45,241 nucleotides of DNA, taken from the NCBI GenBank assembly GCA_009783195.1, contig WRHP01000011.1, positions 1 to 45,241 of the forward strand, written 5' to 3'. The notes under the pieces were generated by a model. It was not told the origin of the DNA and did no database searches. It was given only the letters and a program-made list of their open reading frames with translations. Positions 1-45,241 of the stretch are shown one piece after another. Numbering within the stretch: the first letter of the stretch is position 1; each line of letters opens with the position of its first letter. The position numbers and the translations under genes are program-made. Source of the DNA: Syntrophorhabdaceae bacterium (GTDB lineage Bacteria; Desulfobacterota; Deferrimicrobia; Deferrimicrobiales; Deferrimicrobiaceae).

Positions 1-429
1 CTGGAATTCGATCTTGATGGTCTTCGATGGTGATTCGAAAACCATGTCCACGATTTTATATGCCGTGGATACGGACATGTCGTATTTATAGGCATCCTGC
101 TCAGCACAGGATACTTGGCAATATTCGCATCGCTGGTTACATCGCAAGGTGACAACCATCATATGAAGAGAAGTGAAATCCCGCAGATACGCCTTCCGCG
201 AGCGGTATTTTGCCGCTGCCTTCTGGATAGCGAAAACATCTTCTTCTGTCCTTCTTAGGAAGAGGCGGCTTTGCAGATCAAGGTAGCTCGGATTATCAGG
301 CGTTATTTTGCTTGAAATAAGCTCTTCAAAGGTTTCTTGCGAAACGAATAGATAATCTCCACATTCATTGACTAACAGAATACGGCCATTCGGATGACGC
401 CTGAACTGGAACGGCAAAAGTCTGTTCAT
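1..429 (-). CDS. hxsB: HxsB, radical SAM maturase of the His-Xaa-Ser system (5' part, runs off the left edge)
   Basis: The first 143 codons are present; the gene continues beyond position 1. The radical SAM signature CX3CX2C is complete (C97, C101, C104, within TLRCNQRCEYC) and would bind the [4Fe-4S] cluster that cleaves S-adenosylmethionine. The stretch before it (FTSLHMMVVTLRC) and after it (the DMS motif at 117-119, then PSKTIKIEFQ at the edge, normally followed by GGE) match my memory of the HxsB family. Residues 1-85 form the N-terminal part typical of HxsB (LFLRR at 56-60). The ATG overlaps the hxsD stop as ATGA, so the two genes are translationally coupled. By family knowledge HxsB pairs with a second radical SAM protein, HxsC, and is thought to modify HxsA, whose tail carries His-Xaa-Ser repeats; neither is in the window. 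The exact reaction is not known to me. Base composition is more A+T-rich than the chromosomal core. Confidence 0.85.
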   Translation of the reverse strand, partial: MNRLLPFQFRRHPNGRILLVNECGDYLFVSQETFEELISSKITPDNPSYLDLQSRLFLRRTEEDVFAIQKAAAKYRSRKAYLRDFTSLHMMVVTLRCNQRCEYCQVSCAEQDAYKYDMSVSTAYKIVDMVFESPSKTIKIEFQ

Positions 430-740
430 TTTTTTTCAAGGGGATAAAAAGCCTGCTCTACAATCATTTCTCGTAATTTCCCAAACCTGTTCTGGAGATC
501 ATGCCGAACTTGCTGCTCAATCAATTCGTTGCAGAATTTTTTCACTATGTTTTCGTCAACGTCATCCGCTTTTTTCGGCTGGATGGATATCTCGATATTA
601 TATTCAGCGGCAGGCTGGATCCCTACGTAATACCGATCCGTGAACTTAGCAGCAGCGGAAAAGATAGGCTCTCGCTCGAAAAACTCTTTGCTGAGCACGA
701 CTTTCCCATCATTAGGTGTTGATATTGATATGCCTTTCAT
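426..740 (-). CDS. hxsD: HxsD, small protein of the His-Xaa-Ser system
   Basis: A 104-residue soluble protein with no signal peptide or membrane segment. The N-terminal half has the pattern FSAAAKFTDRYYVGIQPA (about residues 27-44). The C-terminal helical half has FCNELIEQQVRHDLQNRFGK (about 69-88) followed by LREMIVEQAF. This fits the HxsD family, which is about 100 aa long and has a conserved N-x-L-x4-[LV]-R ... R-x-x-I-x3-AF tail. It directly precedes hxsB with a 4-nt overlap (ATGA), as expected in hxsD-hxsB-hxsC-hxsA loci. An AGGA ribosome site lies 6 nt before the ATG. Its role is unknown; being small and always paired with two radical SAM proteins, it could be a precursor-binding or scaffold protein (inference). 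It is the first gene of its operon, 119 nt from the integrase 3' end. Confidence 0.82.
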   Translation of the reverse strand: MKGISISTPNDGKVVLSKEFFEREPIFSAAAKFTDRYYVGIQPAAEYNIEISIQPKKADDVDENIVKKFCNELIEQQVRHDLQNRFGKLREMIVEQAFYPLEKK

Positions 741-771
741 CGCGCTTCCTGTGTGCTGATAAAATAAGTTT

Positions 772-796
772 GTCGATTAACTTCAAAGTTGTCGAC
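772..796. repeat. Imperfect 25-bp palindrome upstream of hxsD
   Basis: The two ends carry GTCGA and TCGAC, and the centre carries AACTT-CA-AAGTT as read on the plus strand. The element sits 32-56 nt before the hxsD ATG. A TAATAT hexamer on the minus strand (801-806) lies just upstream of it and could be a -10 element, but I find no good -35 partner. The position suits an operator or a 5'-leader stem controlling the hxs operon; the assignment is inference. Confidence 0.4.
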
Positions 797-859
797 CAAT
801 ATATTAGACCTTGAGAACAAGATTCTCACTGCCTTGAATTGCCTTAATGTGTTTCACGC

Positions 860-2095
860 TCAACAAGGGCCTGCCTGCACCCGTAGCCCATCCAGATAAT
901 CAGCCCACTCCTGCATCATGCGGCGGCGCTCCGGAAGGTGTTGCGCGTAGTTGTAAGCCGCCCTGACAGAGTTTCTTTCAGAATGGGCAAGCTGTCGCTC
1001 GATCCAGTCCCGGTTATAGCCCTGCTCATTCAGCAACGTCGACGCCATGGAGCGAAAGCCATGCACTGTCATAGTGTCCTTGTCGTAACCCATGCGCCGT
1101 AATGCAGCAAGCAGGCAAACATCAGAGATAGGATTGGTATCGGCCCTCATGCTTGGAAACAGATACCTGCAATGCCCTGTATAACGCCGTAAATCCCCCA
1201 GGATGGCTTGAACCTGGCCGGCAAGGGGCACGATATGGGTTTCCCCCATTTTCATTCTGGAAGAAGGTATGCGCCATTCGGCGGCCTCCATATTGAACTC
1301 CGACCATTCAGCCCGGCGAAGCTCCCCAGGGCGAACGAAAACATACGGAGCCATACGCAAAGCCGCGCGGACAATCAAGTTGCCGGGGTAAGCGTCTATG
1401 TCGCGCAACAATGCGCCGATGGCTTTGGGTTCCGTAATGCTCGCAAGATTAGTCGGCTTGGCCGGAGAAAGAGCGCCCCGCAGATCGGCGGCGGTGTCAC
1501 GTTCCGCCCGTCCTGTTGCTATGGCATAACGAAATATCTGCCCGCAATTCTGCATGGCGCGGTGCGCAGTCTCAATGGCTCCTCTGGCCTCAATACGCCG
1601 CAGCGCTTCCAGCAGTTCCGGAGCGGTGACGGAGGAAATAATCTTGCTGCCAACAAGGGGGAAGATATCGTTTTCAAGCCGGGTAATTATCTTCTTGCCG
1701 TGACTGTCAGCCCAGGCATCCTTGTATTTGCTGTACCACTCACGGGCTACAACCTCAAAGGTGTTCTCCGTTTCCGCTCGGATAGAAGCTTTGACAGCCT
1801 TTTTGTGTGCGCTCGGGTCAATGCCTTGAACAATCAAAACTTTGGCGTCCTGGCGTTGCCGGCGGGCGTCAACAAGGGAAACAGCAGGGTATGCTCCGAT
1901 GCTCAAGGTTTTCTGTTTACCTTTGAAGCGATACGCCATCCGCCACAGCTTCCCTCCGGCGGCAGAAACGTGGATGTACAAACCACCGCCGTCAGATATT
2001 TTTTGATCCTTTCCGGAAGGTTTCAGCTTTCGCAGGAAAACATCCGTCAGTTTCACGCCGAAACCCTCCATTTCTGTTGGTATCGATTTCTTCAA
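860..2095 (-). CDS. P4-type tyrosine recombinase / integrase
   Basis: 411 residues, the usual length for prophage-P4/island integrases. The N-terminal arm-binding domain (DUF4102) is clear: LTDVFLRKLKPSGKDQKISD then GGGLYIHV, and further on LSIGAYPAVSLVDAR. A central SAM-like core-binding domain follows (about 115-210). The catalytic domain shows the first Arg in VRPGELRRAEW (about 257), the H-x-x-R box in TVHGFRS (about 346-349), a third-position His in QLAHSERN, and the nucleophile Tyr in AAYNYAQHLPERR (about 380). It appears intact. The leftmost usable start is TTG at 2095; an in-frame ATG at 2071 (MEGFGVKLTD) also gives a full arm domain, so the start is uncertain. It lies 141 nt beyond the 3' end of tRNA-Met, the usual arrangement of an element integrated into a tRNA 3' end. 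It most likely mobilises the element that carries hxsDB. Confidence 0.93.
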   Translation of the reverse strand: MKKSIPTEMEGFGVKLTDVFLRKLKPSGKDQKISDGGGLYIHVSAAGGKLWRMAYRFKGKQKTLSIGAYPAVSLVDARRQRQDAKVLIVQGIDPSAHKKAVKASIRAETENTFEVVAREWYSKYKDAWADSHGKKIITRLENDIFPLVGSKIISSVTAPELLEALRRIEARGAIETAHRAMQNCGQIFRYAIATGRAERDTAADLRGALSPAKPTNLASITEPKAIGALLRDIDAYPGNLIVRAALRMAPYVFVRPGELRRAEWSEFNMEAAEWRIPSSRMKMGETHIVPLAGQVQAILGDLRRYTGHCRYLFPSMRADTNPISDVCLLAALRRMGYDKDTMTVHGFRSMASTLLNEQGYNRDWIERQLAHSERNSVRAAYNYAQHLPERRRMMQEWADYLDGLRVQAGPC

Positions 2096-2177
2096 AACGC
2101 CATCTACCAGTGATTATGCCAACAGAAAGCTGATATGTACATAGATTTTGCGGGATGACGAGAAACTAACAATAACC

Positions 2178-2217
2178 GAAAAAACTAAGCCCCGCAAGGC
2201 CTTGGGGGCTTTGCGGG
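2178..2217 (-). terminator. Rho-independent terminator of tRNA-Met
   Basis: Positions 2191-2217 form an 11-bp stem (CCCGCAAGGCC pairing with GGCTTTGCGGG, one G-U pair) with a 5-nt loop. On the minus strand it is followed by a T-rich tract (TTAGTTTTTT). It lies 20 nt after the tRNA CCA end and before the integrase, so it should end the tRNA transcript. Confidence 0.85.
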
Positions 2218-2236
2218 ACTTTATTGGATTAAGGAT

Positions 2237-2260
2237 TGGTGGCGGTGCAGGGAATTGAAC
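2237..2260 (-). other. Putative attachment site (tRNA-Met 3' end)
   Basis: P4-type integrases commonly use the T-arm/acceptor 3' end of a tRNA as attB, regenerating the tRNA on one side. The integrase next to this tRNA 3' end implies that the core att repeat lies here. The second copy should be beyond the left edge; no copy is seen elsewhere in the window. The limits given are nominal. Confidence 0.35.
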
Positions 2261-2313
2261 CCCGGACACTGCGGATATGAGCCGCATGCTCTAACCGTCT
2301 GAGCTACACCGCC
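2237..2313 (-). tRNA. tRNA-Met (anticodon CAU)
   Basis: A 77-nt cloverleaf. The acceptor stem pairs GGCGGTG with CACCGCC, the discriminator is A, and CCA is encoded (2237-2239). The D-arm carries TAGCTCAG...GGTTAGAGC. The anticodon arm is TGCGG-CTCATAT-CCGCA with anticodon CAT. The T-arm contains GGTTCAATTCC. The body resembles elongator tRNA-Met of related proteobacteria. A tRNA-Ile2, whose CAU is modified to lysidine, cannot be fully excluded from sequence, but the acceptor stem and overall pattern favour Met. It is not the initiator, because position 1 pairs normally (G1-C72). The gene has its own promoter and terminator and probably served as attachment site of the adjacent element. Confidence 0.93.
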
Positions 2314-2332
2314 ACGCTACGCGGAATTTTTG

Positions 2333-2360
2333 ATTATAACCAAAGAAGCGGTCTTGTCAA
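2333..2360 (-). promoter_or_regulatory. Sigma70 promoter of tRNA-Met
   Basis: On the minus strand a perfect TTGACA (2355-2360) and a perfect TATAAT (2333-2338) are separated by 16 bp. They end 19 nt before the tRNA 5' end, as expected for a strong stable-RNA promoter. A G+C-rich GCGTAGCGT follows between the -10 element and the gene. Confidence 0.85.
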
Positions 2361-2370
2361 CGAAGCCGTA

Positions 2371-3879
2371 TCACTTCATCCACAGCAGACGCCACTGGGT
2401 GGCCCCACCAAGGATTTTTCCGGCATCCATCGAAGCAAGACCAAACCGGGGAAATCCTGGGCGGCTCGTATCCGACAGCATGTCTCTTGCCGCCGAATCG
2501 GTTTGCTGGGAGCGCCACTCAAGCCGCAGCGAGTTTTCAGCTTGCGACAAACAAACCAGTTCGGTTCGCGTGGCAAGCCGCAGATTCTCGAAGAATGTGC
2601 CCGCGGACACCAGCGTGTTCATAACAACCACTTCGTCTATCCCATCCCGGTTCAGGTCGGCGGCAATCATCACCGCGGGGAAATCAACCTTTTCGTTGAC
2701 CGCTCCCAGCGGAATCTCAACGCCGGAGAAGGTGTCTATTCCTTCCCATAATTTTTTTCCGTCCGAATCTATGTATACAAGACGGTCACGGGATGACAAA
2801 ACGACATACCGCGCTTCTTTCATGTGCCGAACCGGGATGAAACCGAATATGAAAGTTCCCTCCGGAAGCGGCAACGTCCCGCCGGAAGCTCTTGGCGCCG
2901 CGATTCCATCCGCCATAAGATCCACGCGGAAAACCGGTCCCTCGTAAATCTTTTCCGGGTCCGTTTCCTGTCCGACGAGCGTCATACCTTCAGGTCCAAG
3001 GTCAACAACCCGCAGCAGGTACGGAATGTTTGAATAAGTCTTGAGGTATTCGGTGCCGTCAAATTTCCATATATCAGAGACCGCCCTCCTTCCGACAAAA
3101 CGAACCGCCACTATCTCGGCCACGCCATCACGGTCAATGTCTTTGGCATCGACATAAAACAATCCGGGGCCGGCGCCCGTGATCCGCGCCTTCTCTTTGA
3201 GATCGCCCCCTTCTATTGAATAGATCCCAATTTCATTTGCATAAGCCGCGGCGACTTCCCATTTTCCGTCCCGGTCGAGATCGGACATCGCAACCGACAC
3301 GACTTCACCCTGAATCGGCCCGCTTTGATCGATCACGCCTGATAATTTTGGCGTCGTGTCTTTACCTTGAGCGATCACAACCGCCGGTCCGAAGAAAAGC
3401 TCGTTTATCCTGTTCGCCGCTTCGCTTCCCATACGACCGAACGTATCGGCATATCCGGAAGAATACGCGGATATCTCACTCAGAATCCCGGATACTACGA
3501 CCGTCCGGCCCTTTTCCGTATCTTCCAGCGGGGCAAGCGTTACATCTAACGTCACTCCTTTCCCTATCCTCGACAAAGTACTTGTCACGGTATAAGACGC
3601 TCCAAGAGAACGCGCTCCACGCCTGCGCCGATCCTCCACGGAAGACGAAAAAACCCGAGCTGCGGCTGAGCGGACTTCGAACCGCTTCCCAAGCTGTTCC
3701 TTCATTGCGTTTTCGACGATCTGTACGGCAGGAGCAAGAACATTGTCATTGGCGACGGCCGAGTCAACCTCCGGAGGGAACAACGCCACGATATGGCGGG
3801 CAGCGCGGGCTTCCTGAACAAAAACGAGAACTGCCGCGAAAAGAAGAAGCGGGGCGATCCACCGCGTTGGATGCTTCAT
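2371..3879 (-). CDS. Secreted FG-GAP/VCBS-like beta-propeller protein
   Basis: 502 residues with a Sec signal peptide (hydrophobic 9-21, likely cleavage after ARA at 24-26). Residues about 30-170 form an alpha/beta region that resembles the TolB/CsgG-type N-terminal fold of envelope proteins (weak, by eye). From about 200 on it has calcium-loop motifs of FG-GAP blades: DLDRDGKWE (200-208), DIDRDGVAE (about 247) and DLNRDGIDE (about 410), each followed by a hydrophobic beta strand. This suggests a periplasmic or surface beta-propeller of unknown function. The ATG overlaps the stop of the upstream hydrolase gene (ATGA), so the two are co-transcribed. No ligand or enzyme residues are recognisable. 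It ends 57 nt before the tRNA-Met gene. Confidence 0.75.
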   Translation of the reverse strand: MKHPTRWIAPLLLFAAVLVFVQEARAARHIVALFPPEVDSAVANDNVLAPAVQIVENAMKEQLGKRFEVRSAAARVFSSSVEDRRRRGARSLGASYTVTSTLSRIGKGVTLDVTLAPLEDTEKGRTVVVSGILSEISAYSSGYADTFGRMGSEAANRINELFFGPAVVIAQGKDTTPKLSGVIDQSGPIQGEVVSVAMSDLDRDGKWEVAAAYANEIGIYSIEGGDLKEKARITGAGPGLFYVDAKDIDRDGVAEIVAVRFVGRRAVSDIWKFDGTEYLKTYSNIPYLLRVVDLGPEGMTLVGQETDPEKIYEGPVFRVDLMADGIAAPRASGGTLPLPEGTFIFGFIPVRHMKEARYVVLSSRDRLVYIDSDGKKLWEGIDTFSGVEIPLGAVNEKVDFPAVMIAADLNRDGIDEVVVMNTLVSAGTFFENLRLATRTELVCLSQAENSLRLEWRSQQTDSAARDMLSDTSRPGFPRFGLASMDAGKILGGATQWRLLWMK

Positions 3880-4436
3880 CGGAGCAGGGAGGATATTTTT
3901 TTGAATTCCGGCGTGCCTGCCGTCTCCAATAACTGATAGATCGCGGCTTCCGTCGGAAGCACCCTGACGTCCGCGTCGCGCATGGCTTCGATCCCAAGAC
4001 GATGATCGTGGATACGCCTGGACGACACGGCATCCTCGGCGACAAACACCTCGTATCCGGCATTTACAAGATCTATGGCCGTTTGGTAAACACAGATGTG
4101 GGTTTCCATTCCTGTCAACAGAACCTGTCGCCTCCCAGTTCTCACAAGAGTGTACAGAAAAGACTCGTTACGGGCGCAGCTAAATGTGATCTTTTCCGTC
4201 GTTTCATAAACCTTTCCTTTCAACGCTTCAAGGATCGAGGGGATGGTCCGCCCGAGGCCTTTCGGATACTGCTCTGTAAGCAGGATCGGCAGCTTGAGTG
4301 TTCCAGCAGCCTCCGCCGCGACGATTATGTTCCTGCGCGAGCGCTCGTACAACTCGCTGTCTATAGCGGAAACAAGACGCTCCTGGACATCTATTACGAC
4401 AAGCGCCGCGTCTTCCCGGTTCAGCACCCTGTTCAC
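3876..4436 (-). CDS. Isochorismatase-family cysteine hydrolase
   Basis: 186 residues from a GTG at 4436 (NRVLNREDAALVVIDVQERL follows). I chose this start because GAGGAG lies 9 nt upstream; the frame stays open to a TTG at 4466. The catalytic triad of the isochorismatase-like superfamily is present: Asp16 (VVIDVQ), Lys82 (YETTEKITF) and Cys115 in GMETHICVYQTA. Relatives hydrolyse isochorismate, nicotinamide, N-carbamoylsarcosine or related amides, and the substrate cannot be read from the sequence. The METHICV form is common in uncharacterised bacterial hydrolases of this family. The protein is cytoplasmic, with no signal peptide. It overlaps the downstream FG-GAP-like gene by 4 nt. Confidence 0.85.
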   Translation of the reverse strand: MNRVLNREDAALVVIDVQERLVSAIDSELYERSRRNIIVAAEAAGTLKLPILLTEQYPKGLGRTIPSILEALKGKVYETTEKITFSCARNESFLYTLVRTGRRQVLLTGMETHICVYQTAIDLVNAGYEVFVAEDAVSSRRIHDHRLGIEAMRDADVRVLPTEAAIYQLLETAGTPEFKKISSLLR

Positions 4437-4724
4437 TTTACGCTTCTCCTCGACCGCCGCAGCCAAACGCCTTGCCTGATAAACATCGCATTATATCCCG
4501 ACACCCTCCCGAAGTTGGCGGCGAATCTTGCGCGTCAGGCAACAGCGAGCCATGTTTGACCGCAATTTGGTATTAAGCGCGGGCACGCTTATAAAGGTAT
4601 CCCTTAAGCGCAAGCTTTTTTGCGACGGCTCTTTAAACCAGATAAATAGCGGCTTGAACCCATTATTTGCCGGCCGGCTGTCGATTCCGTTGCCATATTT
4701 CCGTGTCTTGGGTAACATAAGATT

Positions 4725-5240
4725 ATGAAAAAAATTCTTTTGCTTTGCGGATGCGCGTTATTTGTTCTTTGCGTCCCGATGATTTCCCCGATCATTCCCA
4801 ATGCGGCAAACGCCGATATTTTCCAATGGAAAGATGATAACGGCACAGTCCACTTTACGGACGCGCCTACAAACATTCCCCCAAAATATCGCGCCAGCCA
4901 GAAAAAAGTTCTGCGCACGCCTTCCGACAGCGGCCTTCCTGGCTTGACTATTATCGAATCTCCACCGAAAGACCTGCCGCCTATTATTTTAGAGCCGCCT
5001 CCTATGCAGCCTACTCCGTCTAGACAGGCAAGCTCACAAGCGCAAGCGGATCAGTTGCAGGCAAGAATTTCGGCGAAAGAGAAATTCATCGAAAGCATCG
5101 ACCTTAAACGTTCTCACGCACTGAACCCTTTAGGAAACCGGTTCGTCTCGCCGGAAGATCAGGAGCTATACAACAAGTATTCGGAAGAATTGCCGAGGGA
5201 CAGACAGCAGCTTAGAGAGCTACAGTCAAACAAGCCTTAA
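4725..5240 (+). CDS. DUF4124 domain envelope protein
   Basis: 171 residues. There is a signal peptide (hydrophobic 4-25, likely cleavage near NAANA at 27-31), then a DUF4124 domain with the characteristic IFQWKDDNGTVHFTDAP (about 32-48), a Pro-rich linker (79-100) and a charged, probably helical C-terminus rich in Gln, Lys and Arg (101-171). DUF4124 proteins are small periplasmic proteins of unknown function, widespread in proteobacteria. The gene is monocistronic and divergent from the hydrolase gene. The 258-nt upstream gap holds no gene that I can see. The G+C content is somewhat lower than in the core genes. Confidence 0.78.
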   Translation: MKKILLLCGCALFVLCVPMISPIIPNAANADIFQWKDDNGTVHFTDAPTNIPPKYRASQKKVLRTPSDSGLPGLTIIESPPKDLPPIILEPPPMQPTPSRQASSQAQADQLQARISAKEKFIESIDLKRSHALNPLGNRFVSPEDQELYNKYSEELPRDRQQLRELQSNKP

Positions 5241-5628
5241 AAGATATATTTGTTTCAATATGATGTTTTCTTATTTTCTGAATTATTAACTTCTGGTAAA
5301 GTGTCATCGCGCCACGAAAAAGAGCTTATGGATGCTTATTCGCTTACCATCTTTGTTCCGGAATAATGCGTCTATTCCCTGAATTACCCACATAAACTTA
5401 CCCAAAAACCTTTTTGTCGCGCTTATTATCTTGCATTTATATCTACTATTTTTATTGTCGCTATTTTACAGACATAAACATGCTTTCTCTTGTTCAATTG
5501 CCAAGCGTACCGGAATAATTATCCCCCCTAAGCCAACAAACTACCATCAGATTTAACAGCAAAAACGGAACCATGGTTTATATCTTATTTAAATTGAAAA
5601 CCTTAAGCGACAAGCAGCACAATATAAT
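5241..5628. other. A+T-rich intergenic region without a recognisable gene
   Basis: 388 nt between the DUF4124 gene and the 3' end of the glycosyltransferase. No ORF with coding character, RNA gene or intrinsic terminator is seen. A 10-bp direct repeat CCGGAATAAT occurs at 5358-5367 and 5510-5519. Composition matches the A+T-rich glycosyltransferase gene beside it, so it may be a remnant of the same acquired segment. Confidence 0.5.
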
Positions 5629-6438
5629 TCAAGCCAGCTTAACAAGCGCTATAACGCTACCCGCAATTCTGGATAAATACAGCTTAAAGCTATATCCGGG
5701 AATATTTTTGACATATATGGCAGTATATCTTACCAAAAGCTTGCGCAACAAATTTAATCTGAGAAATAACGACTTCTTTTTTCTGCTTGCGGAATTTGGA
5801 CGCAATCTCCTGTAATACAGAACATCCGAATTCGAGCAAAGATTTATTGTTTCAACTCTGCCGGCAACAAGAAACATAAATAAAGAGTCTTCACTTATCG
5901 CAATATCTGTATAAAAACGACCATCAAGAATTAATTCGCGTGGAATTAATTTCCCCCAACATGTGCTAAGAAAAGACCTCAGCTTAAAAAAATCGTCGGG
6001 GCTTGTTTTTTTATTTGACGCGTATGCATTTGACAAATAATCATTAGATAAATTGGAAATATTTTGCACAAATGGGCCTACGTTAGAAACCATTATCCCA
6101 TTTTTCACCCTGCTATTATATAATTCTTTCAAATAATTTGCGCTTACCAAATCGTCATCATCGACAAATAAAATATATTCTCCATCGGCGTTATCAATAC
6201 CAATATTTCTGGCATTAGACACTCCCGAAATACCAGTATAAATGTAATTCACTAAAACGCCTGACATTTCGGTATTCATATGATTTAATATATTATTTTC
6301 ATACGGATGCCGTATCCCGTTTAACACAATAATAATTTCAAAATCTTTACGCAAAAAATCCTGATTTTTCAATGAACCAAGGCACTCATACAAATAGTCG
6401 CCAGGCTGATATGTTGGGATAATAATAGATATTTTCAT
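5629..6438 (-). CDS. Family 2 glycosyltransferase
   Basis: 269 residues with a GT-A fold. The nucleotide-sugar binding start is MKISIIIPTYQPGDYLYECL (1-20). SGVSNARNIGIDNADGEYI (71-89) is followed by the metal-binding acidic cluster FVDDDD (91-96), which holds the DxD-type site. The C-terminal half (about 110-269) is variable, as usual for acceptor-binding parts. There is no membrane segment at the N-terminus; a modestly hydrophobic stretch lies at the very C-terminus. Such enzymes add sugars to LPS core, O-antigen or capsule; donor and acceptor cannot be told. The gene is strikingly A+T-rich (roughly one third G+C by eye) beside G+C-rich neighbours and stands alone, so recent horizontal gain is likely. 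Confidence 0.85.
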   Translation of the reverse strand: MKISIIIPTYQPGDYLYECLGSLKNQDFLRKDFEIIIVLNGIRHPYENNILNHMNTEMSGVLVNYIYTGISGVSNARNIGIDNADGEYILFVDDDDLVSANYLKELYNSRVKNGIMVSNVGPFVQNISNLSNDYLSNAYASNKKTSPDDFFKLRSFLSTCWGKLIPRELILDGRFYTDIAISEDSLFMFLVAGRVETINLCSNSDVLYYRRLRPNSASRKKKSLFLRLNLLRKLLVRYTAIYVKNIPGYSFKLYLSRIAGSVIALVKLA

Positions 6439-6557
6439 TTTATAAAATTCACAAACAAGTGACGTATGGTTATTTCAAATACAAACATAGAAGCTTTCTT
6501 CGTTTGTTTCACGGTTTTTCAGCGGACAGGATCGCCGGCAAGAACCTATTCGCATTC

Positions 6558-7247
6558 CTACTCCATAGGATATTTAAGGGTAATGGATGTTTTTGCGGGG
6601 GTTTTCGCCTCGGAGGAATTCCGCGCTTCTACAATTACTTCCGTTACAAGTCCCTTTGGCGGGCGTCCGTAGGCAGCCTTGAAATCCTCCGATACCCGCC
6701 GCGCGGTAGAGATTTCTTTTCCCGCTTCTTCAGGCCCGGCCATGATAAACACTGTTTCCTCCTCCCACAAGCGATACATTGATCCAACGGGAAGCATCGT
6801 CCCCCACGCGTAAGTAAGCCGGATTCCGGAAGGACGGAAACCGTTGGCCAGTCCCACGAAAAACAGCTTGAAACGGCCCCAGCCCCCAAGCGACAGCTTG
6901 TCTTTCCCGTAAACGAAAGTCACCGACGCGGGAAACCTTGCCCCGCTTGGCCGATATTCGTTCCCGGCAGGCATGACAAGATCCGTTGACATCTGAATCG
7001 CAGCGTTATCCGAACTCCAGCTTCCTTTGCGCGTGTAGGAGACATTGGCTCCGGGAGGCAAAACCAGCTCGACGGCAATCCCGTTAGGAGAAGCGCCCTC
7101 ATGAATCGTAGGCTTTTCACCCCAAAGACCGATGCCGGAGCGCCGCCAACCGTGCCCCAACCCCTCGGCGGAAAATGAGACCACGGGAACAAGAAGCGCG
7201 ACAAAAACAAAAAAAGAGATATACCGCCCCAAAAAATGGTTACGCAT
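6558..7247 (-). CDS. Secreted DUF3047 family protein
   Basis: 229 residues with a signal peptide (hydrophobic 9-25, likely cut near SFSA at 24-27). The C-terminal half has the DUF3047 pattern: LTYAWGTMLPVGSMY, then ETVFIMAGPEEAG, and EDFKAAYGRPPKGLVTEVIV before the end. The N-terminal half is a beta-rich jelly-roll-like segment. The family is periplasmic or secreted and of unknown function. The gene is divergent from purM, with a 368-nt gap that could carry both promoters. The assignment rests on the C-terminal motif. Confidence 0.68.
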   Translation of the reverse strand: MRNHFLGRYISFFVFVALLVPVVSFSAEGLGHGWRRSGIGLWGEKPTIHEGASPNGIAVELVLPPGANVSYTRKGSWSSDNAAIQMSTDLVMPAGNEYRPSGARFPASVTFVYGKDKLSLGGWGRFKLFFVGLANGFRPSGIRLTYAWGTMLPVGSMYRLWEEETVFIMAGPEEAGKEISTARRVSEDFKAAYGRPPKGLVTEVIVEARNSSEAKTPAKTSITLKYPME

Positions 7248-7615
7248 TATTTCGCATCTTCTCCCGGCACATTCCGGCGTACCGCCTTCAACTTTACGAA
7301 ATACCGCTTGCGCGGTGTCTCGCCATTTGTTCCCGCGAGTCAGTTAAAAACTGACGCCCTTCTCTGGAACTTTGTATGGCAGTGCCGCAAAGCGCATTTT
7401 TTTCATGTTTTACTAATGAAACAGCGGGAGCGCGCGCGCAAGATCCGTTTTTTGTACCTCTTCATAAAAAACTTTGCTCTTGCTCCCGGTTCCTTTCCGT
7501 CGCGCGTCTTTCGCGAGCGGTTTTTTCTATATTACGACGGGACGCGCCAAAAATCATTGACATACGCTTTAGCCTCTCGTTAACGTGAGCTACACTTCTT
7601 GTCAGGAGCGCTAAC
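7248..7615. other. Divergent intergenic region between the DUF3047 gene and purM
   Basis: 368 nt with no convincing ORF or RNA gene. It contains a perfect 17-bp palindrome at 7339-7355. A TTGACA hexamer at 7557-7562 may be the -35 of purM, but 17 bp further on the match to a -10 is poor (TTAACG). An AGGAG at 7604-7608 is the purM ribosome site. The octamer TAACGTGA occurs at 7581-7588 and again at 7612-7619 across the purM start. I see no purine riboswitch. Confidence 0.45.
7339..7355. repeat. Perfect 17-bp palindrome, candidate operator
   Basis: GTCAGTT, a 3-nt AAA spacer, then AACTGAC. It lies 91 nt upstream of the DUF3047 gene start and 260 nt upstream of purM. It has no T-tract, so it is not a terminator. 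The size fits a dimeric repressor site. Confidence 0.4.
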
Positions 7616-8668
7616 GTGAAAAAAACCGTCACATATAAAGATGCCGGGGTGGACATAGACGAAGGGGAACGCCTTGTTTCCCTCATAAAACCGATAGTGC
7701 GCACCACAAGCCGCAAGGAAGTGCTTGGCGACATAGGCGGATTCGCCGGCTTCTTTCGCTTTCCTCCCCGCAAATACCGGGAGCCTGTCCTTGTCGCCGC
7801 GACCGACGGCGCCGGCACAAAAGTCAAGGTAGCCGCTATGGCCGGCAAGTTCGACACGGTAGGCATAGACCTGGTCGCGATGTGCGTAAACGACATTCTT
7901 GTCCAGGGCGCCGAACCGCTTTTCTTCCTTGATTACTACGCGACCGGAAAGCTATCCGCCAAAGACGGCGCCGCGGTGGTCTCCGGTGTGGCGGAAGGAT
8001 GCAGGCAGGCCGGATGCGCCCTTTTGGGCGGAGAAACCGCCGAGATGCCGTCCGTTTACGCGCCCGGCGAGTTCGATCTGGCCGGCTTTGCCGTAGGCGC
8101 GGTAGAGCGCCGCAAGATCATTACCGGCAAAAACGCGCGCGCCGGGAATGTTCTTGTAGGACTTGCCTCCTCCGGTCTGCACAGCAACGGGTATTCGCTT
8201 GCTCGCAAAGTCGTCTTCGATATCATGAAAAAGCGAATCCACGACCGGATGCCCGACTGGGGAGCCACGGTCGCCGAGGAACTGCTGCGGCCCACGAAAA
8301 TCTATGTCCGCCCAATTCTTTCCTTCCTTCGCCGGAGAAATATTCTGGCAATGGCGCACATTACAGGCGGCGGATTGCCCGGCAATGTTCCCCGTTCTCT
8401 TCCACGCGGAACCTCGGCGTTTATCGACAAGTCGGCATGGGAAACACCTCCTGTGTTTCGCGCCTTGTGCGAAGCGGCCCGCCTGCCGGAAGACGAACGG
8501 TACCGCACCTTCAACATGGGGATAGGAATGGTCCTCGTGTTGGCCCAAAAGGATGCCGACGCGGCTTTGGCGCACTTCCGAAAAGCTAAAATACAGGCGT
8601 CGGTTATCGGCGAAGTGCGCAAGGGAACAGGCGAGCCTAAAGTCACCTTCGGCGGGAAAGCGCGGTGA
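7616..8668 (+). CDS. purM: Phosphoribosylformylglycinamidine cyclo-ligase
   Basis: 350 residues, the normal length for PurM (AIR synthetase). It makes 5-aminoimidazole ribonucleotide from FGAM with ATP, step five of de novo purine synthesis, in the cytoplasm. Visible family motifs are TYKDAGVDIDEG near the N-terminus, the nucleotide-binding ATDGAGTKVKVA (about 62-73), GIDLVAMCVNDILVQGAEPL, LLGGETAEMP and the C-terminal HITGGGLPGNVPR. The start is GTG at 7616 with AGGAG 7 nt upstream. Its last four bases (GTGA) overlap the purN start. Confidence 0.97.
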   Translation: MKKTVTYKDAGVDIDEGERLVSLIKPIVRTTSRKEVLGDIGGFAGFFRFPPRKYREPVLVAATDGAGTKVKVAAMAGKFDTVGIDLVAMCVNDILVQGAEPLFFLDYYATGKLSAKDGAAVVSGVAEGCRQAGCALLGGETAEMPSVYAPGEFDLAGFAVGAVERRKIITGKNARAGNVLVGLASSGLHSNGYSLARKVVFDIMKKRIHDRMPDWGATVAEELLRPTKIYVRPILSFLRRRNILAMAHITGGGLPGNVPRSLPRGTSAFIDKSAWETPPVFRALCEAARLPEDERYRTFNMGIGMVLVLAQKDADAALAHFRKAKIQASVIGEVRKGTGEPKVTFGGKAR

Positions 8669-9321
8669 GTTCACTTCCTTCCATCGGCGTCCTGGTTTCC
8701 GGCAGCGGCTCCAACCTGCAAGCCATCATCGACGCTGTGGAAGCCGGTTGCATACCCTGCAAAATAGGGGTCGTCATAAGCAACAAAGCCGACGCTTACG
8801 GACTCGTCCGCGCCCGCAGCCACGGAATCCCCACCGAATTCGTTGATCACCGTTCTTTTGACAGCCGGGAGGCGTTCGACGCCCATCTCGTGAAAATTCT
8901 CCGCTCTTACGACATCCGGCTTGTCTGCCTTGCGGGGTTCATGCGCCTTTTAACACCCACGTTCCTTGGCGCTTTCCCCATGCGCGTACTGAACATCCAT
9001 CCCGCCCTTCTTCCATCCTTTCCGGGAACGCACGGGCCAAGAGACGCCCTGAACTACGGCGTCCGCTTCTCCGGGTGTACGGTGCATTTTATCGACGAAG
9101 GAATCGACACGGGACCGATTGTCGCCCAGGCTGTGGTCCCGGTGTACGAAGACGACACGGAAGAATCGCTGGCCGCCCGGATACTGAAAGAAGAACACCG
9201 AGTCTATCCTATGGCGATCCGTCTGTTCCTCGAGGAAAAACTGACAATCTCGGAGAAAAAAGTGTTCACCGGAAACGCCGGCAGAATTTCCGGATTCTCA
9301 TGCAGGAACCCTGACACCTGA
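8665..9321 (+). CDS. purN: Phosphoribosylglycinamide formyltransferase
   Basis: 218 residues. It transfers the formyl group of 10-formyl-tetrahydrofolate to GAR, step three of de novo purine synthesis. IGVLVSGSGSNLQAIIDAVE is the N-terminal phosphate-binding start. AGFMRLLTPTFLGAFPMRVL precedes the catalytic NIHPALLPSFPG, where Asn and His are catalytic. The conserved GCTVHFIDEGIDTGPI contributes the second catalytic Asp. The start is GTG, overlapping the purM stop as GTGA, so the pair is translationally coupled. The last 20-25 residues are less conserved. It is convergent with the YdcF-like gene; no clear terminator lies in the 20-nt gap. Confidence 0.97.
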   Translation: MSSLPSIGVLVSGSGSNLQAIIDAVEAGCIPCKIGVVISNKADAYGLVRARSHGIPTEFVDHRSFDSREAFDAHLVKILRSYDIRLVCLAGFMRLLTPTFLGAFPMRVLNIHPALLPSFPGTHGPRDALNYGVRFSGCTVHFIDEGIDTGPIVAQAVVPVYEDDTEESLAARILKEEHRVYPMAIRLFLEEKLTISEKKVFTGNAGRISGFSCRNPDT

Positions 9322-9341
9322 CCTGATCGCGACTTTACGGA

Positions 9342-9959
9342 TCACACCCAAAGCAGCAGAATCCGGTATCCCCAGTACTTCCATCCCTCCACGAAATGCC
9401 TTCTTGCCCAGCGCCAGGCAGCGTCGAGCTTGCCGTTTTCCGTGTTTACCCGGATTACTGAAATATCGACACCGGACGACAGCACTTTCTTGAATGTGTG
9501 GTATGCGCGAGGAATATGGTAATCGGACGTAACAAGAATAATGGACGAGTATTTCCGTTCTTCAACAAGAGCTTTCGCCGAAAAAGCGTTTTCGAGCGTG
9601 TTCCCGGACCACCCTTCGGTATGGATTCTGGAAAGCTCCCATTCGGAAAGAGTGTCCGCCTCGGGCAGAAGCTGCGTCAATTTCGTATTTTTTCCCGTAC
9701 CAAGTATACACAAATCCCAGCCGCTGCCCGCTTTCCAGACCTTGAATCCTTCCGCGATCCGCCCTCCTCCGCCGGTAAGCACTATTACGGCGTCCACAGA
9801 ACCGGAAGACGGCTCCGGAATCTTGCGCCCCAGGAGATGAGGAGCCGCCGGAATCGCAAGAAAAAAGAAAACAGGGAGCGCAATCCACAAGAAGCGAAAG
9901 CCGCTCTTGCGCCTAAAATCCGGTCCCTGGAGAATGTATTGTCTTTTATATGTCTTCAT
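9342..9959 (-). CDS. YdcF/SanA-like DUF218 protein
   Basis: 205 residues. One N-terminal membrane anchor (about 21-40, FRFLWIALPVFFFLAIP) is followed by a DUF218 domain. Its motifs are DAVIVLTGGGGRIAEG (about 56-71), the central WSGNTLENAFSA and the phosphate-site-like LVTSDYHIPRAYHTFKKV (about 142-159). DUF218 proteins (YdcF, SanA, ElyC) sit at the inner membrane and several affect envelope integrity or carrier lipids; the reaction is not known. It is divergent from rpmB, whose likely promoter overlaps its 5' end. Confidence 0.82.
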   Translation of the reverse strand: MKTYKRQYILQGPDFRRKSGFRFLWIALPVFFFLAIPAAPHLLGRKIPEPSSGSVDAVIVLTGGGGRIAEGFKVWKAGSGWDLCILGTGKNTKLTQLLPEADTLSEWELSRIHTEGWSGNTLENAFSAKALVEERKYSSIILVTSDYHIPRAYHTFKKVLSSGVDISVIRVNTENGKLDAAWRWARRHFVEGWKYWGYRILLLWV

Positions 9960-9967
9960 GTTAATAA
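9939..9967 (+). promoter_or_regulatory. Probable sigma70 promoter of rpmB
   Basis: TTGTCT (9939-9944), 17-bp spacer, TAATAA (9962-9967). Transcription would begin near 9974, just before the GGAGG at 9985-9989 that serves the L28 start. It overlaps the first codons of the divergent DUF218 gene. Confidence 0.45.
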
Positions 9968-9994
9968 TTTACGGTTAAATCTATGGAGGCGGCT

Positions 9995-10183
9995 ATGGCA
10001 AAGTGCTCTATTTGCGACAAAGGTCCCAGCTTCGGAAACAACGTTTCCCACGCAAACAACAAAACCCGCAAGGTCTGGCGTCCTAACATCCAGCGCGTAA
10101 AAGCGATCCAGGACGGCACGGTGCGTCATATCAACGTCTGCACGCAGTGCATCAAATCGGGAAAAGTCGTTAAAGCTGTCTGA
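9995..10183 (+). CDS. rpmB: 50S ribosomal protein L28
   Basis: 62 residues starting [19 protein letters not shown] after the initiator Met. An in-frame ATG at 9983 would add four residues, but GGAGG (9985-9989) sits 5 nt before the ATG at 9995, and family members begin MAK or MSR, so 9995 is the start. Two CxxC pairs (C4/C7 and C49/C52) make this the zinc-binding form of L28. It is monocistronic and convergent with ridA. Being next to the ridA/rsh/rpoZ/gmk group is typical of Desulfobacterota-type genomes. Confidence 0.96.
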
Positions 10184-10239
10184 GACGAGGCGGTTTCGGA
10201 AGATACCGGGCATCTCGGCAGCCGGGTCCATTTCAAGAT

Positions 10240-10635
10240 TCATGTTCTCGTAATCCGTATGATTCCGATGGCGTCGATTTCCACCCTGGCCCCAGACGGC
10301 AGACTCGAAACCTGCACCGTGGCCCGTGCGGGTTGGTTTGCCTGGAAAAACGAACTGTAAACTTCGTTCATCTCCTGGAACTCTCCCATGTCCAGCATAT
10401 AGACAGTCGTTTTCGCCACCGTATCTAATCCCGCACCCCCTGCCTCAAGAACCGCCACCAGATTCTTCAAAGCCCGCTCGGTTTGCTTCCGGATTCCCCC
10501 CTCCACCAACTTGCCTGTGGCGGGATCAAGAGGAATCTGCCCTGAACAGAACAGAAAACCGTTGCACTTGACCGCCTGTGAATACGGCCCTATCGCTTTG
10601 GGGGCATCCCCGGTTGACACGATCACTCGTTTCAT
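10240..10635 (-). CDS. ridA: RidA family reactive intermediate deaminase
   Basis: 131 residues, full length for the YjgF/YER057c/UK114 family. RidA hydrolyses 2-aminoacrylate and related enamines made by PLP enzymes. Family motifs: KAIGPYSQAVKCNGFLFCSG near the N-terminus and the C-terminal signature PARATVQVSSLPSGARVEID, containing the conserved Arg that binds the substrate carboxylate. It is cytoplasmic and usually trimeric. The start is 1 nt after the rsh stop, so it is the last gene of the long minus-strand train. Confidence 0.95.
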   Translation of the reverse strand: MKRVIVSTGDAPKAIGPYSQAVKCNGFLFCSGQIPLDPATGKLVEGGIRKQTERALKNLVAVLEAGGAGLDTVAKTTVYMLDMGEFQEMNEVYSSFFQANQPARATVQVSSLPSGARVEIDAIGIIRITRT

Positions 10636-10636
10636 A

Positions 10637-12790
10637 TTAACCCCTCCCTCTCTCCACCGTCTGCACCCCTTTAACCTTCTCTATCGATTTGATTAGGGAT
10701 GCAAGGTGGCCCGCGTTGTTAACCGAAACTTCGAAGTTACAGACGGCCCGCTTGTCGCGAGTGGTCGTTACCGAAGCCCTACGGATATCCACCTCACTCT
10801 GGGTAATAGTACGCGAGATGTCCGCTAAAAGTCCCGGCTTATCGTTGCACATAATCCGTATCTTCACGGGATGGACCGCTTGTGTTCCGGCTTCCCAGGT
10901 CACTTCAATTGCCCGCGCCGGATCAAGTTCCAGCACTTTATGGCAATCTTTCGAGTGGACCGTCACTCCTCTTCCCCGCGTAATGAAACCGATGATGGGG
11001 TCCCCCGGCACGGGATGACAACAGTTCCCCAACCGAATAAAGATCCCGTCCATTCCTTTGACCGTGATGGAGCTTGGTCTCTTGGCAACAGCCTTACGGA
11101 TAATTGAGGAAAGACTGGATTCCTTTCCCGCCCTTTCATTGAGCTTCTCTTGCGGAACAAGCAGGCGCAGCAGCGGCGTGATGGACACCCGGCCATATCC
11201 CATCGCCCGAAGATAATCATCCGCGTTCTTGTAGCGCATCTCCTGCAGGATCTGGGCAAACTGCTCCCCTTTAATTACCTTGGCCGGGTTCAGGGAGTAT
11301 TTCCTTAGCTCTTTCTCCAAAATCTGGCGGCCCAGATCCAGCGACTGCTCCATCTGCTCCTGGCGCACCACGGCCCGTATCCTTGCCAACGCCTTGTTGG
11401 TCTTTGCAATCTTCAGCCAGTCGCGGCTTGGCTTATGGGACGGCTGCGTGATTATTTCGACAACATCCCCGCTTTTGAGCGGAGTCTTCAAAGGAACCAG
11501 CCTGCCGTTTACCTTGGCGCCGACGCACTGGTTCCCGACCTGCGTGTGGACCGCGTAGGCAAAGTCTATCGGCGTTCCTCCCCGAGGAAGCTCCTTTACG
11601 TCGCCGCGAGGCGTAAAAACATAAACCTCTTCCTGAAACAACTCCTCCTTTACGGTGTCCATAAATTCCCGAGGGTCCTTCATGTCCTGCTGCAATTCGA
11701 GAATCTGCCGGAGCCAGAGGAACATATGGTCCTCTTTCTCCACGGTGCGGCGTCCCTCTTTGTATTTCCAGTGGGCCGCGACGCCGTTATCGGCAAGAGC
11801 GTGCATCTCCTCGGTGCGGATCTGTATCTCCATCATCTCCGAGTTCGGGCCAAAAACAGTGGTGTGGAGCGACTGGTACAAGTTCGCCTTAGGCATGGCG
11901 ATATAATCCTTGAACCTGCCTGGAACCGGCTTCCAGAGATTGTGGACGATTCCAAGCGCCCCGTAACACTCCCGCAATGTCTTTGTTATGATCCGGAGTC
12001 CGACGAAATCGTGAAGATGCTCGAAATCAATCCCTTGGCGGTTCATCTTCTGATATATGCCCGCAAGGTGTTTTTCCCGGCCGGATATGGCCGCGGCAAT
12101 GCCCGCCTCGCGGCATTTCTCCTCAAGAAGAGCAACGACATCGCGGATATGCCCCGCGGAGTTTTGCCTGCGCTCACCGGCTTTACGGAAAAGATCCGCG
12201 TACTGGTCCGGCTGGAGCACGGCAAAGCAAAGGTCTTCCATCTCGCCCCGCACACGCGACATGCCAAGACGAGCCGCGATGGGAGCGTATATGTCGATAG
12301 TTTCCCGCGCGATGGCGGTTTGCTTCTCGGAAGAAAGATGCTCTATGGTGCGGAGATTATGAAGGCGGTCGGCAAGTTTGACAAGGATAACCCGAAGGTC
12401 CTTCCCCATAGCCAGAATCATCTTTCTTAGTGATTCGGCTTTCTGGGCCGCGACATCGGAGATTGTCACCCGGCTGATCTTGGTAACCCCATCCACAAGC
12501 AGCGCGATCGAGTCTCCGAAAAGATCGCGTATCTCTTCAATCGTCGCGACCGTGTCCTCTACCGTATCGTGAAGCAACCCGGTAGCAACTGTTTCCTCGT
12601 CGAGGTTCCAGTCCGCCAGGGAATAAGCCACATTCAGCGGATGGATCAGGTAAGGATCTCCCGATATCCTCAACTGCCCGTGGTGTACTTTTGCGGTGAA
12701 AACGTACGCCTTGTGGATAAGCTCTACGTTAGCATTTGGTCTGGCTGCCTGTACTCTCTCGACAATATCAAGGACGCGGAACAATGCCAT
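10637..12790 (-). CDS. rsh: Bifunctional (p)ppGpp synthetase/hydrolase (RelA/SpoT homologue)
   Basis: 717 residues, full length. The N-terminal HD hydrolase domain has the metal and catalytic HDTVED at 74-79. The synthetase domain (about 240-370) has GRFKDYIAMPKANLYQSLH; its RFKD is the RxKD form found in bifunctional enzymes rather than the ExDD form of monofunctional RelA. The TGS domain follows (EEVYVFTPRGDVKELPRG, about 398-415), then the helical/zinc-finger-like region and a C-terminal ACT domain (about 640-717). It should both make and degrade (p)ppGpp, with ribosome sensing through the C-terminal half. The start ATG has AGGAG 4 nt upstream. It follows rpoZ by 21 nt. Confidence 0.95.
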   Translation of the reverse strand: MALFRVLDIVERVQAARPNANVELIHKAYVFTAKVHHGQLRISGDPYLIHPLNVAYSLADWNLDEETVATGLLHDTVEDTVATIEEIRDLFGDSIALLVDGVTKISRVTISDVAAQKAESLRKMILAMGKDLRVILVKLADRLHNLRTIEHLSSEKQTAIARETIDIYAPIAARLGMSRVRGEMEDLCFAVLQPDQYADLFRKAGERRQNSAGHIRDVVALLEEKCREAGIAAAISGREKHLAGIYQKMNRQGIDFEHLHDFVGLRIITKTLRECYGALGIVHNLWKPVPGRFKDYIAMPKANLYQSLHTTVFGPNSEMMEIQIRTEEMHALADNGVAAHWKYKEGRRTVEKEDHMFLWLRQILELQQDMKDPREFMDTVKEELFQEEVYVFTPRGDVKELPRGGTPIDFAYAVHTQVGNQCVGAKVNGRLVPLKTPLKSGDVVEIITQPSHKPSRDWLKIAKTNKALARIRAVVRQEQMEQSLDLGRQILEKELRKYSLNPAKVIKGEQFAQILQEMRYKNADDYLRAMGYGRVSITPLLRLLVPQEKLNERAGKESSLSSIIRKAVAKRPSSITVKGMDGIFIRLGNCCHPVPGDPIIGFITRGRGVTVHSKDCHKVLELDPARAIEVTWEAGTQAVHPVKIRIMCNDKPGLLADISRTITQSEVDIRRASVTTTRDKRAVCNFEVSVNNAGHLASLIKSIEKVKGVQTVERGRG

Positions 12791-12811
12791 ACCGCTCCTT
12801 TAAGAGGCGAC

Positions 12812-13003
12812 CTACTTTACCCGGACCTTTCCCTGCGCAACCTCGCGAAGCGCGACGACCGTCGGCTTCTCTTTCCTGAGGGTGGTATCAATCGTAGCTC
12901 CCTGACCGCCGTATAGCTGCTTTGCCCGCTTTGCGGCCACCACGGTGAGCTGAAAGTGGTTATCCACGTTTTGCAGGCAATCCTCAACCGTTATCCGAGC
13001 CAT
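12812..13003 (-). CDS. rpoZ: RNA polymerase omega subunit
   Basis: 63 residues; slightly shorter than E. coli omega (91 aa) but usual for this group. ARITVEDCLQNVDNHFQLTV, then AAKRAKQLYGG and PTVVALREVAQGKV are the conserved omega helices that latch the beta-prime subunit. Its ATG lies inside the last 20 nt of gmk in another frame, with GGAG 9 nt upstream, so the start is firmly placed. Its position next to rsh is common; omega is part of a ppGpp site on RNA polymerase in proteobacteria (established for E. coli). Confidence 0.95.
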   Translation of the reverse strand: MARITVEDCLQNVDNHFQLTVVAAKRAKQLYGGQGATIDTTLRKEKPTVVALREVAQGKVRVK

Positions 13004-13622
13004 CCCATCCGTCTCCTTTTTCGCTCAGGATTACATCAACGATACTCTGCATCCGCTCCCGACGCGACCGCTGGGCCATCACGATACATTCCACCTGCCG
13101 GACCGCCGTCTCCAACTCGTTGTTGACAACAATGTAATCGTACTTCTGGAGTTCCGCGATCTCTTTCCATGCCTCGTCGAGGCGCCGCTCGATATCCGCG
13201 CGGCTGTCTCTGGCGCGATCAAAAAGCCTTTTCCGAAGCGCCTCCCGGTCCGGAGGAAGAATTCCAATCAGGATCGCCTCCGGAATAGCGGCTTTTACGG
13301 CGGTGCCTCCCTGAACATCAATTTCCAGCAACGCGTCATTCCCGCCTGATACGATCGTTTCCACGACGGATCGTGAAGTGCCGTACCAGTTGCCGAACAC
13401 ATTGGCGCATTCGAGAAATTCGTTACAATTTACCATGTTACCAAATTCCTGATCGCTTACGTAGTAATAATCTTTCCCGCCCGCCTCTCCGGTCCGTCTC
13501 TCTCTTGTAGTGTATGAAATCGACAAAACAATCCCTTTCACCAGTGAGAGCAGAGCGCGGCAGATCGTGGTCTTGCCCGCGCCGGAAGGCGCCGAAATTA
13601 CTATGATGTCCCCACGTGTCAT
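12984..13622 (-). CDS. gmk: Guanylate kinase
   Basis: 212 residues. It phosphorylates GMP to GDP with ATP. The P-loop is SAPSGAGKTT (10-19). ISYTTRERRTGEAGGKDYYY is the GMP-binding segment. LLEIDVQGG is conserved, and RARDSRADIERRLDEA is the lid arginine region. I place the start at ATG 13622 (MTRGDIIV), which leaves nine residues before SAPSG as in E. coli Gmk; a GTG at 13634 overlapping the yicC stop as GTGA is the alternative. Its 3' end overlaps rpoZ by 20 nt. Confidence 0.96.
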   Translation of the reverse strand: MTRGDIIVISAPSGAGKTTICRALLSLVKGIVLSISYTTRERRTGEAGGKDYYYVSDQEFGNMVNCNEFLECANVFGNWYGTSRSVVETIVSGGNDALLEIDVQGGTAVKAAIPEAILIGILPPDREALRKRLFDRARDSRADIERRLDEAWKEIAELQKYDYIVVNNELETAVRQVECIVMAQRSRRERMQSIVDVILSEKGDGWDGSDNG

Positions 13623-13630
13623 AGTTGTGG

Positions 13631-14518
13631 TCACTCCACGTTCTGAATCTGTTCACGGATTTTCTCAAGCTCGGCCTTTGCCTCCACCACCAGGGAGGAG
13701 ATTCCGGCATGGGCGGACTTGTTCCCCGCCGTGTTCAGCTCCCTAAATACTTCCTGAACCAGAAAGTCGAAGCGTTTCCCTACGGCGTTCCCCGGCTCCC
13801 GGAAAAACGTTTCCATGGAGGCCAGGTGTGACCGCAGGCGGTCGCACTCTTCCGTGATATCCAGCCGGTCAATAAGGATAGCCGCTTCCTGGTGAAGACG
13901 AACGGGGTCGACCCCGGCGCTCCCGGAAAGCGTCTCGATCCGCTCTTTGAACCTTGCCTGGGCAAGTTGGCGGTTTTCGGACGAAAGCAGCCGGATCTCC
14001 TCCGCCATCTTTCCGATTCGCCCAGCGGTCTCGCGAAGCACTGCCTTAAGCCGTTCCCCTTCCTTTTTACGCGCCTCAAGCAGCATGGCCAAAGCGTCAT
14101 GAACCGCGTACTGCACCTCTGGCCAAAGAACGCTTACCGGGTCTTCTCCTTCGTGGTCCGTACGGAACAGTTCGGGAACGCCAATCAGATCCCGCAGCGT
14201 CAATTCGCCTCCGACTCCAAACTCTTCGCGGATGCGGCCAGCCTCGTCAAGAAACGCTTTTAGCAGGTTCCGGTTCACTGACAGCCTGCCCGCAAGCCGC
14301 CCGGTTTCGCGGACGCCAAGATAAACATCCACCTTCCCTCTTCGAAGAGTGTCGCGGACCATTCCTCTTACCAGTGGTTCCCAGGAAGCAAACCTTCCGG
14401 GACAGCGAACATGCACATCGAGAAAGCGGTGATTTACAGACCGGATTTCAACGGAAAACGAAACATCGTCTCCGTGGAGTTCGGCTTGGCCGTAGCCTGT
14501 CATGCTCATCCAGGACAT
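13631..14518 (-). CDS. yicC: YicC family endoribonuclease
   Basis: 295 residues, the normal length. The N-terminal YicC domain has SMTGYGQAEL, then VEIRSVNHRFLDVHVRCP (about 25-42) and RRGKVDVYLGV. The C-terminal DUF1732 domain (about 205-295) has EAAILIDRLDITEECDRLRS (acidic DITEE) and the tail GKRFDFLVQEVFRELNTAGN and SLVVEAKAELEKIREQIQN. E. coli YicC is an endoribonuclease that clips small RNAs (established). It lies directly upstream of gmk with a 3-4 nt overlap or a short gap, depending on the gmk start. A 54-nt gap separates it from the DUF4416 gene, the largest gap in the train, so a promoter may lie there (TAATAT on the minus strand is a possible -10). Confidence 0.95.
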   Translation of the reverse strand: MSWMSMTGYGQAELHGDDVSFSVEIRSVNHRFLDVHVRCPGRFASWEPLVRGMVRDTLRRGKVDVYLGVRETGRLAGRLSVNRNLLKAFLDEAGRIREEFGVGGELTLRDLIGVPELFRTDHEGEDPVSVLWPEVQYAVHDALAMLLEARKKEGERLKAVLRETAGRIGKMAEEIRLLSSENRQLAQARFKERIETLSGSAGVDPVRLHQEAAILIDRLDITEECDRLRSHLASMETFFREPGNAVGKRFDFLVQEVFRELNTAGNKSAHAGISSLVVEAKAELEKIREQIQNVE

Positions 14519-14572
14519 GCTGGCGATATTAACACAACGGTTGATTGACCGGCCAAAATCCAGGGCGGGTTG

Positions 14573-15097
14573 TCATTTTACGCACTGTTGGAGCAGGCTG
14601 CCGCGCAGCTCCTTCAATAAGCTTCTGATTTCCAAAGAGGCGTAATCCGGATATGTCCATGGCAGCGAGCGATATTCCCCTTTTTGGAAAATAAGCGTAA
14701 GGTCGGCAAATACGCCATTACATAGATAAATCCGGTGCGAAAAGTTCTTTCCCGTCGCAAGAACAAAGTTTTCCGGCGTCAGCAAACCAGGGTCGAGATT
14801 CACAATCCTTTGCCCATCTTTTGAAAACTTCTGTTCTATTTCTTCCATACGGATTTTGATTTCCGGCAAAGCATCCCTGGAAACCAAAGCTGACGCGGCA
14901 AAGAACCTTCTAAACAGCGGTTTTCCCATTTCGGCATGGTAATACTCCGTGCGGTCAAACGGCAAAAGCGGCCCGGCAAAACAAACCTCTCCCACGGCTT
15001 CCGAAAGAAGGGGCAGCAGGGTTGGAAGAATGTTTTCGTCCCGGAAAATCGAAGAGATTACAAGCTTTCCGGAAGGAGGAACGCCCCGTTTGCTCAT
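14573..15097 (-). CDS. DUF4416 family protein
   Basis: 174 residues, cytoplasmic, with no membrane segment. Family pattern: GKLVISSIFRDENILPTLLP near the N-terminus, FDRTEYYHAEMGKPLFRRF (about 48-66), RIVNLDPGLLTPENFVLATG (about 97-116) and the terminal GEYRSLPWTYPDYAS. DUF4416 proteins have no known function and occur mainly in Desulfobacterota, Nitrospirota and Thermodesulfobacteria-type genomes (from memory). The ATG overlaps the hldA stop by ATGA, tying it to the heptose kinase operon. Confidence 0.8.
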   Translation of the reverse strand: MSKRGVPPSGKLVISSIFRDENILPTLLPLLSEAVGEVCFAGPLLPFDRTEYYHAEMGKPLFRRFFAASALVSRDALPEIKIRMEEIEQKFSKDGQRIVNLDPGLLTPENFVLATGKNFSHRIYLCNGVFADLTLIFQKGEYRSLPWTYPDYASLEIRSLLKELRGSLLQQCVK

Positions 15098-16110
15098 TCG
15101 CTCCCGTCTTGTTTCGCGGCGCGCGCGGCATGAATTAGTTTTTCAGAGGTGATCGGAGAGGTGCCGACTTCGCCTACAACCACACCCGCAGCAATATTGG
15201 CAAACATCGCGGCATCGCGCATGGAAGCGCCGGCGGCCAGACATGCCGCCAGAGTGCCTATAGCGGTGTCTCCGGCGCCGGTGACGTCGAAAACCTGCCG
15301 GGCGATAGCGGGAATGTGAAAGCAATCTTTGCGTCCCCGCTCAACAAGGCTCATCCCCTCTTCGCCGCGCGTAACAAGGACCGCCTGCGCCCCGGTCCTG
15401 CGAACCAGCTCCTTCCCGCCTTCCAGGACTTCGAGATCGGACCGGAACTCTTTTCCCCCAAGCGCGGCCTCGGCCTCTTTCTTGTTGGGAGTAATGATCG
15501 TGCACCCCTTATACCAGGAAAAATCGGTCTGCTTGGGATCGACAGCAACGAAAATGCCCTTTTCACGCGCGGCCTTTGTTACTTCCTTTACCAGTTCGGC
15601 GGATAACACGCCTTTGCGGTAGTCCGACAACACAACCCCTTGCACCTTTTCCAACAAGGCGAAGATGCGCTTTATCAGGGCGTCCCGTGTTTTTCGGGAC
15701 GAAGGGCCGCTCTTTTCGCGGTCGACACGGACAACCTGCTGGCCGTGGGCAATAACGCGGGTCTTCAAGGTTGTCGGGCGATCCGGGTCCTGAACGACCG
15801 CCGAAACGCCGATTCCTGTTTTGCGAAGCGCCTGCGTCAGATAGCGGCCCGCGGGATCGGTCCCCGCAAGCCCCGCAAGCTCGACCGATACCTTGAGGCC
15901 GGAAAGATTGAGCGCGACGTTTGCCGCGCCGCCCGGAACCCGCGCGTCGCGAGTTACGGCCACTACGGGAACGGGAGCCTCCGGAGAAATACGTCCAACG
16001 GTTCCAAAAACATATTCGTCGAGCATAATGTCCCCGACGACCAGAATGCGGCAAGAGCTGAACCTGGCAATGAGCCGTCCGGCATCTTTTTGTAAAACTT
16101 CATTATTCAT
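15094..16110 (-). CDS. hldA: D-glycero-beta-D-manno-heptose-7-phosphate kinase (RfaE domain I)
   Basis: 338 residues from ATG 16110 (MNNEVLQKD). The frame stays open upstream to 16251, but that part overlaps a Trm112-like gene and is not conserved. PfkB/ribokinase fold: ILVVGDIMLDEYVFGTVGRI near the N-terminus, PGGAANVALNL, and the C-terminal anion hole VFDVTGAGDTAIGTLAACLA with the catalytic Asp in GAGD. It ends after the kinase domain, so it lacks the nucleotidyltransferase (RfaE domain II) of fused HldE. It converts heptose-7-phosphate to the 1,7-bisphosphate that GmhB, encoded three genes upstream, dephosphorylates. Confidence 0.93.
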   Translation of the reverse strand: MNNEVLQKDAGRLIARFSSCRILVVGDIMLDEYVFGTVGRISPEAPVPVVAVTRDARVPGGAANVALNLSGLKVSVELAGLAGTDPAGRYLTQALRKTGIGVSAVVQDPDRPTTLKTRVIAHGQQVVRVDREKSGPSSRKTRDALIKRIFALLEKVQGVVLSDYRKGVLSAELVKEVTKAAREKGIFVAVDPKQTDFSWYKGCTIITPNKKEAEAALGGKEFRSDLEVLEGGKELVRRTGAQAVLVTRGEEGMSLVERGRKDCFHIPAIARQVFDVTGAGDTAIGTLAACLAAGASMRDAAMFANIAAGVVVGEVGTSPITSEKLIHAARAAKQDGSE

Positions 16111-16267
16111 AGGAACAAGCCTCGTCAAGCATGAGGACGGGAATGCCGTCGTCAATCCTGTAAGCCAGCCCGCACGCGCGGCAACAAAGCCTGCTTTCCA
16201 GGGGGTCCGGCGACAACTCTCCTTTGCATTTGGGACAAGCCAGAATCTCAAGCAACTCTTTGTCCAT
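16103..16267 (-). CDS. Trm112-like zinc-ribbon protein, 54 aa
   Basis: A short gene starting MDKELLEILACPKCKGEL. It has zinc ligands C11, C14, C29 and C32 (ACPKCK and CCRACG) and the family tail YRIDDGIPVLMLDEA. This matches the bacterial Trm112/YcaR (UPF0434) family, about 55-65 aa. GGGGA precedes the ATG by about 8 nt. The stop overlaps the hldA start region by 8 nt, and the start follows the DUF3108 stop by 3 nt, so it sits inside the operon. In eukaryotes Trm112 activates methyltransferases; in bacteria its role is unclear, and it is often found beside LPS genes such as lpxK and kdsB (family knowledge). Confidence 0.88.
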   Translation of the reverse strand: MDKELLEILACPKCKGELSPDPLESRLCCRACGLAYRIDDGIPVLMLDEACSYE

Positions 16268-16270
16268 AGA

Positions 16271-17227
16271 TCAATCCCCAGGTTGTTCCGGAATCAGTTC
16301 CCCGACGAGAGTCCAATCCTTGATCTTGCGGAACTTGCCGAAGATTTTTAACGGAACGTGCTTGCCGTCGTCGGAGACCCACATTCTGAACTCCCCTTTG
16401 TCGTACGGTTCCCCATCTTTCCAAATCACGGGCTCGACAACAAGAGTATCCACCAGGCCGTTTTTCGTATTCAGCAGCGTGCTTCCGGACAGCCGGCCGG
16501 TGATCTGGTAGATCTTTCGGCCGGCATACATGTTCACAGGCTTCTCTTCGCGGCTCATGTCCCGCGACCGGAAATAGTAAACGGCGCTTATCGGATCGTA
16601 GCACGAAGGAGCCGCGTCCGCGGTCTTTCGAATCGTTCCGTCGTCCGTGTAGATGTACGTTATCTTGCCGTTTTTTTGATCATAAACAGCCACGTCGTCC
16701 CGCTCGTCTTTCTTGCCTGTGTATTCGATACGGATTGGCTGGATGGTATCCGCGTCAAGATAGTAATCAATCGCTTCGCTTACAGGATAGATATAGGAGA
16801 GAATCCCGGAGGTCCAGGCCCTGACCTTTATGTGGTAAGCAGCCTTTCCTTCGACTGAAACAATACCTGTGTATTGGAAGCGGGCGTACCCCATAGAGAT
16901 ACCAAGAAAGTCAACGCGAAAGAACAGGGTTTCCGGCTGCGCCGCCCATTGCGGCATCTGGAGTTCGGACCCCGCGGGTGTCGCCCCTGAGACGGAAGAC
17001 TCCGCCGGCGCGGTATCCGGCGCGTCTTGCCGCGCTTCGCCATAAGGCGGAATCTCCGCCGCGGAAGGTTGCGCGGCGTTGTCTGGCGCGAAAACCCGGA
17101 CAGGCTCGTCAAGCGGAGTTTCGCTTCCACGGGCGTAAAAACAGTTGATAGAGACGACACAGGCCACTATCAAGCAGGCAACAGCCCCCGGAAGATAAAT
17201 ACCGATACGGCGCGTTGATTCGCCCAT
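16271..17227 (-). CDS. DUF3108 envelope protein
   Basis: 318 residues from ATG 17227. GGAGG lies 9 nt upstream, and this start clears the gmhB stop by 1 nt. A further open frame to 17350 overlaps gmhB and lacks family character. The N-terminal membrane/signal segment IGIYLPGAVACLIVACVVSI (about 8-27) is followed by an Ala/Pro/Glu-rich spacer (about 35-95) and a DUF3108 domain. The domain has FFRVDFLGISMGYARFQYTG, PVSEAIDYYLDADTIQPIRI and a beta-rich end. DUF3108 proteins are periplasmic, of unknown function, and often near LPS genes. The long spacer suggests a tether reaching into the periplasm. Confidence 0.8.
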   Translation of the reverse strand: MGESTRRIGIYLPGAVACLIVACVVSINCFYARGSETPLDEPVRVFAPDNAAQPSAAEIPPYGEARQDAPDTAPAESSVSGATPAGSELQMPQWAAQPETLFFRVDFLGISMGYARFQYTGIVSVEGKAAYHIKVRAWTSGILSYIYPVSEAIDYYLDADTIQPIRIEYTGKKDERDDVAVYDQKNGKITYIYTDDGTIRKTADAAPSCYDPISAVYYFRSRDMSREEKPVNMYAGRKIYQITGRLSGSTLLNTKNGLVDTLVVEPVIWKDGEPYDKGEFRMWVSDDGKHVPLKIFGKFRKIKDWTLVGELIPEQPGD

Positions 17228-17228
17228 C

Positions 17229-17801
17229 CTAACCATCCTCCGACAAAATCCATTCCACGGTTTCCCGCATTCCGGGAAGGAAAACATCGGGCAAAAGCCC
17301 AAGGCACTCTCCTTCTTTTCGTTCCGTGGAGCCATATCCCGTTTCCACAAGCGCGGTACGCGCTTTCAGGCGTATCCCAAGCTCGATGTCGGACAATTTA
17401 TCGCCGACCATCCAGCGACTATATGTGTCAGGAACTTTCAACCGGCGCAAAACAGCTTCGGCAAGCCCGGTATCCGGTTTACGGCAAGAGCAGGCTTTTC
17501 TGTATTCTTCCACAACCCCTTCGGGATGATGCGGACAATACTCGACAGCGTCAAAAACCACCCCTTCCGCCCGAAACTTCTCCAAAAACGCCCGGTGGAC
17601 CGTCTCCATCTCGTCCCGCGTAAATATTCCACGCGCCAGCCCAGACTGATTAGAAAGAACGGCAAGAACATATCCTTTTGAAGCCAGTTTCCGGAGAGCA
17701 TCCGCCGCGCCGGGAAGGATTCTGACGCTCATCGGATCACGCAGATACCCTGTATCCTCTATCAGCGTCCCGTCCCGGTCCATGAACACTATCCCCTTCA
17801 A
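17229..17801 (-). CDS. gmhB: D-glycero-beta-D-manno-heptose-1,7-bisphosphate 7-phosphatase
   Basis: 190 residues, HAD family. FMDRDGTLIEDTGYL (6-20) carries the nucleophile Asp and acid/base Asp. VLSNQSGLARG is motif II. The zinc-binding loop uses CPHH and CSC around 89-110 (EYCPHHPEG, KACSCRKP). SRWMVGDKLSDIELGI is the metal-binding Asp motif. The reading starts at TTG 17801, overlapping the acyltransferase stop as TTGA. It removes the 7-phosphate of heptose-1,7-bisphosphate in the ADP-heptose pathway for LPS core. hldA is nearby; gmhA, a nucleotidyltransferase and hldD are not in the window. Confidence 0.94.
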   Translation of the reverse strand: MKGIVFMDRDGTLIEDTGYLRDPMSVRILPGAADALRKLASKGYVLAVLSNQSGLARGIFTRDEMETVHRAFLEKFRAEGVVFDAVEYCPHHPEGVVEEYRKACSCRKPDTGLAEAVLRRLKVPDTYSRWMVGDKLSDIELGIRLKARTALVETGYGSTERKEGECLGLLPDVFLPGMRETVEWILSEDG

Positions 17802-18700
17802 ACTCCCTCCCTATAAACATCCGGTTCGTCGCTGTGCCGGGTTTTCCAGCGCGGCTGAAACCAGATCCACTGATCGGGCGCCATTTTGATGACCTTTTCA
17901 AGCTCCTGATTGCAGCGGCGGGTAAGCTGAACGATCTCCTCTTCTTTCGGAGCGTCGAAATCCATCGGCACGTCGGGACCAAATCGCACCGTATGGCGGA
18001 ATTTATCCGCGGGGTCCCTGAAAACGAAACCAGGATGAATGGCGGCGCGCAACGCCAGCGCCAGCCGGGCAATTCCGTCGGTCGTGTAAGTCTTGCGGCC
18101 AAAGAGCTCTACGGGAACCCCTTTATGCCGGTCCACATTTTGATCGATCAGAATTCCGACCATGACCTTTTTACGTAAAAACCTGAGTATATGCTTCGCG
18201 GATTCGGTCTGCCGGATAACGGTGTTCCCTCTGATTTGCCGACGCTCCGTCACTATAGCGTCCAGGATCGGGCTTCGGAGCGACTTTACGATAAAGGCCA
18301 TCGGAGCGACCAGCACGCTGTACGCATGAGACGAAAGTTCCCAGTTTCCGAAGTGTCCCGTCAGCACAATGATCGAACGCCCTTCCCGCGCCGATTTCTC
18401 GATATGTTCCAGCCCCTCTATGCGAAAACGCTCGCGAATGTAGCGTTCGTCCATTTTGGGAATATGCAGAAACTCCGCGGCGGAGGTGCCTACTCTTTTA
18501 TAGCAATACCGGATGATCCGTCCCGCTTCCTTTTCATCCATTTCCGGAAACGCGATCTTGAGGTTTATTCGCGCAATGCGCCGGTGTTTCCGGTCGATTG
18601 CCCACACAATCAACATCAACCCTTCGAGAAAAAACGCCATAACGGCAAGGGGGATCGCTTCCAGCAGCCGCAACAAGAACCGGGCGAGTCGCTCTTTCAT
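17798..18700 (-). CDS. lpxL: LpxL/HtrB-like lipid A acyltransferase
   Basis: 300 residues from ATG 18700 (MKERLARFLLRLLE), which overlaps the lpxK stop as ATGA. An N-terminal membrane segment (LAVMAFFLEGLMLIVWAI, about 17-34) anchors it to the inner membrane. The catalytic HX4[DE] motif is GHFGNWE (about 115-121). Further family blocks: VGILIDQN (about 178-185) and the terminal WIWFQPRWKTR. It should add a secondary acyl chain to Kdo-lipid A; which chain (LpxL or LpxM type) cannot be told. It sits directly after lpxK and waaA, so it acts in the same pathway. Confidence 0.88.
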   Translation of the reverse strand: MKERLARFLLRLLEAIPLAVMAFFLEGLMLIVWAIDRKHRRIARINLKIAFPEMDEKEAGRIIRYCYKRVGTSAAEFLHIPKMDERYIRERFRIEGLEHIEKSAREGRSIIVLTGHFGNWELSSHAYSVLVAPMAFIVKSLRSPILDAIVTERRQIRGNTVIRQTESAKHILRFLRKKVMVGILIDQNVDRHKGVPVELFGRKTYTTDGIARLALALRAAIHPGFVFRDPADKFRHTVRFGPDVPMDFDAPKEEEIVQLTRRCNQELEKVIKMAPDQWIWFQPRWKTRHSDEPDVYREGV

Positions 18701-19686
18701 CGCGAGGCTCCGTCCAGGGATTTGAGAATACTTTGGGACAATCGTTCCCATCCGTCCAAAAATTCCACCTCAACGCGAAACGCGCCTACCGGAAACGGCG
18801 TGTCCGCCGGGATACGAACAAGATCTTTTTCGGTTGTAACGATAGGGCGTCCTTTCGATTCCCTGGCGATCCGGGCAAGATCCCGCATGTCATACGGGTG
18901 ATGGTCGGGAAAACCCGCGAAACCGCCGATTTTGTATCCGGCCAGCGAAAGCGTTTCACGAAACTGCGCATTCCCCGCCAGCCCGGAAAACACGAAAACC
19001 TCTGAACCCGCCGGAGCCAGATCATACGGCTTGCCGTCGAGCCCCACCATTCCCTTTGGAACCGTTCGGGAAAAAGCCCTGGGGCTATCGGCGGGAAACG
19101 GCACGGAACGCGCAACCCTTTCTCCGGCGGCAATATCCGGGCATTTCGTCACCACAAGGCCATCCGCAAAACGCGCATGGGAGGGGGGCTCCCTCAGCCT
19201 GCCAAACGGCAAGGTCATCCGGTTTCCGAGCCCTTGCCCGCAGTCCACCAGGAGAAGATCGAAGTCCCTCGCCAGGGAAAGATGCTGAAAACCATCGTCA
19301 AGCAGGAACACATCCACGGAAACATGCTTCAAAGCCTCCGCGCCCGCCGCCGCTCGCGACTCTCCCACAAGCACGGGGACGCCCGGAAGAGAACGCGCCA
19401 TCAGCACGGGTTCGTCGCCGCATTCCAGAAAACCGCCGGTTTTTCCTTCCCCACGCGAAACCCAAACAACTCCGCGGCTGCCGCGCCTGTATCCTCTGGA
19501 CAAGATTGCGACCCGGCGTCCAATCCCGGAAAGCCATTTCGCGAGGTACATCACATGAGGGGTTTTTCCCGTTCCGCCGGCAGAGATATTTCCCACGCAC
19601 AAAACCGGACGCGCCAGCCGTTCGGCGGAAAGAACTCCCGTTCCATGAAGAAACCGCCGTACCCGTGCCGCCGTCCCGAAGATCAT
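18697..19686 (-). CDS. lpxK: Tetraacyldisaccharide 4'-kinase
   Basis: 329 residues from ATG 19686 (MIFGTAARVRRFLHG), overlapping the waaA stop as ATGA. The open frame further upstream lies inside waaA and is not conserved. It is an inner-membrane-associated kinase of the Raetz pathway making lipid IVA. The P-loop is CVGNISAGGTGKTPHVMYLA. RGYRRGSRG is conserved. LLDDGFQHLSLARDFDLLLV holds the catalytic Asp and the DDGFQH signature. LVTTEKD-like IVTTEKDLVRIP lies near the C-terminus. Confidence 0.96.
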   Translation of the reverse strand: MIFGTAARVRRFLHGTGVLSAERLARPVLCVGNISAGGTGKTPHVMYLAKWLSGIGRRVAILSRGYRRGSRGVVWVSRGEGKTGGFLECGDEPVLMARSLPGVPVLVGESRAAAGAEALKHVSVDVFLLDDGFQHLSLARDFDLLLVDCGQGLGNRMTLPFGRLREPPSHARFADGLVVTKCPDIAAGERVARSVPFPADSPRAFSRTVPKGMVGLDGKPYDLAPAGSEVFVFSGLAGNAQFRETLSLAGYKIGGFAGFPDHHPYDMRDLARIARESKGRPIVTTEKDLVRIPADTPFPVGAFRVEVEFLDGWERLSQSILKSLDGASR

Positions 19687-21017
19687 ACGGCTTCGCCAGA
19701 CCGCTTCATAACAGACAGGATCGTGTCCGCGTTCCGGCCGGAAGCGCCTTCGAACCGCCCGAAGAGCTCTTTTCCCTTGCACCCGACCGCTTTGAAGATA
19801 TCCGGGCAAGACGCGAATTTCACGAAGACATCCGCAAGTTCCTCTTCCCCCGCCGCCCGAATAAGCCCGCCAGCCTCCATGAACGTATCGAATATCTCCT
19901 GGAAGTTTCCCATGTGCGGCCCTACCACCGTCGGCACACCGTGCCATGCCGGCTCCAGAATATTGTGTCCGCCCTTTGGAATAAGGCTTCCTCCGACAAA
20001 CGCAAGCCCCGCCGCCGCGTAGGCGCAGGAAAGCTCTCCTACGGTATCAAGCAGCAAGACAGGCTCTTCGATCAGGTTTTGTCCCGCACGCATCAATGTT
20101 CTGCGCGCAAACGGAATATCTTCCTGGCGCAGCATGATTTCCACAAGACCAAACCGTTCGGGATGTCTTGGGGCAAGGAGAAGCTTGATTTGCGGAGAAA
20201 CCTTTCTGGACGCCATAAACGCCCGCAGTATGATCGCTTCTTCCCCTTCGTGTGTGGAACCCGCGATAATCCAGCGCGTTCCATTTGTTTTTTCCTCCTC
20301 AAGAGCCAAGACAATGGGTAAGGCGCTTTTTGCCGAGTGCGACACATCAAACTTCAGATTCCCGCCCACCGCGACGATTGCGGGGTCGGCGCCAAGCGCG
20401 ACAAACCGGTCCGCGTCGTCACGTGTTTGGGTGGAAATGGCGCTTAGAGTCCGGAGCGCGGAGGCAAATAACCACCTGAACCTCGAATAACCGCGAAACG
20501 ACCGCTCGGAGATCCGTCCATTCGTAATCACCACAGGAATGCCTCGCTGAAGGCATTCAGCCAGAAAGTTTGGCCATATTTCCGTTTCCACGATGACGAC
20601 GATGTCCGGACGCACCCGGTCGAGAAAACGGCCGCAGACTCCCGGAATGTCAAACGGGAAATAGAACCTTTCATCGACTACGCCTGACAGCGCTTTTTCC
20701 GCGGTACCGCGTCCCGTCAGGGTCACATTCGAAAGAAGCAACCTCGCTTGCGGAAGATGTTCCTTCAGACGCCGCAGAAGCGGAACCGACGCGTTTGTCT
20801 CTCCGACTGAAACAGCGTGCGTCCATATAACAGGCCCTTGTTCTTTCGATGACGAAGGCAGACCGTAAATACCCAGCCGGTCGAAGAAATTCGCGCGGCG
20901 TTTCCGGAACAGCAAAACCCAGGGAACCCATAAAGGCAGCAGCAGGACGACGCCTGCAAAAAGAAGAAGGTTATATGCGATATGTTCCGGGCTCCCGGAG
21001 CGGAAGGTTCGCGGCAA
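19683..21017 (-). CDS. waaA: 3-deoxy-D-manno-octulosonic acid transferase
   Basis: 444 residues. It transfers Kdo from CMP-Kdo to lipid IVA. An N-terminal membrane anchor (LLLFAGVVLLLPLWVPWVLL, about 17-36) is followed by a GT-B fold (GT30). Motifs: WTHAVSVGETNASVPLLRRL with the catalytic Glu, VVIVETEIWPNFLAEC, GRISERSFRGY, and the C-terminal GGHNILEPAWHGVPTVVGPH donor site. The start is TTG at 21017 with GAGGAG 8 nt upstream. Whether it adds one or two Kdo residues is not visible. msbA lies 12 nt upstream in the operon. Confidence 0.96.
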   Translation of the reverse strand: MPRTFRSGSPEHIAYNLLLFAGVVLLLPLWVPWVLLFRKRRANFFDRLGIYGLPSSSKEQGPVIWTHAVSVGETNASVPLLRRLKEHLPQARLLLSNVTLTGRGTAEKALSGVVDERFYFPFDIPGVCGRFLDRVRPDIVVIVETEIWPNFLAECLQRGIPVVITNGRISERSFRGYSRFRWLFASALRTLSAISTQTRDDADRFVALGADPAIVAVGGNLKFDVSHSAKSALPIVLALEEEKTNGTRWIIAGSTHEGEEAIILRAFMASRKVSPQIKLLLAPRHPERFGLVEIMLRQEDIPFARRTLMRAGQNLIEEPVLLLDTVGELSCAYAAAGLAFVGGSLIPKGGHNILEPAWHGVPTVVGPHMGNFQEIFDTFMEAGGLIRAAGEEELADVFVKFASCPDIFKAVGCKGKELFGRFEGASGRNADTILSVMKRSGEAV

Positions 21018-21029
21018 CGTTGTTACTCC

Positions 21030-22790
21030 TCAGTCCGTATCGACCGCGGGAACGGATTTTCTCTCCTCAAACTGCTTCAGATAAACATTCCTGTATAAGG
21101 AATCCCAAGCCATAAGTTCTTCGTGCTTGCCTTTCTCAACGATCTGTCCGTTCTCGATCACAATAATTATGTCCGCGTTTCGGACAGTCGAGAGCCGGTG
21201 CGCGATTACAAACGTCGTCCTTCCCTTCATGAGCCGATCCAGGGCTTCCTGAACTATACGCTCCGAAGCCGTATCAAGAGCGGAAGTGGCTTCGTCAAGG
21301 ATCAGGATCGGGGCGTCACGCAAAAGAGCGCGGGCAATCGCTATACGCTGCCGCTCGCCTCCAGACAGCTTCATCCCCTGTTCGCCTATGGCCGATTCGT
21401 ACCCGTCCCGCATCCTGGAGATGAAACCGTGAGCGCCCGCGGAGCGCGACGCCTCCTCCACCTGCTCCATCGTCGCGCCTTTTTTGCCATATGCAATGTT
21501 GTTGCGAATTGTGTCATTGAACAGGGTGGTATGCTGCCCCACAATGCCTATGCGCGACCTTAACGAAGCGACCGTGTAGTCGCGGATGTCTTTGCCGTCG
21601 ATGCGCACAGCGCCTTCCTGCGGATCATAAAAACGCGGAATCATATCGACAATCGTGGTCTTTCCCGCGCCGGAAGAACCAACCAGCGCGATCATCGTGC
21701 CCTTGGAAACATCCAGGGTAACGCCCTTTAGAACACTTAGGCCGTCCTCCTTGTATTGAAACGAAACGTTATCGAAAGAGATACCTTCCCGTATCTCTTT
21801 CAGCTCCACGGCTCCGGGCCGGTCTTTGATATCCGGAAGTGTATCTATTACAAAGAAAACGCGCTCCGCCGCCGCGATCCCCTGCTGGATTGTATTGTTG
21901 ATGCCGGAGAGACCCTTGATTGGCCTGTAGAGCATAAGCAAAGCGGCCATAAAAGAGGTAAATGTTCCAAGAGTGCTTTGCCCATTTATTACGCTGTGGC
22001 CGCCGTAGTAGATGACAGCCGCTATGCCTATTCCCGCGAACATTTCCGAAAGAGGGGCCGTCATAGCCCGAACCTTGACAGCTTTCATGGCTAGCCTGAA
22101 CAGGTCGCTGTTTTTTGCCGAAAACCGGTCGGACTCGTACTCTTCGGAGCTGAAGGACTTGACAAGCTTCGCGCCGCTGATCGTCTCATGCAGATGCTCG
22201 GTCAGTACGCCGGCGATCTCCTGGCTTTTTGTGCTGGTGCGGCGCAGCTTTTTGCCGAACTTGACGATGGGCCAGACCGCCATAGGAAAAACGACAAGCG
22301 CCACAATGGAAAGTTTCCAGTCCTGATAGATAACAACGCCGATCAGAAATATCACCGTGAAGAAATCCTTTACCAGTCCGCTTGTCACATCGGTGATGGC
22401 GCTTTGCATCATCCCTACATCGTTCAGGATTCTCGATATCAGCGTTCCCGTGGTGTTCCGGCCGAAGAAAGACATGGACAATGACTGCATGTGCCGGTAC
22501 AGGTGTTCCCGTATATCCCGGACGATCCGCTGCCCCACATCGCTCATAAGATATTGCTGGGCAAATTCGCAGATTCCTCTCAGCAAATACGCAATAAAAA
22601 GCAGTAGCGGGATAAAAGACAGATACTGGGGGTTCATCTTGATGAAAATGCCGTCAAGCATCGGCCTGATCAGATAGATAATCCCCGCGTTCAAGGCGGA
22701 GAAACCGACCATGAACAAACCCGCCAGCGCCAGTTTCCAGATGTACGGACGCGCGTATGCCAGCATTCTCTTGTAGATCTTTATACCCAT
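21030..22790 (-). CDS. msbA: Lipid A export ABC transporter MsbA
   Basis: 586 residues, a fused half-transporter. Six transmembrane helices lie within about 15-310. The nucleotide-binding domain follows: Walker A GSSGAGKTT, signature LSGGERQRIAIARALL, Walker B ILILDEATSALD and the H-loop VIAHRLSTV. The homodimer flips core-lipid A across the inner membrane. Its place between lpxB and waaA supports MsbA over a drug exporter. The start overlaps the lpxB 3' end by 10 nt. Confidence 0.95.
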   Translation of the reverse strand: MGIKIYKRMLAYARPYIWKLALAGLFMVGFSALNAGIIYLIRPMLDGIFIKMNPQYLSFIPLLLFIAYLLRGICEFAQQYLMSDVGQRIVRDIREHLYRHMQSLSMSFFGRNTTGTLISRILNDVGMMQSAITDVTSGLVKDFFTVIFLIGVVIYQDWKLSIVALVVFPMAVWPIVKFGKKLRRTSTKSQEIAGVLTEHLHETISGAKLVKSFSSEEYESDRFSAKNSDLFRLAMKAVKVRAMTAPLSEMFAGIGIAAVIYYGGHSVINGQSTLGTFTSFMAALLMLYRPIKGLSGINNTIQQGIAAAERVFFVIDTLPDIKDRPGAVELKEIREGISFDNVSFQYKEDGLSVLKGVTLDVSKGTMIALVGSSGAGKTTIVDMIPRFYDPQEGAVRIDGKDIRDYTVASLRSRIGIVGQHTTLFNDTIRNNIAYGKKGATMEQVEEASRSAGAHGFISRMRDGYESAIGEQGMKLSGGERQRIAIARALLRDAPILILDEATSALDTASERIVQEALDRLMKGRTTFVIAHRLSTVRNADIIIVIENGQIVEKGKHEELMAWDSLYRNVYLKQFEERKSVPAVDTD

Positions 22791-23926
22791 GCTTCACGCG
22801 CCTCCGCCGCCAGCATATCGACAACCGCCGCCGCCGCCCCTTGTCCGCGAAGCTGATCCCGCAGCGACAGACATCTGGCCCTCAAGTCCTCAAGCCTGTC
22901 GTTATCTTCCAGCATAGCTCCCATGGCATCGGCAATCCGCTGCGGCGCGCAATCGTCCTGTATCAATTCCGGCAGGAATCTCTCGCCCGCCACTATGTTC
23001 GGAAGCCCGATCCGATCCACCTTCGCCAGCATTTTCCCTATTCCGTAGGAGATACGCGATGTCTTATAGACAATCACCGACGGCACTCCAAGCAAGGCAA
23101 GCTCAAGTGTAGCCGTCCCGGATACCGAAACGGCCGCGGTCAATCCCCGAAACATCAGATACGGTTCGGAATCCACCAGATACACGGGAATACCGTATTT
23201 TTTGATCTCCCGCTCTATTGGCTCCTTAAGCGCGGGTCTGGCAACGGGGAGAGCAAAGCGGATATCAGGATGTTTATCAAGCAGGGTCCTCGCCGCTTCA
23301 AGGAGAATCGGGAGGTGGCGCGAAACCTCTCCCTGGCGGCTACCGGGAAGCAGGCCGACAGTTGTTTTTCCCTCTGGCAAGCCAAACCTCCCCGGATTCG
23401 GCCGCGCGTCAAGCCACGGCTCCAGTTCGTCGAGCAGCGGATGCCCGGCAAAAACGGCGTTGACGCCATATTTACGCAAAAGCGTTTCCTCAAACGGAAA
23501 CAGCACTACTACTCCGCGGGTAAACCCGGCTATAGTGCGGGCGCGCCCGGTCCGCCACGCCCAAAGCTGCGGAGGAATATAGTAGATCACCGGTATGCCA
23601 AACGCTTGCGCGGCAAGCCCCACGCGGAAATTGAATTCCGGAAAATCGACCAGGACCACGGCTCCGACATCCCCGCGCCGGATACGCTTTTTAGCGGCTG
23701 AAAGAGCTTCTCGAATCGCAAATATATGCGACAAGATCTCCGTAAACCCCACAACGGAGATCTTCGTGTAGTCACGCAGCAGCTTTACCCCTTCGGATTC
23801 GAGGCGATGCCCTCCTATGCCTTCCATAGGAACCTCCGGGAACCGCCTGCGGAATTCCCTGGCGACCCGGACGGCGTACATCTCGCCGGACGGTTCCCCG
23901 CATAGAAAGAACAGCGTCTTGGGCAT
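22781..23926 (-). CDS. lpxB: Lipid-A-disaccharide synthase
   Basis: 381 residues, GT19 family, a GT-B peripheral membrane enzyme. It joins UDP-2,3-diacylglucosamine to lipid X. Motifs: FLCGEPSGEMYAVRVAREF near the N-terminus, MEGIGGHRLESEG, VVLVDFPEFNFRVG, YYIPPQLWAWRTGRA, FPFEETLLRKYGV, LLPGSRQGEV, and the acceptor/donor end SVSGTATLELALLGVPSVIVYKT (in shorter parts). It follows lpxA by 2 nt with no lpxI between. Confidence 0.97.
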   Translation of the reverse strand: MPKTLFFLCGEPSGEMYAVRVAREFRRRFPEVPMEGIGGHRLESEGVKLLRDYTKISVVGFTEILSHIFAIREALSAAKKRIRRGDVGAVVLVDFPEFNFRVGLAAQAFGIPVIYYIPPQLWAWRTGRARTIAGFTRGVVVLFPFEETLLRKYGVNAVFAGHPLLDELEPWLDARPNPGRFGLPEGKTTVGLLPGSRQGEVSRHLPILLEAARTLLDKHPDIRFALPVARPALKEPIEREIKKYGIPVYLVDSEPYLMFRGLTAAVSVSGTATLELALLGVPSVIVYKTSRISYGIGKMLAKVDRIGLPNIVAGERFLPELIQDDCAPQRIADAMGAMLEDNDRLEDLRARCLSLRDQLRGQGAAAAVVDMLAAEAREAWV

Positions 23927-23928
23927 CC

Positions 23929-24711
23929 CTACCTCAGCACACCCCGCTCGCTCGCGCGGATGAATTCAAGCAGGTGTTCCACTTCAGGAAGCCGCGGAAG
24001 CTCGGCCTCTACCTTGGCAAGAGATTCCTTGAGCGAGTCCTTCGACCGGAAAATCATAAAATATGCTTTTTTAAGCACAGCTATGGTTTCTTCGGAAACC
24101 CCGTTTCTTCTCAAACCGATAAGGTTCAATCCGAACAGGCTTCTCTCCTTACCCTGACGCAAGGTCGCAGCCTTCACATATGGAGGAACATCCTTCCCTA
24201 TAGCGGAGGTTCCGCCGATGATGGAAAGAGTGCCGATACGCGTAAACTGGTGTATCGCCACCAGCCCCCCGATATTTGCGCCATCCTCCACGGTAATGTG
24301 CCCGGCGAAAGTGGCCGCGTTTGCCATGATCACGCGATTGCCGATATGGCAGTCGTGAGCAATATGGCAATACGCCATCACCATGTTGCTGTTTCCGAGG
24401 CGGGTGACCCCTCCGCCATGCGGCGTGCCGCGGTTTATGGTGGCGAATTCCCGAACGATGTTATTGTCACCCATCTCTACCCAGGTGTCCTCGCCGCGAA
24501 ACTTCAGATCCTGCGGAGGCGCCCCGACGGAGGCAAAAGAGGCAATCCGGTTCCCTTTCCCCATGCGCACATGCGACTCGATCAGAGCGTGCGAGCCGAT
24601 GACGCACTCATCGCCGATGGTTACTTTAGGACCGATGACGGCGTATGGGCCTACGGACACCTCCTTGCCAAGTTCCGCTCCAGGATCAATTATTGCCGTC
24701 TGGTGAATCAT
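23929..24711 (-). CDS. lpxA: Acyl-ACP--UDP-N-acetylglucosamine O-acyltransferase
   Basis: 260 residues. A left-handed beta-helix of hexapeptide repeats fills the first two thirds, with a helical C-terminus. First step of lipid A synthesis: transfer of a 3-hydroxyacyl chain to UDP-GlcNAc. The catalytic His lies in CHIAHDCHIGNRV (about 120). The residue at the E. coli Gly173 position, counted 13 past the His of HQF, is Gly, which in E. coli allows a C14 chain; here this is inference. The tail EFIRASERGVLR is typical. The start overlaps the fabZ stop by 4 nt. Confidence 0.97.
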   Translation of the reverse strand: MIHQTAIIDPGAELGKEVSVGPYAVIGPKVTIGDECVIGSHALIESHVRMGKGNRIASFASVGAPPQDLKFRGEDTWVEMGDNNIVREFATINRGTPHGGGVTRLGNSNMVMAYCHIAHDCHIGNRVIMANAATFAGHITVEDGANIGGLVAIHQFTRIGTLSIIGGTSAIGKDVPPYVKAATLRQGKERSLFGLNLIGLRRNGVSEETIAVLKKAYFMIFRSKDSLKESLAKVEAELPRLPEVEHLLEFIRASERGVLR

Positions 24712-25172
24712 GCCTCTTCCTTCCTGTCGGCGTCAGCGTATGCGGTATTCTCGACAATTGACGCGGTAACCTCCGCCTTCGCCACCACCACACCATCCAC
24801 TTTCGCTTCCCCGCGCATCTTCCAGACCGGCCCTTTATGGGCGATGATGTCCACTTCGATCCGAAGCTGATCGCCAGGCACCACGGGGCGCTTGAATTTC
24901 GCGTTCTCTATACCGGCGAAATAGGCCATCCGCTTCGCTCCGCCCAGCGCCTTCAAAGCCAGGATTCCGCCAACCTGCGCGATGCTTTCAACAAGCAAAA
25001 CGCCCGGCATAACCGGATGCCCCGGAAAATGTCCCTGGAAAAACGGCTCGTTAATCGTAACGTTTTTAATGCCGACGATTCGCTTTCCGGGGTCGAGTTC
25101 CACGATCCGATCCACAAGCAGGAACGGATACCGGTGCGGCAGCAACTCCATAATTTCCAGGACAGAGATCAC
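24708..25172 (-). CDS. fabZ: 3-hydroxyacyl-ACP dehydratase
   Basis: 154 residues. It dehydrates 3-hydroxyacyl-ACP in fatty acid elongation and competes with LpxA/LpxD for the same substrates, hence its usual place between them. It has a hot-dog fold with the catalytic His in FFQGHFPGHPVMPGVLLVES and the Glu in the following helix. LLPHRYPFLLVDRI is the N-terminal signature. The start is GTG at 25172 with GGAGG 8 nt upstream. Confidence 0.97.
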   Translation of the reverse strand: MISVLEIMELLPHRYPFLLVDRIVELDPGKRIVGIKNVTINEPFFQGHFPGHPVMPGVLLVESIAQVGGILALKALGGAKRMAYFAGIENAKFKRPVVPGDQLRIEVDIIAHKGPVWKMRGEAKVDGVVVAKAEVTASIVENTAYADADRKEEA

Positions 25173-25174
25173 TT

Positions 25175-26206
25175 TTATTCCTCCCCCGACGCGGATTTGG
25201 CGGCCTCGAGCCGTTTGACTCTCCGGAAAAGCTCAGGCAGCGACGACATGAGCATCGCCACCCGCAGCCATGTCTTGTGCGGTATCGCCGGAATTCCGGA
25301 CCACACCTGTGATTCTTTCGTCGAAATTGAGGAGCCAACACCCGACTTTGCTCCCAGCATAACGCCGTCTCCCACTTCGATATGGCCGGCCAGCCCCACC
25401 TGTCCGCCCAACATCACGCGGCTTCCAACCTTGCAGCTTCCCGAAATTCCGGTTTGCGAGGCAATTACCGTATCGCTGCCTATGGCGACGTTATGTCCCA
25501 CCTGGATCAGATTGTCGAGTTTGGTCCCGCGATCAATACGGGTCATGCCAAGGGTAGCGCGATCAATGGTAGTATTCGCGCCGATTTCCACATCGTCGCC
25601 GATCTCGACGATCCCGACCTGTGGAATTTTCATGAATCCCTTTTCCGAAGGAGCAAAACCAAACCCGTCGCTTCCGATCACGCACCCGGAATGAAGTATC
25701 GCGCGCTTTCCCACGCGAACCCCGTGATATAAAGTCACGCGGGGATAGATCAGGCTGTCTTCCCCGACGGAAACTTCCTTGCCCACGTAAGATCCGGCCA
25801 TAATGATTACCCTGTCTCCGACAATCGCTCCTTTTTCCACAACAACGAAAGGACCTATGGAGACATCTTTCCCAAGCGCGGCGTCCGCGTGCACGGACGC
25901 CATCGGCGATACTCCAGGCTCCGGGCGCTCCCGCGGGTGGAACAACTCCACTACGCGCGCAAAAGCAAGGTAAGGATTTGGCGACAAAAGAAAAGCGCAC
26001 CCGGCGTCCGGCACCGGGTCCTTGGCTATCACGGCGGCGGCTTTGGTATCGCGCGCATGCGCCGTGTATTTCGGATTCGACAGAAACGTAACCTGTCCGG
26101 GCAACGCCTCCTCGATCGCGGCGACGCCGTTTACTTCGGCATCGTCGCCATCCAGAACAGCGCCGATCATCGAAGCGATCTCGGACAGACGAAGCCTGTT
26201 TTCCAC
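25175..26206 (-). CDS. lpxD: UDP-3-O-acylglucosamine N-acyltransferase
   Basis: 343 residues. The N-terminal uridine-binding domain (about 1-100, VTFLSNPKYTAHA) is followed by a hexapeptide-repeat beta-helix and a short C-terminal helix. The catalytic His is in LIQVGHNVAIGSDTV (about 240). TTIDRATLGMTRI precedes it. It adds the second 3-hydroxyacyl chain to the UDP-sugar. The start is GTG at 26206 with AGGAGG upstream. It stands between ompH and fabZ, the classic order. Confidence 0.97.
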   Translation of the reverse strand: MENRLRLSEIASMIGAVLDGDDAEVNGVAAIEEALPGQVTFLSNPKYTAHARDTKAAAVIAKDPVPDAGCAFLLSPNPYLAFARVVELFHPRERPEPGVSPMASVHADAALGKDVSIGPFVVVEKGAIVGDRVIIMAGSYVGKEVSVGEDSLIYPRVTLYHGVRVGKRAILHSGCVIGSDGFGFAPSEKGFMKIPQVGIVEIGDDVEIGANTTIDRATLGMTRIDRGTKLDNLIQVGHNVAIGSDTVIASQTGISGSCKVGSRVMLGGQVGLAGHIEVGDGVMLGAKSGVGSSISTKESQVWSGIPAIPHKTWLRVAMLMSSLPELFRRVKRLEAAKSASGEE

Positions 26207-26217
26207 TGCCCGCCTCC

Positions 26218-26754
26218 TTATTTCGCCGCCGGCGCCTGCGGATTCTTGTTCACAAGTCCGAGAACGCGATCGGTGATGTCAAGGGAATCAATAACAAAGA
26301 CCACCCCCGCGGACCGCTCTAAAACGAGGTCGTACTTTTCCGCTTTTACAACGATATCAATCTGGTTTTCGATCTGTTTGAGCACGTCCCGCGTCAGCTC
26401 TCCCTGCCGCTCCTGCATCTCCTGCTCGCTTTCCTGCGTAAGCTTGCGCAGATCAGCTACCTTGGCGGCCAGCGCGTCTTCCTTTTCTTTCAGTTTGTCT
26501 TTGCCAAGCACAACCTTGTTTTTGTCGATATCGTCTTTAAGCTTTTTTGCCTCTTCCTGCTTTGCGTCGATACTCTTTTTCAACTCTTCATACCGGGCTT
26601 CCATCTTCTTTTTGGCCGTCTTCCCGGCCTCTGACTGGTTCAACACTTTATTGACATCTATGACCGCGATTTTAATGTCCTGGGCGGCAATAGATGTTCC
26701 AGCAAAGAAAATCACTACCAAGAACGCAACCGCTACAACCGATGTTTTCCGCAT
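26218..26754 (-). CDS. ompH: OmpH/Skp periplasmic chaperone
   Basis: 178 residues. There is a signal peptide (VVAVAFLVVIFFAGTSIA, cut near IAA at 22-24), then a short beta start IKIAVIDVNKVLNQSEAGK, then a long charged coiled coil (about 50-140, rich in Lys and Glu), as in the Skp tentacles. It carries unfolded outer-membrane proteins to BamA, encoded just upstream. The conserved DVNKVL and GK at 45-46 are family features. Confidence 0.92.
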   Translation of the reverse strand: MRKTSVVAVAFLVVIFFAGTSIAAQDIKIAVIDVNKVLNQSEAGKTAKKKMEARYEELKKSIDAKQEEAKKLKDDIDKNKVVLGKDKLKEKEDALAAKVADLRKLTQESEQEMQERQGELTRDVLKQIENQIDIVVKAEKYDLVLERSAGVVFVIDSLDITDRVLGLVNKNPQAPAAK

Positions 26755-26788
26755 TGTTTCCGCTCCTTAAAAAGTTTAGGTTCTCTCT

Positions 26789-29077
26789 TTAAAACGCTGT
26801 TCCGACCGTAAACTCAAATACGCCCGCGGGCGCGCCCGGCGGCCGGTCGGTATTCCATCCATATTCAAACCGCATGGGGCCCATCGGCGAGTACCAGCGG
26901 ACACCCACGCCATACCCTGTCCAAAGACCTTCGTGCCGAAAAGGAGCCGCCCCCTTGCCCCATGTGTTGCCGGCATCGATGAACAGCACCCCTTTAAACC
27001 CAACATCCGCGGCCAGCGGGAACTGGAATTCGAAGTTCGACACAAAATACTTGTTCCCTCCAATGCTGTCGCCAGTCGCCGGATCAATCGGAGAAATGCT
27101 CCGGGCCCTGAATCCGCGAACGCTGTAAGGTCCGCCCAGGAAAAATCGTTCATACAGGGGAACCTCTCCCCGCGACCAGCCGCCGTCTGTCGGAACCACC
27201 TGCCCCCAATTGAAATTCATTGAGAACACGGTACTCTCGGTCACCGGGTAATAAGCCTTGTAGTTCAAGAGGTACTTCACAAACTGGCTGTCTCCGCCAA
27301 ATGGACCTCCCGCATATTGCAAGGACGCCGAATACACTTTCCCCTTCGATGGATCCATAAACCGGTTGGTCGTATTTCTAACGATGTTGAAGATAACGCT
27401 GTGGGTCGACCGGCGTCCCTTATTTATCTCTTCCTGGATGAGCCTTGACGGATTGACATTGCTCCGCGCGGAAATCCTGGTGCTATCCACCGAAAATACA
27501 ACGCTTGCGTTCACAAATCGGGACAGGTCGATCCCGGTTCCGACCCTTCCTCCGACGGAGTCTTTCTCGAAATCGTTGTACCGGATCTTGGTTTTGTACA
27601 GCGACCCGATCAAGCTGAAGTCCGTATCCATGAAGTGGGGAGCAATGAAATCAAACATGTACATGTTGCGGCGCGATCCGAACTGCGACGAGAGACTGGC
27701 CCGCCATCCTCGCCCAAACAGATTGTTCTCGCTGAGCTGGATGATTCCGAAAGGCCCGTCCATCGTACTATACCCGGCTCCGCCCGACAGGGTGCCTGTC
27801 GGCGCCTCCTGGACTTCGACGTTCACATCCATCTCGCCAGGCTTGCCCGACGGAGCCGTTGTGATTTTCACGTCTTTGAAATAGGAGGGACGCGTAAGGT
27901 TTTCCTTGCTTTCTTTCAGGTTGGTAGCCGAGTAGGTCTCTCCTTCCGAAAACAGGAGTCGTCTGCGGATGATCCGGTCGTATGTCTTCGTGTTTCCCGA
28001 AACATCGACTTTGCCGAAGCGAAACTTGGCGCCACGGTCAATGCGATAGACCACATCGGTAACGGGATACTCTTTCCGCCTCTCCGCGCCCGGCGACACC
28101 AGCGCCTGCGCGTACCCGTCATCGTTTACCAGAGTGGTCAAGGCAAGCAGGTCTGAAACCAGTTCTTCGCGATTGAAAATATCTCCGCTTTTAAGCTTCA
28201 CCGTCTTGCGCAGCGTCTCCTCGGCAAGACCGTGATCACCGATGAAAGTGATATTCCCAACCCGGTATTGTTTCCCCTCCGCCACCCGTATCAGAAGAAC
28301 CATCCCGCCTTTTCCGCGCTGAAACTGCGGATCAAAAATTTTGGAGTCCATGAATCCGGCGTTCTGGTACGTCGCCTCTATCTTCAGGATGTCGGTTTCA
28401 AGAACGTCTCTCTTTACGACCCCGGATTGGGTGATGAAAGAGAAGAACCCTTTTTCGCTGGTTTCCATCTTCTTCAAAAGTTGTCTCTTGGAGAAGTACA
28501 GATTCCCGGAGAATACAATCTTCTCGATCTTGAGCTTTTCGCCTTCAGAAATCGCAAACTCGATCCGTGTGGAACCGTCTTGTTCCTGCGTTACGGAAGA
28601 CTCGACGGTTGCATCAATAAAGCCTTGATTTTGAAGAACTTCTTTCAACTTGCTCACCGACTCTTTAACCTTGTCCTCAGAAAACAGGGAGCGCTCTTTC
28701 AAGGCAAGAGCTTCACGAAGCGTACTCTGTTCGACATCTTTGTTCCCCGTAATCGCAATCGCTCCCACGATCGGCTTTTCTGTTACAACGACTGTCAGCC
28801 GGAACCCCTTGCGCTCCTCTTCACTGTCGATAAAAACATCGCGGAAGTACCCCATCCGGGAGATCGCTTTTATATCGTCCTTGATTTTATCAAGGTCCAG
28901 TTCCTGTCCGACTTGCGTGGACATGGCCTGCCTGATGGAATCAGCGGGAACACGATTGGCGCCGCGAACATCTATCGCCGTAATCTTGAAGCCTTCCCCC
29001 GAAACGCTTCCGGCCGCAACCAGTATCCATAACAGCGCCGCCGGCAGTATCCGCGCCGTGAAAAACCGGACCCTCAT
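26789..29077 (-). CDS. bamA: Outer membrane assembly factor BamA
   Basis: 762 residues. Signal peptide 1-27 (cut near GSVSG), five periplasmic POTRA repeats (about 30-350) and a 16-strand Omp85 barrel. The barrel loop-6 motif VRGF (GGPYSVRGFRARS, about 650) is intact. The C-terminal strand ends in Phe (FEFTVGTAF), as needed for barrel recognition. It inserts outer-membrane proteins, including LptD. The start overlaps the lolD stop by ATGA, and ompH follows after 34 nt. Confidence 0.97.
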   Translation of the reverse strand: MRVRFFTARILPAALLWILVAAGSVSGEGFKITAIDVRGANRVPADSIRQAMSTQVGQELDLDKIKDDIKAISRMGYFRDVFIDSEEERKGFRLTVVVTEKPIVGAIAITGNKDVEQSTLREALALKERSLFSEDKVKESVSKLKEVLQNQGFIDATVESSVTQEQDGSTRIEFAISEGEKLKIEKIVFSGNLYFSKRQLLKKMETSEKGFFSFITQSGVVKRDVLETDILKIEATYQNAGFMDSKIFDPQFQRGKGGMVLLIRVAEGKQYRVGNITFIGDHGLAEETLRKTVKLKSGDIFNREELVSDLLALTTLVNDDGYAQALVSPGAERRKEYPVTDVVYRIDRGAKFRFGKVDVSGNTKTYDRIIRRRLLFSEGETYSATNLKESKENLTRPSYFKDVKITTAPSGKPGEMDVNVEVQEAPTGTLSGGAGYSTMDGPFGIIQLSENNLFGRGWRASLSSQFGSRRNMYMFDFIAPHFMDTDFSLIGSLYKTKIRYNDFEKDSVGGRVGTGIDLSRFVNASVVFSVDSTRISARSNVNPSRLIQEEINKGRRSTHSVIFNIVRNTTNRFMDPSKGKVYSASLQYAGGPFGGDSQFVKYLLNYKAYYPVTESTVFSMNFNWGQVVPTDGGWSRGEVPLYERFFLGGPYSVRGFRARSISPIDPATGDSIGGNKYFVSNFEFQFPLAADVGFKGVLFIDAGNTWGKGAAPFRHEGLWTGYGVGVRWYSPMGPMRFEYGWNTDRPPGAPAGVFEFTVGTAF

Positions 29078-29754
29078 TGCGCGATCCGCCCGTCATCTAT
29101 CCGCACCACTCTATGGAGGCGGGAAGCCGCCTGCTCGTTGTGGGTCACCATCAAAAGGGACAGTTTCCGCTCACGGTTGATATCAAGCAGAAGATCCACC
29201 ATCTCCGAGGCGGTCTCCCGGTCAAGATTCCCTGTCGGTTCGTCGGCCAAAAGCACCGAAGGCTCCATGGCAAGAGCTCTGCACACCGCCGCGCGCTGCT
29301 GCTCCCCGCCGGATATTTCTCCGGGGCGATGCGACAGCCTGTGCGACAGGCCTACTTCGGAGAGGAGCGATTCCGCCCTTTGCCGCGCCTTGTCCATGTC
29401 GATCCCGGCAATCCGGCACGGCAGCATCACATTCTCTATGACGGTGAATTCCGGCAAAAGGTTATGAAACTGGAAAACAAACCCGATCTTTCGGTTCCGC
29501 AGCGCGGCCATGCGGTCCTCCGAAAAACCAGACAGGTCTTCTCCTTCAAACAGGATGCTTCCCGATGTGGGACGGTCAAGCGTTCCGAGGATTTGCAAAA
29601 GCGTGGTTTTTCCGGCTCCCGAAACGCCCACCACTCCTATCGTTTCCCCTTTTCCGATGGAAAAAGAAACTTCTTTTAGCACCTCAACGTCGTGCCCGTC
29701 CCTACGGAACACCTTGCGAACGTCTTTCGCCTGAATGACCGCGGCGTCACTCAT
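29074..29754 (-). CDS. lolD: Lipoprotein-releasing ABC transporter ATPase
   Basis: 226 residues from ATG 29754 (MSDAAVIQAKDV). GGAGG lies 9 nt upstream; the frame is open to 29778, but that part overlaps lolC. Walker A GVSGAGKTTLL (about 41-51), Q-loop, signature ISGGEQQRAAVCRAL, Walker B VLLADEPTGNLD and H-loop LLMVTHNEQAA. It powers the LolC/E permease that extracts outer-membrane lipoproteins for LolA. It overlaps lolC by 8 nt. Confidence 0.96.
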   Translation of the reverse strand: MSDAAVIQAKDVRKVFRRDGHDVEVLKEVSFSIGKGETIGVVGVSGAGKTTLLQILGTLDRPTSGSILFEGEDLSGFSEDRMAALRNRKIGFVFQFHNLLPEFTVIENVMLPCRIAGIDMDKARQRAESLLSEVGLSHRLSHRPGEISGGEQQRAAVCRALAMEPSVLLADEPTGNLDRETASEMVDLLLDINRERKLSLLMVTHNEQAASRLHRVVRIDDGRIAQ

Positions 29755-30982
29755 AACGGATAGCCTCCGCCGGGTCAACGCGCGAAGCCTGGGACGCGGG
29801 ATACACGGTAGCCAGGAAACAAATAGTTATCGAGCTGACCACGATCAGCAAAACCGTGCCCAACTCCAGGTTCACAGGAAGCGTAGTGATGTAATAGATG
29901 TCGCTTGGAAGATGGATGAACTCGTATTTGCGCAGGATATAGCAGAGAATCCCGCCCAGCACGGCGCCAAGGAGCGTGCCCGCGACCCCGATTATAAAGC
30001 CCTCAAGCGCGAAAATGCGGCGGATAGTGCCGCGCGTAGCCCCAAGCGACATAAGAATAGCTATATCCTTGGTCTTCTCCATCACAACCATTATGAGGGT
30101 GCTGATGATGTTGAAAGCCGCCACCATCACGATCAGAACAAGAATGATAAACATCGCGATTTTTTCGAGTTTCAGCGCGGAAAACAGGTTACGGTTTTTT
30201 TGCATCCAGTCCTTTGCCCAGTATGGGTATCCCAGCGCGGACCGGAGGCGCCCCGCAATTTCGGCGGCCGCGTAGATGTCTTTGACCTTTACTTCAATCC
30301 CGGTGGCCCTTCCGGGGATACCCAGGAGAAGGCCCGCTTCCTCGAACAGGATGTAGGCAAACGTCGCGTCGAATTCGTACATGCCGGACTCGGAAGTTCC
30401 CGTCACGCGAAACCGGGCGGTTTTCGGAAAAGCTCCCAGCGGAGTGATGGACCCTCCGGGCACGAGAACCTCGACGATATCTCCATCGCGCACCGCAAGG
30501 CTTGCCGCGAGTTCCTTGCCCAATATGATGCCGGGAAGACCTCCATTTTCCGGACGGCGAAGATCTTCTATTTTCCCTGATCGCAGGTCGTCGGCAAGTT
30601 TCGCCGCGCCGCCGGACGTCTCTATATCCACGCCCCGGAACACCCCGCCAACAGACCCGACTCCGGAGGAAATCATCATCTGGCTGATGACGTAAGGCGA
30701 AGCGGAAACCACGCCGTCTGTTTTGCGCACGGCTTCGGCGATCAAGGAAGGATTAACTATGGAGCCTTCGAGACTGGTGACATCCACATGCGCCGTCGCC
30801 CCAAGTATGCGGCTTTTAAGTTCCTTCTCAAAACCGCTCATCACCGCCAAAACAATGATGAGCGCCATGACCCCGATGGCGACCCCGCCGACCGAAATGC
30901 AGGAAATGATGGAGATGAACGTTTGCTTCCGCTTGGCCAGAAGATATTTCATGGCCACGTGAAGCTCTATGGGGACGCGCAA
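29747..30982 (-). CDS. lolC: Lipoprotein-releasing ABC transporter permease LolC/LolE
   Basis: 411 residues. An N-terminal membrane helix (FISIISCISVGGVAIGVMAL, about 18-37), a large periplasmic MacB-like domain (about 45-260) and three C-terminal helices (FtsX-like). LLAKRKQTFISIIS at the N-terminus and the tail YPASQASRVDPAEAIRYE are family hallmarks. One permease gene only is present, so it probably works as a homodimer (LolF-like) unless a second gene lies elsewhere. The start is TTG at 30982. Confidence 0.94.
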   Translation of the reverse strand: MRVPIELHVAMKYLLAKRKQTFISIISCISVGGVAIGVMALIIVLAVMSGFEKELKSRILGATAHVDVTSLEGSIVNPSLIAEAVRKTDGVVSASPYVISQMMISSGVGSVGGVFRGVDIETSGGAAKLADDLRSGKIEDLRRPENGGLPGIILGKELAASLAVRDGDIVEVLVPGGSITPLGAFPKTARFRVTGTSESGMYEFDATFAYILFEEAGLLLGIPGRATGIEVKVKDIYAAAEIAGRLRSALGYPYWAKDWMQKNRNLFSALKLEKIAMFIILVLIVMVAAFNIISTLIMVVMEKTKDIAILMSLGATRGTIRRIFALEGFIIGVAGTLLGAVLGGILCYILRKYEFIHLPSDIYYITTLPVNLELGTVLLIVVSSITICFLATVYPASQASRVDPAEAIRYE

Positions 30983-30986
30983 TCCC

Positions 30987-32474
30987 CTATCCCTCTTTCC
31001 GAAGCTGCGGGAACAGGATTACTTCGCGTATTGACGGCGAATCGGTAAGCAGCATCACCAGTCTGTCGATTCCGATTCCTTCTCCGGCAGCCGGCGGCAT
31101 CCCATATTCGAGCGCCCTGATGTAGTCGCCGTCGAGGAAGTGCGCCTCCTCGTCTCCGCGCTCCCTGCGCCGCAACTGCTCCTCGAACCGGGCTTTTTGG
31201 TCCGCGGGATCATTCAATTCGGAGAAGGCGTTCGCTATCTCTCTGCCCCGCACGATCAGTTCGAAGCGGTCCGCGATATGCGGGCGCAGGTCATTGCGGC
31301 GAGAGAGAGGGGACACCTCTATCGGGTACTCGGTTACAAAAGCGGGCCCCGTGATCCGGCGCTCCGCCACTTCCTCAAAGATCGCCGCCAGCAGATCTCC
31401 GGCGGTCCCTTTGTTCGCGACAGGAATATTAAGGCCCCTTGCCATGTCTTTAAGGAACCCTTCCTCTGAAAGCTTTTCTTCGGGGACTTCCCCATACCGG
31501 GCTACAGCCTGCGCAACGGTAATGCGCTCCCACGGGGGAGTGAAATCTATTACCTCTCCCTGATACTGAAACGTCATTTCTCCGAACAGTTCCTTGGCAA
31601 GCAGCGAAAGCATATCCTCGGTAAGGGACATCAAGTCCTCAAACGTGGCGTACGCCTGGTAGAACTCAAGCATCGTAAATTCGGGATTGTGCTGGGTGTC
31701 TATACCTTCGTTGCGGAAATTCCGGTTGATTTCGAACACCCGCTCCAGCCCTCCCACAAGCAGCCGCTTCAGGTACAACTCCGGGGCAATACGCAGATAC
31801 AGGTCCATATTGAGCGCGTTATGGTGCGTGATGAACGGACGAGCCGCGGCGCCTCCGGCCAGCGGTTGCATCATCGGGGTTTCCACTTCCAGAAAACCGA
31901 GCCCGGACAAATAGTTCCGTAAAAAATTGACGATGCGGCTTCTCTTTTGGAATATCTCTCGCGCTTCTTCGTTGACGATCAGATCCACGTATCGCTGCCG
32001 GTAACGCGTCTCCACGTCGGAGAGTCCGTGCCACTTCTCCGGAAGCGGGCGAATCGCCTTGGTCAGCAGGCGAAACCGGCGGGCATCGACGGTCAATTCG
32101 CCGGTTTTAGTGACAAACAGGTTCCCTTCGACCCAGAGAATGTCCCCCACATCAACACTCTTTTGAAACTGTTCGTAGGTTCCCTCGTCGAGCGCGTCTT
32201 TTTTAAGGTATGCCTGCAACCGGCCAAAGCGATCCGAAAGCACCGCAAAAGACGCCTTTCCGAACTTGCGTATAGCCATTACACGCCCTGATATATCAAC
32301 GTGTATCGGGCTTGCCACGAGTTCGTCGTGTCCCTTGCCGGAAGCCGCCTCCTTCGCGGAAGCCGTGGTCCATCCCACGCGCTGATCGTTCGGATATGCC
32401 CTGACGCCGGTTTCTTTTATTTCTTCAAGTTTGCGGATACGGTCCCGCATCAGATCGTTTGGCTCCTCGGTCAC
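30987..32474 (-). CDS. lysS: Lysyl-tRNA synthetase, class II
   Basis: 495 residues. The N-terminal OB-fold anticodon-binding domain spans about 55-150. Class II motif 2 is [20 protein letters not shown], and motif 3 is [13 protein letters not shown] near the C-terminus. The start is GTG at 32474, overlapping the prfB stop as GTGA. prfB-lysS is a conserved pair, also seen in E. coli. No class I lysyl synthetase is seen. Confidence 0.97.
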
Positions 32475-33596
32475 GCTTCTCCTCCGGTTTCGCTTTCCGA
32501 CTTTACCCCAAGCAGAAATTTACGAATAAATTCAATAATATCCCCATCCAGAACAGCGCCGACATTTCCTGTCTCATATCCTGTGCGGTGATCTTTTACC
32601 ATTTGGTAAGGCGCAAGCACATACGAGCGTATCTGCGACCCCCAGGCGATGTCCATCTTTCCCTTGTGCGCCTCCATCGCCTTGTCCGCCCTTTGGCGCA
32701 TCTCGAGTTCGTACAGCTTCGAGCGCAGTATCTTCATTGCCAGCGCCCGGTTTTTATGCTGTGACCGCTCCTGTTGGCAAAGAACGACAACCCCTGTCGG
32801 TATGTGGGTAAGCCGCACCGCCGATTCGACCTTGTTTACATGCTGCCCACCCGCTCCCCCGGAGCGGAGGGTATCGACTTTCAGATCAGAATCGTTGATC
32901 TTGATCTCGACATTGTCGTCGATCTCCGGAGATACAAAGACAGAAGCAAATGAAGTGTGGCGGCGTTTATTGGCGTCAAACGGCGAGATCCGCACAAGGC
33001 GATGCACTCCGCTTTCCGCCTTCAGATAGCCATACGGATGGTCGCCGGACAGCACGAAAGTGGTGGATTTGACTCCGCCTTCCTCCCCGTCTGTCCGCTC
33101 CGCCAACTCCATCCCGAAGTCGTTCCGGTCCGCGAACCGGGAATACATCCGCAACAGCATCTCCGCCCAGTCCTGCGATTCTCTACCGCCGGCGCCGGCG
33201 TGGATGGTTACTATCGCGCTGCGCGCGTCGTTTTCCCCGGACAGCATCCGCTCGAGTTCCATAGAGTCAAGCGCTTCCGACACCGCGGTCAGATGCTGCT
33301 CGATCTCGTCCGTGAGCGTTTCATCCCCGGATTCTGTCGCCAGATCAAGGTATGCCTTGAGATCCGCTATGGAAGCGGAAAGGGAGGAGCACTTCCCAAG
33401 AAGCGTTTCTATGTTTTTCCTTTCCTTTAAGAACCGCTCCGCCGACTCTGGCGAATCCCAGAAACCTTCCCGCGCCGCTTCGTCTTCCAGCTCTTTAAGT
33501 CGTTTTTCCTTTGAACCTACTTCAAAGATAACCTCGCAACGCCTGGAAACGAGCTTCTAAAGCCGCTGTTTTCTCTTCAAAAAATCCCGACGCCAT
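32471..33596 (-). CDS. prfB: Peptide chain release factor 2, programmed +1 frameshift
   Basis: 374 residues when read with a +1 shift. Frame 1 runs from ATG 33596 ([17 protein letters not shown]...) for 24 codons to CTT (33525-33527), then TGA (33522-33524). Skipping T33524 gives GAA and an open frame to 32471. CTTTGA with an upstream GAGG 4 nt before CTT is the classic RF2 autoregulatory site. GAGG 5 nt before the ATG supports the start. RF2 marks: SPF anticodon-like tripeptide in [14 protein letters not shown] and the GGQ catalytic loop in [14 protein letters not shown]. It reads UGA and UAA. It overlaps the lnt 3' end by 40 nt and lysS by 4 nt. A purely frame-based call would begin at an internal GTG (33283) and lose 104 residues. 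Confidence 0.95.
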
Positions 33597-35134
33597 AACA
33601 TCCTCGCATTGGAATTAAGTAGCGCGAAAAAACAGATTATAATACAGGAAATACCAAATAAATTCCCTGTTTTCGCATACAGCGTCCTCTCCGTCCCCGG
33701 CTGGATATTGCCGACGACAACCCCTTTGCGGAACAACCCTTCCGACGCCACGATCCGCCCGCGCGAGTCGATGATGGCGCTTATGCCTGAATTGGCCGCT
33801 CGAACCATGGGCCTTCTCATCTCCACGCTCCGGAGGCGAACCATCGCAAGGTGCTGATTGGGAGCAACCGTATCTCCGAACCAGGCGTCGTTGGTCAGGT
33901 TGACCAGGACCGTCGCGCCTTCCAGAACCGTGTCTCTTATCAGCATCGGGAAAACGGCCTCGTAACAGATCGACGGGCTCACCATGGCCCCTTCAACCGG
34001 GAATATGGCCGGCGCCTTTCCCGTACTGAAATCCTCCGGGCTTCCTTCCGCAAGTTTCTGAAAAAAGAAAAAAAGCCGCCTGAGCGGAATGTACTCGCCA
34101 AAAGGGACAAGACGCCGCTTGTCGTACCGCCCTGCCGGAACCCCGCGGCTATCCAGGAAAAAGACGCTGTTATAGAACTTCCCGCCATCATCGGGTTCAA
34201 ACCACGGCGCCCCAAAGATTAGCGGTACTCCCGCTTCCCGGCCGATCCGATCCACTTCCCGGGTCAGTTCCTCCTTCCAGCCGTAGAAGAAAGGCGCGGC
34301 GGTCTCCGGCCAAACGATAAGCTTTGCCTCGGCATCGCTGGTCCGCCGGGTGAGCTCTTCGTATATTTCCAATATTTCCCGCTGGTTGGAAGAATCCCAC
34401 TTTTCGGATTGATCGACGCCGCCCTGCGCTATCCCAACCCGGAGCTCCCCGGCGGCAGGCGATTCCTGCCGGATGGCAATCATTCCGTAAAACACAAGAA
34501 ACAGGACCGCCGCAACCGCGGGAGCCGCGCGACAAAGCGTCACACGGATTAAAGCCCGTTCAGACCACGATTTTCCGGCCAGGTACAAAGAGGTCCCGCA
34601 AAGCGCAAGCAGGAAAGATAACCCATACACGCCGCCAAGGTCCGCCGCCTGACACAGTAATTCGCTATTCGACAACGTATACCCAAGGAACATCCATGGG
34701 AACCCGAAGAACAGGTAAGTGCGCGCCAGTTCCAGGCCCGTCCAAAAAAACGGAAAAAACCAAAGACCCGCGTCTCCGAACCGGTCGTGCAACCCGCGGG
34801 CGCCGGCCGCCGCGACGGAAATATAAGCGCCAAGATACGCGGAAAGCAGGATCGCGGCCAGCGCGCCTACAGGCCAGCCAAGTTTTCCTTCGACGGCAAT
34901 CGTGTGAGAGATCCAGTAATACAAAGGCAAACTTGCAAGAGTTCCGATCAACCACCCTTCCCTGGCGGCGGCGCGTACCGAAGAACCGCGAACCGACATG
35001 TCCAGAAACGGCACCATGCACACAAACTGCAAGGCGGGCACATCATATCCGGGCATGCCCGCCGCGTATGCCAGCGCAAACAGGATTCCGGACAACATGC
35101 TTCGGCGGCCAAAGGCGCAATTTGACGCGTTCAC
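33557..35134 (-). CDS. lnt: Apolipoprotein N-acyltransferase
   Basis: 525 residues. The N-terminal part is a bundle of about seven membrane helices (1-230). A nitrilase-fold periplasmic domain follows with the catalytic Glu in IVWPETAAPFFYG, the Lys in RYDKRRLVPFGEYIPL, and the Cys in SPSICYEAVFP. A last membrane helix lies near LFGISCIIICFFALL. It adds the third acyl chain to lipoproteins, the substrates of the Lol system in the same train. The start is GTG at 35134, overlapping the ybeY stop as GTGA. Confidence 0.95.
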   Translation of the reverse strand: MNASNCAFGRRSMLSGILFALAYAAGMPGYDVPALQFVCMVPFLDMSVRGSSVRAAAREGWLIGTLASLPLYYWISHTIAVEGKLGWPVGALAAILLSAYLGAYISVAAAGARGLHDRFGDAGLWFFPFFWTGLELARTYLFFGFPWMFLGYTLSNSELLCQAADLGGVYGLSFLLALCGTSLYLAGKSWSERALIRVTLCRAAPAVAAVLFLVFYGMIAIRQESPAAGELRVGIAQGGVDQSEKWDSSNQREILEIYEELTRRTSDAEAKLIVWPETAAPFFYGWKEELTREVDRIGREAGVPLIFGAPWFEPDDGGKFYNSVFFLDSRGVPAGRYDKRRLVPFGEYIPLRRLFFFFQKLAEGSPEDFSTGKAPAIFPVEGAMVSPSICYEAVFPMLIRDTVLEGATVLVNLTNDAWFGDTVAPNQHLAMVRLRSVEMRRPMVRAANSGISAIIDSRGRIVASEGLFRKGVVVGNIQPGTERTLYAKTGNLFGISCIIICFFALLNSNARMLWRRDFLKRKQRL

Positions 35135-35610
35135 GCCTTGCCTCCCATGCCTGCCCCCGGAACGATCCGCCTAAACAGAGAAAGCTCCTTGCGGCGCATC
35201 CGCCTCGCCAGCGTTCCTCCGTGAACATGGTCGTATCCGGCCAGATGGAGCATTCCATGCAGAATGAAAAAAAAGACCCGTTCCTCGGAAGAACAATTCC
35301 ACGCTTGCGTCTGGCTAAGGCAGGTAGGCGCCGAAACCATGATGTCGCCGGACACTATTCCCACGGCTTCCGGTTGGCTGTCATCATCAGGAAAGGAAAT
35401 AACGTTGGTCGGGCTATCTTTTCCGAAAAACTCCAGGTTCAGGCGGGCAATCGCGGCATCCCCCGCAACCCGAATTCGCAGATCCGCTCCGGACGCCGGA
35501 ATAAGCTCAAGGGCCGCCAAGGCCAGTTCTTTCAGCCGCCTTCCCGATAAAAGAGCCGGGCGCAGATCCTGCCGGACGCTTACGCCGTATCGGTTTCTTC
35601 TCCCGCTCAT
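35131..35610 (-). CDS. ybeY: Endoribonuclease YbeY, rRNA maturation factor
   Basis: 159 residues from ATG 35610 (MSGRRNRYGVSVRQDL), overlapping the pgpH stop as ATGA. The open frame upstream lies in pgpH. The zinc-binding signature H-x3-H-x5-H is intact in ILHGMLHLAGYDH. PTNVISFPDDD and the preceding LNLEFFGKDSP are the other conserved blocks. It works in 16S 3' end maturation and ribosome quality control. The phoH-pgpH-ybeY order is widely conserved. Confidence 0.96.
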   Translation of the reverse strand: MSGRRNRYGVSVRQDLRPALLSGRRLKELALAALELIPASGADLRIRVAGDAAIARLNLEFFGKDSPTNVISFPDDDSQPEAVGIVSGDIMVSAPTCLSQTQAWNCSSEERVFFFILHGMLHLAGYDHVHGGTLARRMRRKELSLFRRIVPGAGMGGKA

Positions 35611-37121
35611 GTCTCCTCGTCCGCCAGCCCGCTCCCGCTGGCGGGATAGTCGACACGGCGATGCGCGATAGCGATCAAGACACGGCCGATGGATTCTCCC
35701 AGGATACTCAGGTCGCGCAATGTCATCTCGCACTCGTTAAGCTGCCCGTCAAGGTAAGCCCGGTTGATAATTCCGGTGACAGCCTCCTTTACTTCCTGTG
35801 AAGAAGGACTCCTCATGCTGCGAACAGTCGCCTCCGTCGCGTCCGCAATCATCACGATCGCCGCCTCTTTTGTCTTGGGACACGGCCCGGGGTACCGGAA
35901 CATTTCCTCGGAGGCTTTCCTGTCCTGGATCATCGGCTTTGCCTTGTCCAGGAAGCAATAAAGGATACTTGTCCCATGGTGCTGCTCGATTATCTCCGCG
36001 ACCCGGTCCCCAAACCCCGCCTCGCGCACCATTTTGACCCCTTCCTTTACATGAGAAAGAATCACCGTCCGGGAGAGGCCGGGCGACAGCGCGTCATGCA
36101 AATTTTCCGTGCCGGCCTGGTTTTCGGAGTAGTACTGCGGCTTGCCCGCTTTCCCGATGTCGTGGTAGAGAGCGGCCACACGGCACACGGCGGCGTTCGC
36201 GCCGATCGCGTGCGCGCCGGCCTCTGACAACGCTCCAACTATCAGGCTGTGATGAAAAGTCCCCGGCGCTTCTTTCATGAGACGGGACAGCAGCGGGTGG
36301 TTTGCGGACCCAAGCTCCGTAAGGCGAATATCGCTTGTATACCCGAAAACAAGCTCCGCCACCGGCATGACCGCAAGCGCGACAGGACCCGCGAGGATGC
36401 CGTTCACCGCGCCTATGACGCATGCCTGCAATGTCTGGCCGCCGCCGGAAAAAGCGTATTCAAGCGCCCCGGCGGTAATTGCGCTAACCGGCACGGTCAA
36501 GGTTCCGGCCCGGAGCACCTTGTAACGGTCAGTGATTCTTCTTGCCACACAAGCGCCCGCCGTGCCGGAAAGCAAAAGAAACAACAGCTCTGGCCACCGC
36601 CCCGATACGGCCGCGGTGGACAAAACCGAAGCTGCGACGGTAAACATGATGGCGGTCTCGAAACTTATCAATACTCTCACCACCATAGCGAGGGCGGAAA
36701 GCGGAATCAGGCAGGCATATATCCTCGGGTCCGTCAAACGGCCAAAACCGGGCGTTACCGCGAGAAATGTAGATACTCCTTTCGCGGCAACAAAGAGAAT
36801 CAGCGAAAGAGAAAACAGGAACAGAAAATCGCGCGCCGTAGCCCGCAATTTACGGATTTCCTTGCGCGCCGCCACAAACCAGTCCCTGAGAAAGATGGCG
36901 GCAGCCATTGTGAACACAACGGCTCCCATAAAAAGAAACAGCTCTCCCCACCGCCTCATCGAACGCGGCGCAGGCTCCATTTCCCAAAAGTAAAAGAGTA
37001 TGGCAACTATTGCTGACGCCCCGGCGGCCATAATCAGAAGGCGGGCGGACTGAAAATCCCGTCGCCCCCCCGGCTCCGGAGCCGAACAATTATCCTTGGC
37101 TTCTGTTTTCGAAACGCTCAT
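35607..37121 (-). CDS. pgpH: 7TM-HD phosphodiesterase, PgpH-like, lacking the extracellular domain
   Basis: About 504 residues from ATG 37121 (MSVSKTEAKDN). The start is uncertain: the frame is open to 37163 and no start has an ideal ribosome site; 37121 overlaps phoH by 32 nt. Seven or eight membrane helices span about 25-285, followed by a cytoplasmic HD domain with AALYHDIGKAGKPQYY (HD-x-G-K) and EIIEQHHGTSILYCF. Relatives (PgpH) hydrolyse c-di-AMP. Canonical members carry a large 7TMR-HDED domain after the first helix. Here only about 20 residues (EMEPAPRSMRRWG) separate helices 1 and 2, so that sensor is absent. Confidence 0.9.
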   Translation of the reverse strand: MSVSKTEAKDNCSAPEPGGRRDFQSARLLIMAAGASAIVAILFYFWEMEPAPRSMRRWGELFLFMGAVVFTMAAAIFLRDWFVAARKEIRKLRATARDFLFLFSLSLILFVAAKGVSTFLAVTPGFGRLTDPRIYACLIPLSALAMVVRVLISFETAIMFTVAASVLSTAAVSGRWPELLFLLLSGTAGACVARRITDRYKVLRAGTLTVPVSAITAGALEYAFSGGGQTLQACVIGAVNGILAGPVALAVMPVAELVFGYTSDIRLTELGSANHPLLSRLMKEAPGTFHHSLIVGALSEAGAHAIGANAAVCRVAALYHDIGKAGKPQYYSENQAGTENLHDALSPGLSRTVILSHVKEGVKMVREAGFGDRVAEIIEQHHGTSILYCFLDKAKPMIQDRKASEEMFRYPGPCPKTKEAAIVMIADATEATVRSMRSPSSQEVKEAVTGIINRAYLDGQLNECEMTLRDLSILGESIGRVLIAIAHRRVDYPASGSGLADEET

Positions 37122-38052
37122 AGGCTTTGATGATCTCCTGGACAATCGGATGCCGAACGACATCTATGTCGGTGAAACGGCAAAACTGGATTCCAGGCAC
37201 CCCATCGAGAATCGCAATCGCCTCGTTGAGCCCGGAAACTTTACCCGAAGGCAGATCCGTCTGCGTGACGTCTCCCGTCACCACCGCCTTCGATCCAAAG
37301 CCGATTCTGGTCAGGAACATCTTCATCTGCTCGGAGGTGGTGTTTTGCGCTTCATCAAGAATAACGAACGCGTCGTCCAGCGTCCGGCCACGCATGAAAG
37401 CAAGAGGAGCCACCTCTATGGCGCCACGCTCCATCAGCTTTGCGGCATGTTCATATTCCAACATCGTATAAAGCGCATCATGCAGCGGGCGCAGGTAGGG
37501 GTTTACTTTCTCCGCCATGTCTCCGGGGAGAAATCCCAGTTTTTCCCCCGCCTCCACAGCGGGACGCGCCAGCACGATCCGCTTTACCTCCTTGCGCTGC
37601 AGAAAGCCCACCGCCATAGCCATCGCAAGGAACGTTTTACCCGTGCCTGCGGGCCCCACGCCAAAAACGATGTCGCAGCCGCGCATGGCGTCCAGATACC
37701 GTTTTTGGGCGATGCTTTTGGGAGTAATCAGGCGGTTGCGGGAGGACCGGAACACCACATCCTGGAACACTTCGGAAACGTCCGCGCCGTGATCGCCTGA
37801 AACCACGCGGATAGCGGCCAGCACATCGTTTCCCGTCACCATGATTCCCCGGCGAAGAACCTGATACAACCCGGTCAGCACTTTCGCGGCCAACTCCGAC
37901 GAAATCGGATCTCCGGAGATGTACGCTTTGCCGCCGTCTGGACGGACCGTCACCCCCAACTGCTTTTCCAGCGTCCTCAAGTTGGAATCGTGAACACCAA
38001 ACAGATCCGGAAGAACGGAAGCGTCTTCAAAACAGACCGTATTCTCTTTCAT
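37090..38052 (-). CDS. phoH: PhoH family ATPase
   Basis: 320 residues from ATG 38052 (MKENTVCFEDASVLPDLFG). An ATG at 38070 would add six residues but has no ribosome site. Walker A VGPAGTGKTFLA lies at about 133-144, and FVILDEAQNTTSEQMKMFLT is Walker B with the following helix. The N-terminal KH-like part spans about 1-95. PhoH/YbeZ proteins are cytoplasmic NTPases linked to RNA metabolism and YbeY. It heads the long minus-strand train and is divergent from mazG. Confidence 0.95.
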   Translation of the reverse strand: MKENTVCFEDASVLPDLFGVHDSNLRTLEKQLGVTVRPDGGKAYISGDPISSELAAKVLTGLYQVLRRGIMVTGNDVLAAIRVVSGDHGADVSEVFQDVVFRSSRNRLITPKSIAQKRYLDAMRGCDIVFGVGPAGTGKTFLAMAMAVGFLQRKEVKRIVLARPAVEAGEKLGFLPGDMAEKVNPYLRPLHDALYTMLEYEHAAKLMERGAIEVAPLAFMRGRTLDDAFVILDEAQNTTSEQMKMFLTRIGFGSKAVVTGDVTQTDLPSGKVSGLNEAIAILDGVPGIQFCRFTDIDVVRHPIVQEIIKAYERFENRSQG

Positions 38053-38131
38053 CGGAAAAACCCCACACATCTTGTGAAAAACCGCGACGCCATTTGATTA
38101 TGGTAACATTTGTCCGGAGCATTTTCCCTTT

Positions 38132-38905
38132 ATGGACGGTTTCCGCAAACTGACAGACATAATGGCGCGCCTGCGATCCAAAGGCGGCTGCGAATGGGAT
38201 CGCGCTCAAACGCGCGACACCCTGCGTCAGTATCTCCTCGAAGAAACATACGAGGTTATCGACGCGATTCACAAGCAAGACTCCGCTCTTCTCAAAGAAG
38301 AGCTTGGCGATCTTCTTTTCCAGATTCTGTTCCACGCCCAAATAGCGGACGAACGCGGAGAATTCAACATACACGACGTCATTGTCTCCATCACAGACAA
38401 GATGGTACGTAGACATCCTCATGTTTTTGGTGACGCCCGCGCCGACAACCCTCAAGCTGTGGCTTTACAGTGGGAACACATCAAACAGACGCAGGAGAAC
38501 CGAACGCATAGTTCAATCATCGGCGGAATCCCCAAAAGCTTCCCCTCTCTTCTAAGAGCGGCAAAAGTGTCCAAAAAAGCCTCCGGCGCGGGCTTCGACT
38601 GGGACAGCCCCGAACATGTACTGGAAAAGCTGGACGAAGAGCTTTTGGAGCTTAAGGAAGCAATGGCCGGCAAGCGCAAAGACCACATTGAACACGAGAT
38701 AGGCGATGTTCTGCTAACGCTTGCCAACCTCGCGCGTTTTCTGGACATGAACCCTGAGTTGCTGCTCACGATGGCGAATAACCGATTTGAGCAACGGTTC
38801 CAGGAAATGGAGAAAATCGCTGAAAAATCCGGTATTTGTATAAAAGAATCAAATATGGAAACGCTGAATCGGCTTTGGGAACTCGCTAAAAAACAATCGT
38901 CCTGA
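38132..38905 (+). CDS. mazG: Nucleoside triphosphate pyrophosphohydrolase
   Basis: 257 residues with two tandem MazG domains. The first has RLRSKGGCEWDRAQTRDTL and the metal-binding EETYEVIDAI with EELGDLLFQI. The second has KLDEELLELKEAM with HEIGDVLLTLANLARF. It hydrolyses NTPs to NMP and PPi as a house-cleaning enzyme. In E. coli MazG lowers ppGpp effects; a link with rsh here is only by shared window. The gene is monocistronic and plus strand, with 79 nt to divergent phoH. Confidence 0.95.
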   Translation: MDGFRKLTDIMARLRSKGGCEWDRAQTRDTLRQYLLEETYEVIDAIHKQDSALLKEELGDLLFQILFHAQIADERGEFNIHDVIVSITDKMVRRHPHVFGDARADNPQAVALQWEHIKQTQENRTHSSIIGGIPKSFPSLLRAAKVSKKASGAGFDWDSPEHVLEKLDEELLELKEAMAGKRKDHIEHEIGDVLLTLANLARFLDMNPELLLTMANNRFEQRFQEMEKIAEKSGICIKESNMETLNRLWELAKKQSS

Positions 38906-38914
38906 GCAGCAATG

Positions 38915-38937
38915 TTTTCCACACATTCTGTGGAAAA
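38915..38937. repeat. Inverted repeat TTTTCCACA with 5-nt spacer
   Basis: Two perfect 9-nt arms lie 9 nt after the mazG stop. Each arm fits the loose DnaA-box pattern TTWTNCACA, and a third partial copy in the reverse sense follows (38939-38947). It may instead be a weak stem ending mazG transcripts. The function is unproven. Confidence 0.4.
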
Positions 38938-39119
38938 TTTGTGGAATGCCCTGTTGAATTTTGTGATTGGAATAGTAACGTAAGAACCTTAAGCAGATTG
39001 CCTATTATTTAAGCAGTCGAGGCGAACAGCAAACGGCGTATCTCGCAAATCTTCCTTCAAAGGAGAATCCCGACAAACGATAACGAACAGGAAACCGTCA
39101 AAAGCCGTTTGTTTTCTTT

Positions 39120-39149
39120 TTGACTTTTCCTGCCTTCTTGCAGTAAATT
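39120..39149 (+). promoter_or_regulatory. Probable sigma70 promoter of rpsT
   Basis: TTGACT (39120-39125), 18-bp spacer, TAAATT (39144-39149). Transcription would start near 39156, giving a leader of about 39 nt before the TTG start at 39195. This excludes in-frame starts further upstream. Confidence 0.5.
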
Positions 39150-39194
39150 GATTTGTTACAAATCACGGAACACGTTTCCTATCGGAGGGACAGC

Positions 39195-39464
39195 TTGGGC
39201 AAGATAGCGTCAGGTATAAAGGACCACAAACAAAGCTTGAAGCGGCGAGCCCGCAATCGGCATGTCCGCGCCACCGTCAAAACTTTCGTAAAATCCGTAC
39301 ACGAAGGCATGAAAGAAAGCGCCGCAAAAGGCGCGGAATCACTTGATAAGGCATCCTCGGTCATTGCCAGAGCCGGATCTAAAGGCGTCATCCACAAAAA
39401 GACCGCATCCCGGAAGATCGCCCGGCTTGCCAAGGCCGTACACAAGGCCGCAAAACCGGCCTGA
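39195..39464 (+). CDS. rpsT: 30S ribosomal protein S20
   Basis: 89 residues from TTG 39195 with GGAGGG (39184-39189) 5 nt upstream. The protein begins GKIASGIKDHKQSLKRRARN, which matches the S20 N-terminus, and continues as Lys/Arg/Ala-rich helices to KAVHKAAKPA. The open frame extends 14 codons upstream, but that part is outside the predicted transcript and not family-like. E. coli rpsT also uses UUG (established), linked to its autoregulation. It is convergent with holA; only 4 nt separate the stops, and the terminator lies inside holA. Confidence 0.95.
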   Translation: MGKIASGIKDHKQSLKRRARNRHVRATVKTFVKSVHEGMKESAAKGAESLDKASSVIARAGSKGVIHKKTASRKIARLAKAVHKAAKPA

Positions 39465-39468
39465 CACT

Positions 39469-40383
39469 CTACATCAGCGCCGAAAGCAGCCGTATTTCAT
39501 AAACCTGCCGAGGGGAGAGCCTGCTCTCCCCTTTTATTTCCCGGTCAATCCTCGATAAAACTTCGAATAGCTTCGTTGCGCGTTCAACAGATATCGAGCC
39601 TCTTTTTCCACGCGCGCTCTCCCGCAGATGCCAGGCAATCGCGCCGGTCAACTGGTGATATTCGTCGTCTTTCGCGTTTTGGGCAAATCGCCGGAGCATG
39701 CCAAGGGTTGCCGCCACGTCTTTACGCTCCAAAGCCTCGGCGAGATGGAACGGGTTCACTTCCCCGCGAAAAACGCATACGGCCTTTATATCCTCCTCGG
39801 TGACAGTATCTTTCCCCGCGACGAAAACAAGCAGCTTGCGCAACTCGGCATCAAGCGCCTCGAACAAACCGCCTGTAAACCGGGCAAGGAACGTCGCGCT
39901 GCCGCGAGATAGTGAAATCCCCGCTTCTTTCGCCTCATTGACCGCGTACCCGGCAAGAACTTCGGTTGCCTGGTCTTCTCTCGGCGCTAACGACAGCAGA
40001 TTGGCAGTTCCGGAGAATGTCTTTGCCTGCCTGAAATCCGTGCCTCGCAAAATAAGTGTCGCCGACGGCTCGGGAGCCGACAGGTAGCTTTTAACCTCAT
40101 CCCGGTGAACCTTTTTCATCTCCGCCAGGTCCGGCAGGACAAAGATTCTCGTGCGCGAGAAAAAAGAAGGAGACCGCCAGGCAAGCGTGGGCGATTCCTT
40201 TTCAAAATCCGTCATTGTCCAGCGGAATATCTCGAAGGAGGCACCCTCGCCGCGCAGCTTCCTCTCCCAGCCGCTGACCAGTAAACCGGCAAGTCCCGAT
40301 CCGGCGCCGTACAGTAAATACGCCGGAGCAGGCGGGCTGGCAAACCAGCTACGGAACAAATGTATGTCGCCTCTTTTGCTCAC
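39469..40383 (-). CDS. holA: DNA polymerase III delta subunit
   Basis: 304 residues. Delta is the clamp-opening wrench of the clamp loader. The family pattern is AYLLYGAGSGLAGLLVSGWE at the N-terminus, FFSRTRIFVLPDLAEMKK, then LSLAPREDQATEVLAGYAVN, and the C-terminal helical collar with EVNPFHLAEALERKD and WHLRESARGK. The P-loop is absent, as usual for delta. The start overlaps the lptE stop by ATGA. The leuS-lptE-holA order is shared with proteobacteria. Confidence 0.93.
   Translation of the reverse strand: MSKRGDIHLFRSWFASPPAPAYLLYGAGSGLAGLLVSGWERKLRGEGASFEIFRWTMTDFEKESPTLAWRSPSFFSRTRIFVLPDLAEMKKVHRDEVKSYLSAPEPSATLILRGTDFRQAKTFSGTANLLSLAPREDQATEVLAGYAVNEAKEAGISLSRGSATFLARFTGGLFEALDAELRKLLVFVAGKDTVTEEDIKAVCVFRGEVNPFHLAEALERKDVAATLGMLRRFAQNAKDDEYHQLTGAIAWHLRESARGKRGSISVERATKLFEVLSRIDREIKGESRLSPRQVYEIRLLSALM
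39511..39539 (+). terminator. Rho-independent terminator of rpsT, embedded in holA
   Basis: A 9-bp perfect stem AGGGGAGAG / CTCTCCCCT with loop CCTG, then TTTTATTT on the plus strand. It starts 47 nt after the rpsT stop and lies wholly within the last 25 codons of the opposite-strand holA gene. Confidence 0.87.
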
Positions 40384-40898
40384 AGTATCAGGCGTATGGT
40401 CTGCGCCATACGCAACGTAATGCGATGGACCGCTTCCTCGAAAGCCGCCCGCCGGTTGGCTGCCGTATATTCCGGATCCGACCCGGAATAATAAGAAACG
40501 CTTTCCCTCAACGCGTCATCTTTCCAGAGAACGCTTCCAGTGCGAATATCTATCACGTTAATTCCCACAGTCAGCGTGAGCCGGTTCTCCAGGGCAAACC
40601 GGACGGCGGCGTAAGACAACACATCATCTCTGGACTCCCGCACCCTTCCGGAGATCATAAAGTCCGCCTCTATCCGTCCAAAAGATCCCCCAAACCCGCG
40701 TTGTCTCAACTCATTGCGCAGTTTCGACGCGATATAAGAGCCCGCGTCCGTCTCCGGCGTATCGTTCATAAAAGAGGAAAGATCAATGCGCACCGTTGGG
40801 TCCGGAAACCGCCCGGACCCTTCCGGCTGAAGGCTATATCCGCAAGACATGGCCGCAAAGACCAGCAAGGCGGTAAAAAGCAGGCGCAGCCAACGCAT
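40380..40898 (-). CDS. lptE: LPS-assembly lipoprotein LptE
   Basis: 172 residues. The lipoprotein signal has its Cys at about 19 (FAAMSCGYSLQP); the lipobox AMSC is slightly unusual but ends in a small residue before Cys. The mature part is a small alpha/beta fold: DLSSFMNDTPETDAGSYIAS, KLRNELRQRGF, IRTGSVLWKDD and the C-terminal helix EEAVHRITLRMAQTI. LptE plugs the LptD barrel that puts LPS on the cell surface, matching the lipid A genes in the window. It is flanked by leuS (adjacent, no gap) and holA. Confidence 0.9.
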   Translation of the reverse strand: MRWLRLLFTALLVFAAMSCGYSLQPEGSGRFPDPTVRIDLSSFMNDTPETDAGSYIASKLRNELRQRGFGGSFGRIEADFMISGRVRESRDDVLSYAAVRFALENRLTLTVGINVIDIRTGSVLWKDDALRESVSYYSGSDPEYTAANRRAAFEEAVHRITLRMAQTIRLIL

Positions 40899-43475
40899 TT
40901 AGTTCGCCACGATGCTGAAAAGTTTCGAGGGAACGTAGATCGTCTTGCGGACGGTCTTTCCCTGAAGGTGTTCCCGCACGCGCGGCTCGGCCATCACAAG
41001 AGCGCCAACCTCCTCCTGCGAAGCATCAGGGCTTACGGTGATCTTCGCGCGGATCTTTCCGTTTACCTGGATCGGCACCTCGACCTGCTCCTCGCGCGCG
41101 ACAGCCGCGTCCGCTTCAGGCCACCGACGTGTGCAAAGCAGATCCTTCCCGCCGATCTCAACCCAAAGCTCTTCCGCGATGTGCGGGGCAAACGGCGCAA
41201 GCATATGAAGTAAAATCTCAACGGCTTCCTTTAGCGCGCCGGCGGTCGCCGGTTCGCTCCACGCGGCGTCCTCCACAAGATAAAGGCTGTTGACCATTTC
41301 CATAATGGCCGCGATAGCCGTGTTGAAGTGGAAGCGTTCCTCGATGTCTCCCGTCACCTTGAGCAGTGTTTGGTGCGTCACTTGGCGAATTCGCCTGACC
41401 TCCCCGGAATCATCCCAGGCAAGACGCGCGGACGCCACGGCGTCAGCTCTTTGAACAACCAGCCGGTAAATACGGCTCAGGAACCGGAAGGCGCCCTCGA
41501 CACCCTGCTCGCTCCAGTCGAGATCACGCTCAGGCGGCGCGGCAAACAGGACGAACACGCGCGCCGTGTCGGCGCCGTACCGCGCTATCAACTCGGACGG
41601 CTCGACCACGTTGCGCTTTGACTTCGACATTTTCATTGACCGGCCCACTATCACTTTCTCGCCGCACTGACGGCACAGCCCTTTTTCGTCCACCTCCTCG
41701 GAATACCGCCAGCCGTGCTTGGGACATTCCGAAGTCTGCATGCAGACCATGCCTTGTGATAGCAGCCGCAGGAACGGCTCGTTTCCGGGAGCCAACCCCT
41801 TATCTCTCAAATATTTGTGGAAAAAGCGGGCGTAAATCAGATGCATACAGGCATGTTCCACGCCGCCCACATACTGATCCACTGGCGCAAACCGGCGCAT
41901 CTTTTCCGGGTCAAGCGGCGCCTTGTCGTTTTTGGGATCGATATAACGCAGGAAGTACCAGCTTGATTCGACAAATGTATCGAATGTGTCCGTCTCTCTG
42001 CGCGCGGGCTTGCCGCATTCCGGACACGGCACGCAGATCCATTCCTCGACGGATGCCAGCGGGTTTCCGCGTTCACGGGAGTATGGGATGTCTTCCGGAA
42101 GGATGACCGGAAGATCTTTTTCAGGCACCGGGACGATACCGCACGCCTCGCAATGAATCACCGGAATCGGGCAGCCCCAGTAGCGCTGGCGGCTTACGCC
42201 CCAATCACGCAGGCGATACTGCACCGTGGCGTGGCCGCTTCCCCTGCTTTCGAGATAGCGTGTGACCGCCTTCTTTCCCTCTTCATTGTCAGCGCCGTCG
42301 AATTCTCCCGACCGGATCATTTTCCCCGGCCCTTCGTGCGCAGCCCGCATCGTGGCGTCGTCGAGCGGCTCTCCTTCCGGCTGAATGACGACAACGACAG
42401 GAAGGTTGTATTTACGCGCGAACTCGAAGTCGCGTTGGTCGTGCGCCGGAACCGCCATGACCGCTCCGGTCCCATACTCGTAAAGGACAAAGTTTGCCGC
42501 GTAAACGGGAATCCGGCTTCCGGTTACCGGGTTGACGCAGTAACCGCCCGTGAAAACGCCTTCTTTGACCTGCTCCTCGCCGGTGCGGGTTTCCCGATCC
42601 TGCCGGGACACCCGCTCGACAAATTCGCCGACCTCTTTTTCTCTTCCTGACTGCCGGGCAAACTCCATGACCATCGGGTGCTCCGGCGCCATGCTCATGA
42701 ACGTCGCGCCATAGAGCGTATCCGGACGCGTGGTGAATACGGTGATGGAGCCTTCTCCGGAGGCCAGCGGGAAAATGATCTCCGCGCCCTCGCTGCGGCC
42801 AATCCAGTTACGCTGCATCTCGAGGATATTTTCGGGCCACCCTCCGGCAAGCTCATTGTGTCCTTCGAGAAGCTCTTCAACATAACGCGTGATCGCAAAG
42901 AACCACTGATCGAGCTCTTTTTGTTTTACCGGCGTATGGTCGTGGATGAAGCAGGTGCCGTCGCGGTTGACCTGCTCGTTTGCCAGCACCGTTTGGCATT
43001 CGTCGCACCAGTTGAGAGTGGCTCTTTTGCGGTACGCCACCCCGTCTTTCATCATCCAGAGGAAGAAAAGCTGCTCCCAACGGTAATAATCGGGAGAACA
43101 GGTGGCTATTTCCCTGTCCCAGTCATACGAGAACCCCATCTGCCTGAGCTGATCCCGCATAAAGGCGATATTCTCCCAAGTCCATTTCGCCGGATGCGTT
43201 TTGTGGCGAACAGCGGCATTTTCGGCAGGCAGCCCGAAAGCATCCCAGCCGACCGGATGGAACACCTGGTACCCCCGCGTGCGCTTGAACCGCGCCAGGA
43301 GATCGCCGATCGTGTAAACCCGCACATGCCCCATATGGATGCGGCCGGACGGGTATGGAAACATTTCGAGGCAGTAATATTTCGGAGCGGAAAGTTCATC
43401 CGGGCAGCGGAACACCCCCGTCTCGTCCCATTTCGCCTGCCATTTCTTCTCTATGTCTTGCGGCTTATACTTCAC
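40899..43475 (-). CDS. leuS: Leucyl-tRNA synthetase
   Basis: 858 residues, bacterial-type class Ia. The HIGH motif is within PYPSGRIHMGHVRVYTIGD (here HMGH), and the KMSKS motif is in MKMSKSKRNVVEP. The CP1 editing domain with FTTRPDTLYGATFMS (threonine-rich TTRPDT) lies between about 220 and 420. Two Cys clusters resemble zinc sites: CEACGIVPVPEKD, and CPKHGW with CRQCGEK. The C-terminal anticodon/VC domain ends KTIYVPSKLFSIVAN. It is preceded by nusB with a 17-nt gap. Confidence 0.97.
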   Translation of the reverse strand: MKYKPQDIEKKWQAKWDETGVFRCPDELSAPKYYCLEMFPYPSGRIHMGHVRVYTIGDLLARFKRTRGYQVFHPVGWDAFGLPAENAAVRHKTHPAKWTWENIAFMRDQLRQMGFSYDWDREIATCSPDYYRWEQLFFLWMMKDGVAYRKRATLNWCDECQTVLANEQVNRDGTCFIHDHTPVKQKELDQWFFAITRYVEELLEGHNELAGGWPENILEMQRNWIGRSEGAEIIFPLASGEGSITVFTTRPDTLYGATFMSMAPEHPMVMEFARQSGREKEVGEFVERVSRQDRETRTGEEQVKEGVFTGGYCVNPVTGSRIPVYAANFVLYEYGTGAVMAVPAHDQRDFEFARKYNLPVVVVIQPEGEPLDDATMRAAHEGPGKMIRSGEFDGADNEEGKKAVTRYLESRGSGHATVQYRLRDWGVSRQRYWGCPIPVIHCEACGIVPVPEKDLPVILPEDIPYSRERGNPLASVEEWICVPCPECGKPARRETDTFDTFVESSWYFLRYIDPKNDKAPLDPEKMRRFAPVDQYVGGVEHACMHLIYARFFHKYLRDKGLAPGNEPFLRLLSQGMVCMQTSECPKHGWRYSEEVDEKGLCRQCGEKVIVGRSMKMSKSKRNVVEPSELIARYGADTARVFVLFAAPPERDLDWSEQGVEGAFRFLSRIYRLVVQRADAVASARLAWDDSGEVRRIRQVTHQTLLKVTGDIEERFHFNTAIAAIMEMVNSLYLVEDAAWSEPATAGALKEAVEILLHMLAPFAPHIAEELWVEIGGKDLLCTRRWPEADAAVAREEQVEVPIQVNGKIRAKITVSPDASQEEVGALVMAEPRVREHLQGKTVRKTIYVPSKLFSIVAN

Positions 43476-43492
43476 GCCTTTCCTCCCGCGTT

Positions 43493-43921
43493 TTAGTCCG
43501 GAGCATTTTCCGGATGGCTCATCTTTTTGTCCATCAGTTCGGAGACCTTGTCCAGAATCCCGTTAATGAATCCTCCCGATTCCTCCGCCCCAAACCGTTT
43601 CCCCAGATCAACCGCTTCGTTGATCGCAACAACGTAGGGAACATCCTTTCCGTAGGAGATCTCATACACCCCCAGCCGCAGGATATTCCGGTCCACCATC
43701 GCCATACGCTCGATACGCCAATGCTCCGCGGCGCGGCCAATCAGAGCGTCTATCTCCGCCTTCCGGTCCCACACTCCCGTTACCGTTTCCTGGTAATAAT
43801 CCGTATCTGAGGGAGAATTGGAAGCCAGAGCAAAAAGGGGGATGGCCTCTTCCGGGCCAACCCCCAGAGCGTCCATCATGAACAGCGTCTGGAAAACTTT
43901 TTCCCGTGATTCCCTGCGCAC
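43493..43921 (-). CDS. nusB: Transcription antitermination factor NusB
   Basis: 142 residues, all-helical. RRESREKVFQTLFMMDALG at the N-terminus and the C-terminal MAMVDRNILRLGVYEISYG and PYVVAINEAVDLGKRFG are family hallmarks. It binds boxA with NusE in rRNA antitermination. The start is GTG at 43921, sharing one base with the ribH stop (TAGTG). ribH-nusB is a very common pair. Confidence 0.96.
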   Translation of the reverse strand: MRRESREKVFQTLFMMDALGVGPEEAIPLFALASNSPSDTDYYQETVTGVWDRKAEIDALIGRAAEHWRIERMAMVDRNILRLGVYEISYGKDVPYVVAINEAVDLGKRFGAEESGGFINGILDKVSELMDKKMSHPENAPD

Positions 43922-44394
43922 TACATTTTCCGAAGCAGATTGACCATCTCGATGGCAGTCTGGGCCGCCTCGGCCCCTTTGTTGCCGGCTTTTGTCCCCG
44001 CCCGTTCGATCGCCTGCTCTATGGTATCGGTCGTGAGTACGCCAAAGGATACGGGGATTCCCGTATCAAGCATCACATGCGCAACCCCTTTGGTGACTTC
44101 GGCGCTCAGGTAATCGAAATGCGGAGTGCCACCCCGGATCAGCGCGCCCAACGCGATCACCGCGTCGATATTGTTCTTGCCGCCTGTCTCAGCCGCCTTG
44201 CGGACAGCCAGCGGCAGCTCGAACGCCCCGGGAACCTTAAAGACGCTGATGTCGCCGTCATCCACCCCGTGCCGGCGCAACGTATCAAGGGCTCCTTCGA
44301 GCAAACGCTCCGTGATGAAACTGTTGAACCTGGCCACGACGATAGCAATCTTTACGCCTTGACCAAGAAGTTCCCCTTCGACCACCCGCGCCAT
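43921..44394 (-). CDS. ribH: 6,7-dimethyl-8-ribityllumazine synthase
   Basis: 157 residues. It condenses 3,4-dihydroxy-2-butanone-4-phosphate with the ribityl-pyrimidine. Motifs: [59 protein letters not shown] with the catalytic His, and [20 protein letters not shown]. It probably forms an icosahedral 60-mer or a pentamer, as in the family. The gene follows ribBA after 14 nt, with a GGGAGGGG ribosome site. Confidence 0.97.
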
Positions 44395-44408
44395 CGGTTT
44401 CCCCTCCC

Positions 44409-45241
44409 TTACTCCACGCTCAGTATGTGCCCCAGTTTATCCATCTTGGTCCGTAGATACCGGACGTTTACCTCGTTCGGAGCCACCTCGACCGGCACCC
44501 GCTCCACCACTTCGAGACCGTATCCGGTGATTCCGATGATCTTCTTCGGGTTATTCGTCAACAACCGGATCGTGCGGACTCCCAAGTCTACCAGAATTTG
44601 CGCCCCAACCCCGTAATCCCGCAAATCGGCCTTGAAACCAAGCTTCTGGTTCGCTTCGACGGTGTCCAATCCTTCGTCCTGCAGGTGGTAGGCCCGGATC
44701 TTGTTCTCAAGCCCTATGCCGCGCCCCTCCTGCCTCATGTAAAGGAGAATGCCTTTCCCGGCTTTATCTATCTGGTGCAGGGCGTTTCTCAACTGCTCCC
44801 CGCAGTCGCACCGCATGGACCCGAATACGTCGCCTGTAAGACATTCCGAGTGGACCCGAACCAGCACAGGCTCGTCGGGGCGGATCTCTCCCTTGACCAT
44901 GGCAATGTGGGTTTCGCCGCTAAGCTCGTTCGTATAGGCGTACGCGATAAAATCTCCCGCGCCTTTAAGCGGCATCTTCACGCCGTCGCTGCGGCGCACC
45001 AACCGCTCGCAGCGCATCCGATGCTCGATCAGTTGCTTTATGGAGACAATTTTTAAGCCGTGCTCCGCCGCAAAGACCTCAAGATCCGGCATCCGCGCCA
45101 TCTCGCCGTCATCTCTCATGACCTCGCAAATGACACCGGCGGGAACGCATCCCGCAAGGCGGGCCAGATCCACAGACCCTTCCGTTTGCCCCGTTCGGAC
45201 AAGCACACCGCCATTGCGGGCAATGATCGGAAAGACATGCC
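44409..45241 (-). CDS. ribBA: Bifunctional RibBA (3' part, runs off the right edge)
   Basis: The last 277 residues are present, plus part of a codon. The C-terminal half is GTP cyclohydrolase II (RibA): [20 protein letters not shown] gives the three zinc Cys, [20 protein letters not shown] the catalytic Arg region, and [20 protein letters not shown] the end. The upstream part is the end of DHBP synthase (RibB): [20 protein letters not shown], then [17 protein letters not shown]. In E. coli RibB the His of GHTEA binds metal; here the aligned residue, 17 after the His of HVFP, is Gln. The first about 120-130 residues of RibB lie outside. It supplies both starting branches of riboflavin, with ribH next. 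Confidence 0.95.

Follow-up and report, generated by a model that had tools for sequence, protein, structure and literature searches.

A partial HXS (His-Xaa-Ser) radical SAM operon on a probable integrase island at a tRNA-Met gene

Introduction

Two reading frames at the left edge of a contig raised the question of whether they belong to an HXS (His-Xaa-Ser) system, how they came to lie there, and what such an operon might make. The definition of the system is a bioinformatic one (Haft and Basu, as cited in PMC9062424). Our literature search found no report of an HXS product, of its role, or of a modification of HxsA by HxsB and HxsC. Published mentions of HXS were incidental: one in a list of P. 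aeruginosa genes, among which are ICE genes, and one in a V. parahaemolyticus region. A first-pass annotation had singled out the locus as little-described biology. This held for the chemistry and the role; the family, however, has curated models and is common on plasmids, ICEs and phages.

Results and Discussion

Identification of hxsD and hxsB

The window analysed here is a whole contig (C11) of 45,241 bp. It comes from a 1.74-Mb assembly that has 81 contigs and is 88% complete. The features discussed are collected in Table 1. Both hxs reading frames and their ATGA overlap, as proposed in the first-pass annotation, were seen in the sequence.

Table 1. Coordinates of the features of the window and of nuclease genes beside related HXS loci
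Feature	Position	Strand	Remarks
hxsB, 5' part only	1..429	(-)	143 of about 480 aa; open at contig start
Radical SAM CX3CX2C motif, C97/C101/C104	118..141	(-)	alignment-invariant
HxsB N-terminal domain, residues 1-83	181..429	(-)	AlphaFold2 model of L034 homologue; RRE-like by topology
ATGA overlap, hxsD stop / hxsB start	426..429	(-)	sequence
hxsD	426..740	(-)	104 aa; TIGR03976 over curated cut-off
P4-type tyrosine integrase, 411 aa	860..2095	(-)	PF13356, PF22022, PF00589; NF007246 E 2.6e-80
tRNA-Met (CAT), probable integration site	2237..2313	(-)	3' end at 2237; ARAGORN
Chromosomal flank: FG-GAP protein and isochorismatase-family gene	2371..4466	(-)	same order beside tRNA-Met in relatives
Nuclease gene beside HXS, L029	11051-11815		Endonuclease I; close relative
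Nuclease gene beside HXS, L031	6823-7566		Endonuclease I; close relative
Nuclease gene beside HXS, L045	14862-15437
Further loci with a nuclease beside HXS			L046, L032, L033, L098, L117, L152, L048, L060

Searches with the HXS models clearly favoured HxsD and HxsB. HxsD scored 64.4 bits against TIGR03976 of NCBIfam (curated cut-off 50, E 9e-18). The HxsB fragment scored 145.5 bits against TIGR03978 (E 2e-42, model positions 1-139 of 466), and the next-best family gave 26 bits. The cut-off of TIGR03978, 370 bits, is set for full-length HxsB, and the fragment could not reach it because the sequence is cut after 143 residues. N-terminal pieces of equal length from three complete operons scored 145, 145.5 and 143 bits, in agreement with the score of the fragment. 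The accessions TIGR03976-03979, which the first-pass annotation had given, were right and stand for D, C, B and A in that order.

The CX3CX2C motif was intact, as had been claimed, and its three cysteines were invariant both in 12 aligned HxsB N-termini and in a 39-row HxsB alignment. We conclude that the two genes almost certainly open an HXS operon.

Since the window is the whole contig, the island runs off its left edge, and the sequence covers only about 30% of hxsB. The fragment might be a decayed remnant, in which hxsB stops soon after the contig end and the operon no longer works. Broken HXS loci are known: hxsB is split by an IS21-like pair in genome G060 (L033, 9485-11848) and is also split in G096, and L063 holds a degenerate copy. 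Against this, both visible frames are intact, the catalytic residues are conserved and the overlap is normal, and we regard decay as improbable.

No hxsC gene scored over the cut-off anywhere in the 88%-complete assembly, the contig stopping inside hxsB. The best match to TIGR03977 (HxsC) elsewhere in the genome was an unrelated maturase, at 31 bits versus the cut-off of 268. Neither did the HMM search of the assembly find the C-terminus of HxsB over the cut-off. HxsA was sought in the same assembly both by HMM cut-off and by a DNA pattern for a run of H-x-S codons; neither gave a match. Because the contig breaks off within hxsB, in an incomplete assembly, the absence of hxsC and hxsA is no evidence of their loss. 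Given these unseen genes and the lack of an H-x-S run in the assembly, the operon itself could nevertheless be incomplete.

Two matches in the assembly were rejected. The one on contig C22, considered as the missing HXS gene, is a different SPASM-type maturase. The one on contig C46, considered as HxsA, is a VWA-like protein with a peptidoglycan-binding-like tail that resembles the C-terminus of HxsA.

The integrase and the tRNA-Met gene

The hxs genes had been described as lying just inside an integrase. A gap of 119 bp separates the integrase gene from hxsD, the integrase being upstream, and on its other side the integrase faces the 3' end of a tRNA-Met gene. The uninterrupted site was found in four relatives (G022, of the same genus, G016, G006 and G011), in which a response-regulator gene directly follows tRNA-Met and there is no integrase. 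In the window the integrase and the hxs genes occupy the place of this gene. To the right of tRNA-Met, the genes of the contig read, by eye, as ordinary core genes.

The G+C content of the island part was 44% versus 54.7%. No comparable HxsB (E 1e-30) was found in the 23 other genomes of the same order. From the adjacency, the orientation, the lower G+C and the lack of HxsB in these 23 genomes, we infer that hxs and integrase form one element. Carriage on a mobile element, also put forward in the first-pass annotation, was thus supported, and insertion of the island at the 3' end of tRNA-Met is very probable.

The arrangement is like that of other P4-type integrase islands at tRNA genes, with the integrase just behind the 3' end of the tRNA and the cargo behind the integrase. 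It differs in that the far end and the direct repeat of this island were not found. A second copy of the 27-bp 3' end of tRNA-Met was absent from the assembly with up to 3 mismatches allowed. The response regulator expected on the far flank likewise had no close match there (best, 27% identity).

An arrangement of the same kind was seen in L038, a locus of a Desulfovibrio MAG. Its integrase, 51% identical, lies beside the tmRNA gene (ssrA), and HXS follows about 5.5 kb further on.

Relatives of the locus and their distribution

In the closest relatives (L034, L036, L037, L038, L041 and others) the order of the operon was hxsD-hxsB-hxsC-hxsA. HxsB of L034 was 76% identical to that of the window over the fragment, and its HxsC scored over its own cut-off (323 versus 268 bits). 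The window thus resembles the HXS system of TIGR03976-03979 in an HxsD over the cut-off, in the genuine scores of the HxsB fragment, and in the gene order and overlap of the relatives. Unlike that system, it has no hxsC or hxsA in its assembly, and its genes lie on an island at tRNA-Met, in a lineage that otherwise lacks HXS.

In a tree of HxsB N-termini the window fell in a supported group (98/97). Its other members come from MAGs that bear the labels Desulfovibrio, Deltaproteobacteria (two) and Spirochaetia, and it is nested in a larger group (100/97) composed mostly of Desulfovibrionaceae. As the nearest HxsB proteins sit in MAGs with these labels, acquisition by transfer is likely. The mixed taxonomy of the group could come partly from mis-binned contigs. 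The bin labels may point to termite guts.

A search with the 143 residues of HxsB returned 349 plasmid records, 309 of which were from Klebsiella, and two phage records, including Leptospira phage LE1. On an IMG/VR contig (L140), HXS adjoins a Rha-like gene and an ORF of 2,864 aa (both named by eye). Mobile carriage is therefore common for HXS and is not special to the window. The locus is a genuine, incomplete and mobile HXS example, and an ordinary representative of an already known family. It adds a clear case of HXS acquisition by a tRNA-site island; for experiments, the complete operons elsewhere are better suited.

Predicted structures of HxsB and HxsD

In the AlphaFold2 model of the L034 HxsB (pLDDT 87), residues 1-83 form three strands followed by three helices; the radical SAM core comes next, and a Cys-containing C-terminal region last. 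The order of secondary structures in residues 1-83 fits an RRE, and from this topology we consider the predicted domain RRE-like, the structural comparison being that of the whole chain. The best Foldseek match of the whole model was CteB (5wgg, E 4e-20).

HxsD was modelled (pLDDT 92) as strand-strand-helix-strand-strand-long helix. This predicted fold ruled it out as an RRE, and the model matched no PDB fold under E 0.001.

The layout of the HxsB model, a predicted RRE-like domain, a radical SAM domain and a C-terminal Cys region, resembles that of the SPASM maturases CteB/SCIFF, PapB, TigE and ChlB. HxsB is nevertheless only about 18% identical to CteB, and HXS differs from these systems in having two maturases plus HxsD. 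After HxsB itself, the highest-scoring model for the L034 HxsB was that of the thioether maturase PapB (122 bits). Thioether chemistry was set aside, however, since the HxsA arrays are almost free of Cys (only 4 of 79 distinct arrays contain one), which makes it unlikely for HXS, in contrast to the SPASM thioether maturases.

Against the models of cyclophane maturases, the L034 HxsB scored 56 bits (GrrM/OscB), 53 bits (YhhB) and 41 bits (FxsB), whereas the cut-offs are above 300. With the best of these at 56 versus 310, the family match failed. Homology therefore does not point to cyclophanes, the cyclophane scores being low and PapB being the highest after HxsB.

The H-x-S array of HxsA and its possible modification

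The HxsA proteins of the relatives are short, with the H-x-S array at or near the end. Among 79 distinct arrays, comprising 528 triplets, position 1 was always His (528/528), and position 3 was Ser in 523, Ala in 4 and Phe in 1; the rule used to detect HxsA favours H-x-S, so these counts are partly built in, although internal mismatches were allowed and were rare. Position 2 was occupied by 17 residue types.

A hydrophobic N-terminal segment was present in 84 of 89 HxsA candidates. Two from Sphingomonadaceae (L118 and L159) have Tat-type starts, RRKFLK and RRSFLK, which fit modification before export. A peptidoglycan-binding domain (PF01471, over the cut-off) forms the end of six long HxsA proteins. 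That the array is the substrate and is exported is, in our judgement, quite likely.

The HxsA proteins of L029, L036, L037, L038, L041 and L140 scored below the cut-offs of the HxsA, A2, A3 and A4 models, and that of L031 just passed the A2 cut-off. Short HxsA proteins in the clade of the window may therefore be missed by annotation pipelines. Additional HxsA genes were seen at some loci. At the Desulfobacca locus L030/L057 a second HxsA is encoded on the opposite strand; its array is similar and includes H-x-A triplets. In L082 and L096 (9522-9983), a gene between hxsD and hxsB codes for an HxsA paralogue with 19 H-x-S motifs in spaced groups.

The explanation that we favour, with a probability of about 0.6, is an hxsD-hxsB-(hxsC-hxsA) operon, the last two genes being unseen here, carried on a tRNA-Met element and modifying HxsA. 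HxsB, with its predicted RRE-like domain, radical SAM core and SPASM-type Fe-S region, would act together with HxsC in the cytosol on HxsA, the small secreted substrate with the tandem H-x-S array. HxsD would be a non-catalytic partner. Each His (i) may be joined to the Ser at i+2, as in the three-residue cyclophanes, and the rigid, His-rich array would then be exported, either free or peptidoglycan-bound.

The linkage itself, proposed by analogy, is a tentative part of this scheme. It is favoured because the spacing of His(i) and Ser(i+2) equals that of three-residue cyclophanes, and because such links are known, separately, with His as donor and with Ser as acceptor. Cross-links from His are made by HaaB (C2(His)-Cb(Ala)) and YhhB (C2(His)-Cb(Arg)), and one onto Ser by MscB (C4(Phe)-Cb(Ser)) (PMC11002830). 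The substrates of the triceptide maturases GrrM/OscB, FxsB, YhhB and HaaB are similar in pairing an aromatic residue (i) with an acceptor two positions later (i+2). HxsB differs from these enzymes in scoring far under the GrrM, YhhB and FxsB cut-offs, and the HXS product is itself only proposed.

HxsB and HxsC might instead oxidise the repeated Ser residues singly, to formylglycine or a dehydro-type residue, giving a reactive or metal-binding array without cross-links. The enzyme anSME makes formylglycine by oxidising Ser or Cys. Both in sequence and in fold it is one of the nearest solved structures, and it was also a top structural match of the L034 HxsB model; the near-constant Ser at position 3 of the arrays agrees with such a reaction. 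Single oxidation would, however, not need the invariant His two residues before each Ser, the arrays have Ala in place of Ser at four positions, and two different maturases plus HxsD would be unusual for it. Ser oxidation, proposed by analogy with anSME, seems unlikely, somewhat more so than the His-Ser linkage.

The survey of relatives offers several handles on the system: the export signal and occasional wall-binding domain of HxsA, the strict i/i+2 register, the RRE-like domain proposed for HxsB, and lineage-specific neighbours.

Genes beside HXS loci

Gene clustering around 96 HXS loci revealed few common partners beyond hxsDBCA.

Of 47 non-Bacteroidota loci, 11 had a secreted nuclease next to them, of one of three non-homologous types. 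Seven were SNases, two were Endonuclease I and two were S1/P1-like, both of these just below the Pfam cut-off. HXS might then be a mobile cargo acting together with secreted nucleases on the cell surface, for instance against incoming DNA or in nucleotide scavenging. All 11 nuclease genes lay less than 3 kb from the operon ends, while 57% of the scanned sequence lies farther out, but this figure is biased because the seeds had been picked as neighbours; the non-seed SNase genes gave 6/6 (P about 0.006). No nuclease match was found in 15 additional plasmid loci or in the Bacteroidota loci. A nuclease partnership as a general role of HXS was unsupported by the plasmid set and is kept as a lead only, one that we consider very unlikely to be right.

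Also very unlikely is a broader reading, in which HXS is a transferable envelope module. HxsB and HxsC would turn the array of HxsA into tandem His-Ser cyclophanes, a ladder of rigid imidazoles held in the periplasm or on peptidoglycan, and in some lineages this module would act together with the adjacent secreted nucleases.

The modified array might also serve as a scaffold on the cell surface, to which a GT2 and a polytopic membrane enzyme encoded next to hxsA add sugars once it has been exported. A GT2 gene (PF00535) and an adjacent polytopic membrane gene just follow hxsA in the same direction in L083, L086, L091 and L104. In L045 the membrane gene occurs without GT2, and in L059 both genes are upstream of hxsD, with GT2 on the opposite strand. 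In L082 and L096 the gene after hxsA codes for a membrane protein of the DUF6056 type, and in L070 for a similar one. These genes are found in a minority of loci, however, mostly of Bacteroidota plus two others, and most of the membrane proteins have weak Pfam matches or none, so that for these a glycosyltransferase activity can only be guessed at. We rate a glycosylated scaffold as about as improbable as a decayed operon.

Contig C22 of the same assembly (22000-27151, L009) carries a second SPASM-type radical SAM maturase, whose best model was PapB (108 bits, far under the cut-off). It forms a pair of overlapping genes, 3076-4566 (-) and 1605-3089 (-) in L009, with a WD40 protein. The start of this WD40 protein is Tat-lipoprotein-like, and its tail is rich in Cys and of the CTCN type. 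The maturase and the WD40 protein are possibly a separate maturase-substrate pair.
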